64,000 nucleotides of DNA from assembly GCF_001887355.1 (NCBI RefSeq), contig NZ_MPIN01000001.1, positions 1,201,785 through 1,265,784 of the forward strand, given 5' to 3'. Positions 1 to 64,000 of this stretch are shown in pieces. Each line of letters starts with the position of its first letter. Within the stretch, counting starts at the first letter, position 1. A model generated the notes under the pieces. The model made no database searches, had not been told where the DNA came from, and saw only the letters and a program-made list of their open reading frames with translations. This DNA comes from Cystobacter ferrugineus. Its GTDB lineage: Bacteria > Myxococcota > Myxococcia > Myxococcales > Myxococcaceae. The position numbers were made by a program, and so were the translations under genes.

Positions 1-279
1 TCTCCATCGAATGCTGAGTCACAGCGCTCAACGGTCTGTCGCGGTGGGAGCCGAGCCGCCCGGCTGAGTCGGCTTCCGCGCGAGCAACGCTGGTAGCGTG
101 CTCCTCAATCCTCGCCCCGTGCTTCATGGAAGAGGAGCGTGGGCGGTCCGTGGATCGCACGCTGTAGCGCCTGCTGGGCGCCTCCAGCCAAGTCAGCGAA
201 GCAGGTGTCGAAGAACTCATTCTGGCACCTCGCTCTCTCCGAGTCATTCCCACGAGTCGTCAGGCACCGGCCCGGCCTG
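1..279. other. No recognisable gene downstream of gajB
   Basis: This left edge lies 3' of the minus-strand helicase gene. Short open frames cross it but none shows a recognisable motif, a convincing ribosome binding site, or the strong third-position GC bias of the resident genes. I also see no terminator hairpin with a T-run after the helicase stop. It may continue the AT-richer accessory segment to the left. Confidence 0.5.
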
Positions 280-2202
280 CTACGCCACGTGCTGCGGTTC
301 GATTCCCGCTGCTTTGAGTATGTCGTACAGAGGGTTTATAGCTTCCCGCTTCTGAATTTGAACGACGTTGTACGTTGGCCGCCGTTCACTGAACGTGAAG
401 ACTGCTCGCATCTTGGCCCGTGAAAGAGCAACGAAGAACCCGCACGTTTCCTCGTCCCGCTCGGCATTGAACCCTTTTAGTGCGGCATCCTCAAGCCCAA
501 TGAAAATGACGGTATGGTACTCAAGCCCTTTGCTTTTATGCATTGTCATGATCGGGATGGCGCCGACGCCCTCAAGGTCGTCCAGTGCATCAGAGAGACG
601 CAGCCGAGCGAACCTAGAAGCGAGCTCCTGGGCGATGTCCCTCCGGGTCTTAGCAAAAAAATCACCTTGTGCGTATTGCTGAAATTCCGCTTTGAATTCG
701 TCTGTACCAAAGAAGCCGATGATCTCATCGAGCAGAGTCTCAATCATGCAAGGGTCCGTAGGGAGATTGACCAGCTTCGTTCTTAGATCAACAACGAATT
801 GTGAGAATTTGCGCGACATGCGGCGCTCAAAACGTTCACCAAGCTCGCCCTGCAGTTGCGCCAGAAGATCGACTATCGCCCCCCAACTTTGCGGTGCGTG
901 GTTCGATGCCGCCAAGCGGAGCATATGGACGACATAGATCGTCAGCGGTTCCGCGACAAGATCTTGTAGGCTGTTCTCGACTCGGGAGTTGATGTTGGCT
1001 TTTAACAACTCTGCTTGCAGGAGCTTCGCGTAGTGCTCGGGGCGTTGCCGTGTGAGGATGCACACGTCACGAGGAGAGAGGGCATCCTGCTTTATCCACC
1101 TCTTAATCATCTTGGCGAGTTCCCTGGCCTCAACCTCGTAGTTCGTAAAGATGAGAGACAAACATTCGCCGTCCGGTTTGCCGTCCGCAATATACATTGC
1201 GGCTTGCGCTGCTGGAGCGTTCGGATCGATGGCCGCAGCTACGAACGACTGCACCCTAACTAACTCAGGCGCTGAGCGATAATTAAACAACAAATGCGTT
1301 CGTTTGGAGGCGAAATCCTGTTCAAAACGATCAAAAATCCCGTCGAGCGCGCCAGCCCACTTGTTTACTCTCTGTTTGTTGTCGCCGACCGCAGTAACGA
1401 CGGTCGTGGTTCCACGAAAGGCAGTTACGGCAAGGTCATAGTGGATCGAGCTTGTGTCTTGAAATTCGTCGAGGAAAACATACGCATATGCCGCTCGTAG
1501 CGCCGCCAGGATTTTTGGGTTCCGGCGGAGTATCAGCTCGGCGAGCCGCCCAATCATGTGGAAGTTCATTTCAGACCGCAAGTCGCCCTTTAGCATGTAC
1601 CGCCAGAGTTCCGCCGCAGCCCGCTCAATCGGGGGGCGCCCCTCCAATCGATCGAGAGAGAGTCGCTGACCGACAAAAGGCCCTTCATAAAACTGTATGC
1701 CGTTGATTCGCGCGCGGACTGCCGGGGATAGGGTACTGCCCTGTGTCGGAAGTGATTGGTTGATCCAGTCACTTGCTGCCCACTTAGTCAGCTCGAAATT
1801 GATCTTGTAATCACGAGTGGGGCGAAACTGGTCTGGCAGCGCTTGTCCAAAACGGTCAACCAAATTCTTCGCGAACGCGTCGAAGGTGTAGGAGTGGAAT
1901 CGCGAAGCTAAGTCGCTGCCGCACCGGAGCTTGACTCGGTCGGATAGGTTGCGTGCTGCATCACGTTTGAAGCTAATCGCTAAGATACGCCTCGGAAACG
2001 GGCACCGGCCAGTCTGCAGCAGGAAACAGGCCCGCTGCGCGAGGAGTTCCGTTTTGCCAGCACCGGGGCCGGCGACAACAAGCATGTTTTGCCTCGAATG
2101 CACTACGTCGAGGGCTGCAGGTTCGAGCGAGGGCACCCCAATAGGTGTCCACTCACTTGGTCGCACATTACCCCGCATCTGCCTCGTCCTCCGCAGCGAC
2201 AT
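280..2202 (-). CDS. gajB: UvrD/Rep-like helicase, GajB-like Gabija component
   Basis: Superfamily 1 helicase of about 640 residues, second gene of a Gabija-type pair. Visible motifs in order: Walker A VAGPGAGKT near residue 43; motif II LDEFQD near 245; motif III-like GDNKQ followed by WAGA; motif IV NYRSAPE; motif V TMHKSKGLEY; and motif VI VALSRAK near the C-terminus. In known Gabija systems GajB senses or unwinds DNA ends and activates the GajA nuclease; that role here is inference. The reading frame overlaps the end of the nuclease gene by 35 bp; an internal ATG at 2178 would reduce this to 11 bp, and either could be the start. Codon use is clearly AT-richer than the 70% GC surroundings, which suggests horizontal acquisition. 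It is longer than the roughly 500-residue type GajB. A generic UvrD-like helicase of another defence type is the main alternative. Confidence 0.78.
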   Translation of the reverse strand: MSLRRTRQMRGNVRPSEWTPIGVPSLEPAALDVVHSRQNMLVVAGPGAGKTELLAQRACFLLQTGRCPFPRRILAISFKRDAARNLSDRVKLRCGSDLASRFHSYTFDAFAKNLVDRFGQALPDQFRPTRDYKINFELTKWAASDWINQSLPTQGSTLSPAVRARINGIQFYEGPFVGQRLSLDRLEGRPPIERAAAELWRYMLKGDLRSEMNFHMIGRLAELILRRNPKILAALRAAYAYVFLDEFQDTSSIHYDLAVTAFRGTTTVVTAVGDNKQRVNKWAGALDGIFDRFEQDFASKRTHLLFNYRSAPELVRVQSFVAAAIDPNAPAAQAAMYIADGKPDGECLSLIFTNYEVEARELAKMIKRWIKQDALSPRDVCILTRQRPEHYAKLLQAELLKANINSRVENSLQDLVAEPLTIYVVHMLRLAASNHAPQSWGAIVDLLAQLQGELGERFERRMSRKFSQFVVDLRTKLVNLPTDPCMIETLLDEIIGFFGTDEFKAEFQQYAQGDFFAKTRRDIAQELASRFARLRLSDALDDLEGVGAIPIMTMHKSKGLEYHTVIFIGLEDAALKGFNAERDEETCGFFVALSRAKMRAVFTFSERRPTYNVVQIQKREAINPLYDILKAAGIEPQHVA

Positions 2203-4249
2203 CGAGTTGCTGCTTCATTCGCTCAACGAGTCGCTTGAGAGCATTGGGCGCCGATGCGACAAGCTCTTCCGGCGAGAGATCGGCAAGGGCCATCATGTGA
2301 GAGACGGGTTTGCCTCGATTGAGGAAGAGGTATCGGTACCAGAAGAAGAGTCGAAGTTCGTCGGCGCTATACTGCTTGCCACCACTGTGTTTATCTTTGA
2401 GCACTGCCGATAACACCGAAGCCAAAGCATCTTCATACTCTTTTTGGTCTTTCGGGATGCTTGGGCCTCTCTTCGCGTTTTTCATGTACGCCGCCTTGAA
2501 GCTAGTGAGCATCATGAAGTCGAGGTCGAGGGGCGAAGAAAAGAACACGTTATGGCCCTCCAAACTCGGCAACCAAGTATCAATCGTGCTGCGATCGACT
2601 TCCCACTCGTGCATCCCCGCAAGTTCATCATCAGAGAGCACGCTCCCATCTTCTGCCATGAGGAGGTCATCGCGGGTGATGCCACATTCAAGCAGTTGCT
2701 CATAAGCGTACTTCACGCGACCCCATCCGCCGCCTGAGCGCTCCAGATCTAGATCAAGCAGCGTGATATGCGGAATCTCTAGATCGCTGAGTAGCTTCCA
2801 AAAATGGTTCACGTGTCGACCGGCCAGCGGGACAATGGAAACAAAGCTGGGATCGATAGGCAGGCCCATAGCCTCGGCAAGCCTGGGTAGCACGATCTCT
2901 TCGCTATCACCTTCGCCGAGCACGACGAGGCGAGCGAAGTATAGTTCTGGGTGGGCACGTACAGCCAATCGGACGTACGTGCTCGCTGCGTCCGCCTCGC
3001 TTGGAAGTGTCACCTCTCGTACGAGCGTCGTTCCTTTCGTAGAGTCCAGTCGGAGATAACGTACTTCTTCCGGCTCAACTCGGGAGAGAATTGAGGCCGA
3101 ATGGCTTGTCAGCAAAGCTTGTCCGTATGGGGAGACAGCCATTTTCCGCAGGAGAGTAATAATGCGTCCGAGATAGTGCGGCGCGAGATGGTTCTCAGGC
3201 TCCTCAATCGCGAACACCATGAGGACTGGAGGGTCAAGCTCATTTCGAATGAACGGGCTGACTTTCGCATTTTCGTCCTCATCGTCGGATTCGGGTTTTG
3301 CTTCGATAGCGGTACCAAAGATCTCAAACGCTGCACTGATGATGGCAAGATAAAGAAGCGACTTCAAACCGTCGCTTAGACGCTCGACAGGATACTCGCC
3401 GCCCGCAGGACCAGGCGAAAAGATCGCTTCGACACGTTTCAGCAGTTCGTCGAACCGCTTAGCGGTAGGTCGGATTGAGACGTCGCCATAAAACCTGCCG
3501 GGGTGCAGTGCGTCCCAACTCGTCTGCAATGCCTTTTGCAGTGTCGCAACTCCATCCACCTTGCTGAACTGATCGATGACCTGATTGGAACTCTCCTCAA
3601 CCTGCTCCTTCACTTGCTCCGGCCAACGCACCGCTTGCAAGATGTGATGGAGGAGCGAGCCCGAAACTTGCCGGATTTGCCTGACTGGATCACGGGCTGC
3701 CGGCACATAGAGAACCTGTATGCGTGATCGGTCGGCAGCTCGGACTGGCTGCTTATCAGCATCCTTCGGCTCGTCACTTGATGTGGTGAGCCAAACGAGT
3801 GATTGCTCTACCTCTCCCTCGGGCAAGGCGCTCGGCGTCCACGTTGCCTCCAAGCGGACCCTGCAATACGGTGAAGCGCCTTCCTCGCGGACGGCCATCT
3901 GTGCAAAACAATCCGCTACTGCCGTTCCGAGATTCGCGGCCTCGGCGCCCTCGTTGTCGCCGCCTACGCCGTCAGCGACATCAAGCTCCGGAAAGTCTAG
4001 CCGTACTTCAATCGAGAGAGCTGTCTCGCCCACCTCATCAAGGGTCTTACCGAGTGGAACGTGGAAGTCCTCGCGGGTCACGGTCCGGTCTGTGCTGCTG
4101 ATGCCAAAGAGGCGAGACAACGCCTCAAGCACCGACGACTTGCCACACCCGTTTGTTCCGACGAACGCGGTCAGAGCGGATAGTGAGATAGTGACTGCCT
4201 CGGGACCGAAGCATCGAAAATTCTTTAGCTTAACTGACGTAATCCTCAT
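2168..4249 (-). CDS. gajA: OLD-family ATP-dependent nuclease, GajA-like Gabija component
   Basis: A 693-residue protein with an N-terminal ABC-type ATPase and C-terminal TOPRIM nuclease domain, the architecture of OLD nucleases and of GajA. The N-terminus is the SMC/RecF-like start MRITSVKLKNFRCFG. Walker A GTNGCGKSS is at 31-39, the signature region LSDGLKSL at about 291-298, Walker B/catalytic acidic stretch FAIEEPENHL at about 346-355, and the H-loop TSHSAS at about 381-386. TOPRIM begins with LVVLGEGDSEE (acidic residues 446-451) and continues with LLDLDLERS near 497-505, the DxD-type metal site. In the family this nuclease is held inactive by nucleotides and cuts or nicks phage DNA when they are depleted. 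It is first in the two-gene unit and overlaps the helicase. It is somewhat longer than the type GajA (about 580 residues). Solid as OLD/TOPRIM; the Gabija assignment rests on the paired helicase. Confidence 0.82.
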   Translation of the reverse strand: MRITSVKLKNFRCFGPEAVTISLSALTAFVGTNGCGKSSVLEALSRLFGISSTDRTVTREDFHVPLGKTLDEVGETALSIEVRLDFPELDVADGVGGDNEGAEAANLGTAVADCFAQMAVREEGASPYCRVRLEATWTPSALPEGEVEQSLVWLTTSSDEPKDADKQPVRAADRSRIQVLYVPAARDPVRQIRQVSGSLLHHILQAVRWPEQVKEQVEESSNQVIDQFSKVDGVATLQKALQTSWDALHPGRFYGDVSIRPTAKRFDELLKRVEAIFSPGPAGGEYPVERLSDGLKSLLYLAIISAAFEIFGTAIEAKPESDDEDENAKVSPFIRNELDPPVLMVFAIEEPENHLAPHYLGRIITLLRKMAVSPYGQALLTSHSASILSRVEPEEVRYLRLDSTKGTTLVREVTLPSEADAASTYVRLAVRAHPELYFARLVVLGEGDSEEIVLPRLAEAMGLPIDPSFVSIVPLAGRHVNHFWKLLSDLEIPHITLLDLDLERSGGGWGRVKYAYEQLLECGITRDDLLMAEDGSVLSDDELAGMHEWEVDRSTIDTWLPSLEGHNVFFSSPLDLDFMMLTSFKAAYMKNAKRGPSIPKDQKEYEDALASVLSAVLKDKHSGGKQYSADELRLFFWYRYLFLNRGKPVSHMMALADLSPEELVASAPNALKRLVERMKQQLDVAAEDEADAG

Positions 4250-4562
4250 CCCGTACCTCGACCTGCCTTACGCATAAAACGTTGATAAAATCGCCCTGAG
4301 CCGACGTGCGCTGGTAGAGGTTCTAGTTGAAGCCGGTCCAACGTGCCACTCTCCCAATCGGGGGTAGAGCCGAAGCTGTAAGAGGTGAGCCCCGCCCCTG
4401 AGGCAGCAGCGAAGGCGGAAGCGAAGAAGGAGCGGACGGCGCGACTGTCTTGGGCCGGGCTGCTGCGCAGGACGGAAAGCGCTGGGCGTGTTGGGCCTGC
4501 GTGCGGTATGGAGGAAGGCGTCGAGTGCTGGTGTACCTGAGGGCACCCGACGGGAAGAGGTC
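4250..4562. other. Intergenic stretch between gajA and the Imm11 remnant
   Basis: No gene is supported here. The stretch just upstream of gajA is AT-richer on the minus strand and probably carries its promoter, but I cannot assign convincing -35 and -10 boxes. Further right the sequence is GC-rich without recognisable coding content and may contain eroded 5' sequence of the neighbouring immunity-gene remnant. Confidence 0.45.
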
Positions 4563-4766
4563 AATCACTGGTCGCCCGAAGACGGAGTTCCAGAGAAGAT
4601 TGGGCGATACTTTTCCGTGTACGGCTTGAGAATCGCTCCCCCACAGGTCGGAGGCGCCCGGATCTTCAGTCCCTGGGGATGGGAGATTGCCCTCGTTGTC
4701 TCGGAAAACATCAAGGAGGCGATGCAACGACTGGGCGTGACGGGTACCCGGTTCGAGGAGGTTTGA
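4488..4766 (+). pseudogene. 3' remnant of an Imm11-family immunity gene
   Basis: The open frame from 4488 encodes 92 residues, of which the last 60 or so resemble the conserved C-terminal end of the myxobacterial Imm11-type immunity family: YGLRIAPPQVGGARIFSPW, then GWEIALVVSENIKEAM and the terminal TGTRFEEV. Intact members are typically about 200 residues, so the N-terminal half is missing. The first 25 residues read as unrelated sequence and no good ribosome binding site precedes the ATG. I therefore read it as a truncated, probably non-functional orphan of a toxin/immunity locus. It lies between the Gabija-type pair and the conserved acetyltransferase genes, consistent with a site of repeated insertion and decay. 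The family assignment is from memory of the motif pattern. Confidence 0.6.
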
Positions 4767-4808
4767 ATCACCAGCCCCCCCTATCTCGCTTGCCTCTGCC
4801 AGCAGCGC

Positions 4809-6233
4809 TCAGAACTGGAAGTAGACGTAGGGGCGTGTCTCGACGGACGCCAGGTGGCGTACGCCCAGGCCCACCGCCACCAGCACCACCGCGCGCACCG
4901 GCACCGGCATCCGCACGAACAGCGCTCCCGCCTGGTGGAACAGCCGCAGGGGCGTCACGTGGCTCACCGCCGCCACCGCCAGCATCACCCACACGAGCGT
5001 GCTCACGTTGGCCAAGCCCATGCTCCCCTCCATCAGCCGCAGGTACATCTCCCCCGCGTGCTCGAGCGTGGGCGAGCGGAAGACGACGCGCGTGAGCACC
5101 ACCACCAGGAATGTGGCCAGCATGCCGAAGCCCGCGCGCACCATCGCCACCGGCCCTTCCTTCGGCGGCTTGCCCGTCACCCACCACCACACCCGGATGA
5201 GGCACTCCATCGCCCCGTGCGCCAGGCCCCAGATGGCGAAGCGCCAGTCCGCCCCGTGCCACAGGCCCCCCAGCCCCATCACCACCATGAGGTTGAAGAG
5301 CGCCCGCGGCTTGGACACCCGGTTGCCGCCCATCGGCCGGTACAGGTAGTCGCGCAGCCACGTGGACAGGCTGATGTGCCAGCGGCTCCAGAACTCGAAC
5401 AGGTTCGTCGCCAGGTACGGCCGGTTGAAGTTCTCCTCGAACTTGAAGCCGAAGAGCGCCGCCGTTCCAATCGCGATGTCCGAGTACGCCGAGAAGTCGA
5501 AATACAGCTCGAAGCTGTAGGCCACCGCCGCCACGAAGCACTCGGCCGAGGTGTATGCGTCCGGCGTGGCGAACACCGGGTCCACCAGCCCACTGCCCAG
5601 CACGTCCGCGATGACCAGCTTCTTGGCCAGTCCCACCGCGATCCGGTACAGCCCCTGGCCCCCTTGCTCCGCCGTCAGCGAGGGCACGTCGTCGAAGCGC
5701 TCGATGAGGTGCGAGGCGCGCACGATGGGCCCCGCCACCAGGTGCGGGAAGAAGAGCAGGTAGAGCAGGTGCTCGAAGTACGTGCGCTCCTTCTCAATCT
5801 CGCCCCGGTAGTGGTCGATGACGTAGCTGAGCGCCTGGAAGGTGAAGAAGGACAACCCCACCGGCAACAGCAGCCCGAAGGGCTCGGCGCGCACCTCCAG
5901 GCCCAGCGGCGCGAGCAACACCCGCGCGCTCTCGCGGAACAGGTCCGCGTACTTGAAGGCGCACAGCACCCCGAGCGTGCTGACGACGGACAGCGTGAGC
6001 AGCGCGCGGCGCGCTCCCTGGGACTCGAAGCGCCGGAAGCCCTTGATGCACAGGTGGTTGATGGCCGTGGCCCCCGCGAACAGGAGGATCGGCCACGGCG
6101 TCCACATGGAATAGAAGAGGACGCTCGCCCCCATCAACACGCCCAGCCGCGCCCACTTGTGGCGGTGCACCGACCAGTACAGGGCGAAGGTGGCGGTGAG
6201 GAAGAAGAGGAACTGGAGGCTGTGGAAGTACAC
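4809..6233 (-). CDS. MBOAT-family membrane-bound O-acyltransferase (AlgI/DltB-like)
   Basis: A 474-residue polytopic inner-membrane protein with a GTG start. It carries the MBOAT hallmarks: FWSRWHISLSTWLRDYLYRP near residues 281-300, GLGGLWHGADW with the catalytic-type His at 326, and a second His in LAHG near 339. Family members move an acyl (usually acetyl) group across the inner membrane for transfer to alginate, peptidoglycan, teichoic acid or exopolysaccharide. The start lies one base past the stop of the upstream SGNH gene, so the two are almost certainly co-translated. That matches the known AlgI plus AlgJ/AlgX or PatA plus PatB pairing, in which MBOAT supplies acetyl groups and the SGNH protein transfers them. 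The acceptor cannot be named; nearby mannose-activation genes make a mannose-containing polysaccharide one possibility. Confidence 0.92.
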   Translation of the reverse strand: MYFHSLQFLFFLTATFALYWSVHRHKWARLGVLMGASVLFYSMWTPWPILLFAGATAINHLCIKGFRRFESQGARRALLTLSVVSTLGVLCAFKYADLFRESARVLLAPLGLEVRAEPFGLLLPVGLSFFTFQALSYVIDHYRGEIEKERTYFEHLLYLLFFPHLVAGPIVRASHLIERFDDVPSLTAEQGGQGLYRIAVGLAKKLVIADVLGSGLVDPVFATPDAYTSAECFVAAVAYSFELYFDFSAYSDIAIGTAALFGFKFEENFNRPYLATNLFEFWSRWHISLSTWLRDYLYRPMGGNRVSKPRALFNLMVVMGLGGLWHGADWRFAIWGLAHGAMECLIRVWWWVTGKPPKEGPVAMVRAGFGMLATFLVVVLTRVVFRSPTLEHAGEMYLRLMEGSMGLANVSTLVWVMLAVAAVSHVTPLRLFHQAGALFVRMPVPVRAVVLVAVGLGVRHLASVETRPYVYFQF

Positions 6234-6234
6234 G

Positions 6235-8994
6235 TCAGCGGCCCTCCACGGCGAGCGCCGGAGGCTGGGCCTTGAAGGACTCGTAGGCCGCGAGCAGATC
6301 GTTCAGGAACAGGCCCGCGAGCTTCTCCTCGCCCTCGGGCGTCAGGTGGCTTCCGTCCGTGTGGCCCAGGCCCTCGGCCTGCCAGCGCGCCATGCCACCC
6401 TTGCCCATGGCGGCCCGCGCGGACCAGTACGCGCAGCCCTGCTCGCGCGCCACCTCGGGCAGCACCGTCACCACCGTGGCCAGCCCCGGCGCGTCCTCCC
6501 ACGTCCCGTCCGGCTTCAGCTCCTGCCGGTCGGGAGTGCCGAGCACGAGGCACTCCGCCCCGCCCGCGTCCTTCTTGAGCCGGGCGATGAGCGCTCCGTA
6601 GTCCGCGCGCAGCGCCTGCGCATCCAGGTCCTTGCGCGCGCTCTCGTTCTGGCCATACGCGAAGACGAGCAGGCGCGGCTGACGCGAGGAGAGCTGCGCG
6701 GCGAGCGCCTGGGGCTCGAGGCCCGCCAGGGTGGCGGCGGTGGCCTCCGGCAGCTCCACGGCCTCATAGCCGATGCCCGGCTGCTCCAGGTCCAGCGCCG
6801 CGCCCAGCACGGTGAGGCTTCCCCCGCCCGTGTTGCGCGCCACCACCTCGTGCGCGGGGCCGGTCACGGGGAAGGAGCGCACGCGCACCGTGGGCGTGGT
6901 GAAGGGCTCGGGCGGCGGTGGCTCGGGAGGCACGGCGGCTCCATCCACCGTCACCTCCAGGCTACCCGCACCGGGCCCATCCAGCGTGTACAGCGACAAG
7001 CGCGCGGGCGGCGTGGCGGCCGCGGGGCAGCCCTCGCAGAAGCGGATGCGCGAGGCCGCCTGGGGCGCTCCCACCGCGCGCACGCCCCCGAGGCCAAAGG
7101 CCTGTCCGGGCGCCGCGGCCTTCACCGCGTCCTCCATCGTCCAGTCACCCGTCAGCTCGCGCGTCACGCCCACGGCGGCGAGCCCCTCCGAGGCCGAGCC
7201 CGCGGAGATGAAGCCCCGGCCCGCGTCGCCGAAGCGCTTCGTCAGCGCGCCGCGCACGGCCTCCGTGAAGGGCCGTGTGTCCGTGGGCGAGGCGCCGAAC
7301 TGGAGGATGCCCACGCGCGAGCCCTCGCCCTTCTCCAGCGCGAGCAGGTGCTTGAAGGTGGCCGGGAGGGCCTTGTCCGCGTGCTGGAGTCCGGGCGGGT
7401 CCACCAGGGCCACGCGGGGCGGGGCGCTCGCGGCATAGGCGCGCTGGATCGCCAGGTCGAAGAGGTGCCCGAGCAGGTTCGAGCCCTTGGCGCGTGGATG
7501 GATGAGGTCCTCGTTGAGCAGGCCCGCGGACAACCAGCGGATGGCGGAGCCCTCGTCGCCCATGGCGCCGAGCGCGTCCCAATAGGCACAGCCGCCGTCC
7601 CGGGCCACCTCGCGGAAGATGTCCGCCACGGCGCGCGAGCCCCGGCGCGGCACCAGCTCGCCGCCCATCGTGCGCACCGCCGCGTCGATGGGCGACCAGA
7701 CGAGGCACGCGGCGTCCGGCACGGAGTCGCGCACGCGCTTCACCAGTTGCTCGGCCTCCTGCTTGATCTCCTCGAGGTTCGTCCACTCGCGCGACAGGCG
7801 GAAGGCCTCGTTGCCGCCGAACATGAGCACCACCAGCGACGGCTTGCGCTGGCGCATCTGGGCGCGGAAGTAGGGCGGGTGCGTGCGCAGGAAGACGCCC
7901 GCGTAGGCGCCCGGCAACCCCAGGGTGTCGTACACCACGCCCGGGGTGCCGTTCTCCAGCGACACGCCATGCAGCTCCACCTTGCCGCGCGTCTTGAGCA
8001 TGAGCGTCCTGGCGCCCTCGGGCAGCTTCACCCGGGCCGAGGCGACCTCCGCCGGGCTCCAGCGCGTCTGCACGCGCTGCAGCGGCTTGCCATCCACGAA
8101 CACCTGCACGGAGCCGCCGCCGGGTTGGGCGAGGAAGAAGATCTCCGCGGTGCGCGCGTCCTCGACGGAGAAGCGCACGTCCTGGGCCCCCGCGTTGCCC
8201 GAGGCGAAGGCCACGCCCGTCATGGGCAGGCGATCCTTGGGCGGGGCGCGATCGATGATGCGGGTGAACTCCCAGCCCGCGGACGCCTGCCCCGCGCGCG
8301 TGCCCCGGCCCGAGCGCGTGGGGCGATCGATATAGAGGAAGCCCTTGCCCCCCGAGCCATGGCGCTCCTGCAGGCGCTCGCGCGCCACATCGGTGATGTG
8401 GTCGGACGCGATGAGCGAGTCACCCAGGTGCTCCACGCGCACGGGCACGGTGCGGCGGCCCTCGTCCAGCGCGCGCAGCGCCTGGAAGAAGGGGGCCAGT
8501 CCGCTCTCCTCGCACCCCGAGGGCCCCTGGCGCCGGCAGCCGGGCTCCAGGTCCACGTGCCGTGCCTCCATCTTCTCGCGCAGGGCCTCCAGGCGCAGGG
8601 CGCCCTCGCGCGCGGCGGTGCCCAGGCCCGACAGTCCCAGCGAGTCCGCCTCGGCCTGGGCCACGGGCGCCACGGGCGCCACGGGCTCGAGCGGGGTGCC
8701 CGCGTCGGTGCTCCCGGCCGAGGCCAGCTCGGGCTCGTCCTCCTCGGGGAGCACGGGCACCTCGGGGGTGTTGCGCTCCGCGTCGGGCTCCACGCCCACG
8801 GCCTTGCGCTTGGAGGCGGCGCTCGACGTGGTGACGAGCGCCACGAGCTGTGGCACCACCGGTCCCCGCGCGAGGCTGGGGATGGGACGCCAAGCCTCCG
8901 GCACCGGGGCGAGCGACAGCCCCACCGCGAGTGCCAGGGTAAGGGCGAGCGTCAACCCGACCGATGTGTGCTTGGACTCCAACGCGGGCGACAT
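6235..8994 (-). CDS. Tandem SGNH-fold protein, probable O-acetyltransferase partner of MBOAT
   Basis: About 919 residues, with an N-terminal membrane anchor (hydrophobic run at about 10-30 after ESKHTS) and two SGNH/GDSL-type domains. Domain 1 has block I EHLGDSLIASD (GDS near 191), GGN near 393 and the catalytic-type DLIHP near 496. Domain 2 has GASPTDT in place of GDS near 567, GQN near 781 and DGSHLT near 880. Domain 1 is therefore complete, whereas domain 2 has lost the Asp of block I but keeps the Ser, Asn and Asp-His elements. The region between about 60 and 130 is low-complexity and acidic. The ATG at 8994 is preferred over a start nine codons upstream because it places the charged N-terminus directly before the membrane segment. 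It is followed one base later by the MBOAT gene. Role by analogy: periplasmic transfer of acetyl groups onto a polysaccharide. Confidence 0.82.
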   Translation of the reverse strand: MSPALESKHTSVGLTLALTLALAVGLSLAPVPEAWRPIPSLARGPVVPQLVALVTTSSAASKRKAVGVEPDAERNTPEVPVLPEEDEPELASAGSTDAGTPLEPVAPVAPVAQAEADSLGLSGLGTAAREGALRLEALREKMEARHVDLEPGCRRQGPSGCEESGLAPFFQALRALDEGRRTVPVRVEHLGDSLIASDHITDVARERLQERHGSGGKGFLYIDRPTRSGRGTRAGQASAGWEFTRIIDRAPPKDRLPMTGVAFASGNAGAQDVRFSVEDARTAEIFFLAQPGGGSVQVFVDGKPLQRVQTRWSPAEVASARVKLPEGARTLMLKTRGKVELHGVSLENGTPGVVYDTLGLPGAYAGVFLRTHPPYFRAQMRQRKPSLVVLMFGGNEAFRLSREWTNLEEIKQEAEQLVKRVRDSVPDAACLVWSPIDAAVRTMGGELVPRRGSRAVADIFREVARDGGCAYWDALGAMGDEGSAIRWLSAGLLNEDLIHPRAKGSNLLGHLFDLAIQRAYAASAPPRVALVDPPGLQHADKALPATFKHLLALEKGEGSRVGILQFGASPTDTRPFTEAVRGALTKRFGDAGRGFISAGSASEGLAAVGVTRELTGDWTMEDAVKAAAPGQAFGLGGVRAVGAPQAASRIRFCEGCPAAATPPARLSLYTLDGPGAGSLEVTVDGAAVPPEPPPPEPFTTPTVRVRSFPVTGPAHEVVARNTGGGSLTVLGAALDLEQPGIGYEAVELPEATAATLAGLEPQALAAQLSSRQPRLLVFAYGQNESARKDLDAQALRADYGALIARLKKDAGGAECLVLGTPDRQELKPDGTWEDAPGLATVVTVLPEVAREQGCAYWSARAAMGKGGMARWQAEGLGHTDGSHLTPEGEEKLAGLFLNDLLAAYESFKAQPPALAVEGR

Positions 8995-9101
8995 GAGACT
9001 GGCTTTTGGCCCCCGGGTCAAAACTCCTGCCCGAACTCGTTGGGTAACCGGACAGTCGAGGCCCTGGCGGGCGGCGGGCGAGGCGCTATCTTGCGCCGCT
9101 C

Positions 9102-10166
9102 ATGGCACTCCATCCCGTCATCATGGCCGGTGGTTCCGGCACCCGTTTCTGGCCGCTGTCGCGCAAGGCCCGTCCCAAGCAGTTCCTCCCCCTCGCCTCG
9201 AAGAATCCGCTGATCTCCGACACCGTCTCCCGGCTCAAGGGCCTGGCCACGGTGAAGGACACGCTCATCGTGTGCGGTCCCTCGCATGCCAAGCAGGCGG
9301 TCAAGCTGGTGAAGGGGCTGCCCAAGAAGAACCTCCTCGTGGAGCCGGTGGCGCGCAACACCGCGCCGGCCATCGCGCTGGCCGCCCTGGCCGTGGCGGC
9401 GAAGGACCCCGAGGGCATCCTCGTGGTGCTGCCCTCGGACCACCACGTGGCGGACACGAAGGGCTTCCAGAGAATCCTCTCCGAGGCGGCGCGCGTGGCG
9501 GCCGGCGGACACCTCGTCACGCTGGGCATCACGCCGCAGCGGCCGGAGACGGGCTATGGCTACATCCAGGTGGGCGCGGTGCTCCCGGGTGGCGGCCGTC
9601 AGGTGAAGGCCTTCCGCGAGAAGCCGGACCCGGAGACGGCGCGGCGCTACGTGGACTCGGGCGAGTACGTGTGGAACGCGGGCATCTTCATCTTCCGCGC
9701 GGACGCCATCCTCGCCGCCTTCGACGAGCACATGCCGGAGATGCGCAAGGGCCTGGACACGCTGCGCAAGGCGGTGGGCAAGCGCACCTTCCCGGCCGTG
9801 CTCAAGCGCGTCTTCCCCAAGCTGCCCTCGGTCTCCATCGACTACGGGGTGATGGAGAAGGCGAAGAACCTGGCGGTGCTGCCGGGTGACTTCGGCTGGT
9901 CCGACGTGGGCTCCTTCTCGGCCATCCCCGAGGTGCGTCCCGCGGACGAGCATGGCAACGTCGTCTCCGGTCCCGAGGCGGTGGTGGTGGACTGCAAGGG
10001 CTGCGTGGTGCTCGCCGACAAGCGGCCGCTCGCGGTGGTGGGCCTCACCGACATGGTCGTCGTGGACTCGGGTGACGCGGTGCTCGTCGTCCCCAAGGAC
10101 AAGAGCCAGGACGTGCGCAAGGTGGTCGAGTCCCTCAAGGCCCGCAAGCGCGACAAGTTCCTCTGA
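9102..10166 (+). CDS. manC: Mannose-1-phosphate guanylyltransferase
   Basis: A 354-residue nucleotidyltransferase converting GTP and mannose-1-phosphate to GDP-mannose in the cytoplasm, a precursor for polysaccharide and glycoconjugate synthesis. The N-terminal pyrophosphorylase signature is intact: MAGGSGTRFWPLSRK followed by PKQF. Further marks are VEPVARNTAPAIALAAL, LPSDHHV, GYGYIQVG, FREKPD, WNAGIFIFRAD and FGWSDVGSF, all typical of the type II mannose-6-phosphate isomerase/GMP family. At 354 residues it has only the pyrophosphorylase domain and not the C-terminal isomerase domain of bifunctional AlgA/ManC. It is divergent from the SGNH gene with about 107 bp between, and a rho-independent terminator follows the stop. 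Functionally it pairs with the phosphomannomutase at 21.4 kb. Confidence 0.95.
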   Translation: MALHPVIMAGGSGTRFWPLSRKARPKQFLPLASKNPLISDTVSRLKGLATVKDTLIVCGPSHAKQAVKLVKGLPKKNLLVEPVARNTAPAIALAALAVAAKDPEGILVVLPSDHHVADTKGFQRILSEAARVAAGGHLVTLGITPQRPETGYGYIQVGAVLPGGGRQVKAFREKPDPETARRYVDSGEYVWNAGIFIFRADAILAAFDEHMPEMRKGLDTLRKAVGKRTFPAVLKRVFPKLPSVSIDYGVMEKAKNLAVLPGDFGWSDVGSFSAIPEVRPADEHGNVVSGPEAVVVDCKGCVVLADKRPLAVVGLTDMVVVDSGDAVLVVPKDKSQDVRKVVESLKARKRDKFL

Positions 10167-10174
10167 GGGGTGTC

Positions 10175-10208
10175 GAGCACCTGGCGCCCCCGGGTGCTCC
10201 GTTTTTTT
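10175..10208 (+). terminator. Rho-independent terminator after manC
   Basis: A 7-bp perfect stem (GAGCACC at 10175-10181 with GGTGCTC at 10193-10199) is followed by seven T residues at 10202-10208. It sits 8 bp past the manC stop and argues that the downstream kinase has its own promoter and starts beyond this point. Confidence 0.8.
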
Positions 10209-10373
10209 CAGGGCCGGGTTTGTAGGAATGACGGGACCACTTCACCTTCCGTCCGCCGCCGCGCCTGCTTTCAGGACTTGCCGTGTCGGCTTCCGCTCAG
10301 GGCAAGGGGTGCACGGAGGTTGCAAAGCCTCCGTGCCACGCGACCCGCCAGATGGGCGCGGCCGGGGGCGGCG

Positions 10374-12197
10374 ATGGGTTGTGAACAATGTCAGACAGAG
10401 CATGAAGCGGGGGCACCCTGCACCCCTGGCGACGGCTTCCCGTGCGACAGCGAGACGCTGTCCGGCATGGGCTACGGTCCGCTGGTGTTCGTGCGCAAGC
10501 TGGGCACGGGAGCGCTGGCGAGCGTGTACCTCGCCGAGCACCCGTCGAGCGGTGCGCTCTTCGCGGTGAAGGTGCTGCATCCCCACCTGGCGCGCACGCC
10601 CGCGGTGCTCCAGCGCTTCTACGCGGAGGCGCGCACGTTGAAACACCTCGTGCATCCGAACGTGACGCGGGTACTCGACGTGCGCCAGGCGCCCAATGGC
10701 CACCACTGCATGCTCATGGAGTACGTGGACGGCCTTCCCCTGTCGCGGCTGCCGCTGCCCCTGCCTCCCGCGGAGGTGGTGTTCCTGCTGCTCCAGGTGC
10801 TCGAGGGGCTGGAGGCCGCGCACTCCCAAGGCATCGTCCACCGGGATCTCAAGCCGGAGAACCTGGTGCTCACCACCGGGCGTGATGGCACGCGGCGCGT
10901 GAAGATCCTCGACTTCGGCATGGCGAGCACCCTGGCCGAGGGCTTCTCACCGGAGGAGCTCGCCGCGGGCATGGTGGTGGGCAGCCCGGCCTACCTCGCG
11001 CCCGAGCTGTGGGTGCGCGCCGAGCCGGATGGCCGCGCGGACCTGTATTCGCTCGCGGTGCTGGGCTACCGGTTGCTGACGGGACGGCTTCCCTTCGGCG
11101 GCGGGGGCCGCATGGGGGAGATGCTGCTCGTGCACAAGCCGAGCGTGCCGCTGGCGCCGCACCAGTTGGACGAGCAGGTGCCCATCGCGCTCTCCGCGGT
11201 GGTGATGCAGGCCCTGGCGCTGCGGCCGGATGATCGCTTCGCCAGCGCGCGTGCCTTCCGGGCGGCGCTGAACGAGGCGATGCGGCGGCCCGCCTTCGGA
11301 TGCATGGCGCCCGCGGCCTTCCAGGTACGGGTGGAGGGCGCCGGGGGCCAGGGGCTGGTGCCGGTCTTCGTGAACGACGTGAGCGATGACGGGCTGCGCA
11401 TCGCCTGTGATGGGGAACTGCCCCGCCTGGGCGCGCGCCTGGAGGTGGAGTTGTCGCTCAATGGGTGGGTGCTCGCGTGCATGGGGGACGTGGTGCGCCT
11501 GCTGCCCGCCGAGGAGGCGCGCACGTGGGGCGGCCGTCAGGGCTTCATCCTCCACTTCTCCGAGCCCTCCGAGGACGTGCGCCGGCTCATCGCCCAGGCC
11601 CTGGCGCCGCCGCCACCGGAGACCCCGCCGGATCCGGAGCTCGCGCAGCTCCTCGCGCGGGCGGGCGCGTGCGGTCAGGATCCGTACTCGCTCCTGTCCA
11701 TTCCGCCGCACGCGGACTTCGCCGAGGTGCTGCGGCGCCTGGCCCTGGCCGAGCGCCGGTTGGAGCCCTTCTGGCACCGGCAGTTGCCCGCCGAGCAGCG
11801 CCAGGCGCTGGAAGCCCTGCACGGCAGATTGGAGGCCGCCCGGCGCACGCTGGGGGAGCCGCTGGCGCGCGCCCGCTTCGATGCGTCCCGGGGCAACTTC
11901 CACGGCGTGGCGCATTGCCTCGCGGCCGGGGTGCCGCACGCCTCGGTCAACCGCCTGCGTCAGGCGTTCCTCGCCGCCCGGCCGGACGCGGAGGAGCACG
12001 CGCGGGAGCTGTTCGACAAGGGCGTCGTCCTGGAGGCGCAGCACGTGCTCGACGGCGCGCTGGCGCGCTACACGGAGGCGCTGCGCGTGGATCCGCTCAA
12101 CGTGTCCATCCACCGCTACTACCACTCGCTGGCCAGGCGGGTGCACGCCTCCCGGCTCCAGGCCGCTGGCACGGAGCAGGGCGCCGCGTCCTCGTGA
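10374..12197 (+). CDS. Ser/Thr protein kinase with PilZ and J-like C-terminal modules
   Basis: About 607 residues from the ATG at 10374. The frame is open further upstream but would cross the manC terminator, so this start is preferred. A Hanks-type kinase domain occupies about residues 35-300: glycine loop KLGTGALASVY, VAIK-equivalent FAVKVLH, catalytic loop IVHRDLKPEN, DFGMAS and SPAYLAPE. A PilZ-like domain follows at about 309-405 (NDVSDDGLRIACDG pattern, then the strand WVLACMGDVVRL). Residues about 430-530 (DPYSLLSIPPHADF, then ARRTLGEPLARARFD) resemble a degenerate J-domain without HPD, ending in TPR-like sequence. PilZ domains often bind cyclic-di-GMP, but no clear RxxxR motif is seen here, so binding is uncertain. 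Possible role: phosphorylation signalling linked to motility or development. Confidence 0.88.
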   Translation: MGCEQCQTEHEAGAPCTPGDGFPCDSETLSGMGYGPLVFVRKLGTGALASVYLAEHPSSGALFAVKVLHPHLARTPAVLQRFYAEARTLKHLVHPNVTRVLDVRQAPNGHHCMLMEYVDGLPLSRLPLPLPPAEVVFLLLQVLEGLEAAHSQGIVHRDLKPENLVLTTGRDGTRRVKILDFGMASTLAEGFSPEELAAGMVVGSPAYLAPELWVRAEPDGRADLYSLAVLGYRLLTGRLPFGGGGRMGEMLLVHKPSVPLAPHQLDEQVPIALSAVVMQALALRPDDRFASARAFRAALNEAMRRPAFGCMAPAAFQVRVEGAGGQGLVPVFVNDVSDDGLRIACDGELPRLGARLEVELSLNGWVLACMGDVVRLLPAEEARTWGGRQGFILHFSEPSEDVRRLIAQALAPPPPETPPDPELAQLLARAGACGQDPYSLLSIPPHADFAEVLRRLALAERRLEPFWHRQLPAEQRQALEALHGRLEAARRTLGEPLARARFDASRGNFHGVAHCLAAGVPHASVNRLRQAFLAARPDAEEHARELFDKGVVLEAQHVLDGALARYTEALRVDPLNVSIHRYYHSLARRVHASRLQAAGTEQGAASS

Positions 12198-12278
12198 GTT
12201 CGCTTCACGAATCCATGCGCAGCGGGTAGACCATGAGCCCCGGTGGAGGGGCGCCCGGCTGCACGATTCGAGGAAGCA

Positions 12279-13415
12279 ATGGTGGCGAAGAAGGCGGTGA
12301 AGAAGGCGGCGAGGAAGTCTGGTGACACCTCGCGCGCGAAGGAGTGGAAGCGCCTGGAGAAGCAGTTCTCCAATGCGCTCGGCAAGGCTTCCATGGGTGG
12401 TTACCCCGCGGAACTCGAGCCGCGTGGCATGTCTTTCGAGCACGCGTTCGATCCCTCTCCGCTGCTCCCCCCGGACTATCTCCAGTTCGTGAAGGAGCTG
12501 GGTTACCGGTGGATCACCACCGGTGAGACGGCGCTGGGCTTCCTTCCTCCCCGGTGGATGCTGAATCTCTCCCAGCAGATGGGGGAGCCGGGCCGAAAGT
12601 GGGAAGCGGTTCGCGCGGAGCGGGAAGCCGGTACCCACACCTACCGCTTCGTGATGTTCGCCTCCCGCGACATCAACGACGTCAACGGGTACTGCTTCGG
12701 CAAGAGTGAGGACGGCGACGCGTTGGTGGTCTGGAACGTGGAGGACAGCCTGCCCGAGAGCGAGCTGGGGCCGTTCTCCACCTGGCTCGAGCAGGAAATG
12801 CAAGCGTTGGGCGAGGCGCTCTCGGAGTTGGACGAGGAGCGCGAGGACGCGGACGACGAGGAACTGGGAGAGCCGCTGGGCCTCGAAGGGGAGTCCCTCG
12901 AGATGGCCGTGGCGGTGAAGCTTCCCAAGAAGGGGGGCGCGGAGGGGGTGCTGGCCGCGTTCTCCAGGACGGAGAAGGAGCTCACGCTGAATGGCCGGAA
13001 GCTGGGGACGCTGCCGGCGTCGATCGGGGAGTTCTCGGAGCTGGAGCGGCTGTGGCTGGGTTCGACGGGGCTCAAGCAGCTACCCGGGGAACTGGGCCGG
13101 CTCGGGAAGCTGAAGAGGCTGGATCTGTCCTTCAATCGGGAGCTGCGCTCCCTTCCTCCCGAGGTGGGGCAGCTCCAAGCGCTCGAGTCGCTCAATCTGA
13201 AGAACACGGGGCTGACTTCGCTCCCCGAGGAACTGGGCCGGCTCGAGCGGCTGACGTTCCTCGACCTGCAGGCGACGGAACTCAAATCCCTCCCGGCCTG
13301 TCTCTTCCAGATGAAGAGCCTCAAGACGCTGGACCTGTATTGGACGCCCATTCCTCCCGAGGAGATCGAGCGGCTGCGACAGGCGCTCCCGGACTGCAAG
13401 GTGGGGACGCTCTAA
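12279..13415 (+). CDS. SMI1/KNR4 (SUKH)-like domain fused to leucine-rich repeats
   Basis: About 378 residues from the ATG at 12279, chosen because an AGGA ribosome binding site lies five to six bases upstream. A lysine/alanine-rich N-terminus (MVAKKAVKKAARK) leads into a SUKH-like domain at about 20-180: PSPLLPPDYLQFVKELG, the Gly/Trp-rich core and DGDALVVWNVED. An acidic linker (ELDEEREDADDEEL) is followed by about six 23-residue leucine-rich repeats from about 230 to the C-terminus (pattern LERLWLGSTGLKQLPGELG). SUKH proteins are often immunity proteins of contact-dependent toxins in bacteria, and LRRs mediate protein binding, so a role in conflict or scaffolding is possible but unproven. 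No toxin gene is adjacent. The SUKH part is less certain than the LRRs. Confidence 0.75.
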   Translation: MVAKKAVKKAARKSGDTSRAKEWKRLEKQFSNALGKASMGGYPAELEPRGMSFEHAFDPSPLLPPDYLQFVKELGYRWITTGETALGFLPPRWMLNLSQQMGEPGRKWEAVRAEREAGTHTYRFVMFASRDINDVNGYCFGKSEDGDALVVWNVEDSLPESELGPFSTWLEQEMQALGEALSELDEEREDADDEELGEPLGLEGESLEMAVAVKLPKKGGAEGVLAAFSRTEKELTLNGRKLGTLPASIGEFSELERLWLGSTGLKQLPGELGRLGKLKRLDLSFNRELRSLPPEVGQLQALESLNLKNTGLTSLPEELGRLERLTFLDLQATELKSLPACLFQMKSLKTLDLYWTPIPPEEIERLRQALPDCKVGTL

Positions 13416-13417
13416 CT

Positions 13418-13876
13418 CTACTGCGTCAGGTCGTCCAGCACGTCGGAGAGGGTCGTGGCGTTCAGGGCCCGATCGAACCAGCGGTCGAGGGTCGCCAGAT
13501 CCGTGCAGGTGAGGATGCGCTGCCGGGCCGCTTCGTCGACGTACAGACCCCGCGTGGCGAGAACCCGCAGGACGTACTCGGCACGCCCTCGGATCAGACC
13601 CTCCTCCCTGCCTTCTTCCCGGCCCTCTTCCCGGCCCTTCGCCAGACCTTGTTGGCGACCACGCTCGATGAGTTCCTCGCCATAGCTCCGCATCAACTCC
13701 TCCGCTCGTTGCTCATCCAGCACCGAATGTAACACCCGCCCGGTGGCTTCATGGACGGCCGCATCCCCGATCCAGAGCTGAACGAGTTCTGTGACACCTT
13801 CTTCGGGCGACGGCGCGCTAGACCTCATCCTCCTGGCCCCGGTGGGCGGGTTGAAGACATCCCAACCAAACTCCAA
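13418..13876 (-). pseudogene. C-terminal remnant of an Rpn-like nuclease/transposase protein
   Basis: The 152-residue frame has a charged repeat (RQQGLAKGREEGREEG), then RAEYVLRVLATRGLYVDE and ILTCTDLATLDRWFDRAL. This matches the C-terminal tail of Rpn/PD-(D/E)XK family recombination-promoting nucleases, which are common in myxobacteria as proteins of about 300 residues. The catalytic N-terminal PD-(D/E)XK domain is absent. The longest frame begins with TTG and the first ATG is at 13828, so no good start is evident. I read it as a decayed fragment, although a small expressed protein cannot be excluded. It is convergent with the SUKH-LRR gene, with only two bases between the stops. Confidence 0.55.
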
Positions 13877-13926
13877 GCTTTTGTCGTGAGCCCGAGAACC
13901 TGCTCACATCGGGAGGAGGACACGTC

Positions 13927-14541
13927 ATGAGGAGTTTACTGTTGAAGGAGATGCTTGCAGGTCTGGCTCTGGTGCTGGGTGGCTGCGGCGGCCTCGAGGT
14001 AGCGGAAGAGCCGAATCCAAACATCGGAGATGCCGCGCCCGCCCAGGAGCAGTACTGCGTAGTGGAGGCCGTGGCTGTCGAACCGGGAGAGGAGCCTCCC
14101 AGTGAGCTGCCGCCGGCAAAGCTGGACTGCTTCGTCTCGTTTGCCGAGGCGATCACCTTCGCCACCAATGGGCTCGTCCAACTGCCGCCTGATGCGACTC
14201 CGGACGAGTTCACACCGGAACCGCCGTCGGCGCCGGACGTGACCCCCACGCAGCATGTCATCGCCATTGAATACGAGCACCGCGGGTGCCGTGGCCGCAC
14301 GCTGATCATTACCAGCAGGACCACCTGCGCCCAGGGCGATATTGGCAGGCCATCCTTGTCCCCGGCCTGGAATGACGTCATCTCCTCGGCCCGGACGTAC
14401 GAAGGGTGCAGAAACTCGTACCACTATGAGCACGTCAACTACAGAGGGGCGGTCGTGAACGCGAACTGCGGTACCTCCGCCTGCTGCAACATCGGCGATG
14501 CGATGAACGACCGGACCTCGTCCATTCGTTGGACGCGCTGA
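13927..14541 (+). CDS. Lipoprotein with crystallin-like Cys-rich C-terminus
   Basis: A 204-residue secreted lipoprotein. A strong GGAGGA ribosome binding site lies upstream of the ATG at 13927. The signal ends in a lipobox, LVLGGC, with Cys20 as the probable lipidated residue. After an acidic, proline-rich stretch (about 60-115), the C-terminal 90 residues contain paired cysteines and the pattern SSARTYEGC, YEHVNYRGAVV, CGTSACCNIGDAMNDRTSS and IRW. This resembles beta/gamma-crystallin-type domains of bacterial secreted proteins (calcium-binding or protease-inhibitor-like), but the match is by pattern only. The function is unknown; neither neighbour suggests a pathway. Confidence 0.7.
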   Translation: MRSLLLKEMLAGLALVLGGCGGLEVAEEPNPNIGDAAPAQEQYCVVEAVAVEPGEEPPSELPPAKLDCFVSFAEAITFATNGLVQLPPDATPDEFTPEPPSAPDVTPTQHVIAIEYEHRGCRGRTLIITSRTTCAQGDIGRPSLSPAWNDVISSARTYEGCRNSYHYEHVNYRGAVVNANCGTSACCNIGDAMNDRTSSIRWTR

Positions 14542-14660
14542 GCCCGGTCCACTGCCTCCGGCCTGCCTCGAGTGGGTGGCGGGCCGGGGTCAATCGCCTC
14601 GGCGCCGAGGCGCTCCGGACTCATCTCCCTGCGACCGAGCGAGCCACTCCCAGCACCCGT

Positions 14661-15644
14661 TCAGCCCATGCCGACGGGCGCGGGCGGAGGGATGGACCCG
14701 GGCGCGCGGCGGCGGAGCTGGTGGGCGGCGAGCGTGAGGAGGCTCGCTCCGGCGACCGCGCCCAGGCTCGCGAGGCCCGTGGCGTCCCAGGAGACGATGG
14801 ACTGGCCGCGCAGGGCCTGGAGCGCGAGCGCCAGGGTGATGCCCAGGTAGCCCACTCCCGCCGCGCGCACCCACGCCAGCTCCTTCGACTCGGAGCGCTG
14901 CTTGCGGCGCGCGAGCCCCAGCGCGAGCAGGGGCAACACCTGGAGGGCATGCAGCCCGACGAAGTGCGCGGGCCGCAGGTCTCCCGCCTCGCGGCTCCAC
15001 CCGACGAGCGGCAGGCCCGCTCCCCCATCCCGTCCACCAAACGTGTGCCCGCCCACCTCGAGCGGCCTCTGTCTGGTCTTCAGGGTCTCGAGCTGCTCGC
15101 CGTGGGGCGTGGTCATGACGAACCCGAGCCCCATGCCCACCAGCGTCACGAGCAGGCCCATGCGCAGGGTCGAGGCCAGGACCCGGTTCTCCAGCTTCGA
15201 GCGCAGCAGGGCGAGGGCGAAGACCAGCACGGCGCCCCACATGACGGTGATGGCGATGCCCATGGAGGAGAAGACGGCCTGGTCGAACGCCGTCGCGGTG
15301 TTGAAGTGACTGCGCACCCCGCGCGCCGCCTGGAGGGTGATGGCCACCATCTCCAGGTAGCCGCAGGCGGCGATGAGGGCTCCCACCCGGCGCAGGAAGC
15401 GGCGGCGCTCCGGCAGGAAGGCGAAGAAGTAGAGCAGGGTGGCATCGAAGATCGAGAGCGAGACGTAGAACTTGAAGGGCTTGAGCCAGAGCGGCTCGCC
15501 CACGAGCTGGCGTGGATCCACCCCCATCAACAGGGCGGAGATCACGGCGCCCGCGAACATGAGCACCGTCTTCACGGTGAGGGCGGGCGAGAGCGCCCAG
15601 GCCCGGTTCCAGATGTCTCGGGGTGAGTAGGTCGTGGTCGACAT
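14661..15644 (-). CDS. Polytopic membrane protein, unknown function
   Basis: A 327-residue integral membrane protein with about seven to eight hydrophobic segments: VKTVLMFAGAVISALLMGV, the FDATLLYFFAFL region, GALIAACGYLEMVAITLQAA, SSMGIAITVMWGAVLVFALA, GLLVTLVGMGLGFVM, the LQVLPLLALGLA region and two at the C-terminus. A roughly 50-residue hydrophilic loop (about 175-230) separates the two halves. I do not recognise a named family. It lies 18 bp downstream of the ABA4-like membrane protein on the same strand and is probably co-transcribed from the repeat-containing promoter near 16.2 kb. Confidence 0.8.
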   Translation of the reverse strand: MSTTTYSPRDIWNRAWALSPALTVKTVLMFAGAVISALLMGVDPRQLVGEPLWLKPFKFYVSLSIFDATLLYFFAFLPERRRFLRRVGALIAACGYLEMVAITLQAARGVRSHFNTATAFDQAVFSSMGIAITVMWGAVLVFALALLRSKLENRVLASTLRMGLLVTLVGMGLGFVMTTPHGEQLETLKTRQRPLEVGGHTFGGRDGGAGLPLVGWSREAGDLRPAHFVGLHALQVLPLLALGLARRKQRSESKELAWVRAAGVGYLGITLALALQALRGQSIVSWDATGLASLGAVAGASLLTLAAHQLRRRAPGSIPPPAPVGMG

Positions 15645-15662
15645 GGGGCGTCTCCTGGGGCC

Positions 15663-16130
15663 TTACAGCGCGGCGGCGGGTTGAGCGGTGGAGGGGATGG
15701 GCGCCACGGCCGGCCAGAAGCGCCGGGTGGCGAGCCGGACCGCGGCGTAGGCGAGGTAGCCGGTCGGCCCGAGCATGAAGGTCAGCAGCAGGCACGGCAC
15801 CACGAGCAGGTGCGGGATGCCGCGGCGCTGCGCGTCCGCGAGCACCACCCGGCCCACCAGGAAGTCGAACGCGAGGTAGTGGATCCACCCCGCGAGCAAC
15901 ATGCCCGGCATCCGCAGCGCGGCCTCGATGTGCGGCAGCGTGTCGAACTGGCTCAGCAGCCCCGGCAGGTGCGGCGCGACCTTCGTGAGGTACACCGCGC
16001 CAATCACCAGCGGCAGCACGTCACTCTCCAGGTACCACTTCGTGACCCGCGTCCGGGGCGCGAACACCATCGCCGCCCACCCCAGCAGCACCGGGACATT
16101 CAGGATCCTCAACCACACGTCATCGCTCAT
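15663..16130 (-). CDS. ABA4-like (DUF4281) membrane protein
   Basis: A 155-residue protein with about four membrane segments. The pattern NVPVLLGWAAMVFAPRTRVT, then GWIHYLAFDFLVGRVVLADA and HLLVVPCLLLTFMLGPTGYL, is typical of the ABA4-like family. Plant ABA4 is needed for neoxanthin synthesis; bacterial members have no assigned reaction, although homologues often sit near light-responsive or carotenoid genes (general knowledge, not shown here). No carotenoid gene is visible in this window. A good sigma-70-type promoter overlapped by paired 21-bp-spaced repeats precedes the gene, so it is probably regulated. It heads a two-gene unit with the membrane protein downstream. Confidence 0.85.
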   Translation of the reverse strand: MSDDVWLRILNVPVLLGWAAMVFAPRTRVTKWYLESDVLPLVIGAVYLTKVAPHLPGLLSQFDTLPHIEAALRMPGMLLAGWIHYLAFDFLVGRVVLADAQRRGIPHLLVVPCLLLTFMLGPTGYLAYAAVRLATRRFWPAVAPIPSTAQPAAAL

Positions 16131-16181
16131 GGTCCACCCTCGACGGGGCGCGTCCGTGGCTCACGCCCCGAGAATGTAGAC

Positions 16182-16234
16182 ACTGTAAGCAGTCATGTTT
16201 TCGCTGTCAACATCTGTGTTTTCGACGTCAACAT
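16182..16234 (-). promoter_or_regulatory. Promoter with two 21-bp-spaced operator-like repeats upstream of the ABA4-like gene
   Basis: On the minus strand TTGACA (16210-16205) and TACAGT (16187-16182) are separated by 17 bp, an excellent -35/-10 pair about 50 bp upstream of the start. Two near-identical direct repeats, TGTTTTCG-N2-GTCAACAT at 16196-16213 and 16217-16234, lie exactly 21 bp apart; each contains a TGTT-N9-AACA inverted pair. The first covers the -35 box. Two helical turns of spacing suggest cooperative binding of a repressor or activator. Confidence 0.65.
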
Positions 16235-16279
16235 GTGGACGGCTGGGTGCCCTCGTCCCCCTGGAGGGAGAGGAGCGGC

Positions 16280-17829
<1,550 letters not shown>

Positions 17830-17830
<1 letters not shown>

Positions 17831-19458
17831 CAGCTCTTCCTTCGTCCATCGTCCCTTCGTACGTCCGTGGAGGGGGGGGCGCCTCCACCCGAGGCTTCGT
17901 GCAGGGTGAAGAAGAAGGTGGCTCCCTGGCCCACCCGCCCTTCGCCCCAGACGCGGCCTCCATGGCGTTGGATGATACGCCGCACCGTGGCCAGACCCAC
18001 GCCATTGCCCTCGAATTCCTGCGCGCCGTGCAGGCGCTGGAAGACGCCGAAGAGCCGGGACTGATACTCCATGTCAAAGCCCGCCCCATTGTCCCGCACG
18101 AAATAGACGCGTCCCTGGCCGCCCTCCCCGGGCAGGGCGCCGAACTCGATCTCCGCCACGGGGCGCTCCCGGGTGAACTTCCAGGCGTTGCCCAGCAGGT
18201 TCTCCAGCACCGAGCGCAGCATGCGCGCGTCTCCCTGGTCCACCAGCCCCTCCTGGAGGCGCAGGTGCACGGTGCGCTCGGGCTGTCCACGCTGGAGCTG
18301 CTCGGCGGCGGCGCGCGCCAGGGCGGACAGGGAGACGTCCGTCTCCTGCAGTCCCGTGCTGGTGACTCGTGAGAGCGTGAGGATGCCGTCGATGAGCTCG
18401 GACATGCGCTGGGCCGCGCCGCGGATGCGCTGGAGGTAGTCCTCGCCCGTGGGGTCGAGCTGGCCCGGGCAGTCCTCGCTCAGCGCGAGGCTGAAGGTGG
18501 AGATGGCGCGCAGGGGGGCGCGCAGGTCATGCGCCACCGAGTAGGCGAAGGCCTCCAGCTCGCGGTTGGAGAACTCGAGCTGGGCGGTGCGCTCGGCGAT
18601 GCGGCGCTCCAGTTCCGCGTTGAGCTGGCGCACCTGCTGCTCGGCCTCGCGGCGCTGGGTGATGTCGGTGACGGTGGCGAGCGCTCCGATGTAGTGGCCC
18701 TCCTCGTCGCGCAGGGGATTGGAGGACAGCAGCGTCCAGATGGGCCGCCCGTCCTTGTGGCGCAGCGCCATGTCGTGCACGGAGCTGTGCCCCTGCATGC
18801 GCCGCTCGAGGTTGAGCGTGACCTGGTGGTGGCCACCCTCGTCGACGAACGAGAGGACGTGCTGGCCGAGCATCTCCTCCACCGTGTAGCCGAGCATCCG
18901 CGCCATGTAGCGGTTGGCGTAGGTGGTGCGGCCCTCCTTGTCGAGCATCCAGATGCCCTCCTGGGCCGCCTCCACGATGAGGTGGAAGCGCTGCTCGGTG
19001 CGGCGCTGCTCGGCCTGGGCCCGCCGCTCCTGGGCGATGTCGCGCATGAAGAGCAGGACGCCGAGCATCCGCCCCTCCCGGTCGCGCACGGGCCGCGTGG
19101 TGACGCGCACGTAGTACCCCTCGGCCAGGTGGTCCGCCTCGACGAAGAGATCGACGGGGGGGCCCTCCTCGCCTCGCAGCGCGCGGCTCAACGGCAGCCG
19201 CTCGGGCGGCACGGGCGCGCGGGTGTCCGGGTCGGAGAACCGGAAGTGGCGGTACCAGTCCTCCTGGCTCATGGTCTTGAGCCCCAGGCCCTGGAAGTCG
19301 AGCGCCGCGGGGCTGAAGTAGATGATGCGCCCCGTGGCGTCGGCGACCATGACCCGCTCGGCGAGGGTGTCGGCGAGCGCTCGCAGCAGGGCTGGGTTCT
19401 GGAAGAGGCCCTCGGCCAGTGAGTCGGAGTGGTCGGTCGAGGAGGAGGATGCGCTCAT
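17830..19458 (-). CDS. PAS-domain sensor histidine kinase
   Basis: About 542 residues from the ATG at 19458. The open frame runs further upstream but is then antisense to the antiporter gene and is not coding. Two PAS domains are visible: one at about 20-120 (AERVMVADATGRIIYFSPAA) and one at about 145-260 (EGIWMLDKEGRTTYANRYMA), with a PAC-like link NPLRDEEGHYIGALATVTDI. A coiled linker precedes the HisKA box AYSVAHDLRAPLRAI (His near 311). The HATPase domain shows NLLGNAWKFT, VRDNGAGFDM and GNGVGLATVRRIIQRHGG. No membrane segment is seen, so it probably senses a cytoplasmic or cofactor-mediated signal. The architecture matches phytochrome-type kinases without the chromophore domain. It is the first gene of the coupled pair. 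Confidence 0.93.
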
Positions 19459-19547
19459 GCCATGGCAGCAATGCCCCATCCGCCTCACGGGCGCCAATGC
19501 CTGGAGCGCGCCCGGTCCCTCGCCCGCCGTCAGCTTCGCCGCTCCTG

Positions 19548-19576
19548 TTCCGCCAGTCGACGCGGTGGAGTAATAT
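19548..19576 (+). promoter_or_regulatory. Possible promoter of the antiporter gene
   Basis: TAATAT at 19571-19576 resembles a -10 box and lies 26 bp before the start codon. The hexamer 17 bp upstream (TTCCGC at 19548-19553) is a poor -35. A GGAAGGGA ribosome binding site follows at about 19593. Confidence 0.35.
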
Positions 19577-19602
19577 GATTTGGACTCAAACTGGAAGGGA
19601 CG

Positions 19603-21213
19603 ATGAATTTCGAGCTGGCTTTCGTGCTGCTCTTCTCCATCGCGACAGCGGTGGCGATCGTGGCGCGCTACTTCAAGTTTCCCTACACGGTGGCGCTGGT
19701 GGTCGCGGGGCTGACGTTGGGGGTGGTGCATGCCTTCGAGCCGCCGCATCTGACGAAGGAGCTGCTCTTCGCCATCATCCTGCCGGGGCTCATCTTCGAG
19801 GCGGCCTTCCACGTCGAGTTCCGCAAGTTCTGGAAGAACAAGCTGGCCATCCACGCGCTGGCCATACCCGGGGTGGTGGCGTCGGTGGCGATCACCGCGC
19901 TGCTCTTGTCGCCGGTGGTGGGGGGGCTGAACCTGGTGCCCGGCTTCGGCTTCCTGTCCGCGCTGGTGTTCGCCGCGGTCATCGTCTCCACGGATCCCAT
20001 CGCGGTGGTGGGGTTGTTCAAGGCGCTGGGCGCACCCAAGCGGCTCGCGGTGCTGGTGGAGGGCGAGAGCCTGCTCAACGACGGGACGGCCGTGGTGCTC
20101 TTCACGCTCATCGTGGCGGTGGCGTCCGGAGGGCAGTTCACGGTGGGCGGGGCGACGCTGGACTTCATCCGGGTGGCGGGCATGGGCGGGCTCATCGGCG
20201 GCGCGGTGGGCTTTGGCGTGTCCCAGGTCATCCAGCGCGTGGATGACGCCATGGTGGAGATCACCCTCACGGTGATCGCGGCCTACGGCTCGTTCGTGGT
20301 GGCCGAGCACTTCCACTACTCGGGCGTGATCGCCACGGTGACCGCCGGCATGTTGTGCGGCAACTGGACGGCGCACCTGAGCATGAGCCCCACCACGCGC
20401 GTGGCGGTGGCGAGCTTCTGGGAGTACCTGGCCTTCGCGCTCAACTCGGTGGTGTTCCTGCTCATCGGGCTGGAGGTGCAGCTCGCCTCGCTCCTGGCGT
20501 CGTGGAAGCCCATCCTCCTGGCGTACGGGGCGGTGCTCGCCGGGCGCGCGGCGGTGGTGTTCCTGGTGTCCGCGCTCCTGCGCTTCACCTCCGAGCGCAT
20601 GCCCTGGACCTGGAGCGCGGTGCTCACCTGGAGCGGCCTGCGTGGCGCCATCTCCATGGTGCTGGTGCTCGGCCTGCCCGACGACTTCGCCCACCGCGAG
20701 CTGCTGGTGAACATGACGTTCGGCGTGGTGGTGCTCTCCATCATCTTCCAGGGGCTCACCATGGCGCCGCTGCTCAAGCGCCTGGGCATCACGGGCGTCA
20801 AGGACGTCTACCAGGAGAAGTACGAGCAGGCGCGGGGGCGGATGAGCGCCATCCACGCGGCCCTGACGGCGCTCGAGTCCATGCGCCGCACGCGCGACAT
20901 CCCCGCGGACGTGCTCGAGCAGCTCGAGCGCGACTATCAGCGGAAGGCCTCCGAGGTCGAGCAGGAGCTGTCCGCCCTCAAGCAGCAGACGACGCGCTTC
21001 CACGAGGAGGAGCACGAGGAGGCGGTGCGGCGCATGCTCATCGTGGAGAAGGACGCGCTGCTCAAGAGCTACCAGAAGGGAGCCATCGGCCGGGACGTCT
21101 TCGAGCACCTGAGCACCGAGCTCGACCAGCGGCTCGCCGGGGTGAAGGACGCCGAGGGCCACGTGCCCCTGGAACAGTCCGCCTCGCCCGTCGCCGAGCC
21201 GGTGGGAGGCTGA
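19603..21213 (+). CDS. CPA1-family Na+(K+)/H+ antiporter
   Basis: A 536-residue inner-membrane antiporter. The N-terminal 400 residues hold about 12 membrane segments with the family pattern LLFAIILPGLIFEAAFHV, the core STDPIAVVGLFKALG and EGESLLNDGTAVVLF, and later WSGLRGAISMVLVLGLPD. The Asp in STDP and the ND of LLNDGTA are the conserved transport residues. A cytoplasmic tail of about 130 residues follows, charged and helical (ERDYQRKASEVEQELSALKQ), probably regulatory. It exchanges cytoplasmic Na+ or K+ for protons to control pH and salt tolerance. Divergent from the sensor kinases and followed by a 208-bp gap before the next gene. Confidence 0.92.
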   Translation: MNFELAFVLLFSIATAVAIVARYFKFPYTVALVVAGLTLGVVHAFEPPHLTKELLFAIILPGLIFEAAFHVEFRKFWKNKLAIHALAIPGVVASVAITALLLSPVVGGLNLVPGFGFLSALVFAAVIVSTDPIAVVGLFKALGAPKRLAVLVEGESLLNDGTAVVLFTLIVAVASGGQFTVGGATLDFIRVAGMGGLIGGAVGFGVSQVIQRVDDAMVEITLTVIAAYGSFVVAEHFHYSGVIATVTAGMLCGNWTAHLSMSPTTRVAVASFWEYLAFALNSVVFLLIGLEVQLASLLASWKPILLAYGAVLAGRAAVVFLVSALLRFTSERMPWTWSAVLTWSGLRGAISMVLVLGLPDDFAHRELLVNMTFGVVVLSIIFQGLTMAPLLKRLGITGVKDVYQEKYEQARGRMSAIHAALTALESMRRTRDIPADVLEQLERDYQRKASEVEQELSALKQQTTRFHEEEHEEAVRRMLIVEKDALLKSYQKGAIGRDVFEHLSTELDQRLAGVKDAEGHVPLEQSASPVAEPVGG

Positions 21214-21421
21214 GCGCCAGTCCTGGAGATGGGGTGGGGGCGTGTGGGTTTCGCCCCGCGTCAAGCTTTCAGGAAGAAGGATTCATTCCTGGCTGGGGGG
21301 CGGCCGGGGGGAGGGGCGGCTGATCCAACCGCGCTTGGATACCCGCCCGATCCAGGCTTGTGTACAGTGCGCCGCCCTCGAACCGGACTGCCCTCGAGGG
21401 CCTCAGGAAAAGCACAGCCTC

Positions 21422-22792
21422 ATGAACGCGCACATCTTTCGCGAGTACGACATCCGTGGACTGGTCGGTAAGGATCTCACGCCCGAAGTGGTGGAATTGC
21501 TCGGCCAGGGACTTGGCACGGTGGTGCGGCGCAAGGGTGGGCGCAGCGTGGTGGTGGGCCGGGACTGCCGCGAGTCCTCGACGACCTTCCGCGATGCGCT
21601 GTGCCGGGGCCTGACGTCCACGGGACTCAACGTGTTCGACGTGGGGGTGGTGCCCACGCCGCTGACGTACTTCGCCGCCAACACCCTGCCGGTGGACGGC
21701 CTGGCGATGATCACCGGCAGCCACAACCCGCCCGAGTACAACGGCTTCAAGATTGGCGCGGGCAAGACGACCTTCCACGGCCCGGAGATCCAGGCGCTGC
21801 GCAAGCTCATCGAGGAGCGCGACTTCGAGTGCGCCGAGCTGCCGGGCACGGTGAGCCCCTATGACATCGTCACCCCGTACAACCACTTCATCCGCCAGAC
21901 GGTGAAGGTGGGCCGCAAGGGGATGAAGATCGTCATCGACGCGGGCAACGGCACGGGCGGCGCGGTGGCGGTGCCGCTCTTCGAGAGCATGGGCTTCGAG
22001 GTGGTGCCGCTGTTCTGCGACATGGACGCGCGCTTCCCCAACCACCACCCGGACCCCACGGTGGTGGAGAACATGCAGGATCTCATCGCCGCGGTGAAGC
22101 GCGAGAAGGCCGAGGTGGGCATCGCCTACGACGGCGACAGCGATCGCATCGGGGTGGTGGACGACCAGGGCAACATCCTCTGGGGCGACCAGTTGATGAT
22201 CCTCTTCAGCCGCTACGTGCTCAAGGCGAGCCCTGGCGCGGCCATCGTGGGCGAGGTGAAGTGCTCCTACACGCTCTACGACGACATCGCGAAGAACGGC
22301 GGCAAGGCCGTCATGTGGAAGGCGGGCCACTCGCTCATCAAGGCGAAGATGAAGGAGGAGCACGCGGAGCTGGCCGGCGAGATGAGCGGCCACATCTTCT
22401 TCAAGAACCGCTACTTCGGCTTCGATGACGCCGTGTACTCCTCGGCGCGCCTCCTGGAGATCCTCACCCACGAGAAGCAGACGCTGTCGGAGCTGCTCGC
22501 GGACGTGCCCCGGACGTACGCCTCGCCCGAGCTGCGCGTGGACACGCGCGAGGAGAAGAAGTTCGAGATCGTCCGCCGGGCCACCGAGTGGCTGCGCAAG
22601 GCGGGCCATGCCCTGGTGGACGTGGATGGAGTGCGGGTGACGTTCTCGGATGGCTGGGGGCTCATCCGGGCCTCCAACACCCAGCCCATCCTGGTGCTGC
22701 GCTTCGAGGCGCGCACCCCCGAGCGGCTGGAGGAGATCCGCCAGCTCATCGAGGGCACGGTGGAGAAGATGCAGCGCGAGGTTGGCGCCTGA
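21422..22792 (+). CDS. Phosphomannomutase/phosphoglucomutase
   Basis: 456 residues from the ATG at 21422 (a longer frame upstream lacks family sequence). Alpha-D-phosphohexomutase signatures are complete: FREYDIRGLVG at the N-terminus, the phosphoserine loop MITGSHNPPEYNGFK with Ser near 101, the metal loop YDGDSDRIGVVDD near 237, the sugar-binding loop region GEMSGHIFFKNRYFGFDD and the phosphate-binding RASNTQPILVLRFEA near the C-terminus. It interconverts hexose 6-phosphate and 1-phosphate. The GEMSGH signature is that of the bifunctional PMM/PGM (AlgC-type) group. Together with the manC product at 9.1 kb it gives a route to GDP-mannose, and with the downstream ROK kinase an entry from free hexose. 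Confidence 0.93.
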   Translation: MNAHIFREYDIRGLVGKDLTPEVVELLGQGLGTVVRRKGGRSVVVGRDCRESSTTFRDALCRGLTSTGLNVFDVGVVPTPLTYFAANTLPVDGLAMITGSHNPPEYNGFKIGAGKTTFHGPEIQALRKLIEERDFECAELPGTVSPYDIVTPYNHFIRQTVKVGRKGMKIVIDAGNGTGGAVAVPLFESMGFEVVPLFCDMDARFPNHHPDPTVVENMQDLIAAVKREKAEVGIAYDGDSDRIGVVDDQGNILWGDQLMILFSRYVLKASPGAAIVGEVKCSYTLYDDIAKNGGKAVMWKAGHSLIKAKMKEEHAELAGEMSGHIFFKNRYFGFDDAVYSSARLLEILTHEKQTLSELLADVPRTYASPELRVDTREEKKFEIVRRATEWLRKAGHALVDVDGVRVTFSDGWGLIRASNTQPILVLRFEARTPERLEEIRQLIEGTVEKMQREVGA

Positions 22793-22860
22793 GTTAAAGG
22801 GGCCCGCATGCCCCGGCACCCGGGGCGCGGGTTTCCGTGACGGACGGAGAAGGCACGCAC

Positions 22861-23793
22861 ATGGCCAGGCTTGGTATCGATCTCGGTGGCACGTTCGCGC
22901 GTGCCGCGGTGGTGGATGAACAGGGGAAGATCATCGCCGCGAACAAGGTGGCGCTCGAGGAGCGCACGCCTCCGGCGGTGGTGGAAGCCATTGCCCAGGC
23001 GGCCCAGCACGCGCTGAAGGACGCGGGCACCAACGAGGTGCGCACGTGCGGCGTGGGCGCCGCCGGGCAGATCCAGGGGGACTCGGGCGTGATGGCCGTG
23101 GCGCCCAACCTGGGCTGGCGCAACGTGCCGCTGGGCTCGTTGCTGTCCCAGCGCCTGGGCCATTCCGTGCGGCTGGTGAATGATCTGCGCGCGGCGGCCT
23201 GGGGCGAGTTCCGCGCCGGCGCGGGGCGGGGCTCCCTGGACATGTACACGGTGTTCGTGGGCTCGGGCGTGGGCAGCGCCGCCATCGCCAACGGCAAGCT
23301 CATCCAGGGCGGCGGCGGCGTGGCCGGAGAGCTGGGCCACACCAAGGTGGTGCCGGACGGGCGCCTGTGCGGCTGCGGCGAGCGGGGCTGCCTGGAGGCC
23401 TACGCGGGCGGTCACAACATCATCGCGCAGACGCGCGAGCTGCTGGCCTCGGGCAAGGCGCCGATGGTGCGCGAGCTGACGGGGGGCAACCCCGACATGG
23501 TGACGCCGGTGACGCTGGAGCAGGCGGCGGAGAAGGGCGACGCCGTGGCGCGCGAGCTGTACGAGCGCATCGGCCTGTTCCTGGCGCTGGCCGTGGCCAA
23601 CCAGGTGACGGTGCTCAACCCGGCGCGGCTCATCCTGGGCGGCGGCGTGCTGACGCACTGCCCGGGGCTGCGCCGGCGCGTGGTGGAGGGCGTGCAGCAG
23701 TACTCCTCCCGCACGTCGCGCGAGGGGCTGCTCATCACCGAGGCCGAGCTGGGCGACGACAGCGGCATCATCGGAGCGGCGCTCCTCGGTTGA
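22861..23793 (+). CDS. ROK-family sugar kinase (probable glucokinase)
   Basis: 310 residues from the ATG at 22861, with a GGAG ribosome binding site upstream. The ATP site LGIDLGGTFARAAVVD is at the N-terminus. The sugar site includes NDLRAAAWGEFRAGAGRG with the catalytic Asp (VND), then ELGHTKVVPDG and the ROK zinc motif CGCGERGCLEAYAGG. These mark the ROK group that phosphorylates glucose or related hexoses at the 6-position in the cytoplasm. It lies about 70 bp downstream of phosphomannomutase, so a common transcript supplying hexose-1-phosphates is likely. The exact sugar cannot be fixed from sequence alone. Confidence 0.9.
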   Translation: MARLGIDLGGTFARAAVVDEQGKIIAANKVALEERTPPAVVEAIAQAAQHALKDAGTNEVRTCGVGAAGQIQGDSGVMAVAPNLGWRNVPLGSLLSQRLGHSVRLVNDLRAAAWGEFRAGAGRGSLDMYTVFVGSGVGSAAIANGKLIQGGGGVAGELGHTKVVPDGRLCGCGERGCLEAYAGGHNIIAQTRELLASGKAPMVRELTGGNPDMVTPVTLEQAAEKGDAVARELYERIGLFLALAVANQVTVLNPARLILGGGVLTHCPGLRRRVVEGVQQYSSRTSREGLLITEAELGDDSGIIGAALLG

Positions 23794-23843
23794 GTGGCCG
23801 GGGTGACTTGATGGGGAGGGCGGGGCTCTGCTAGAGGCCGACC

Positions 23844-25049
23844 ATGCCCCCTTCCTCCTCCCTGTTGCGCCTATCCCTGCTGTCCGCCCTGGTGCTCGTG
23901 TCTGGCTGCAAGAAGCAGTCGGAAGAGAAGCCGGCGGGCACCGCTCCCACCGCCACCGCTCCTTCCGCCACTCCCGAGGCTCCCAAGGCCAAGGACCTGA
24001 AGGTGGGCCTCGTGACGGACGTGGGCGGCCGGGGAGATCACTCCTTCAATGACTCGGCGCTGCGCGGGCTGGAGCTGTGGGCCGCGGGCAAGAAGATGGA
24101 GTCGGGCCGCTACGCGGATGCTTCCCCGGAGGAGTTGAAGGCGACGCTCCATCAGGACCTGGCCACGCGCGGCATCACCCCGGTGGGCGCCACCCCCGTG
24201 GTGTTGCAGAGCAAGGTGGCCGAGGACTACGAGCCCAACCTGCAGCTCCTGGTGGACCAGGGCGTGGACCTGTCCGTGGGCGTGGGCTTCATGCTCGAGA
24301 GCGCCGTGGAGACGGTGGCCAAGCGCAACCCGGACGCGAAGTTCCTGCTCATCGACAGCCCCATCGTCGGCGCGGATGGCAAGCCGTACACGCTGCCCAA
24401 CGTGCGCACGGCGGTGTTCCGCGAGGAGCAGGGCAGCTTCCTCGTGGGCGCGCTGGCGGGGCTCGCCACGCAGGGCGGCAAGGTGGGCTTCGTGGGCGGC
24501 ATGGAGGTGCCCCTCATCAAGAGGTTCGAGGCGGGCTTCCGCGCGGGCGTGGCCGCCACCAACCCCAAGGCGACGGTGCTGGTGAACTACACCGGCAGCT
24601 TCGACAACGTGTCCGCCGGCAAGCAGGTGGCCCAGGACCTGGTCTCCAAGGGCGCGGACGTCATCTTCCACGCGGCCGGCTCGGACGGCCTGGGCGTCAT
24701 CCAGTCGGTGAAGGAGGCGCGCGCGGCGAAGAAGAACGTGTTCGTCATCGGCGTGGACTCGGATCAGTCCCCGCTCGCGCCGGAGGCGGTGCTCACCTCG
24801 ATGGTCAAGCGCGTGGACCTGGCCGTCTACGAGGCCGTGCGTGACTTGCGCGACGGCAAGCTGACGGGCGGCGACGTGGTGCTGGGCCTCAAGGAGGGTG
24901 GCGTCACCTACGCCCCCGTGCGCGTGGAGTTCCCCGGGCGCGAGGCGGCCCTGCAGAAGGTCGAGGAGCTGCGCGCCAAGGTCGTCTCGGGTGAGATCCA
25001 GGTGCCCAGCCACCCCTCGCAGCTCAACACCGCGCCCGCCACTCCCTGA
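23844..25049 (+). CDS. BMP-family ABC transporter substrate-binding lipoprotein
   Basis: 401 residues with a lipoprotein signal ending VLVSGC (Cys21 or so), then an Ala/Pro/Thr-rich linker to about residue 48. The mature part has the Med/PnrA-type pattern: KVGLVTDVGGRGDHSFNDSA, VGVGFMLESAVETVAKRNP, AGLATQGGKVGFVGGMEVP, FEAGFRAGVAATNPK, AAGSDGLGVIQSVKEA and GVDSDQSPLAPEAVLTSMV. Family members bind purine nucleosides or related ligands for ABC uptake. No permease or ATPase of this transporter is adjacent, so it may be encoded elsewhere or act as an orphan receptor. The strong terminator after it ends this plus-strand block. Confidence 0.9.
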   Translation: MPPSSSLLRLSLLSALVLVSGCKKQSEEKPAGTAPTATAPSATPEAPKAKDLKVGLVTDVGGRGDHSFNDSALRGLELWAAGKKMESGRYADASPEELKATLHQDLATRGITPVGATPVVLQSKVAEDYEPNLQLLVDQGVDLSVGVGFMLESAVETVAKRNPDAKFLLIDSPIVGADGKPYTLPNVRTAVFREEQGSFLVGALAGLATQGGKVGFVGGMEVPLIKRFEAGFRAGVAATNPKATVLVNYTGSFDNVSAGKQVAQDLVSKGADVIFHAAGSDGLGVIQSVKEARAAKKNVFVIGVDSDQSPLAPEAVLTSMVKRVDLAVYEAVRDLRDGKLTGGDVVLGLKEGGVTYAPVRVEFPGREAALQKVEELRAKVVSGEIQVPSHPSQLNTAPATP

Positions 25050-25075
25050 GTCCGGGCGCGCTCGCGTGAGCGCGG

Positions 25076-25114
25076 AAGGCCCCGCGGCCCCTGCCCGGGC
25101 GGCGGGGCCTTTTT
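25076..25114 (+). terminator. Rho-independent terminator after the BMP gene
   Basis: A perfect 10-bp stem, AAGGCCCCGC (25076-25085) with GCGGGGCCTT (25102-25111), is followed by a five-T run at 25110-25114. It separates the convergent BMP and OmpA-family genes. Confidence 0.88.
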
Positions 25115-25119
25115 CATGC

Positions 25120-26208
25120 CTACGGCCTGGGCTCCTGCCGCGCGCCCGAGCCACCCACGCCACGCTCGAGGATGATCTCCACGCGGCGGTTGTTGGCGCG
25201 GCCCTCGGCGGTGGCGTTGGAGGCGATGGGCTGATCCTTGCCCCGCCCCTCGGTGCGGATGCGCTCGGGGTCCACGCCCCGAGCGACGAGGTAGTCGCGC
25301 ACGGCCTCGGCGCGCAGGTACGACAGCTCCTCGTTGAGCTCCGCCGGGCCCAGGCTGTCGGTGTGACCCTCGATGACGAGCGGGTTCGGGGCCTTCTTGA
25401 GCGCCTCGGCCACCTCGTTGAGCCGCCGCCGGGCCGTCGCGAGGAGATCCGCGCTGCCCGAGCGGAACAGCACGCTGCCGGAGAGCGTGAGCACCAGGCC
25501 CCGTGTCTCCTCCTTCACCTGCACCTGGCGGATGTTGCGCAGCTCCTCGGCCACCTCGCGCTGGGCGCGGGCCTCGGCCTCGGCGGCCGCGGCGCGCTGC
25601 TCCGCCTGGAGGCGCGCCTGGCGCTCCTGCTCGAGCTGCGCGTTGAGCTGCTCCATCCGGCTCTGGGTCTCGGTGAGCTTCGCCTGGCGCTCCTGCTCCT
25701 CGCGCTGGGCGCGGGCCTGGGCCTCCTGCTCGGCCTGGAGGCGCGCCGTCTCCTCCTGCTGGCGTTGGATCTCCGCCTGGCGCTGCTCCGCCTCCGTGCG
25801 CAGCCGCTGCGCCTCGGCGAGCTCCTGGCGCGACTGCGCCAGCTCCCGCCGTGTGCGCTCGGCGTCCTCCGCCCGGGCCAGGGCGAGCTGCTGCTCCGCC
25901 TGGGTCCGCTCATTCAGGGCCACCGCGGTGCGGGCGAGCGACTCGGCGATCTGCGCCCGGCGCAGCGCCACATAGGCGAGGGTGCGCGTGCGCTCGGTGT
26001 TCTTCTCGCGATCGTAGACGCGGTTGGCCTCGTCGAGCGCGTCCCGGGCCTGTCCGAGGGCATCCGGGGCGTACTGCACCGCCGGGCCCGCGGAGGCCTC
26101 TTGATAGGCACTGCGCGCATCCACCAGCTCGCGCGGCGTCATGGCCGCGCACCCCGAGAGCGCCACGGTTCCGAGCACTCCCCACGTCAACGCCTTCCAT
26201 CCCCGCAT
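25120..26208 (-). CDS. OmpA-family lipoprotein with DUF4398 and long coiled coil
   Basis: About 362 residues from the ATG at 26208, which has an AAGGAGAG ribosome binding site; a start nine codons upstream is less likely. Lipobox VALSGC with Cys20. Residues 25-110 match the DUF4398 helical pattern (TPRELVDARSAYQEAS, LDEANRVYDREKNTER). A Glu/Gln/Arg/Ala-rich coiled coil spans about 115-225. The C-terminal OmpA domain has SVLFRSGSADLL, VIEGHTDSLGPAELNEELS and NRRVEIILE. This couples an outer-membrane anchor to a peptidoglycan-binding domain through a long helical spacer, so a structural or trans-envelope role is likely. The upstream neighbour encodes a second DUF4398 lipoprotein 23 bp away. Confidence 0.9.
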   Translation of the reverse strand: MRGWKALTWGVLGTVALSGCAAMTPRELVDARSAYQEASAGPAVQYAPDALGQARDALDEANRVYDREKNTERTRTLAYVALRRAQIAESLARTAVALNERTQAEQQLALARAEDAERTRRELAQSRQELAEAQRLRTEAEQRQAEIQRQQEETARLQAEQEAQARAQREEQERQAKLTETQSRMEQLNAQLEQERQARLQAEQRAAAAEAEARAQREVAEELRNIRQVQVKEETRGLVLTLSGSVLFRSGSADLLATARRRLNEVAEALKKAPNPLVIEGHTDSLGPAELNEELSYLRAEAVRDYLVARGVDPERIRTEGRGKDQPIASNATAEGRANNRRVEIILERGVGGSGARQEPRP

Positions 26209-26231
26209 GGCTCTCTCCTTGGGCATTCCCG

Positions 26232-26603
26232 TCATTGCGCCGGCACCGTGTCCTGCTGGAGCTCGCGCACCTGCTGGAGCACCTGATCGGCCTCGGCGCG
26301 GGCCGGGGCCTCGCGCGCCAGCGCCAGGGCCAGCTCCGCGTCCACCGCCGCCCGCTTGAGGAACAGCGCCGCTTCATCCCGCCGGTTCTGTTCGATCAGC
26401 CGGCGCGCACCTTGTGTCTGCTGCCGTGCCCACTCCAGGTGTTGCGCCGCATCGGGATGCTGGGCCGCACCCGCCTCCTCCGCCTGCTGGATGGGCACCT
26501 GCGTGTCCACGAGCGGCTCGGACGGCCCGTACCGCAGGGGGGCTCCCATACAGCCCGTCAGTCCCAACACGCACACCACCGCGCCGGCCATTGCCTTTCG
26601 CAT
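26232..26603 (-). CDS. Small DUF4398-type lipoprotein
   Basis: 123 residues. The signal peptide ends VLGLTGC with Cys18 lipidated. The mature part is entirely helical and Ala/Glu/Arg-rich: IQQAEEAGAAQHPDAAQHLE, KRAAVDAELALALAREAPA. This matches the DUF4398 helical module found in the OmpA-type protein encoded 23 bp downstream on the same strand. The two are likely co-expressed partners at the outer membrane. No enzymatic motif is present. Confidence 0.8.
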   Translation of the reverse strand: MRKAMAGAVVCVLGLTGCMGAPLRYGPSEPLVDTQVPIQQAEEAGAAQHPDAAQHLEWARQQTQGARRLIEQNRRDEAALFLKRAAVDAELALALAREAPARAEADQVLQQVRELQQDTVPAQ

Positions 26604-26744
26604 CGCTGTCGCTCCCTGGCTTCGAGGCCAACGCTCGGGAGATGTGCACGGGTGAGCAGCGGTACAACCCAGGGGCCCCCTTGCTGGCTTGCTGACCCTC
26701 CTGTCTGATGGGCTCGCCTCCTCGCCCTCCCACCGGACAAACCC

Positions 26745-27689
26745 ATGCCCATCCGCTTCCTCGCCTCGAAGCCGAGCCGCCTTGGCTCGTGTCTGCTGTT
26801 CTCCGTTCTTTCCCTGTCGCTCTCCGCTTGCGGAGGGGAGCTCGAGTCGGATGCCCGGCTGGCTTCAGACACCAGCACCCAGAGCGCGCCGCTCGCCAGC
26901 ACCACCCGGGTGCGGCTGATGGCCGCCAACATCTCCAGCGGCAACTACCAGAGCTACGACCCGGGCCACGGCACGCGCATCTTCCAGGGCACCAAACCCG
27001 ACGTGGTGATGATCCAGGAGTTCAACTACGGCGACAACTCCGCCACCGCCATCCGCTCCTTCGTCAACGCCGCCTTCGGCTCGAGCTTCTATTACTACCG
27101 CGAGGCCGGCGCGCAGATCCCCAACGGCGTCATCAGCCGCTACCCCATCGTCGCCTCGGGCGAGTGGGACGACACGCAGGTGAGCAACCGCGACTTCGCG
27201 TGGGCGCGCATCGACATCCCCGGGCCCACGGATCTCTGGGTGGTGAGCGTGCACCTGCTCACCACGAGCAGCTCCGTGCGCAACACCGAGGCGACCAACC
27301 TCGTCAACTTCATCAAGTCCAAGGTGCCCGCGGGCTCCTTCATCGCCATCGGCGGCGACTTCAACTCCGACTCCCGGAGCGAGGCGCTCTTCTCCACCTT
27401 CTCCTCGGTGGTCTCCACCGCGAGCCCCTACCCGGCGGACAAGAATGGCAATGGCAACACCAACGCCAGCCGCGCCAAGCCGTATGACCATGTGCTGGTG
27501 AGCAGCAACCTGCGCGCCTACCAGACGGCCACCGTCCTCGGCTCCAGCTCCTTCAGCGGGGGCCTCGTGGTGGACACGCGCGTGTACTCGCCCCTGTCGG
27601 AGATTTCCCCGGCGCAGAGCGGCGACAGCGGCGCCACCAACATGCAGCACATGGCCGTCATCAAGGACTTCCTCGTCCCCGTGCCGTAG
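26745..27689 (+). CDS. Secreted endonuclease/exonuclease/phosphatase-fold lipoprotein
   Basis: 314 residues with a lipoprotein signal ending LSLSAC. The mature domain has the EEP pattern: RLMAANISSGNYQSY, DVVMIQEFNYGD (catalytic Glu), a mid-region DTQVSNRDFAWARIDIPG, LWVVSVHLLT (His), IAIGGDFNSDSRSEAL (DxN) and, near the C-terminus, MQHMAVIKDF in place of the usual SDH. Members cleave nucleic acids, phosphoinositides or sphingomyelin. Extracellular location and the DFNSD motif favour a secreted nuclease or phosphodiesterase. The weak final Asp-His element leaves activity somewhat uncertain. Confidence 0.85.
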   Translation: MPIRFLASKPSRLGSCLLFSVLSLSLSACGGELESDARLASDTSTQSAPLASTTRVRLMAANISSGNYQSYDPGHGTRIFQGTKPDVVMIQEFNYGDNSATAIRSFVNAAFGSSFYYYREAGAQIPNGVISRYPIVASGEWDDTQVSNRDFAWARIDIPGPTDLWVVSVHLLTTSSSVRNTEATNLVNFIKSKVPAGSFIAIGGDFNSDSRSEALFSTFSSVVSTASPYPADKNGNGNTNASRAKPYDHVLVSSNLRAYQTATVLGSSSFSGGLVVDTRVYSPLSEISPAQSGDSGATNMQHMAVIKDFLVPVP

Positions 27690-27835
27690 CGCACGGGCCG
27701 GACCGGCCGTTGGCCCCCTGACACCCGCTCCCCGCGCGTCAAAAGCCTATCGGGCGCGGGGCGCGGGCGTGCATACGATGTGGACTTTCCGGTGGGGCGG
27801 CGCGCCGCTCTCCTTCCACTTCCGCGGGAAACAGC

Positions 27836-28255
27836 ATGGTCGACTTTCGCAACTTCATTGGCAAAGGCACCGCCTCGGGCACGCCGCTGAACATCTTCGC
27901 GCAGGTGGTCTTCTTCGTGAACGTGGGCGGCGGGGAGTTCGTGGACCTCGGTCCCCAGCAGGCGGCCTTCAAGGGGAAGATCGACACCGTCTTCTACAAG
28001 GGCGACCTGTCGCTCACGCTCAAGCTGCTCGAGGGCGGCAAGGCGGAGATCAACCTCAACGGCTCCAAGGCCACCCAGGCCACCTACACCACCTCGGGAA
28101 GCAAGCTGAGCATCGAGGCGAAGTTCGGCGCCCACGAGCAGGTCATCTCCTTCGAGCCGGGCGGCAAGGGCAACGTGGAGACGTACCTGTCGGTGACGGG
28201 CAGCAAGAGCATCAACGTGCACCTGGCACCGGGCACGAAGCCCGCGGTGAGCTGA
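27836..28255 (+). CDS. Conserved-looking small beta-rich protein, unknown function
   Basis: 139 residues without signal peptide or membrane segment. The composition suggests all-beta strands: IFAQVVFFVNVGGGEFVDLG, SLTLKLLEGGKAEINLNG, EQVISFEPGGKGNVETYLSV. No family or catalytic motif is recognised. The ATG at 27836 follows a GGGAAA stretch that may act as a ribosome binding site. High third-position GC supports coding. It stands alone between the secreted EEP gene and the convergent tonB operon. Confidence 0.7.
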   Translation: MVDFRNFIGKGTASGTPLNIFAQVVFFVNVGGGEFVDLGPQQAAFKGKIDTVFYKGDLSLTLKLLEGGKAEINLNGSKATQATYTTSGSKLSIEAKFGAHEQVISFEPGGKGNVETYLSVTGSKSINVHLAPGTKPAVS

Positions 28256-28277
28256 GGCCCGAGGGGCTCGGGGCTGG

Positions 28278-29066
28278 TCAGTCCAGCACGAAGGTGTAGG
28301 AGTACTTCATCTCCGTGGACACCGGCTCGCCGTTCTTGATGGCGGGCTTGAAGCGGAAGCGCAGCAGGGCGCCGCGCGCCGCCTCGTCGAGCCCGTAGCC
28401 GAGCCCCTTGATGACGACGACCTTCACCACGCGCCCCTCGGCGTCGATGGTGATGGACATGGTGACCGAGCCCTCGACGCCCGCGCGCCGGGCCTCGTCG
28501 GGGTAGGGAATCTTCACCTCGGAGGCGACCGTGGGCTGGGTGTCCACCTGGTACACGGGCACGTACTTGGGCGCCGAGTACGCCTTCACGTCCTTGGGAT
28601 CCGCCGCCGTGTTGCCCGTCTTTCCATAGACGGTGTTGCCCACCGGCGCGGCGAAGCCGCCCGCGGCCGTGGTGGAGGACAGCGAGAGGCCCACCACCAG
28701 CGGCACCGGCTTGGCGGCCGGCTCGGGAGGGGGCGCGTCATTGGGGGGCGGGGGAGGCGCGTCCGGCGGAGGCGGCGGAGGCGGCTTCTCGGCCCGGGCG
28801 ACCTTCACCGGAGGCGGTGCCTTCGGCTTGGGCGGGGGCGGCTTGGGCGGCTCCTGCTCGGGTGGAGGCGGCGGAGGGGGAGGCGGCTTGGACACCTCCA
28901 CCATCACCAGCTCCACGGGCTTCTGGATGTCGGGCGCCGGGCGCTCCGCCACGCGCGAGAGCAGGGCGAAGCCCACCCCGTGGACGCCCAGGGACACGAG
29001 CACGAACATCGGCACCCAATCGCGGGAGCGGCGAGGGGGCAGGGCGGAGAGGGTGGCCTGGCTCAT
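28278..29066 (-). CDS. tonB: Energy transducer TonB-family protein
   Basis: 262 residues. An N-terminal membrane anchor lies at about 16-35 (VPMFVLVSLGVHGVGFALL). A proline/lysine-rich periplasmic spacer (about 55-120, runs of PPPPPP and PPKPKAPP) is followed by the C-terminal TonB domain with IPYPDEARRAGVEGSVTMSI, GRVVKVVVIKGLGYGLDEAA and LRFRFKPAIKNGEPV, closing with MKYSYTFVL. It transmits proton-motive energy to outer-membrane receptors. Third gene of the ExbB-ExbD-TonB operon, 15 bp after exbD. No TonB-dependent receptor is adjacent. Confidence 0.92.
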   Translation of the reverse strand: MSQATLSALPPRRSRDWVPMFVLVSLGVHGVGFALLSRVAERPAPDIQKPVELVMVEVSKPPPPPPPPPEQEPPKPPPPKPKAPPPVKVARAEKPPPPPPPDAPPPPPNDAPPPEPAAKPVPLVVGLSLSSTTAAGGFAAPVGNTVYGKTGNTAADPKDVKAYSAPKYVPVYQVDTQPTVASEVKIPYPDEARRAGVEGSVTMSITIDAEGRVVKVVVIKGLGYGLDEAARGALLRFRFKPAIKNGEPVSTEMKYSYTFVLD

Positions 29067-29081
29067 GTCAGGGGGCCCTCC

Positions 29082-29516
29082 TCAGGGCTCGGCGGGAGTG
29101 GCCGTGGGCGCCACGTCCTTCTCGATGTTGAGTGCGAACCTGGCGATGCCCTGGCCCTTCACCACGTCGATGAGCCGCATCACCCGGCCATACGGCAGGC
29201 TCTGATCCGCGCTGATGATGGCGCGCGTCTCCTTGTCCTTGGCCAGCGCCTCGGTGACCCGGCGCCTCATCTCGTCCTCGCTCACCTCCGCGCCGTCGAA
29301 GAAGAGCTTGCCCTGCTTGTCGACCACCACGTTGACGAGCCCCTGCACCGTCTCGCCGCCGTTGGCGGCCCGGGGCAGGTCCACCTCCACCGTCTCGCGC
29401 ACGATGAAGTTGGCCGTCACCATGAAGATGATGAGCAGCACGAGCACCACGTCCACCAGCGGGGTGACGTTGATGCCGGTGATTTCCTCGTCGTTGTCCT
29501 GCGCGCCGCCGGCCAT
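29082..29516 (-). CDS. exbD: ExbD/TolR biopolymer transport protein
   Basis: 144 residues with one N-terminal membrane helix carrying the conserved Asp: NVTPLVDVVLVLLIIFMVTA. The periplasmic part includes VEVDLPRA, VVDKQGKLFFDG and ISADQSLPYGRVMRLIDVVK, standard for ExbD/TolR. It forms the proton-driven motor with ExbB. It begins 3 bp after the exbB stop. Confidence 0.93.
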   Translation of the reverse strand: MAGGAQDNDEEITGINVTPLVDVVLVLLIIFMVTANFIVRETVEVDLPRAANGGETVQGLVNVVVDKQGKLFFDGAEVSEDEMRRRVTEALAKDKETRAIISADQSLPYGRVMRLIDVVKGQGIARFALNIEKDVAPTATPAEP

Positions 29517-29519
29517 GGA

Positions 29520-30224
<705 letters not shown>

Positions 30225-30386
30225 GCGAGACCCGAGGAATGACGAGGGAGGAGCGCGCCGGGAGAAAACATGCCGGGTGTAACATCAACGCGCCGCGTTC
30301 ATTCTTCGCCCTGGTTGGAAAGTCAAATGAATCAGTCTTCACGTGCGCTCAGGTGCGAGGTGTAGGACTCCCACCTGCCCGGGAAT

Positions 30387-32768
<2,382 letters not shown>

Positions 32769-32776
32769 GGGATTCC

Positions 32777-33942
32777 TCAGAAGCGCACCAGGGCCTGGAC
32801 TCCACCCGAGCCGCCACCCAGCAGCGGGCGGATGCTCACCTGGGGCTGGGCGAGCTGGGCCGGATCGATCCGGTAGGGCTGGGGTTGATTGAGCGCGGTG
32901 AGGATCGCGCCCGTGATGAAGGCCGCGCCCCCAACGGTGTAGCCGGTGATGGCCGAGGTCTGCAGCAGGTAGCCCCGCTCGAGCTGGGTGGCCAGGGGCA
33001 GGGGGGGCACACAGCCGCCGCACGCGGCGATGCCCGCGTCGAAGGAGCGGAAGTGGGCGCGGGCACGCACATGCATCCAGGCGCTGCCTCCGGCGAGCGC
33101 CGCGCCCGCGCCCATCACCAGCCAGGGCATGGCGACGGAGAACCGGCGCCGGTAGCGCGTGAGCTCCTCGGTGGTGTACAGCCGCAGCGTGATGTTCGCC
33201 GTCTCGCCGGGCAGCACGGTGCGGTTCAGGTTCTGGGGCAGGTAGCCCTGGAGCGTCGCCGAGAAGGTGTGCGCGCCCGGACGCACCAGGCCCGAGTAGT
33301 GCCCGGGGGCCTGGAACAGGGGCTTGCCATCCAGCAGCACGGTGGCACCGGGCGTGTCGCAGGTGACGTCCAGGCGCGCGAGCTGCTTCTCGAGGAGCAG
33401 CTTGTAGTTGCGCGCGTACTCGAACTTGTCCGCCTCCAGCGGCTCGGCGCCGAAGCGCAGCGCGGCCACCAGGTGCTCGTACACCTCGAGGGGCTGGTCC
33501 AGGTTCATCAACGCCAGCGCGAGGTTGTAGTGGATGGCGGGGTGGCTCCACAGCTCCAGGGCCTTGCGGTACTTCTCGCTGGCCTGCACGAAGACGGCGT
33601 CCTTCAACAGGGCATTGCCCGTCTGGAACAGCTCGAGCGCCCGCTGCTGGTTCTCGGGTGACACCCCCTGGGCCCAGGGTCGCTCGGGGGCAGCGCTCGG
33701 GGGCGGCGTGGGGGGAGTCGCCTCGGGAGCCGTGGGGGCGTCGGGCGCGAGGGAGGAGGGAGGAGCCTCGGACGAGGACGGTCCAGGGGCGGGCGAGGCC
33801 CTTGGCCGCTGCTTGTTCCGGGCCTGCTGGGGGGCGCGGGGGCGTGGCGCCGCCAGCGAGGGCGGGGCCCCCAGGGACACGAGCACCACCGACATGGCCA
33901 GGACCAGCCGGCACCCGGTGCGCACCCTCCTCACGGCGTGCC

Positions 33943-33946
<4 letters not shown>
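32777..33946 (-). CDS. TPR/PEGA-domain envelope protein
   Basis: About 389 residues from a GTG at 33946 that overlaps the kinase stop by four bases (GTGA). A signal segment ([20 protein letters not shown]) precedes a Pro/Ala/Ser-rich linker (35-85). TPR-like helices lie at about 90-170 ([40 protein letters not shown]). A PEGA domain follows at about 190-260 ([32 protein letters not shown]). Two further membrane helices are at about 278-300 and 345-365. Such proteins are frequent partners of membrane-associated kinases in myxobacteria; here the gene overlap makes co-translation with the upstream kinase likely. Confidence 0.88.
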
Positions 33947-36993
<3,047 letters not shown>

Positions 36994-37175
36994 TGTCGCG
37001 GAGCACGAAGCCCGTGGAGACACCCCCCCGTGTTATCCAGAAGCGCTGGAATCATACACGGACGGGCGTGCGGAAGCACCCCTGCCTCCCCTCTCGGAGC
37101 CTCTTCACGGGGGACACTCGCGGCCGCCCGGTGGCTTCCCGGCGGGGAGAGCTCAGGCGGGCCTGGAGCCCGGAC

Positions 37176-37598
37176 TCAGGGCATCTCCTGGCCGCGCGTG
37201 TTCCACCAGTTCTCCCCGTAGCTGATGCACAACTGCTCACCCGGCTCGATGTCACGCAGCGCGTAGAAGGTGAACACGTCCTTGGGCGCGTGGCCGCGCT
37301 GGTAGCCCCGGTAGTACGACACGTTGGGCTCCGGCGCGTGGTTGTAGATGGACCCGAAGCCGAACACGAGCGCCACCCACTCGCCCCCCCGGTCCTCCTC
37401 GTGGGGGCCCCACTCGATGTTGAACACGTAGTCGGACAACGGCGAGGTGCGCAGCGTCTGGAAGGGCGCCTTGAGATAGTGGCACTCCTCCAGGATGGTG
37501 CCCTCGGGGATGGCCTCGTCCGTGAACACCCCGTACCCCCACTCGCACGGTCTGACCTTCAATCCTGGATGAACGAAGAGCGAGTCGCCTGGCTGCAT
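37176..37598 (-). CDS. SET-domain protein
   Basis: 140 residues from an internal ATG at 37598; the frame continues upstream but without family sequence. SET hallmarks: GYGVFTDEAIPEGTILEECH, the catalytic-fold motif YNHAPEPNVSYY (canonical NHxxxPN) and the C-terminal GEQLCISYGENWW with the conserved Tyr. SET proteins transfer methyl groups from S-adenosylmethionine to lysine in proteins. No pre-SET or other domain is present and the substrate is unknown. It is cytoplasmic, upstream of the kinase-nSTAND gene on the same strand with a gap of about 180 bp, and divergent from the M28 peptidase gene. Confidence 0.88.
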   Translation of the reverse strand: MQPGDSLFVHPGLKVRPCEWGYGVFTDEAIPEGTILEECHYLKAPFQTLRTSPLSDYVFNIEWGPHEEDRGGEWVALVFGFGSIYNHAPEPNVSYYRGYQRGHAPKDVFTFYALRDIEPGEQLCISYGENWWNTRGQEMP

Positions 37599-37843
37599 CC
37601 TGGCGTTGCTATCACGAATGGTCGCGCCCGGGAGAGTCGCTCCGTGCGTCTCACCCTCTCGGGGGGCTTGATGCTCTGTCCTCCAACGTCCGCCGACCTC
37701 CGTCGCGCAATGCACAGTACGAAATCTTCCCTGAAGTGCCCCCGGTGCAATAAGTTCGCGTATTGGTGGATAAGTCCGCCTTTAGCGGGAACCGGGCTGC
37801 TCCGGTTTCCGCTGCCCCCTGAAGAAGCACCGAGGAGATGTCC
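37599..37843. promoter_or_regulatory. Divergent intergenic region between SET and M28 genes
   Basis: This 245-bp stretch separates two divergent genes and must hold both promoters. On the plus strand an AT-richer patch around 37745-37780 (AATAAG, TATTGG, GGATAAG) is the likely promoter core for the peptidase, but I cannot fix -35 and -10 boxes with confidence. Confidence 0.3.
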
Positions 37844-39628
<1,785 letters not shown>

Positions 39629-39684
39629 AGCCGTCACGGCGGCTCCCTCCTCCTCGGGGGAGCCGCTCGTCTCCCTGAAGGACG

Positions 39685-39733
39685 ACGCCCCGGAACCCTG
39701 GCCTCTCGGGCCACGGTCCGGGGCGTTGTGTTT
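39685..39733 (+). terminator. Terminator after the M28 peptidase gene
   Basis: A 10-bp stem, ACGCCCCGGA (39685-39694) with TCCGGGGCGT (39717-39726), is extended by partial internal pairing and followed by the T-rich tail TTGTGTTT. A second GC hairpin without T-run lies just upstream, near 39646-39665. Confidence 0.7.
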
Positions 39734-39850
39734 CACGCCCGCGTCAACCGCCGGTCCGCTCCGGAACCCTGGCGGATGGCCGGGGGCGGCGAGGCGGCTG
39801 CTTCTGTCCGGCTTGTGATGGGACGGCCTCCTGCCCGAGACTCCCGTTCA

Positions 39851-41203
39851 ATGCCCGCCAGCGATGAACGCCGTCTCCAGGCCCTCGTCCTCGCGCCCGT
39901 GCGGCGCGTCCAGCGGCGCCTGCACACCGCGCGCTTCGCCGAGGCGGGCGTGGTGCCCGTGTGGGCCGCCGCCACCGCGTGCGTGGTGGGCCGCCTGGTG
40001 CTGCGCGATGCCGCCCCCTGGGTGCTGCCCGTGCCGCTGCTCGCCTCGGGCGTCTGGTGGTTTCTCCGGGCGCGCGCCCGGCGCGTGTCCCTCGCCCACG
40101 CGGCGGTGCTCGCGGATCGCTCGGCGGGCGCGGGGGGCTTGTTGCTCACCCGCCTGGAGCGCCCCGTGGGCGAGTGGGAGCTCGCCGCCAACCAGTATGC
40201 CCGCGCGGTGACTCCTCCCGCGGTGGCCTGGCGGCGTCCGGCGGGGGCCCTGCTCGCGGCGCTCGTCTTCCTCGCCGTGGGCCTGCTCCTGCCACTGCCC
40301 GCCCGCGCGGTGCGTCCCGCCAACGCGGCCGCCGCGGCGAAGGTGGACGCCGTGCGCGCCAAGGCCGAGGCGCTCGTCCACGAGGAACCCCCGGGCTCCG
40401 CCGTGGACGAGGAACTGCGCCGGCTGGCCGAGGAGGTCGCCGAGGGCCGCTTCGACTCCGCCGATTGGGAGGCCGCCGATCGTCTGGAGCAATCCCTCGA
40501 TGCGCGGGCGGCGCGGGCCGCCGCCGAGCTGGCCGCCGCGTCCGAGGCCGCGCGGGAGCTGGAGGACGCGCTGGACGCCGCCTCGGGGGCCGAGGCCGCC
40601 ACGCGCGAGCGCGAGGCCCTGGAGAGCGCGCTGATGACGCTCGGCTCTGGAGCGGGCGAATCGGGCGGTGCGCCTCGGACGGGTGAGGCGGGGGGCGCGG
40701 GAAGTCTGGGCGCGCAGACGCCCCGCTCACGCGCGGAGGTGGCGGACCTGCGCTCGACGCTCGATCGCCGCCAGCGGGAGCTGGAGCAGCGCTTTGGTGA
40801 GGAGCTGGGACGCAAGGGTTCACGGCCAGGCCAGGGTCAAGGCGAGGGTGATGGCCAGGGCGAGGGCGAGAGCCGTCCCGGAGGCCATGCGAGCCGTGGG
40901 GCGGGCAAGGGCAAGGGCTCGAGCGCGGGCGGAGGCAAGGAGAGCCGGCCGCTCATGTTCGGCGAGAAGGCGGAGATGGAGCCGGAGCGGCTCGCCTTCA
41001 AGCCCCTGCCCAAGGGACAGGGCGGGGAGGCCGGGGACTTGTGGGGCCTGAAGGCCGTGGAGCCGGGGCGGCGCGAGGCGGGTCCGGGGGGAGGGGCACA
41101 GGGCGCGGGCGCGCGGGGCGACGCGGAGGCGGGGCATTCCGCGGGACCGCTGCTGCCGCGCAACCGGGAGCTGGTGAAGCGTTATTTCGGGGAGCAGCCT
41201 TAG
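39851..41203 (+). CDS. Membrane protein with helical and low-complexity tail, first gene of the MoxR cluster
   Basis: About 450 residues from the ATG at 39851. Two hydrophobic helices occur early (VVPVWAAATACVVGRLVL and VLPVPLLASGVWWFLRA) and one near 125-145 (LLAALVFLAVGLLLPLPARA). A coiled-coil region (about 160-285, Ala/Glu/Arg-rich) and a Gly/Lys/Glu/Ser low-complexity segment (about 330-370) follow. The C-terminus ends LLPRNRELVKRYFGEQP, a tail seen in membrane proteins encoded beside MoxR/VWA genes. The overall pattern resembles DUF4175-like proteins, but I do not claim the family. It precedes moxR by 20 bp and is likely part of the same transcript. Confidence 0.7.
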   Translation: MPASDERRLQALVLAPVRRVQRRLHTARFAEAGVVPVWAAATACVVGRLVLRDAAPWVLPVPLLASGVWWFLRARARRVSLAHAAVLADRSAGAGGLLLTRLERPVGEWELAANQYARAVTPPAVAWRRPAGALLAALVFLAVGLLLPLPARAVRPANAAAAAKVDAVRAKAEALVHEEPPGSAVDEELRRLAEEVAEGRFDSADWEAADRLEQSLDARAARAAAELAAASEAARELEDALDAASGAEAATREREALESALMTLGSGAGESGGAPRTGEAGGAGSLGAQTPRSRAEVADLRSTLDRRQRELEQRFGEELGRKGSRPGQGQGEGDGQGEGESRPGGHASRGAGKGKGSSAGGGKESRPLMFGEKAEMEPERLAFKPLPKGQGGEAGDLWGLKAVEPGRREAGPGGGAQGAGARGDAEAGHSAGPLLPRNRELVKRYFGEQP

Positions 41204-41223
41204 CCTTAGGAGAGGAGTCGGCC

Positions 41224-42219
41224 GTGTCGGAATTGTTGAGCCCCGCCGAGGTGCAGGGGGCGGCGGAGCGGGTGGCCCTGCTCCAGAAGGCGTTGAACCA
41301 GGTCCTGCTCGATCAGACGCAGGTGGTGGAGCAGGTGGTGGCGGCGGTGCTCGCGCGCGGCCACGTGCTGCTCGAGGGCCTGCCGGGCCTCGGCAAGACG
41401 GAGCTGTGCAAGGCGCTCGCGCGGCTGCTCGGGCTGCCCTTCCGGCGCATCCAGTTCACCCCGGATCTGCTGCCCGGCGACATCACCGGCACCTACGTCC
41501 TGGAGGGCGAGGGCCGCCGCGACTTCACCTTCCGCGAGGGGCCCCTCTTCGCCCACGTGGTGCTCGCGGATGAAATCAACCGCTCCAGCCCCAAGACGCA
41601 GGCCGCCCTGCTCGAGGCCATGCAGGAGCGGGGCGTGACGGTGCTCGGCCAGACGCGCCCGTTGCCGGACCCCTTCTTCGTGCTCGCCACGCAGAACCCC
41701 ATCGAGCTGGAGGGCACCTATCCCCTGCCCGAGGCCCAGCTCGATCGCTTCCTCTTCCGCGTCCAGGTGCCGCCCGTGGGCGCGAAGACCCTCACCACGC
41801 TGCTCACCACGCGCGTGCGCGGCGCGCCGCCGGCGCTGCCGCCCGTGACGGACGCGGCGGGGCTCGCCTCGCTCTTCGCCGCGGTGGACCGGGTGCACCT
41901 GCCCGTGCCGGTGGCGGACTTCATCGGCCGCCTGGTGGAGTCGAGCGATCCGCGCGCCCCCGGAGCGCCCGAGTCCGTCCGCCGCTTCGTCCGCTTCGGC
42001 GCCAGCCCCCGCGCCGCCCTGGCCCTGGCCGCCGCCGGCCGCGCGCTCGCGTTGATGCGGGGCAAGCCCAACGTGGGCTTCGACGAGGTGACGGCCTGCG
42101 CCCCCGCCGTGCTCAACCACCGGCTGGTGCTCGCCTACGAGGCGTCCCTGGAGAAGGTGGGCCCCTGGGAGGTGGTGCGCTCCCTGCTCCAGTCCACTCC
42201 CGAGGTGCCCCGTGCGTGA
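41224..42219 (+). CDS. MoxR-family AAA+ ATPase
   Basis: 331 residues from a GTG at 41224 preceded by GGAGAGGAG. AAA+ signatures: Walker A LEGLPGLGKTELCKALARLL, the MoxR pattern RRIQFTPDLLPGDITGTYVL, EGPLFAHVVLADEINRSSPK (Walker B plus sensor 1) and FFVLATQNPIELEGTYPLPE. MoxR proteins act as chaperone-like ATPases on partners with von Willebrand factor A domains. Such partners are encoded downstream at 49.7-55 kb, and a DUF58 gene is present, giving the classic MoxR-DUF58-VWA set. The stop overlaps the next gene by eight bases. Confidence 0.93.
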   Translation: MSELLSPAEVQGAAERVALLQKALNQVLLDQTQVVEQVVAAVLARGHVLLEGLPGLGKTELCKALARLLGLPFRRIQFTPDLLPGDITGTYVLEGEGRRDFTFREGPLFAHVVLADEINRSSPKTQAALLEAMQERGVTVLGQTRPLPDPFFVLATQNPIELEGTYPLPEAQLDRFLFRVQVPPVGAKTLTTLLTTRVRGAPPALPPVTDAAGLASLFAAVDRVHLPVPVADFIGRLVESSDPRAPGAPESVRRFVRFGASPRAALALAAAGRALALMRGKPNVGFDEVTACAPAVLNHRLVLAYEASLEKVGPWEVVRSLLQSTPEVPRA

Positions 42220-43975
42220 GTGGAGGGCGCTGCTGCTCGTCCTGGGGCTGTGCGCGGGCGTCGCCCGGGCGAATGTGGTGATCGAGGAAGCGGTCCCGGC
42301 CCCGGCCGAGGCGGACACGCGCCTGCCGGGCTACACGGAGCTCTCGGGCGCCCCGGAGAGCGCGTCCGACGGGGAGCTGCGGGTGTCCGTGGCCACCACC
42401 CTGCCCCGGCCGCGGCGGGGCTACTTCCCCCTGGAGGTGGAGCTCCACAACACGGGCTCCACGCCGCGCGTCGTGGACATCGCGGTCACGGCCACGGCCA
42501 CGGAAGTGCGTCGCGTCGAGGTCTCCAGGCGACGGGTGGAGGTGGGTGCGCGCCAGAAGTTGTCGGCGTGGATGCCCGTCCCCGTGCTCGCCCGGCACGG
42601 CCTCGTGCGGGTGGAGAGCCCGGGCCTGAACCTCCGCGTCTTTTCCTTCTACGCGACGGACAGCTCGGGACATACCGTGCTGGTGCTGGGCACGGAGAAG
42701 GCCTTCGCGGAGGGCTCGCACCTGCCGCGCGTGGAGGACGGGAAGCTGACGGTGCGCTTCCTTTCGCCCGAGAACGCGCCGCGCGAGCTCGCCGCCTACG
42801 TGGGCCATTCCCGCATCGTGGTGGCCGGGGACGTCACCGCGCTGCCAGCGGATGTGTGGAGCGCGCTCGAGGCCTACGCGGCCTCGGGAGGCTTGTTGAC
42901 CCTGCTCCATCCGCCGCGTGACGTGGAGCAGCGCCTGCCACTGCTCACCCGGTCCAATCCGGGAGACGTCCTGCCCTATGGCTTCGGCCAGGTCCGGCTG
43001 TGTGATGGGGCGGAAGGCTGTGCCTCCGGACTGCTCGCCGACGCGGCCGCGCTGGAGTCCAACGAGGCACCTCGTCCGGGCCCCGTGCATCCCGCTCCGC
43101 CTCCGAGCAGATGGGGACAACAGCCGGCCCTGGGCGCGGGCCTGTCGCCCCTGTTGCCCGGTGTCCAGGCTCCGGTGGGCCGCTTCCTGGGCCTCATCAC
43201 CCTCTTCGTGCTGGCGGTGGGGCCCGGCGGGCTGCTGCTGGCCCGGCGCAAGGGGCCCGTGGCGCTGCTCATCGCCGTGCCCTCGGTGGCGCTCGTCACG
43301 TGCCTGGCCTTCGTGGGCTGGTCGCTGCTCGTGGAGGGCCTCACGCTGCATGCCGCGCGCTACAGCGTCACCTGGCTGGACCGGGAGCGGGACCGGGCCG
43401 TCACCGTCGGCCTCGGGGGCTACTACGCCAACCTGGAGCCGGAGCCCTTCCAGGTGCCCGCGCTGAGCGCGCTGCTGTCCTCGGATTCGGACTGGGAGTC
43501 GCGGCCCCTCGAGGCGGACTGGACCCGGGGCATGGTGGTGACGGGCGGCTTCCTCTCCGCGCGCACCTACCAGGAATGGGGCGAGGTGGCCGTGGCGCCC
43601 TCGCGCGCCCGGCTCGGCGTGTCGGCCGAGGGAGGGCAGTTGCGCATCCGCAACGCGCTCGGCGCGCCGCTCGTGGAGGGCTACGTGCGCTCCGGGGACG
43701 GGTGGTGGAAGTTGCCCGCGCTCGCCGAGGGCGCGGAGGGCCTGGCCACGCGGCTGCCCGGGGACATCTCGGACAGCGCCATCGATGCGCTGCGTCCCGA
43801 CGAGGCCGTGGGCCGGCGGCTCTACCCGGTGCTCGGGCGTCTGTTCCAGGAGCCCCTGCCCGAGGGCGGCTTCCTCGCGAAGCTGGAGGGTCCGGGGTGG
43901 ACCTTCTCGGAGGCGATTCCGGTGCGCCTGCACGAGGGCGTGCACCTGGTGCGGGGACGGGTGGACGGGCCATGA
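42212..43975 (+). CDS. Membrane protein with periplasmic domain, MoxR-cluster partner
   Basis: 587 residues from a GTG at 42212, overlapping moxR by eight bases. A signal peptide (LLLVLGLCAGVARA) leads to a beta-rich N-terminal domain (about 50-150, Ig-like strands YFPLEVELHNTGSTPRVVDI) and then an alpha/beta region resembling a GATase1-type fold (LEAYAASGGLLTLLHPPRDV). Two membrane helices are visible (FLGLITLFVLAVGPGGLLLA, LIAVPSVALVTCLAFVGWSL), and a second beta-rich domain follows. I do not recognise a named family. Its place between MoxR and the ABC ATPase suggests a role in assembly or substrate handling of this envelope system. Confidence 0.75.
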   Translation: MREWRALLLVLGLCAGVARANVVIEEAVPAPAEADTRLPGYTELSGAPESASDGELRVSVATTLPRPRRGYFPLEVELHNTGSTPRVVDIAVTATATEVRRVEVSRRRVEVGARQKLSAWMPVPVLARHGLVRVESPGLNLRVFSFYATDSSGHTVLVLGTEKAFAEGSHLPRVEDGKLTVRFLSPENAPRELAAYVGHSRIVVAGDVTALPADVWSALEAYAASGGLLTLLHPPRDVEQRLPLLTRSNPGDVLPYGFGQVRLCDGAEGCASGLLADAAALESNEAPRPGPVHPAPPPSRWGQQPALGAGLSPLLPGVQAPVGRFLGLITLFVLAVGPGGLLLARRKGPVALLIAVPSVALVTCLAFVGWSLLVEGLTLHAARYSVTWLDRERDRAVTVGLGGYYANLEPEPFQVPALSALLSSDSDWESRPLEADWTRGMVVTGGFLSARTYQEWGEVAVAPSRARLGVSAEGGQLRIRNALGAPLVEGYVRSGDGWWKLPALAEGAEGLATRLPGDISDSAIDALRPDEAVGRRLYPVLGRLFQEPLPEGGFLAKLEGPGWTFSEAIPVRLHEGVHLVRGRVDGP

Positions 43976-44000
43976 CGCGGACGCGAGACGAGGTGGTGCG

Positions 44001-44978
44001 ATGAGCCTGCTCGAGGTGAAGGGACTGCGGCGCGACTTCGGCGCCCTGCGCGCGGTGGACGACGTGTCGTTCGAGCTGGAGGCGGGCACCATCCTCGGCT
44101 TCATCGGGCCCAACGGCGCGGGCAAGAGCACCACGATGCGCATCCTCGCCACCCTGGACACGCCCACCGCGGGCGAGGTGCTCCTGGACGGGTTCTCGCT
44201 GGTGGACGCGCCGGACAAGGCGCGGCCGCTCATCGGCTACATGCCGGACCGCTACGGCACCTATGACGATGTCACCGTGTTCGAGTTCCTCGACTTCTTC
44301 GCGCGCGCCTACGGCCTGACGGGCCCGGCGCGCGCGCGGCGGCTGGAATCGGTGATGGAGTTCACCGGCCTGGGACCCCTGGCGGACAAGCTCACCCACG
44401 CGCTGTCCAAGGGGATGAAGCAGCGCGTGGCGCTCGGGCGCACGCTCCTGCATGACCCGAAGCTGCTCATCCTCGACGAGCCGGCGGACGGTTTGGATCC
44501 GCGCGCCCGCATCGAGCTGCGCGAGCTGCTGCGCGCGCTCGCGGATCAGGGCAAGGCGGTGCTCATCTCCAGCCACATCCTCACCGAGCTGGCGGAGATC
44601 TGCGACACGTGCGCCATCATCGAGCAGGGGCGGCTGTTGGCCACGGGCAAGGTGGCGGACGTGCTCGCGCAGGCGGCGGGCACGGCGGTGGTGGAGTTGA
44701 TGGTGCGGCTGTTTCCGGGCGAGGAGGGAGAGGGGGCGTGGACGCGTGCCGAGCGGCTGTTGTGGGAGCAACCCCACGTGAAGGAAGTGGCTCGCGAGGG
44801 CCAGGTGCTGCGCGTGCGGCTGGAGCAGGAGGGGGGAGCGGCGACGTGGGGAGACGAGGCGGCGGCGCGGCTGTTGAGGGTGCTCGTGGAGGCGGGCGTG
44901 CCGGTGTGCGCGTTCGGCCACCGCGAGCGCAACCTGGAGGATGCCTTCATGCGGGTGACGCGGGGCCGGGTGGCGTGA
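44001..44978 (+). CDS. ABC transporter ATP-binding protein
   Basis: 325 residues. Walker A FIGPNGAGKSTTMRIL, Q-loop region GYMPDRYGTYDDVTV, signature ALSKGMKQRVALGRTLLHDP in place of LSGGQ, Walker B LLILDEPADGLDP and H-loop ISSHILTELAEI. The signature variant LSKGM is normal for DRA/GldA-type exporters. The C-terminal 100 residues carry the long tail of this group. The likely membrane partner is the permease at 48.3 kb; the two are now separated by a cysteine-rich gene and a minus-strand toxin/immunity cassette. Confidence 0.93.
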   Translation: MSLLEVKGLRRDFGALRAVDDVSFELEAGTILGFIGPNGAGKSTTMRILATLDTPTAGEVLLDGFSLVDAPDKARPLIGYMPDRYGTYDDVTVFEFLDFFARAYGLTGPARARRLESVMEFTGLGPLADKLTHALSKGMKQRVALGRTLLHDPKLLILDEPADGLDPRARIELRELLRALADQGKAVLISSHILTELAEICDTCAIIEQGRLLATGKVADVLAQAAGTAVVELMVRLFPGEEGEGAWTRAERLLWEQPHVKEVAREGQVLRVRLEQEGGAATWGDEAAARLLRVLVEAGVPVCAFGHRERNLEDAFMRVTRGRVA

Positions 44979-44994
44979 GGCGGGAGGTGTGCGG

Positions 44995-45906
44995 ATGAAC
45001 GGGCGGGTCTGGGGCGCGGTGGCGGTGGGGGTGTTGCTGGCCCTGCCGCTGGTGGGGCTGTTGTGGATGAGCGTCTCGCCGCAGCGGGCGGGGACGTGGC
45101 GGCGGTTGCCGATGATTTCCCCCGACGAGCGCCTGGCGCGGCCCTCGTTCCTCGAGGCATGCGCGAGCAGCGCGGAGTGCGATCCGCCCCTGGCCTGTTT
45201 CTCGGACCGGCGCTACGACCGCCAGACGTGTAATGGCAGTGATTGCCTCATCGACGCGGATTGCGCTCTGGGATCGGTGTGCCGGTGGAACCCGGTGGGG
45301 GACGGGACGAAGACGGCGATCGCGTCCTGCACCTTCGTGGGCGTGCGCGAGGAGGGGGAGTCCTGTTTGCGTCTGCCCCGGCGCGACGAGGGGGCCTGCG
45401 AGCGGGGACTCGTGTGCGCGGACTGGTGCGCGCGGCGGTGTGGACTCTGGCCCTTCAACTCGTGTCCAGAGGGGTATTTCTGCGCCGAGGACGATCCCAA
45501 CGGTCCGGTGTGCCTGCCCACGTGCGAGGGCCGGGAGTGCCCGGAGGGGGAGCAGTGCGTCCGGGAGACGACGCCGGGCGTGTCGGTGTGCGCGCGGGTG
45601 CATGGCCCGAACTGCCAGCGTGAGCCCTGCGCGGAAGGACTGACGTGCAAGGTGGACACTAGTCCGGTCCGGCCCGGAGAGGCCTGGATGGAGTGTGTCG
45701 CGCCGTGCACGGGCGAGGGCTCCTTTGCCTCGCCGTGCCCGGGATTTAGCGCATGCCTGTTCGGGACGTGTCACGACATCTGTAGCCTCGGAGAGGAAGA
45801 CCCGTGTGCCCCGGACTACATCTGCGTCCCCATGCATGGGGACTCCGGAGTGTGCGCGTGGGCTCCGTCGCTGCCTGGGCCCGTGGATGCTCCGCGCGGG
45901 AAGTGA
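44995..45906 (+). CDS. Cysteine-rich membrane-anchored protein
   Basis: About 303 residues from the ATG at 44995, six bases after GGAGGT. A signal-anchor helix (VWGAVAVGVLLALPLVGLLW) is followed by an extracytoplasmic region with about 30 cysteines in patterns such as CASSAECDPPLACF, CLIDADCALGSVCR, CPEGYFCAEDDPNGPVCLP and CVRETTPGVSVCA. These resemble the Dickkopf/EGF-like Cys-rich repeats annotated in myxobacterial secreted proteins. It follows the ABC ATPase by 16 bp and is convergent with the toxin/immunity cassette. The function is unknown; it may be a native member of the MoxR/ABC array. Confidence 0.8.
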   Translation: MNGRVWGAVAVGVLLALPLVGLLWMSVSPQRAGTWRRLPMISPDERLARPSFLEACASSAECDPPLACFSDRRYDRQTCNGSDCLIDADCALGSVCRWNPVGDGTKTAIASCTFVGVREEGESCLRLPRRDEGACERGLVCADWCARRCGLWPFNSCPEGYFCAEDDPNGPVCLPTCEGRECPEGEQCVRETTPGVSVCARVHGPNCQREPCAEGLTCKVDTSPVRPGEAWMECVAPCTGEGSFASPCPGFSACLFGTCHDICSLGEEDPCAPDYICVPMHGDSGVCAWAPSLPGPVDAPRGK

Positions 45907-45909
45907 GCT

Positions 45910-46794
45910 TCAGTCGAGGAAGCGCCGCTCCCAGCGGCGCATGACCTCCGCGGGGAGGACGGGGCGGGCCTCCTGGTAGAGGTGGGGCTCGAGCACGCGC
46001 GCCAGTTGGCGGTAGGGCCGCATCTCGCCGTCCGCCTCCGGCCACTCGCCGAGCTGCACCAGGACCTTGTCTGGCTGCAATTGCTCGACGGAGATTCCGG
46101 GCAGGGTCAACCGTTCGCGCAGTCCCGCCACGCCGCCCAGCTTGTCCAGGAGGGGCTGCCCGTAGAAGTTCAGCCAGTAGGCCCCTTTGGGGCGCGTGCC
46201 CAGGTCATAGGTCACGTTGTCATCAACGATATCGAGTCCCGGGTAGCGGAAGCACAAGTCATGAATCAGAGGACCGACCCGAAAGGTGTCCATCATTCCG
46301 TTGAATGCAAGACTGGCATAACCCGAGGTGAGTGGAAGTTCTCGCGCCAGAGCCACCGCCAGTTCCTTCACTCGTGCTGGGCCCTGCTCCTCCAGGTACT
46401 CGGTGGGCAGCCAGAACGAAGCGCAACTGACTGCGTCGGGCGAGCGGGTGTAGGTCTCAGTGCCGAGCATCCGGCCCCGGTAGTCGAACCGATACCCACT
46501 CCACTGGTCATCGTGCTCCCAGAGTTGGATGACGCAGCCATCCCAATCGATCAATTGCTGCTGGATGTATGTTGAAGCCCATGGATCGATAGGTAGGATG
46601 TATCCTTCCTCACCTGTGTAGAAGCCCAGCTTTTCAGCTCCCGCGGATCGGCGATAGATTTCCAATGCGCGGGCGATGGAGTCTCCAATCTCCCGGTGTG
46701 AGCGCTGGATGAAGAAGTTCATGACGAGCCCATCGCGCAAGATATGGAGTCCGGCCGGCGTATGTCCTTTGAAATGGAGATAGCGACCGTTCAT
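45910..46794 (-). CDS. Type VI immunity-like protein (DUF3396), cognate immunity of the upstream toxin
   Basis: About 294 residues from the ATG at 46794, which overlaps the toxin stop by one base (TGATG) and has GGGAGA upstream; an ATG at 46809 is the alternative. No signal peptide, so cytoplasmic. The pattern RYLHFKGHTPAGLHILRDGL, YASLAFNGMMDTFRVGPLI, RYPGLDIVDDNVTYDLGT and KGAYWLNFYGQPLLDKLGG is that of DUF3396/type VI immunity family proteins, which neutralise partner effectors. It is directly downstream of a lipoprotein with a nuclease-like tail, so immunity to that protein is the natural inference. GC content is visibly lower than in flanking genes, consistent with acquisition. Confidence 0.85.
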   Translation of the reverse strand: MNGRYLHFKGHTPAGLHILRDGLVMNFFIQRSHREIGDSIARALEIYRRSAGAEKLGFYTGEEGYILPIDPWASTYIQQQLIDWDGCVIQLWEHDDQWSGYRFDYRGRMLGTETYTRSPDAVSCASFWLPTEYLEEQGPARVKELAVALARELPLTSGYASLAFNGMMDTFRVGPLIHDLCFRYPGLDIVDDNVTYDLGTRPKGAYWLNFYGQPLLDKLGGVAGLRERLTLPGISVEQLQPDKVLVQLGEWPEADGEMRPYRQLARVLEPHLYQEARPVLPAEVMRRWERRFLD

Positions 46795-47630
46795 CAGATG
46801 ATCTCCCATGGAGTGACGCGCAGGGCAGCTCCAAATGATCTCTCATAGACCTGCCCCTGGCTCTCACCGTAGTAGGGGCTGTCTTGAGGGTAGATGCTCC
46901 ATGTGGGCAGAGTGGTTTCGAGGCACGGGAACTTGAAGTCGTAGGCGAATTGAGTCTTCAACGGGTTTCCCTTGGCGTGGATGACGACGTCGGGAACGAG
47001 CGTTCCTTTCATGTCCTTCCCTTGGTTCTTCCTCATGGACTCCTGGTGCTGCTTCGGGCTCACCAACTCGAGTTGGCCTGTCGTCGGATCATGACGATAC
47101 CGTTGTTCCAAGCTGAAGCGCCCTGGCCACAGTTGGCTCAGGCGATTCCTGGCGCATTCAATGGCCTCGGCGTGTTTCTCCTGGCCCAATCTCATGGCTC
47201 GTGTGACGGGCTTCCCACTCGGGTCCCATTTCAGGATTTCTTCACATTGCTCCCGGGTCGGGTCTCCGCCACGGCGTCTGCGATTCACCGCTTCGTTGGC
47301 TTGGATGGCACACTCTTGCAGGATCTTCTCAACGGCCGCGCGCAGTTTCCCGGCGAAGATCTCCCCATCGGACGAGAGCGTCGCCGCCGCGACCACGGTA
47401 CCCACCGCCGCGGCCGTCCCATGCGTGCGTGGTGTACTCGGGTGAACTCGCGGTTCGAGGACTCTCACCTCGGCTTCGAGCGCGTTGCACCGGGAGGCAT
47501 CGTCCAGGTGCTGCTTGACGCAGCAGGAATAGGTGGTGTCCGCGGATGTGCACACCTCATCGGACAGCAGGCAGCCCCCGAGGCCCAGGGAGAGCCACAC
47601 CCACAAGCCGGTCCACCTTCGCGCGTTCAT
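46794..47630 (-). CDS. SitA-like lipoprotein toxin with PD-(D/E)XK-type C-terminus
   Basis: 278 residues. A short signal ends in lipobox LGGC with Cys20 lipidated. The N-terminal half contains several cysteines (CTSADTTYSCCVKQHLDD) and a hydrophobic Gly/Ala/Val stretch near 70-85. The C-terminal 80 residues hold VPDVVIHAKG and YDFKFPC, spaced as in the D...DxK core of PD-(D/E)XK nucleases found in polymorphic toxins. The gene is followed at once by a DUF3396 immunity gene. In Myxococcus xanthus, SitA lipoprotein toxins of similar plan are passed between kin cells by TraA/B outer-membrane exchange, with SitI immunity encoded downstream; that mode is inferred here. Reduced GC suggests recent arrival. 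Confidence 0.78.
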   Translation of the reverse strand: MNARRWTGLWVWLSLGLGGCLLSDEVCTSADTTYSCCVKQHLDDASRCNALEAEVRVLEPRVHPSTPRTHGTAAAVGTVVAAATLSSDGEIFAGKLRAAVEKILQECAIQANEAVNRRRRGGDPTREQCEEILKWDPSGKPVTRAMRLGQEKHAEAIECARNRLSQLWPGRFSLEQRYRHDPTTGQLELVSPKQHQESMRKNQGKDMKGTLVPDVVIHAKGNPLKTQFAYDFKFPCLETTLPTWSIYPQDSPYYGESQGQVYERSFGAALRVTPWEII

Positions 47631-47658
47631 CTCGGCCCGAGTGCCACGGGGGCGCGGC

Positions 47659-48177
47659 TCAGCGTGGCCGCCTGGCCTGGCCGCGCTGCGCGCTCTGGAT
47701 GAGCCGGGCCTCGGCCTGGAGGCGTGAAACGTAGTCCGTGGGCAGTTTCGCGTGCTCGGCGGCCCGGGCGAGCGCCTCCAGGTACGATTCGCTCACCAGT
47801 CCCGGCGAGGGCACGGGCGGAGGTGGGGTGAAGGCCCTCGCGGAGAGCATGGCGCCCGTGGCCGTGAGCACCCGCACCGAGCGCTCGCCCGTGGCCAGGG
47901 ACAGGGCCTCCTCCAGCTTCGCCACCTGGGGCCAGCTCTCCAGCGGCATGACGCGCACGCGTCCCATCACCCGCCGCCCGGGGGCATCCACCAGCCTCGG
48001 CACGTGGCCCCCCCAGTCCGGCGCCGGCACGTCGTAGAGCAGATCCATGTCGAGCGCCGCCGCCACCTCTCCCTCGGGCAGCTCGGGCAGGAGAGGGCCC
48101 TCGACCCGCTCCCGCGCGAGCCCGGGTGCCAGGGCCAGCGAGAAGGAGAACCAGACGTATGATGGGCGGGAGGACAT
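47659..48177 (-). CDS. Hypothetical protein, possible gamma-glutamylcyclotransferase-like fold
   Basis: 172 residues. The opening VWFSFSLALAPGLARERVEG and the core LLYDVPAPDWGGHVPRLVDA, then VMPLESWPQVAKLEEAL, recall the gamma-glutamylcyclotransferase-like (AIG2) fold, where a YGSN loop and a central Glu are expected; the canonical YGSN is absent. No signal peptide is evident. It lies upstream of the toxin on the same strand with 28 bp between, but its high GC matches the chromosomal background better than the cassette, so it may be a resident gene. It is divergent from the ABC permease. Low certainty on family. Confidence 0.55.
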   Translation of the reverse strand: MSSRPSYVWFSFSLALAPGLARERVEGPLLPELPEGEVAAALDMDLLYDVPAPDWGGHVPRLVDAPGRRVMGRVRVMPLESWPQVAKLEEALSLATGERSVRVLTATGAMLSARAFTPPPPVPSPGLVSESYLEALARAAEHAKLPTDYVSRLQAEARLIQSAQRGQARRPR

Positions 48178-48275
48178 GGCGTCTCAGTGTGCCTGGGAAG
48201 GTGCCTTCCTTTCTATACTGGCGGGCATCGGGGCACCTGGAGGGGTTTCATGAATGTAGCCAAGGGGGCGGGGAC

Positions 48276-49754
48276 GTGAGCGCGACGGCTTCAGTGGAGG
48301 CGCCTCGCGCCTGGTGGCTCGCGCGGTGGGGGGAGCGGCTCAACCCGCTCGTGGTGAAGGAGGTGCGCCAGGGGCTGCGCTCGCGCGTCTTCTGGTTGAG
48401 CTTCGGACTGATGTTGCTGGCCTGCTTCATCATCTCCCTGGCGGCCTATGTCGCGACGCTCGAGAACAGCCTGAGGCCCCAGGGGCGTACCTACTTCCTC
48501 GCCTTCTTCTTCTGCCTGGGCGTGGTGCACTTCTTCCTCCTGCCCTACGGCGCCTACCGCTCCCTGTCGCGCGAGCGCGAGGAGGAGACGTGGGTGCTGT
48601 TGCTCCTCACCGGGTTGGGGCCCCGGCGCATCCTGCGGGGCAAGGTGGCCTCCTGCCTGGTGCAGGGTGGGCTGTACGCCTCGGCCGTGGGGCCCTTCCT
48701 CCTCTTCAGCTACTACCTCAACGGCATCGACCTGCCTACGCTCCTGCTGGTGCTGGGCCTGGGGGCCTGCTGGTTCCTCTTCCTCACCGTGGTGGCGGTG
48801 TGCGCGGCCACGCTCGCCGAGGGGCGCATGGGCCGCGGCTTCGCGCACCTGGCGCTGCTGGGGGCGTTGGGGCTGGGGTTGGTCTATGGGCAGACCATTG
48901 CCTACGTCCTGTGCGAGCAGGGCTTCCGCTCCCTCTCCACCGACGAAGAGGTGCTCGACTTCGCCCTGGGCTCGTTGTGGCTGATGCTCACCTGCGCCTG
49001 GCTCCTCTTCGAGACCGCGGCCGCGCGGCTGTCCCTGCCCACCGAGAACTACTCGTGGGGGCCCCGGCGGGCGCTCGTCGTGCAGACCGTGCTCTCCGTG
49101 CTCGTCGTCCTGTGCTGTTGGTGGGATTCCAGCTCCCGGCGCATGGCCTGGGGGGTGAGCGTCCTCGGGTGTGGGTTGCTGACGCTCTGCGGCCTCGTGC
49201 TGGCCACGGATCTGGATGGACAGGCCCGCTCCCTGCGCGCCGCCACGCGGCCCTGGTCCCTCCTGCGTCCGGGTGCCTTGCGCGGCTTCCGGCTCGCCGT
49301 GCTGCTGCTGCTCTTCTGGACGGCGGCCTGCGGCGTGCTCTTCGTCCTCTCCACGCGTCACCGGTCCATCATAGACCTGCCCGGGGTGATCGCCCTGCCC
49401 CTGTACGCGCTCCTCTATCTCTCGCTGCCGCTGTGGGTGGCTCGCCTGCCTCGCTCGCCGGAGTTCTCCTCCCCAGCGTTGGTGCGGCTGCTGTTCTTCG
49501 TGATCGGCGGGCTCGGCCTCCTCGTGTCTTCCCTGCTGTCCTTCGTCCTCTGGCGCGAGGAGGAGGGCCACACGTTCCTCTCGCTGCTCAACCCCTTCCT
49601 CGGCGTGATCTGCTTCGCCTATGGGGATCCTCCGCTGGATGAGCCGGTGCTGGCCTGGCGCCTGCTCGGGTGCGTGGGGTTGCTCGCCGCGCTCTCCGTC
49701 TTCCTCGCGGATCGCTCGCTCGCCGCCCGGGAGCGAGAGGTCCACGCGGCATGA
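48276..49754 (+). CDS. ABC-2-type transporter permease
   Basis: 492 residues from a GTG at 48276. The N-terminus has the ABC-2 pattern LNPLVVKEVRQGLRSRVFWL, then about 12 membrane helices, with REREEETWVLLLLTGLGPRR in the cytoplasmic coupling loop. It is the probable membrane partner of the ATPase at 44.0 kb; the 3.3-kb gap contains the Cys-rich gene and the minus-strand cassette. Its last codon overlaps the DUF58 start (ATGA), so the remaining part of the array is coupled. Confidence 0.85.
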   Translation: MSATASVEAPRAWWLARWGERLNPLVVKEVRQGLRSRVFWLSFGLMLLACFIISLAAYVATLENSLRPQGRTYFLAFFFCLGVVHFFLLPYGAYRSLSREREEETWVLLLLTGLGPRRILRGKVASCLVQGGLYASAVGPFLLFSYYLNGIDLPTLLLVLGLGACWFLFLTVVAVCAATLAEGRMGRGFAHLALLGALGLGLVYGQTIAYVLCEQGFRSLSTDEEVLDFALGSLWLMLTCAWLLFETAAARLSLPTENYSWGPRRALVVQTVLSVLVVLCCWWDSSSRRMAWGVSVLGCGLLTLCGLVLATDLDGQARSLRAATRPWSLLRPGALRGFRLAVLLLLFWTAACGVLFVLSTRHRSIIDLPGVIALPLYALLYLSLPLWVARLPRSPEFSSPALVRLLFFVIGGLGLLVSSLLSFVLWREEEGHTFLSLLNPFLGVICFAYGDPPLDEPVLAWRLLGCVGLLAALSVFLADRSLAAREREVHAA

Positions 49755-50617
49755 GCGCTCCGGTGGACCTCGACGAGGCGGAGGTGGCGCGGCTGGCTCC
49801 GGGGCTCGCCCTGGCGCTGCCCCGCACGCCCCACCGGGGCCGGGTGGGCGAGGTGCGCGCCGCCTCGGCGGGCTCCTCGTTGGACGTGCAGGACTTCCGC
49901 GCCTATCAGCCGGGAGACGACCTGCGGCAGATGGACTGGAACGCGGTGGCGCGCACCGGCGAGCTCATCCTGCGCGTGCGCCAGGACGAGGTGTCCCCCC
50001 GGCTGGAGGTGCTGCTGGACGGCTCGCGCAGCATGGCGGTGTCGCCGCGCAAGGCCGGGTGCGCGCGCGAGGTGGCGCTGCTGGCCACGGAGGTGGGCGC
50101 GCGGCAGGGGCTCGCGCCGACGTTGCTGGTGGGGGGCTCCCGGCCCGAGCGGGTGCAGGGCGCGGTGTGCCGGGGCGTGCTGCGCTCGGCCGCCTTCGAC
50201 GCGCGGGAGGACCTGTCCACGGCCCTGGGGCGGCTGCCGCCGTTGCGCCCCTGTGGGCTGCGCGTGGTGGTGAGTGACTTCCTCTTCGAGGCGCCCCTGG
50301 CGGAGCTCGTGTCGCGGCTGGCGCGGGGGGCCGCGGCCCTCTTCCTGGTGCAGGTGCTGGACGCGGAGGATCTGGAGCCCTCGGGGGGCGAGGGCGCGCG
50401 GCTGGTGGACGCGGAGAGCGGCGAGGCGTTGGAGGAGCTGCTCACCGGGAGCGTGCTGGCCGCCTACGCGCGGCGCTTCTCCGAGCACCAGAAGCAGCTC
50501 GGGGCCGCGGCGCGGCGGGCGCGGGCCTCGCACCTGGTGCTGCGCGCGGACCAGGCCCTGGAGGCGCTCGTGGCCGGAGCGCTGCGGCCCCTCTTCCCCC
50601 CCGCGGGGGGCGCATGA
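49751..50617 (+). CDS. DUF58-family protein
   Basis: 288 residues, cytoplasmic. The DUF58 signature is visible as DFRAYQPGDDLRQMDWNAVA and ELILRVRQDE, followed by a VWA-like core with a MIDAS-type DGSRS (LEVLLDGSRSMAV). DUF58 proteins are standard partners of MoxR ATPases. ATGA overlaps at both ends (49751 and 50614) tie it to the permease upstream and the VWA protein downstream, indicating a single translational unit. Confidence 0.9.
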   Translation: MSAPVDLDEAEVARLAPGLALALPRTPHRGRVGEVRAASAGSSLDVQDFRAYQPGDDLRQMDWNAVARTGELILRVRQDEVSPRLEVLLDGSRSMAVSPRKAGCAREVALLATEVGARQGLAPTLLVGGSRPERVQGAVCRGVLRSAAFDAREDLSTALGRLPPLRPCGLRVVVSDFLFEAPLAELVSRLARGAAALFLVQVLDAEDLEPSGGEGARLVDAESGEALEELLTGSVLAAYARRFSEHQKQLGAAARRARASHLVLRADQALEALVAGALRPLFPPAGGA

Positions 50618-52350
50618 GCCTCGGTTTTCCCTGGGGACTGCTGGCCCTGGGCGCGCTCGTGCCACTGGTGGCGGCGTACTTCCTGCGGCGCAAGCAGAAG
50701 CCCGTGGTGGTGAGTGCCCTGTTCCTCTGGCGCACGCCCCGTCCCCGCGCCGAGGCCGGCCCGCGCTTCGAGCGCTTCACCCGCGAGGCCTCGCTGCTGC
50801 TGGAGATGCTGGCGGTGGTGGCCGCGGCCTTGTTCCTCGCGGACGCGCGGTGGGGCGAGCGCGAGCGGGCGCGGCACCTGGTGTTGGTGGTGGATGGGAG
50901 CCTGTCGCTGTCGGCGCGGGGGGCCGATGGGGTGTCCGGGGTGGAGCGGGTGCGCGTGGAGGCGGCCCGGCGCGTGGAGGAGGAGCGGGCCACGCGGGTG
51001 ACGGTGCTGGTGAGTGGCGGGGTCCCCCGGGTGCTCGCGGGGCCGGAGGCGGAGCCCTCGCGGGCACTGGCCGCGTTGGAGTCCTTCCGGACGCTCGGCG
51101 CGGACCATGACGTGGCGCCCACGCTGCGTTGGGCCCAGGAGCTGGCGGGCCCGGGCCAGCGCGTGCACTTCCTCACGGATGCGCCGCCCGGCCCCGGGGT
51201 GGCCGTGCCGGACACGGTGCGGTGGACGGCCCTGGGCGAGCCCCGGGACAACGTGGGGCTGGTGTCCGCGTGGCGCCGGGACGAGGGCTCCACGGCCACG
51301 GTGACGCTGCGGGTGGCGCGTTGGGGCACGGGCCCCGAGGAGACGGAGGTGCGCGTGGTGGCGAGGCCCGGGCCGGGAGCGGTGGAGGGCACGGAGCGGC
51401 GCGAGCGGGTGCGGCTGCCCGAGGAGGGCGCGGCCACGTTGCGCTTCACCTTCGAGAGCGCGGGAGACGTGGAGGTGTTCCTGCCGCCGGACTCGCTGCC
51501 CGAGGACGGGGTGGTGCGGCTGCCGCCCGCGGTGGAGCGTCCGCTGCGCGTGGCGTGGGCCACGGGGTTGGAGGCTCCGGTGCGCTCGGCGCTGGAGCGC
51601 TTCTTCTCCGTGGTGCCCGGGGTGGAGCTGGGCCCGGCGGAGGGGGCGCTCGTCGTGGGGCCGAGGGGCTCGGACGCGGGGGTGACGGTGGGCGTGGGCG
51701 GCGCGGTGCGCACCTTCGTGGGCCCCTTCTTCGCGGAGAAGGGCCACCCCTTGCTGGACGACGTGCAGCTGGGCGGTGTGCGCTGGGCGGCCGGGGCGGA
51801 GGCGCCTCCGGGACGTCCCCTGGTGACGGCGGGCGAGGCGGTGCTCCTCTCGGAGGAGGAGGGCCGGGTGCACCTCAACGTGGACCTGTCGCGCTCCAAC
51901 GTGCAGCGCACCTCCGCCTGGCCGGTGTTGCTGGGCAACGTGGTGCGCGAGGCGCGGCGTGCGCGCGAGGGCTTCACCCGGCGGCAGTTTCCACTCGGCG
52001 AGCCGCTCGCGGTGGTGACGCGGGCGGGGGCGCGCTACACGCTGAAGGGTCCCGAGTCGGAGCGTCTCCTGTTCGGCGCGGGGGCCTTGAGCCTGCCCGC
52101 TCCGGAGTCTCCGGGCCGCTACACGCTCGTGCGCGAGGGCGAGCCGGTGGACGCGGTGGAGGTGCTGCCGCTGGACGCCCGCGAGTCGGACCTGCGGGGG
52201 CGCGGCGCGGGAGAGCGGCCCGCTTCCGAGGGACATAATAATGATGCGGGGCAGGCGGCCTCCGAGGGCCGTGAGCGCTGGCCGCTGTGGGTGCTGCTGG
52301 CGGCGTTGCTGGCGGACTTCTTCCTCACGCGGCGCGTGGAGGCGGCATGA
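50614..52350 (+). CDS. BatA-like membrane protein with VWA domain
   Basis: 578 residues. The N-terminus has the BatA/aerotolerance pattern FPWGLLALGALVPLVAAYFL and RKQKPVVVSALFLWR, with a second helix near 65-80 (LLLEMLAVVAAALFLADA). A VWA domain follows with MIDAS-type DGSLSLS (VLVVDGSLSLSARG) at about 92-98. The middle is beta-rich, and a final helix (WPLWVLLAALLADFFL) sits at the C-terminus. Such proteins act in the periplasm with MoxR and DUF58; the substrate is unknown. ATGA overlaps at both ends. Confidence 0.85.
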   Translation: MSLGFPWGLLALGALVPLVAAYFLRRKQKPVVVSALFLWRTPRPRAEAGPRFERFTREASLLLEMLAVVAAALFLADARWGERERARHLVLVVDGSLSLSARGADGVSGVERVRVEAARRVEEERATRVTVLVSGGVPRVLAGPEAEPSRALAALESFRTLGADHDVAPTLRWAQELAGPGQRVHFLTDAPPGPGVAVPDTVRWTALGEPRDNVGLVSAWRRDEGSTATVTLRVARWGTGPEETEVRVVARPGPGAVEGTERRERVRLPEEGAATLRFTFESAGDVEVFLPPDSLPEDGVVRLPPAVERPLRVAWATGLEAPVRSALERFFSVVPGVELGPAEGALVVGPRGSDAGVTVGVGGAVRTFVGPFFAEKGHPLLDDVQLGGVRWAAGAEAPPGRPLVTAGEAVLLSEEEGRVHLNVDLSRSNVQRTSAWPVLLGNVVREARRAREGFTRRQFPLGEPLAVVTRAGARYTLKGPESERLLFGAGALSLPAPESPGRYTLVREGEPVDAVEVLPLDARESDLRGRGAGERPASEGHNNDAGQAASEGRERWPLWVLLAALLADFFLTRRVEAA

Positions 52351-55079
52351 GCTTCTCCCTGCCCCAGGTGTGGATCCTCCTCGTGCCGCTGGGCCTCTTC
52401 CTGTGGAAGCGGGGCCGGCGTCCGGGGCCGCCCATGGTGCTGCGCTGGGTGCTGCTGCTGCTCGTGCTGGGGGCGCTCTCCGGCCCCGAGTGGGTGCTGC
52501 GCCACGCGGGCAGCGACGTGGTGGTGGTGGTGGACCGCTCGCGCTCCATGCCGGCGGACGCGGGGCGCCTGGCCTCGGAGTGGGTGGGCCTGCTGGAGGA
52601 GCAGCGGGGGGCGGGGGATCGGGTGGGCGTCATCTCCTTCGGGCGCGAGGCGCGGGTGGAGCAGCCGCTGTCGGAGACGGGCCGCTTTGGCGGCTTCACC
52701 CGGCCGGTGGACGCGGAGGCGTCGGACGTGGCGGCGGCGCTGGACGCGGCGGGGGCGTTGATTCCGCCCGGGCGCACGGGCCGGGTGCTGGTGGTGTCCG
52801 ACGGGCGGGCCACGGGGGAGGACGCGCGGGGCGCGGCGCGGCGGCTGGCGGCTCGGGGAATCGCCGTGGACTTCCGCCAGATGGCGCGCGAGGACGCACC
52901 GCTCGACCTGGCCGTCGTCGCGCTGGAGGCCCCGGCGTCGGTGACGGCGCACGAGCCCTTCCAGATGACGGGGGTGGTCCAGGCGACGGCGCCCGTCACG
53001 GGCACGGTGCGCCTGGAGCGCGATGGCCGCGTGCTGCTGCGGGGGCCCTTCGACTTCCACACCGGCTCCAACCTGCTGCCCTTGCGCGACCTGGTGGACG
53101 CGCCGGGGCTCGCGGCCTACCGCCTGGTGGTGGAGGCGCCCGGGGACGGGGTGGTGGAGAACGACGTGGGCCAGGCGGTGCTGCGGGTGGAGGGGCCTTC
53201 CCGGGTGCTGCTGCTCACGGACTCGCCCCAGGGCACGCTCGCCCAGGCGCTGCGCGCGGCGGGCCTGACGCTGGAGGTGCGCGCGCCCTTCGTCCTCTCG
53301 CTCGACGCGCTGGAGGGCGTGGGCGCGCTGGTGCTGGAGAACGTGGACGCGAGCCGGCTCGGTGAGTCCGGACTGCACACCCTGGCCGCGTACGTGGAGC
53401 AGGCGGGTGGAGGGCTGGTGATGACGGGAGGCCGCTCGAGCTTCGCGGAAGGGGGCTACCGCCGCTCGCCGGTGGAGCCGCTGTTGCCGGTGTCGCTGGA
53501 GATGCGCGAGGAGCAGCGCCGCTCGGCCGTGGCCATGAGCGTGTTGATGGACTGTAGCTGCTCCATGGGCGTCCAGGTGCCCGACGGGCGCACGAAGATG
53601 GAGCTGGCGGCCGAGGGCGTGGTGGGCGCGCTCACGCTGCTCAACGAGAAGGACGAGGTGTCCGTGCACATGGTGGACACCCAGCCGCACGAGCTCTTCC
53701 CGATGAGCCCCGTGTCGAAGGGCTTGCCGCTGGACGAGGTGGCCCGGGGCTTCAGCGGTGGCGGCGGCATCTACGTGGGCGAGGCCCTGCGCGAGGGGAT
53801 GGAGCAGGTGCTCAGCAGCCGCCAGCCCACCCGGCACGTGCTGCTCTTCTCGGACGCGGCGGACTCGGTGGAGCCGGACGACTACCTGAAGACGCTGGAG
53901 GAGCTGCGGCGAGAGAAGGTGACGGTGTCCGTCATCGGCCTGGGCACGGAGAGGGACGTGGACGCGCCGCTGCTCAAGGAGATCGCCACCCGGGGCGGGG
54001 GCCGCGTCTACTTCGCGGAGGACGCGACGAGCCTGCCGCGCATCTTCAGCCAGGAGACGCTCGCGGTGGCGCGGGCCACCTTCGTGGACACGCCGGCCTC
54101 GCTCGAGGCCGCGCCGGACCTGCCACTGCTCGGGCGTCTGCCAGCGCTGGGGCTGCCCCAGGTGGGGGGCTACAACCTCACCTACCTCAAGCCGCGCGCG
54201 AGCGTGGCGCTGCGCACGCTGGACGACAACGCGGCGCCGGTGCTGGCGCTGTGGCCGCGAGGGGCGGGGCGGGTGGTGGCCTTCCTGGCGGAGGTGGACG
54301 GCGAGTACACGGGCGAGCTGCGCACCTGGAGCGGCCTGCGCGCGGCGCTCGAGGGCATGGTGCGCTGGACGATGGGGGGCGCGGGGGGCGCGGACGAGGC
54401 GGTGGCGCGCTCGGAGCGGCGGGGGGACCGGCTGCGGGTGACGCTGGACTTCGCGCCGGACGCGCCGTTGCCGGGGGCCCTGCCCTCGCTGATGTTGTTG
54501 CCGGGGGACGGACGGGGCGCTCCGGTGGAGCTGCCCATGCGGTGGGAGGACGAGGACCGGGTGGTGGCCGAGTACACGCTGCCGGGCAGCGGCACGTGGC
54601 ACCCGGTGGTGAAGCTGGGCACGCGGGCGCTGCGCGCGCCTCCGGTGACGCTGCCCTACGCGCCCGAGTTCGAGCCCGGGAGCTCCCAACGAGGACTGGA
54701 GGTGCTGCGCGGGCTCGCGTCCGTGAGTGGAGGGGAGGAGCGGCTGTCGTTGACGGGCCTCTTCGCCCGCGCGCCCGAGTCCGAGGGCCGGGTGGCGCTC
54801 GCGCCATGGCTGGTGGGCCTGGCGCTGGTGGCGCTGCTGGCGGAGGTGGCCGCGCGCCGCTTCCTGTCGGCGCCGAGGCTCCGGCCCGTTCGGACGGCCC
54901 CTTCCGTGGCGGCGACGGCGGGCCCTGCCGTGGTGCCGGAGCGGCCGGGGACGGATGCGGCCCCGCGAGCGCCGCCTCCCTCCACCTCTCCCGAGCCGGA
55001 TCGTCCACGGGAAGAGTCCGGAGTGGACTCGGCGCTCGAGGCCGCCCGGGAGCGGGCCCGCCGCCGGCTGCGCGAATGA
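52347..55079 (+). CDS. Membrane protein with two VWA domains and a GATase1-like domain
   Basis: About 910 residues from the ATG at 52347, overlapping the previous stop by four bases. Helices flank the N-terminus (VWILLVPLGLFLWKRG, LRWVLLLLVLGALSGPEW). VWA domain 1 has MIDAS-type DRSRS (VVVVVDRSRSM). A GATase1-like segment is visible near 330-400 (VGALVLENVDASRLGESGLH, then VEQAGGGLVMTGGRSSFAEG), and VWA domain 2 has DCSCSM (VLMDCSCSMGVQV). A late helix (LVGLALVALLAEVAARRFL) precedes an Arg-rich tail. This matches the glutamine amidotransferase-like VWA proteins that often end MoxR/DUF58 operons. No catalytic Cys of a true amidotransferase is evident in the segment I read. Confidence 0.85.
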   Translation: MSFSLPQVWILLVPLGLFLWKRGRRPGPPMVLRWVLLLLVLGALSGPEWVLRHAGSDVVVVVDRSRSMPADAGRLASEWVGLLEEQRGAGDRVGVISFGREARVEQPLSETGRFGGFTRPVDAEASDVAAALDAAGALIPPGRTGRVLVVSDGRATGEDARGAARRLAARGIAVDFRQMAREDAPLDLAVVALEAPASVTAHEPFQMTGVVQATAPVTGTVRLERDGRVLLRGPFDFHTGSNLLPLRDLVDAPGLAAYRLVVEAPGDGVVENDVGQAVLRVEGPSRVLLLTDSPQGTLAQALRAAGLTLEVRAPFVLSLDALEGVGALVLENVDASRLGESGLHTLAAYVEQAGGGLVMTGGRSSFAEGGYRRSPVEPLLPVSLEMREEQRRSAVAMSVLMDCSCSMGVQVPDGRTKMELAAEGVVGALTLLNEKDEVSVHMVDTQPHELFPMSPVSKGLPLDEVARGFSGGGGIYVGEALREGMEQVLSSRQPTRHVLLFSDAADSVEPDDYLKTLEELRREKVTVSVIGLGTERDVDAPLLKEIATRGGGRVYFAEDATSLPRIFSQETLAVARATFVDTPASLEAAPDLPLLGRLPALGLPQVGGYNLTYLKPRASVALRTLDDNAAPVLALWPRGAGRVVAFLAEVDGEYTGELRTWSGLRAALEGMVRWTMGGAGGADEAVARSERRGDRLRVTLDFAPDAPLPGALPSLMLLPGDGRGAPVELPMRWEDEDRVVAEYTLPGSGTWHPVVKLGTRALRAPPVTLPYAPEFEPGSSQRGLEVLRGLASVSGGEERLSLTGLFARAPESEGRVALAPWLVGLALVALLAEVAARRFLSAPRLRPVRTAPSVAATAGPAVVPERPGTDAAPRAPPPSTSPEPDRPREESGVDSALEAARERARRRLRE

Positions 55080-55148
55080 GCCCCGGCGGGGAATGTCAGG
55101 GAGGCGGTAGAGTCTTTCCTGGCCGCTCCTTCACCGAGGGAACACACC

Positions 55149-55544
55149 ATGGAGTTCCGCAAGACCACCGTCCTGCCGCTCGACGACGCGCAGGCGGCGA
55201 GCCATCTCTTCCGCCAGTGGGTGCATGATCGGCCCCATGTCCTCTTCGTCGTGCTGGGGAGCGGTCCCGACCGGGAGGCGCTGGTGTCCAAGGCGGGGAT
55301 GTTCGCGGGAGCGGAACAGCAGCCGCGCTGGGTCATCTGGGCGCGGGACTTGTCGGCCATCCAGGCCGACATCGCCCAGCTCAAGGAGAGCACGGCGGGG
55401 CTGAAGCAGGCGGTGCTCAACGGGGACGCGCGCGCCTTCGTCCTGTCGCTGGGGGACGCGATCCACGACGTCATCTCGGCGAGCGAGACGGCGGACAACT
55501 TCCGGGTGAACCTCGCCTACATGCGCGCGGAAGTGCTGCCATGA
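55149..55544 (+). CDS. Small cytoplasmic protein, unknown function
   Basis: 131 residues, with no signal peptide or membrane helix. It appears alpha/beta with a central strand (HVLFVVLGSGPDREALVSK) and a helical middle (IQADIAQLKESTAGLKQAVL). No family is recognised. Its stop overlaps the start of the next gene by four bases (ATGA), so the pair is coupled. A GAGGG stretch about 10 bases before the ATG may serve as ribosome binding site. It follows the VWA gene by about 70 bp and may be a further member of the array. Confidence 0.65.
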   Translation: MEFRKTTVLPLDDAQAASHLFRQWVHDRPHVLFVVLGSGPDREALVSKAGMFAGAEQQPRWVIWARDLSAIQADIAQLKESTAGLKQAVLNGDARAFVLSLGDAIHDVISASETADNFRVNLAYMRAEVLP

Positions 55545-57382
55545 TGACTCTGCTGAAGGTGTGGGCCCTGACGGTGTCCCTGGGCGCGGCGCCGGCCCCG
55601 GCGCAGACCCTGCTGAGCATCGAGGAGAGGGATCTCGACGGCGCCTCCCATGCGGTGGGGCCGGGGGTCGCCATCGTCGACATCAGCAGCACGTTGAACA
55701 TCGGGGTGGACCGGGCCGCGCTGCTCGAGCGCATCCGGGCCTCGGATCCGGGCACCTCCAGCCAGGAGCTCATCCAGGAGCTGCTCCAGCTCCAGTCCTT
55801 CTTGAACGAGGGGGCGGGAGAGAACCTGAAGCCCCTGGAGCAGGCGCTGTCGGAGTGGGCCCGGGAGGGAGGCACGCCCGCGGCGAACGCGAAGCTGCAG
55901 GGCGCCTACCGCCAGTGGGGACAGTCCACGCTCCAGCTCATGGAGTACGCCAACCGCTCCCTGGCCGGCGGAGACTCCCGCCGCGCCCGGCTGCGCGAGT
56001 CCCTCAACCTCGCCTTGGAACGCAACGCGGGGGCCCCCATCGAGCAGCTCTACGCGGCCATCTCCCAGGCGGGCGCGGACGAGGCGCGGCGGCTGCGCGA
56101 CGAGCTGGAGGAGGTGCTGCGTCAGGAGGGGGTCTCGGTGCAGATGGGCGCCTGGGTGACGACGCGAGGGGAGGGCAGCCGGCCCATCCACCTGCCCAAC
56201 TTCGACACCTACGCGCCCCAGGGCCGCGTGGACATCGAGCGCTTCAAGATCATCCTCACCGACGAGCAGAAGGCGCAGCTTCGCCAGGCCGAGCGGATCG
56301 CGCGTGACATCCAGTCGCGCCGCTTGTCCGGGGTGCTCGGGCCCGAGGCGCGGGAGCAGCTCGCCCAGCTCTTCTCCAGCACGCGCGCCTGTGTCGGCGC
56401 GCTGCGCGAGCAGTTGGAGGCCTTCCTGCGCGGGACGGATCCCACCACCCAGCGGCTCCGGGCGACGGCGGAGGCCACCCGGATCCAGCTCGAGTCCTAC
56501 GGCGCCTTCATGGATGGGCTCGCGGCGAAGTATCGCGCGCCCGCCAGTACGACCTCCTCGGCGGACTTCCTCATCGGCACCAACGAGGACCTGGACGAAG
56601 CGGCGCGGCGCACCCGCCAGACCGTCGATCAGTTCTCCGTGCTCATCACCGCGCTCAACGCCCAGGCCACGGCCCTGGACGAGGTGGGCAAGCGGCTGGT
56701 GAAGCAGCTCACCGAGTGCCGCCAGACCTTCTCCACCGACGTGGGCACCGTGCTCCAGACGCTCACGTCCGTGTTCCAGACGCTCGCGGGCGCGCAGCGC
56801 ACCCACACCGCGGCCCTGGAGCTGGGCGCGGAGGTGCTCCGGCTCGGCCTGGAGGATCTCCCCGAGCGCACCACGCTGGACCTGGCGGACGCGGGACGGC
56901 GCGCGGCGGGAGACACCGTGGTGCTCAAGTTCGCCCTGCGGCGCGGTGAGCGGCCCGCCCAGGAGCTGGAAGTGCGGCACCTGCAGATGCAGCGGGTGCT
57001 CGTGCACCTGGAGACGGTGGTGGGCCTCATCTTCGCCCAGCAGCCCCGGGACATGGGGGGCTCCTCCACGAGCCGCTTCCAGGTGGCTCCCGCCTACAGC
57101 GTGCTCTTCAAGGGCGCTTCGCGCACGAGCGGCTTCTGGAACAACGTGCTGACGCCCGGCATTGGCGCCAACCTGTCCGCGCTGGACTTCGACAAGGATG
57201 GCACGCCCGAGCTGGGCGCCGCCGTGACGCTCGCGCTCTTCCGCGACTTCGTGCAGGTGGGCTACGGCTACAACGTGTTCCGCGACCGGGGCTACCTCTT
57301 CTTCGGCGTGGGCCTGCCCCTGCCGGTGCTGGGCTTCTCGGCGGGGGCTTCCGGCGCCGCCTCGGCGGGCTCGGTACCCTGA
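55541..57382 (+). CDS. Exported helical protein with C-terminal beta-rich segment
   Basis: 613 residues. A signal peptide (LLKVWALTVSLGAAPAPAQ) leads into a mainly helical region of about 430 residues (ELIQELLQLQSFLNEGAG, QLYAAISQAGADEARRLRDE, TDVGTVLQTLTSVFQTLAG-like stretches). The last 120 residues read as amphipathic strands (FQVAPAYSVLFKG, NLSALDFDKDGTPELGAAVT, DFVQVGYGYNVF, YLFFGVGLPLPVLGF), as in outer-membrane barrel ends or FG-GAP-like sequence. No family is recognised. It is coupled to the small protein upstream and closes the plus-strand array. Confidence 0.65.
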   Translation: MMTLLKVWALTVSLGAAPAPAQTLLSIEERDLDGASHAVGPGVAIVDISSTLNIGVDRAALLERIRASDPGTSSQELIQELLQLQSFLNEGAGENLKPLEQALSEWAREGGTPAANAKLQGAYRQWGQSTLQLMEYANRSLAGGDSRRARLRESLNLALERNAGAPIEQLYAAISQAGADEARRLRDELEEVLRQEGVSVQMGAWVTTRGEGSRPIHLPNFDTYAPQGRVDIERFKIILTDEQKAQLRQAERIARDIQSRRLSGVLGPEAREQLAQLFSSTRACVGALREQLEAFLRGTDPTTQRLRATAEATRIQLESYGAFMDGLAAKYRAPASTTSSADFLIGTNEDLDEAARRTRQTVDQFSVLITALNAQATALDEVGKRLVKQLTECRQTFSTDVGTVLQTLTSVFQTLAGAQRTHTAALELGAEVLRLGLEDLPERTTLDLADAGRRAAGDTVVLKFALRRGERPAQELEVRHLQMQRVLVHLETVVGLIFAQQPRDMGGSSTSRFQVAPAYSVLFKGASRTSGFWNNVLTPGIGANLSALDFDKDGTPELGAAVTLALFRDFVQVGYGYNVFRDRGYLFFGVGLPLPVLGFSAGASGAASAGSVP

Positions 57383-57406
57383 GCCCGTCCCCTCCCGCCG
57401 CGCCCC

Positions 57407-58309
57407 CTACTTCTGGGCGGCGCGGCTGAAGATGAAGAACAACAGGCCCATGTAGCCTCCGCCGCACAGGCAACAAGAGGCCAGGGGCACGAGCAGCGCC
57501 CCGGCGAGCGCCGTGCCGGTCGTCGTGCGGTGCAGCCCGCGGTAGGCGAAGACGCGCGCCACCAGGGCCCAGAAGGGCGCCACCTGGGCGCCGATGAAGG
57601 GCACCACCCCGAGCGCCCAGGGCGCCTGGGAGAGCGAGTGGGCGCGCAGCGTGACATGGAAGGGCCGGGTGACGCCGCCCATGCGCAGCACGAGGTGATC
57701 CAGGGCCGCGCCCACGAAGGTCATGGCCACGAAGATCGGGGGGCCGAACAGCGTGAAGAACACGAACATGCCCACTCCCATCCAAGGCATCATCTCCAGT
57801 CCGGACGTGTCCTCGAGGGGCCGGTCCGGAGGCGCGAGCGCCTCCATCAGTGAGGGCGTGCCGACCAGGAAGACCATGTAGATGAGGCCCATCACGAAGA
57901 AGGCGGGCAGCGCGCACAGCAGCACGAACAGCAGGGAGTCGCGCTTGCGGCCCTCGGCGCGGGCCTGGGAGAAGGAGCCCGGGCGGAGGAGCACCTGGAC
58001 GAGCGTCCTCCAGAAGGCGCGCATCGTGCCCAGCTCCTCGCGCTGATCCCACGGCATGGGCGCGTCCGGCTCCAACTGGTGGCAGCGGACGCAGAGCGCC
58101 TCGCCCTGGGGACCGGCCCGCAGACACCGGGCACAGGCGAACGTGCCACAGCGGGAGCAGGTGCCGAGGCCGCGCAGCGTGGGGTGCACGGCGCACACGG
58201 GCTGGGTGCCGCCCGGGACGGCCTCGAGCAGCAGGGAGGCGCCACAGCCCGGACAGGACTGGGCGCCGGGTGAAAAGGGGTGCTGGCAGTAGGGACAGGG
58301 GATGGACAT
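57407..58309 (-). CDS. YIP1-family membrane protein with N-terminal zinc ribbon
   Basis: 300 residues. Two zinc-binding patches open the protein: CPYCQHPFSPGAQSCPGCG and a B-box-like CAVHPTLRGLGTCSRCG with CARCL and CVRCH. From about 95 on, YIP1-like membrane helices follow (SLLFVLLCALPAFFVMGLIY, GVGMFVFFTLFGPPIFVAMT, LVPLASCCLCGGGYMGLLFF). YIP1 proteins in bacteria have no fixed function; the zinc-ribbon plus YIP1 fusion is common in myxobacteria. It is convergent with the exported protein gene and 42 bp upstream of no obvious partner. Confidence 0.85.
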   Translation of the reverse strand: MSIPCPYCQHPFSPGAQSCPGCGASLLLEAVPGGTQPVCAVHPTLRGLGTCSRCGTFACARCLRAGPQGEALCVRCHQLEPDAPMPWDQREELGTMRAFWRTLVQVLLRPGSFSQARAEGRKRDSLLFVLLCALPAFFVMGLIYMVFLVGTPSLMEALAPPDRPLEDTSGLEMMPWMGVGMFVFFTLFGPPIFVAMTFVGAALDHLVLRMGGVTRPFHVTLRAHSLSQAPWALGVVPFIGAQVAPFWALVARVFAYRGLHRTTTGTALAGALLVPLASCCLCGGGYMGLLFFIFSRAAQK

Positions 58310-58351
58310 ATCGCGCCGTCCATCCTGTCATGAACGCGCGGGGCCGGGCGC

Positions 58352-59563
58352 TCAGAAGGCCACGGGCAGGCGCTGCAGGCCGTGCACGAGGATGCCCTCG
58401 CGCCAGCGCAGCTCGCGCTCGTCCACCGCCAGGCGCAGGCGCGGCATGCGCTCGAGCAGCAGGTTGAGGGCGACGGTGGCCTCGAGCCGGGCCAGGGGCG
58501 CGCCCAGGCAGAAGTGGATGCCGAAGCCGAAGGCGATGTGCCGGTTGGGCTCGCGGGTGATGTCGAAGCGCTCCGGCTCCGGGAACTGCGCCGGATCATG
58601 GTCGGCCGCCATCAGCGAGGCGAGCACCCCCTCTCCCGCGGGAATCACCTGGCCGTGCAGCTCGGTGTCCTGGAGCGCCCAGCGGTAGGTGGTGGTCTCC
58701 ACCGGGCCGCGGTAGCGCAGCATCTCCTCCACCGCGGAATCGATGAGGGCGGGGTTGGCGCGCAGCCGCTCGAGCTGCTCGGGGTGCTTGAGCAGCGCCC
58801 AGACGCCGTTGCCCATGAGGTTCACCGTCGTCTCGTGGCCGGCCACCAGCAGCAGGAACAGCATGCTGACGAGCTCCACGGGCGACAGCCGGTCTCCCTG
58901 CTCCTCCGCCATCATGAGCGCGGTGAGCAGATCGTCGCGCGGCTCGGCCCGGCGCCGGGCCATGAGCTGCTGGAAGTAGTGGAGGAACTCCATGCCGGCC
59001 TTCTGCAGGGGCCCCATGTCGCCGTTGACCGGCGGGTTGATGATGACGTTCGTCCACTCGCGGAACTGGTCCTGGTCCTGTGTGGGCACCCCGAGCATCT
59101 CGGCGATGACCGTCACCGGCAGGGGGAAGGCGAAGGCGTCGAGCAGATCCATGCTGCCCTTGGGCTGGGCGTCATCCAGCAGGCGCTGGGCGATGGCGGT
59201 GACGCGCGGGCGCAGCTCCTCCACCCGGCGCGGGGTGAAGGCCTTGGAGACGATGGTGCGCAGGCGCGTGTGGTCCGGCGGATCCGCCGAGAGCATGTGC
59301 TGGTTGATGGCCTCCAGCGAGTCGATGCGCTTCATCCGCGCGGGCGAGTTCTCGGGCAGCTTGTCCTGATCCTTGGTGAAGCGGTTGTCCCGCAGCAGCT
59401 CCACGGCCTCCTTGTAGCGGGTGACGATCCACACCGGCGTCTGGAAGTACGGATCCATCATCCGGACGACGGGCGCCTCCTGGCGGATGCGCGCGTAGAA
59501 GGGCAGGGGGTTGTTGCGCGTCTGGGGGGCCCACAGCTCACTGGTGAGGGTGCTCGTGCTCAT
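58352..59563 (-). CDS. Cytochrome P450
   Basis: 403 residues from the ATG at 59563, with GGAGG eight bases upstream. P450 signatures: I-helix LLLVAGHETTVNLMGNGVWA, K-helix EEMLRYRGPVETTTYRWA (ExxR), and the heme loop HIAFGFGIHFCLGAPLARLE with the ligand Cys. Also typical are SADPPDHTRLRTIVSKAFTP and the soluble class I size, which implies a separate ferredoxin partner; none is encoded nearby. It is a monooxygenase of unknown substrate, possibly in secondary metabolism. It lies 38 bp downstream of mgtE on the same strand, but no functional link is evident. Confidence 0.95.
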   Translation of the reverse strand: MSTSTLTSELWAPQTRNNPLPFYARIRQEAPVVRMMDPYFQTPVWIVTRYKEAVELLRDNRFTKDQDKLPENSPARMKRIDSLEAINQHMLSADPPDHTRLRTIVSKAFTPRRVEELRPRVTAIAQRLLDDAQPKGSMDLLDAFAFPLPVTVIAEMLGVPTQDQDQFREWTNVIINPPVNGDMGPLQKAGMEFLHYFQQLMARRRAEPRDDLLTALMMAEEQGDRLSPVELVSMLFLLLVAGHETTVNLMGNGVWALLKHPEQLERLRANPALIDSAVEEMLRYRGPVETTTYRWALQDTELHGQVIPAGEGVLASLMAADHDPAQFPEPERFDITREPNRHIAFGFGIHFCLGAPLARLEATVALNLLLERMPRLRLAVDERELRWREGILVHGLQRLPVAF

Positions 59564-59601
59564 GGATGTTGCCTCCGGGGGTAGGAACCACCCTGGATAC
59601 G

Positions 59602-60924
59602 TCAGAGCAGGGTTCCTCGCAGCAGGAGACTGGCCACGGTGAAGTAGATGACAAGTCCGGACACGTCCACGAGCGTGGCCACGAAGGGGGCCGAGGCGCT
59701 TGCCGGGTCGAACCCCAGGCGGCGCAGGGCGAAGGGGAGCATGGAACCGGAGAGGGTTCCCCACGTCACCACACCCACGAGGGACAGGCCCACGGTGAGC
59801 GCCACCAGCACGGCGTGCTCGCCGTAGGAGCCGAAGAAGTGCTGCCACACGAGGATGCGGACGATACCAACTCCGCCGAGGATGGCGCCCAGGGCCACGC
59901 CGGCGAGCACCTCGCGCCGGGCCACGCGCCACCCATCGCGCAGCCGCACCTCGTTGAGCGCGAGTGAGCGGATGATGAGCGTGGTGGCCTGGCTGCCCGA
60001 GTTGCCTCCGGAGCTGATGATGAGGGGCACGAAGAGCGCGAGCACCACGGCGCGGGCGATTTCATCCTCGAAGTGGCCCATGGCGGTGGCGGTGAGCATC
60101 TCGCCGAGGAACAGCACGAGCAGCCACCCGGCGCGCTTCTTGAGCATGGCGAGGAAGCCCACCTCGAAGTAGGGCGCATCCAGGGCCTCCATGCCACCCA
60201 CCTTCTGGATGTCCTCGGTGGCCTCCTCCTGCACCACCTGGACGATGTCGTCCACGGTGACGATGCCCTTCATTCGCCGCTCGGCGTCCACCACGGGGAT
60301 GGCCATGAGCGACTTTGAGGCGAACAGCCGGCTCACCGCCTCTTGATCCGTGTGCTCGGAGACGGTGACGAGGTCGCGGCTCATCACGTCTTCCACGCGC
60401 TTGTCGGGGGCGGACTGGAAGAGCTGGCGCAGGGACACCACGCCGAGCAGGTGCTGCTGGGGATCCAACACGTAGGCGTAATAGACGGTCTCCACCTTCT
60501 CGCGTGTCTGCCGGCGCAGGTAGCTGATGGCCTCGTCGATGGTCATCTCCGGCCGCACGCGCGCGAAGCGGGGATTCATCAATCCACCCGCGTTGTCCTC
60601 GGCATAGGCGAGCAGGGCGTGCACCTCGCGGCGCGTGGTGTCGTCCAGCTCGCGCAGGAGCGCGTCGCGGGTATCGGCCGGGGTGGCCTGGATGACGTCC
60701 ACGGCATCATCCGGGGCGAGCAGCCGCAGCCAGGTGCGCCGCTCCCCCGGTCCGAGCGCGAGGATGAGGTCCGCCTGTTCCTGAGCGGAGAGCGACAGGA
60801 AGAAGTCATCCGCGGTGGCGTGCGGCACCAGCTTGAAGCTCTCCACCCGCTCATCGCGGGAGAGCGCGGGCCAGGCATCACGCAGTTCCTGCGGGAAGAT
60901 GGGCTCGGGATCCTGGGTCTCCAT
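59602..60924 (-). CDS. mgtE: MgtE-family Mg2+ transporter
   Basis: 440 residues. The cytoplasmic N domain (about 1-130: AWPALSRDERVESFKLVPH, LLAPDDAVDVIQATP) is followed by two CBS domains (about 140-260: LLGVVSLRQLFQ, VEDVMSRDLVTVSEHTDQEA, IPVVDAERRMKGIVTVDDI) and five membrane helices with the pore signature SSGGNSGSQATTLIIRSLAL and a final FVATLVDVSGLVIYF. The N and CBS domains sense cytoplasmic Mg2+ and gate the pore. The first 51 or so codons were copied by a tandem duplication into the upstream region of the RCC1 gene at 63.5-63.7 kb. Confidence 0.95.
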   Translation of the reverse strand: METQDPEPIFPQELRDAWPALSRDERVESFKLVPHATADDFFLSLSAQEQADLILALGPGERRTWLRLLAPDDAVDVIQATPADTRDALLRELDDTTRREVHALLAYAEDNAGGLMNPRFARVRPEMTIDEAISYLRRQTREKVETVYYAYVLDPQQHLLGVVSLRQLFQSAPDKRVEDVMSRDLVTVSEHTDQEAVSRLFASKSLMAIPVVDAERRMKGIVTVDDIVQVVQEEATEDIQKVGGMEALDAPYFEVGFLAMLKKRAGWLLVLFLGEMLTATAMGHFEDEIARAVVLALFVPLIISSGGNSGSQATTLIIRSLALNEVRLRDGWRVARREVLAGVALGAILGGVGIVRILVWQHFFGSYGEHAVLVALTVGLSLVGVVTWGTLSGSMLPFALRRLGFDPASASAPFVATLVDVSGLVIYFTVASLLLRGTLL

Positions 60925-61010
60925 GCGGCCTCCCCATCATCCCAAGCCCGGGAGATTGTCCAGCCCGACTACGGCGTCACTTGAATGCTGGCGGGCGGCA
61001 GCACGTTGGC
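60771..61010. repeat. Duplicated segment, copy 1 (mgtE 5' end plus RCC1 3' end)
   Basis: This stretch matches 63527-63766 at a constant offset of 2,756 bp. About 140 bp of the mgtE 5' end are almost identical; differences appear past the RCC1 stop codon into its coding sequence. It marks one end of the repeated unit of a tandem duplication. Confidence 0.85.
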
Positions 61011-63233
61011 GGGAAGGGCGTGGATGGAGGCCTGGCCATCCCCGATCCGCGATCTTCTGTTCGATCCCCAGGCAAGGACTTGTCCGTTGGCGAGCAGGGC
61101 GAAAGTCAGGTCCGTGCCAGCCGACACGGCCGTCACGTCCTGGAGGCCGGGCACGGGCGCGGGCGTGGCCCAGTCCACGTTCGTTCCATTCCCGAATGGA
61201 CCCGTGGGGTTGTTTCCCCAGAGCCACACGGAGCCATCCGTGCGCAGTGCCGCCGCGTGGATGAGGCCGGCCGAGATGGCCGCCACCCCTGTCAGGTTTG
61301 GCACCTGGGCGGGGGGAACGCCGTGCGTGGACGTCCCAGTCGTCTTCTGGTTACCGAACACGTCGCCCCAGCTCCACACGGTTCCGTCCGAGCGCAGGGC
61401 CATGGAATAGAACGTGCTGACCGCGATGGCGTTCACGTTCGTCAACCCTGGCACCTGGGTGGGAAGGAGCAACTTGAAGACCGTTCCGATTCCGAGCTGG
61501 CCATAGGAGTTGTCGCCCCAGGCCCACACGGAGCCATCCGCGCGCAACGCCAGGGAATGGCTGTAGCCAGCCGCCAGGGCTTTCACGTCCGTCAACCCCG
61601 GGATCAGCGTGGGCGTGAGCCGGGGGCTGGACGAGGGGGTGGACGTTCCATCTCCGAGCTGGCCCTGGGAGTTGTCGCCCCAGGCCCACACGCGGCCATC
61701 GTCGCGCAACGCCAGGACGTGGCGGGACTGGTCCATCTCCGCCAGGGCGATGATGCCCGTCAGGCCGGGCACGGGCGCGGGCGTGCTCCGGGAGACCAGG
61801 GTGCCATCTCCCAGCAATCCCGTGGTGCCATCACCCCAGGACCACACGGTTCCATCCGAGCGGAGCACGAAGGACGTGCGGTTGCTCGTGGCGACGGCCA
61901 CCGCATCCGAGAACCCCGGCACCTGGGCGGGGGTCGCGCGGCCATGGGCCGTGGCATCTCCGAGCTGGCCCTGGGAGTTGTCACCCCAGGACCACACGGT
62001 CCCATCCTGGCGTCGTGCCAGCACGTGCCAGTTGCTGTCCCACAGGGAGGTCACGTCACTCACTCCACTCAGGAGCACGGGCGTCAGCCGGACATCCGAG
62101 CCGGTTGCCAGCTTGGCCGTTTCATTGTTCCCCCAACCCCACAGCGAGCCATCCTGCCGCAGCGCCAGCACTTCCTCCTTGCCCGCGGAGATGGCCACCG
62201 CGTCCTGGAGCGCCGCCACCTGGACGGGGATGGTATGGATTCGTCTGTCGGGATGGCCCAGTTGATGGACGGAGTTCAGGCCCCATCCCCACACCGTGCC
62301 GTCCTGGCGCAGCGCCACCGAGAAGCGCGAGCCCGCCGAGAGGTCCACCACGTCCGAGAGGCCGGGGACCTGCGTCGGCACGGGGAGGGCGGTGGCCGGC
62401 TGGCTGCCATTGGACTGAGCGGATTCATTGGCGCCCCAGGCCCAGACGGTCCCATCCTGGAGCAAGGCCAGACTGTGCTCCCCGGGGCTGGCGGAGATGG
62501 CCACCGCGCCCGTGAGGCCCTGGACCTGCACGGGCATGTTCCGGTCGAGGGTGGTGCCATCGCCGAGCTGGCCGCGCGAGTTGCGCCCCCAGGCCCAGAC
62601 GGTTCCATCCTGGTGCAGGGCCAGGGTATGGGAGGTGCCCGCGGAGATGGCCACGACCTGCGAGAGGCCCTGGAGCGGCGTGGGGGTCGCACGCGTGAGG
62701 GTGGTGCCATCACCGAGCTGGCCCATGGAATTCAGCCCCCAGGTCCAGACGGAGCCATCCTGTCGCAGGGCCACGGAGAAGGACTCTCCGGCCGAGACCG
62801 CCGTCACGTCCGTCAGGGCGGGCAGCAGGGCGGGAGTCCACTGGGGTTGGCCCCCACCCAGGCCGAGCTGTCCGTAGTAGTTGACGCCCCAGACCCGGAC
62901 CATTCCATCCTGATGCAATGCCAGGGCATGGTTGTTGGCCACGCTGACGGCGGTGATGCCCGAGAGTCCACCGACCTCGATGGGAAAGTGCCGCCGTATG
63001 CTGACTCCAGGTCTGGTAAACAAGGAGCTGGCATCTCCCCAGCTCTGGACGGTTCCACCCGCCGTCACCACCATCGCGTGGGATGTTCCCGCGGCGAGCC
63101 TGCCATGCCGGGCTCTCTGCTCCACGACGGCGGGGGCGGTGGTTTCGCCTTCCGCCTTCGCGCTCCCCGCCCACGTCATGAATCCCAGCCAGGACAGCAG
63201 CAGGGGCTGCCATCGGCGCAATCCTTGTCTCAT
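60969..63233 (-). CDS. RCC1-repeat (BLIP-II-like) secreted protein
   Basis: 754 residues with a signal peptide (LLLSWLGFMTWAGSAKA). The mature part is built of about fourteen RCC1-type repeats of roughly 50 residues, with the recurring pattern VWAWGxNxxGQLGDGT...PxxVPGLxxVxAISAGxxHxLALRxDG. Such proteins form seven-bladed propellers; fourteen repeats would make two. Bacterial members include beta-lactamase inhibitor BLIP-II and many myxobacterial surface or secreted proteins of unknown role. A homologous copy begins upstream (63.7 kb to beyond the window), the product of a tandem duplication. Downstream neighbour is mgtE. Confidence 0.92.
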   Translation of the reverse strand: MRQGLRRWQPLLLSWLGFMTWAGSAKAEGETTAPAVVEQRARHGRLAAGTSHAMVVTAGGTVQSWGDASSLFTRPGVSIRRHFPIEVGGLSGITAVSVANNHALALHQDGMVRVWGVNYYGQLGLGGGQPQWTPALLPALTDVTAVSAGESFSVALRQDGSVWTWGLNSMGQLGDGTTLTRATPTPLQGLSQVVAISAGTSHTLALHQDGTVWAWGRNSRGQLGDGTTLDRNMPVQVQGLTGAVAISASPGEHSLALLQDGTVWAWGANESAQSNGSQPATALPVPTQVPGLSDVVDLSAGSRFSVALRQDGTVWGWGLNSVHQLGHPDRRIHTIPVQVAALQDAVAISAGKEEVLALRQDGSLWGWGNNETAKLATGSDVRLTPVLLSGVSDVTSLWDSNWHVLARRQDGTVWSWGDNSQGQLGDATAHGRATPAQVPGFSDAVAVATSNRTSFVLRSDGTVWSWGDGTTGLLGDGTLVSRSTPAPVPGLTGIIALAEMDQSRHVLALRDDGRVWAWGDNSQGQLGDGTSTPSSSPRLTPTLIPGLTDVKALAAGYSHSLALRADGSVWAWGDNSYGQLGIGTVFKLLLPTQVPGLTNVNAIAVSTFYSMALRSDGTVWSWGDVFGNQKTTGTSTHGVPPAQVPNLTGVAAISAGLIHAAALRTDGSVWLWGNNPTGPFGNGTNVDWATPAPVPGLQDVTAVSAGTDLTFALLANGQVLAWGSNRRSRIGDGQASIHALPANVLPPASIQVTP

Positions 63234-63526
63234 CTTTGATGTCTCTCGTGTGGAGGTGATTTCGGCGACACGAGTCCCTCGCGGTCACGGACCGCGTCTC
63301 TTCAGGGGGTGGGACTGCGTGTGCCAGGCCTTTCAGCACGAGCCATGCCAGGGCAGGCGGGCAGCCAATCCCCAGGGGGGCGCGGCCGCTTTCACGGGGA
63401 TTCTCGAATTCGGAGTGACACTTTTCGGCGGACCCTGACGAATCGGGTCACTCCCCGGCCCCGGTTTCGTCACTGCTGCGTCTATCAGGAGCAGGCCAGG
63501 GGGACGAGGGCGACACGCGCTGAGAG
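63234..63526. other. Upstream region of the RCC1 gene
   Basis: About 290 bp with no gene. It separates the RCC1 start from the duplicated mgtE fragment and must contain the RCC1 promoter. A stretch at 63409-63470 is AT-richer, but no clear -35/-10 pair is identified. Confidence 0.4.
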
Positions 63527-63680
63527 CCGCCTGCTCCTGCGCGGAGAGCGACAGGAAGAAGTCATCCGCGGTGGCGTGCGGCACCAGCTTGAAGCTCTCC
63601 ACCCGCTCATCGCGGGAGAGCGCGGGCCAGGCATCACGCAGTTCCTGCGGGAAGATGGGCTCGGGATCCTGGGTCTCCTG
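63527..63680 (-). pseudogene. Duplicated, start-less 5' fragment of mgtE
   Basis: This copy of the first 51 or so mgtE codons (reading from Glu2 through LSAQEQA) matches 60771-60924. It ends abruptly within the N domain and reads into unrelated sequence. A one-base deletion converts the start region from ATGGAGACC to AGGAGACC, removing the start codon. It cannot make a transporter and is best seen as a duplication scar. Confidence 0.88.
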
Positions 63681-63766
63681 CGGCCTCCCCATCATCCCAA
63701 GCCCGGGAGATTGTCCAGCCCCGACTACGGCGTCACTTGAATGCTGGCGGGCGGCAGCACGTTGCC
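63527..63766. repeat. Duplicated segment, copy 2
   Basis: Second copy of the unit boundary described at 60771-61010. One base is deleted at the former mgtE start and one C is gained shortly afterwards, so the offset returns to 2,756 bp at the RCC1 stop codon. Confidence 0.85.
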
Positions 63767-64000
63767 AGGAATGGCGTGCGTGGAGGCCTGGCCATCCCCG
63801 ATTCGCGAGTCTCTGTTCGACCCCCAGCCATGGACTTCCCCATTGGCGAGCAGGGCGAAGGCCAGGTCACTGCCGGTCGATACGGCCGTCACTCCCTGGA
63901 GGCCAGCCACGGGCGCCGGCGTGGTCCGGTTCAGCAGCGTTCCATCCCCGAGTTGACCATAGGGGTTGTATCCCCAGGTCCACACGGAGCCATCCGTGCG
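63725..64000 (-). CDS. RCC1-repeat protein, second copy (3' end only)
   Basis: The frame is open from the stop at 63725 to the right edge of the window, encoding at least the last 90 or so residues. RCC1 repeats are visible (VWTWGYNPYGQLGDGTLLNR, FALLANGEVHGWGSNR) and the C-terminal VLPPASIQVTP is identical to the first copy. Elsewhere the two differ, for example SRIGDGQASTHAIPGN against SRIGDGQASIHALPAN. It is a tandem paralogue of the RCC1 gene at 60969-63233; its start lies outside the window. Confidence 0.9.
   Translation of the reverse strand, partial: RTDGSVWTWGYNPYGQLGDGTLLNRTTPAPVAGLQGVTAVSTGSDLAFALLANGEVHGWGSNRDSRIGDGQASTHAIPGNVLPPASIQVTP

Follow-up and report, generated by a model that had tools for sequence, protein, structure and literature searches.

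A three-box array at the promoter of an ABA4-like gene in Cystobacter ferrugineus is a probable operator of a trans-encoded TetR repressor

We analysed a 64,000-nucleotide stretch of the Cystobacter ferrugineus genome (hereafter, the window) and found an array of three palindromic boxes at positions 16174-16234, over the promoter of a gene encoding an ABA4-like membrane protein. The array is very probably the operator of a TetR repressor encoded in trans, on contig C5 of the same genome, which would control the operon of the ABA4-like gene and a second gene, P2, together with its own promoter and, in relatives, the promoter of a carotenoid oxygenase homolog. A search of the open-access literature, by titles and the beginnings of abstracts, found no paper on the role of bacterial ABA4-like proteins, and the proposed operator would be a first handle on their function. 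With a candidate repressor, a defined box, the partner P2 and a box-sharing oxygenase, this function becomes directly testable.

Results

The box array and its promoter

The three boxes are imperfect palindromes of 19 bp each, spaced at 21 bp and approximating ATGTTKACAnnGTMAACAT. The original prediction had described two direct repeats placed two helical turns apart. Both are real, with exact letters, coordinates and spacing (TGTTTTCG-CT-GTCAACAT at 16196-16213 and TGTTTTCG-AC-GTCAACAT at 16217-16234, 21 bp apart), but the array holds a third copy, and each repeat is itself an imperfect palindrome. Read on the minus strand, from 16234 down to 16174, the array is ATGTTGACGTCGAAAACAC-AG-ATGTTGACAGCGAAAACAT-GA-CTGCTTACAGTGTCTACAT. 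Box A (ATGTTGACGTCGAAAACAC, 16216-16234) lies upstream of the -35 hexamer and outside the promoter, box B (ATGTTGACAGCGAAAACAT, 16195-16213) contains the -35 hexamer, and box C (CTGCTTACAGTGTCTACAT, 16174-16192) lies over the -10 hexamer, so that palindromic, operator-like boxes overlap the promoter of the presumed target. A promoter scan placed TTGACA at 16205-16210 and, after a 17-bp spacer, TACAGT at 16182-16187, both on the minus strand. This near-consensus promoter had also been predicted, and the scan gave no other promoter-like site between 15500 and 17500 (one found, with a mean of 0.1 in shuffled sequence).

The boxes stand out clearly from their surroundings. A genome-wide search for the repeat, which the prediction had proposed, located TGTTGACNNCGAAAACA without mismatch at two places in the 12.05-Mb genome, both within the array. 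Using a weight matrix built from 29 training sites, all from ABA4 promoters and including the three boxes of the window, we obtained scores of 25.8, 30.5 and 21.6 for boxes A, B and C, respectively, against 10.0 for the next-best place in the window.

Conservation in the family

Protein searches of 96 genomes of the family recovered 13 close ABA4 orthologs (72-100% identity; genera g1, g3, g7 and g8) and 15 more distant loci. Boxes B and C, over the -35 and -10 hexamers, are kept at a spacing of 21-22 bp in all 13 close orthologs, while the upstream box A is found in three of them (the window's genome, G000, as well as G032 and G033). Conservation of the repeats in relatives had been set beforehand as a test, and the outcome, at least two boxes in 13/13 close orthologs, agrees with it. 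Between genera (56 pairs, compared without gaps), identity is 0.78 and 0.72 in the boxes versus 0.30 and 0.36 in the adjoining flanks of 40 and 22 bases. Since the boxes stay conserved in otherwise diverged DNA, the array constitutes a phylogenetic footprint.

The promoter alignment of these orthologs has 19 invariant columns out of 45. These include TTGAC of the -35 hexamer (13/13) and TTAC, as expected of a conserved sigma-70 promoter that needs no regulator, but also the downstream arms of the boxes (the AC and ACAT columns), which are no promoter element. Box A lies outside the promoter, boxes recur at the TetR and oxygenase promoters described below, and 2.56 Mb of first-order Markov sequence modelled on the window reaches 17.1 at most, with one score of at least 14.9 and none of 18 or more. 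We therefore regard a promoter alone, or repeats that arose by chance, as an extremely improbable explanation of the array.

Boxes are absent from 13 of the 15 distant ABA4-like loci (L020-L034), including the paralog in the window's own genome; the best score is 8.7 in eight of the 13, and none reaches 9 in the other five. The two that do have boxes, in G049 and G094, carry them between a P2-ABA4 pair and the TetR gene divergent from it.

A TetR gene accompanies the boxes

The link to a regulator came from R1, a sequence-only covariance model of the ABA4 promoters, which was searched in the 96 genomes with 66 candidates scored per genome. R1 recovered arrays in 16/16 genomes of g6 (E 6.5e-7 to 7.6e-11) and 2/2 of g5 (E 1.1e-6 and 1.1e-8), all of them genomes without an ABA4 match in the protein search. 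Going by coordinates, each of the 18 arrays sits between a TetR gene and a divergent carotenoid oxygenase homolog, and in the two that were read (L044 and L062) the adjoining regulator is of the TetR_N/TetR_C_33 type. The window's genome encodes its TetR protein outside the window, at G000:C5:662170-662793, with matches to TetR_N (E 1.9e-15) and TetR_C_33 (E 1.4e-15).

Orthologs of this protein, at 61-100% identity, occur in 31 of the 96 genomes. Each of the 31, the window's genome included, has a box by the matrix, with a score of 13.5 or more and no further than about 300 bp before the TetR gene, which places it at the promoter of the regulator itself. The covariance models are stricter: at E up to 0.1, R1 found boxes at 21 and R2 at 23 of the 30 TetR loci searched. 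The loci that they missed were accepted on their matrix scores, the lowest being 14.9 (G039) and 15.7 (G041). All 13 genomes with a close ABA4 ortholog fall within these 31 (hypergeometric 5e-8, phylogeny ignored), and within g7 two of seven genomes have both close orthologs and five have neither. G049 and G094, the two genomes with boxes at distant ABA4-like loci, lie outside the 31. A TetR relative in G045, at 51% identity, has no box.

How specific are these sites? Throughout 470 kb of the window and flanks, scores of at least 14.9 are confined to ABA4 and TetR promoters, with 10.7 as the highest score elsewhere. Beyond the array, the top-scoring place in the window's genome, among the 150 of 774 candidates that were scored, is the C5 TetR promoter (12.9 bits; matrix score 23.0), which carries a single box and not an array. 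An unrelated site in that genome, C4:531052, scores 14.9, equal to the weakest accepted TetR box, and a single site near 15 therefore means little alone. Other pattern sites among the matches listed for this genome score 12.0 (C5:363742), 13.4 (C9:266945) or below 9.5 (C6:322133, C10:261697 and C34:2975). When three mismatches were allowed, 298 sites were found with the forward pattern versus 224 with the reversed control, a level at which weak sites are not separable.

Related boxes also accompany more distant TetR relatives that neighbour other genes, and, judged from these sequences, the box type is that of a TetR subfamily and not of ABA4 alone. At E up to 1, R1 matched 44 of the 96 genomes, namely the 31 with a TetR ortholog and 13 others whose best matches are weak (E 0.003 to 0.97). 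Nine weak-match places in seven of these 13 genomes (L252-L260) were inspected: six (L252-L257) precede a TetR relative, unlike L258 and L259, and the 6 kb of L260 contain no such gene. L260 (73-472; G094:C428) holds six variant boxes of the ATGTGTCCAGCGGCAACAT type within about 400 bp before another gene.

Box letters follow the recognition helix

The boxes change together with the protein. In 40 of the 46 TetR proteins examined, the recognition helix ends in YRHF, and position 3 of the half-site is G in 173 of 174 half-sites, as counted among half-sites pre-selected by a G-favouring matrix and in related, hence not independent, species. For proteins with KHHF or AHHF (three Pseudomonadales and Dongia), the same position is C in 19 of 24 half-sites and G in one, and because the selection matrix favours G, this C group is the more telling. 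Two further helix types, each from one protein, have mixed half-sites: one G and one C (YHHF, in G049) and G in three of four (YNHF). Box changes thus follow the TetR recognition helix, and this covariation predicts the regulon in other phyla.

The covariation also bears on the identity of the regulator. A different protein, either of the MarR type or a TetR paralog, could in principle bind the boxes and control both tetR and the ABA4-like gene: the boxes contain GTTGA-N5-TCAAC, which we take to resemble MexR sites, and the distant TetR relatives with related boxes suggest that a paralog could bind here. Against this, box changes track the helix of the adjoining TetR protein, the association of box and TetR gene holds across genera and phyla, and the two further TetR relatives found in the window's genome (on C24 and C16) have no box at their promoters. 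Control by another regulator is thus unlikely; its MarR/MexR-like form was dropped once the TetR gene appeared beside the boxes.

A carotenoid oxygenase shares the boxes

The TetR gene adjoins, and is divergent from, an RPE65-type oxygenase homolog in 24 of the 31 genomes: 16 in g6, two in g5, and G004, G006, G007, G032, G033 and G034. The last six are myxobacteria that carry boxes both at the ABA4 operon and in the TetR-oxygenase intergenic region, and this sequence arrangement is the most direct evidence for a putative joint control. Before the oxygenase genes of G007 and G006, a TTGACG or TTGACA hexamer lies inside a box, and TACAAC or TACATC follows 17 bp on. The L062 oxygenase matches PF03055 (RPE65) at E 9.9e-117, and its nearest solved relative is the Synechocystis apocarotenoid-15,15'-oxygenase (2biw; E 2.4e-69). 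Compared with the NCBIfam equivalogs, the relatives' oxygenase stays below every cut-off (best 175.9 of 675 bits).

The window's genome has lost the oxygenase beside its TetR gene by deletion. A remnant of 28 codons, 79% identical to the G033 protein, persists at L208:9028-9111 (G000:C5), the place at which the sister genome G033 has the gene. A second oxygenase gene in the window's genome, G000:C16:112101-114169 (L210), is divergent from another TetR relative and has no box.

The original prediction had tied ABA4-like proteins to light and carotenoid genes by their context elsewhere. The carotenoid tie holds through the boxes common to the oxygenase promoters; it does not extend to a general neighbourhood of the two genes, given that the oxygenase query matched none of the 80 ABA4 loci described below. 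The ABA4-oxygenase link accordingly rests on the shared boxes.

Boxes at ABA4 loci of other phyla

ABA4-like genes are common in bacteria, with 555 confirmed stretches in one scan, from which we took 80 named loci (Acidobacteria, Gammaproteobacteria, Bacteroidota and others). A TetR relative is present in 20 of the 80, comprising 19 complete frames and one (L157) cut by the contig end. We counted boxes, defined as a score of at least 15 within 250 bp upstream of the operon, at 75 of these loci, leaving out three from Archangium and Hyalangium genomes of the training set and two without a callable ABA4 frame. A box is present at all seven loci with a divergent TetR gene, at none of nine with a tandem one, at none of three in other arrangements, and at three of 56 without a complete TetR gene, one of these three being the truncated L157. 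Overall, 20 sites fall in the 19 kb upstream of operons, as compared to 30 in 939 kb elsewhere.

The seven divergent loci belong to three Acidobacteria (Terriglobia, Acidobacteriaceae), three Pseudomonadales and Dongia deserti, and the junction boxes of the three Acidobacteria score 26.0 to 30.5. At several distant loci, as well as in G049 and G094, the boxes overlap the P2 start when the gene is read at its longest. Tandem ABA4-TetR neighbours (e.g. G001, G051, L136 and L146) have no box between the genes, and this operator can therefore account for only some of the ABA4 loci. Around six distant loci, inspection of the neighbours by eye gave no gene in common beyond TetR and P2.

Repeat geometry and gene context argue against a MerR-type regulator

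A light- or B12-dependent MerR-type regulator (CarH/CarA) had been the original guess, and some features would suit it: the repeats contain TTGACA and lie over a -35 hexamer, the gene downstream is carotenoid-related, and the window's genome has a CarH-like MerR gene (L229, on C8), as judged from its sequence and helix. The promoter spacer in the array is 17 bp, though, and classical MerR promoters have a long spacer. The repeat geometry differs as well. CarH operators, in the passages of PMC9304148 that describe them, are tandem 11-bp direct repeats with TnnACA, whereas the TnnACA motifs of the array are spaced at 29 and 30 bp on the minus strand and at 30 and 21 bp on the plus strand, never at 11. 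The CarH-like gene does have three such 11-bp TnnACA repeats, on the same strand and some 9 kb upstream (L237), and no box scoring 9 or more lies in the 18 kb around that gene. MerR relatives were found in two of the 80 ABA4 loci, versus 20 for TetR, in a search that used six own-genome domains as queries and may be less sensitive than the TetR search. We consequently dropped control by CarH or a similar MerR protein on repeat geometry and gene context, the boxes marking instead the promoter of one TetR gene in 31/31 genomes; its probability is very low.

Discussion

The explanation that we favour is that putative dimers of the TetR protein (TetR_N and TetR_C_33) occupy the three palindromic boxes. 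Placed two helical turns apart, the boxes would align the dimers on one face of the DNA, over or next to the -35 and -10 hexamers and perhaps cooperatively, and RNA polymerase would thereby be kept off the ABA4-like/P2 promoter. The same repressor would bind its own promoter, resulting in autoregulation, and in relatives that of the divergent apocarotenoid-type oxygenase. A hydrophobic ligand may release it; we suggest a carotenoid-derived one because the oxygenase shares the boxes and because plant ABA4 acts in neoxanthin synthesis. The regulator may also activate instead of repress.

Operators of TetR/QacR-like repressors have several dimer sites over a promoter. The array resembles them in its palindromic boxes over the -35 and -10 hexamers, the box at the regulator's promoter, the TetR_N domain and, in relatives, the divergent target gene. 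It differs in the size and number of its boxes (19 bp, two or three copies, 21-22 bp apart), in the TetR_C_33 subfamily of its regulator and, for this genome, in the large distance between regulator gene and target. For the G018 TetR ortholog, the best relative with a solved structure is 3on2, itself named only as a probable regulator. With the CarH/CarA operators of myxobacteria, as far as PMC9304148 characterises them, the array shares repeats that overlap a TTGACA -35 hexamer and a carotenoid context; in those operators, MerR-type proteins bind 11-bp direct repeats that contain TnnACA, whereas the boxes found here are palindromes at 21 bp.

The presumed operon lies on the minus strand and begins with the ABA4-like gene (15663-16130, 155 aa), whose product matches PF14108 at E 2.3e-31 with 109.3 bits, against a gathering score of 27. 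Its AlphaFold model has a pLDDT of 91, and a fold search with this model gave no clear match. The PF14108 domain is shared with plant ABA4, whereas the pairing with P2 and a TetR regulator sets the bacterial gene apart. P2 (14661-15644, 327 aa), the second gene, follows 18 bp downstream on the same strand and encodes a membrane protein whose family has no Pfam model, no Pfam family having matched more than two of 54 members. A P2 relative is present in 48 of the 80 ABA4 loci, and P2 homologs adjoin ABA4 across many phyla.

The predicted P2 structure (pLDDT 94) may resemble heme-copper oxidase subunit I, and His113, His200, His227 and His232 are invariant or nearly so. The VIA matches listed, at least 50, are titled cytochrome or quinol oxidases, NO reductases or respiratory supercomplexes, with Z 12.6-14.6 over 256-275 residues and rmsd 4.9-7.3, Z values that helical proteins can reach by chance. 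The best Foldseek match, at E 0.19, is not significant, and a sequence search gave no match up to E 10.

A broader and rather doubtful extension is a cross-phylum module, made up of the TetR_C_33 repressor, the ABA4-like protein and P2, that would serve an oxidised signal or pigment derived from carotenoids. In it, the repressor would sense an apocarotenoid, the oxygenase, where present, would cut a carotenoid, and the ABA4-like protein and P2, with its heme-copper-oxidase-like predicted fold, would modify the product, in a bacterial counterpart to the opening steps of abscisic-acid synthesis in plants.

Several genes around these loci deserve mention. Directly upstream of the array, on the same strand as the operon, lies a hybrid histidine kinase/response regulator (16280-17830, minus), part of which resembles the EspC/EspA models, far below their cut-offs. 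Convergent with the operon, a small protein is encoded at 13927-14541 on the plus strand, with a weak beta/gamma-crystallin match below the cut-off (E 0.013). The boxless ABA4-like paralog of the same genome (G000:C24:41433-41837; L028, L236) is distant, at 37% identity, and lies about 3 kb from a SoxR-looking MerR domain and about 13 kb from a TetR relative.
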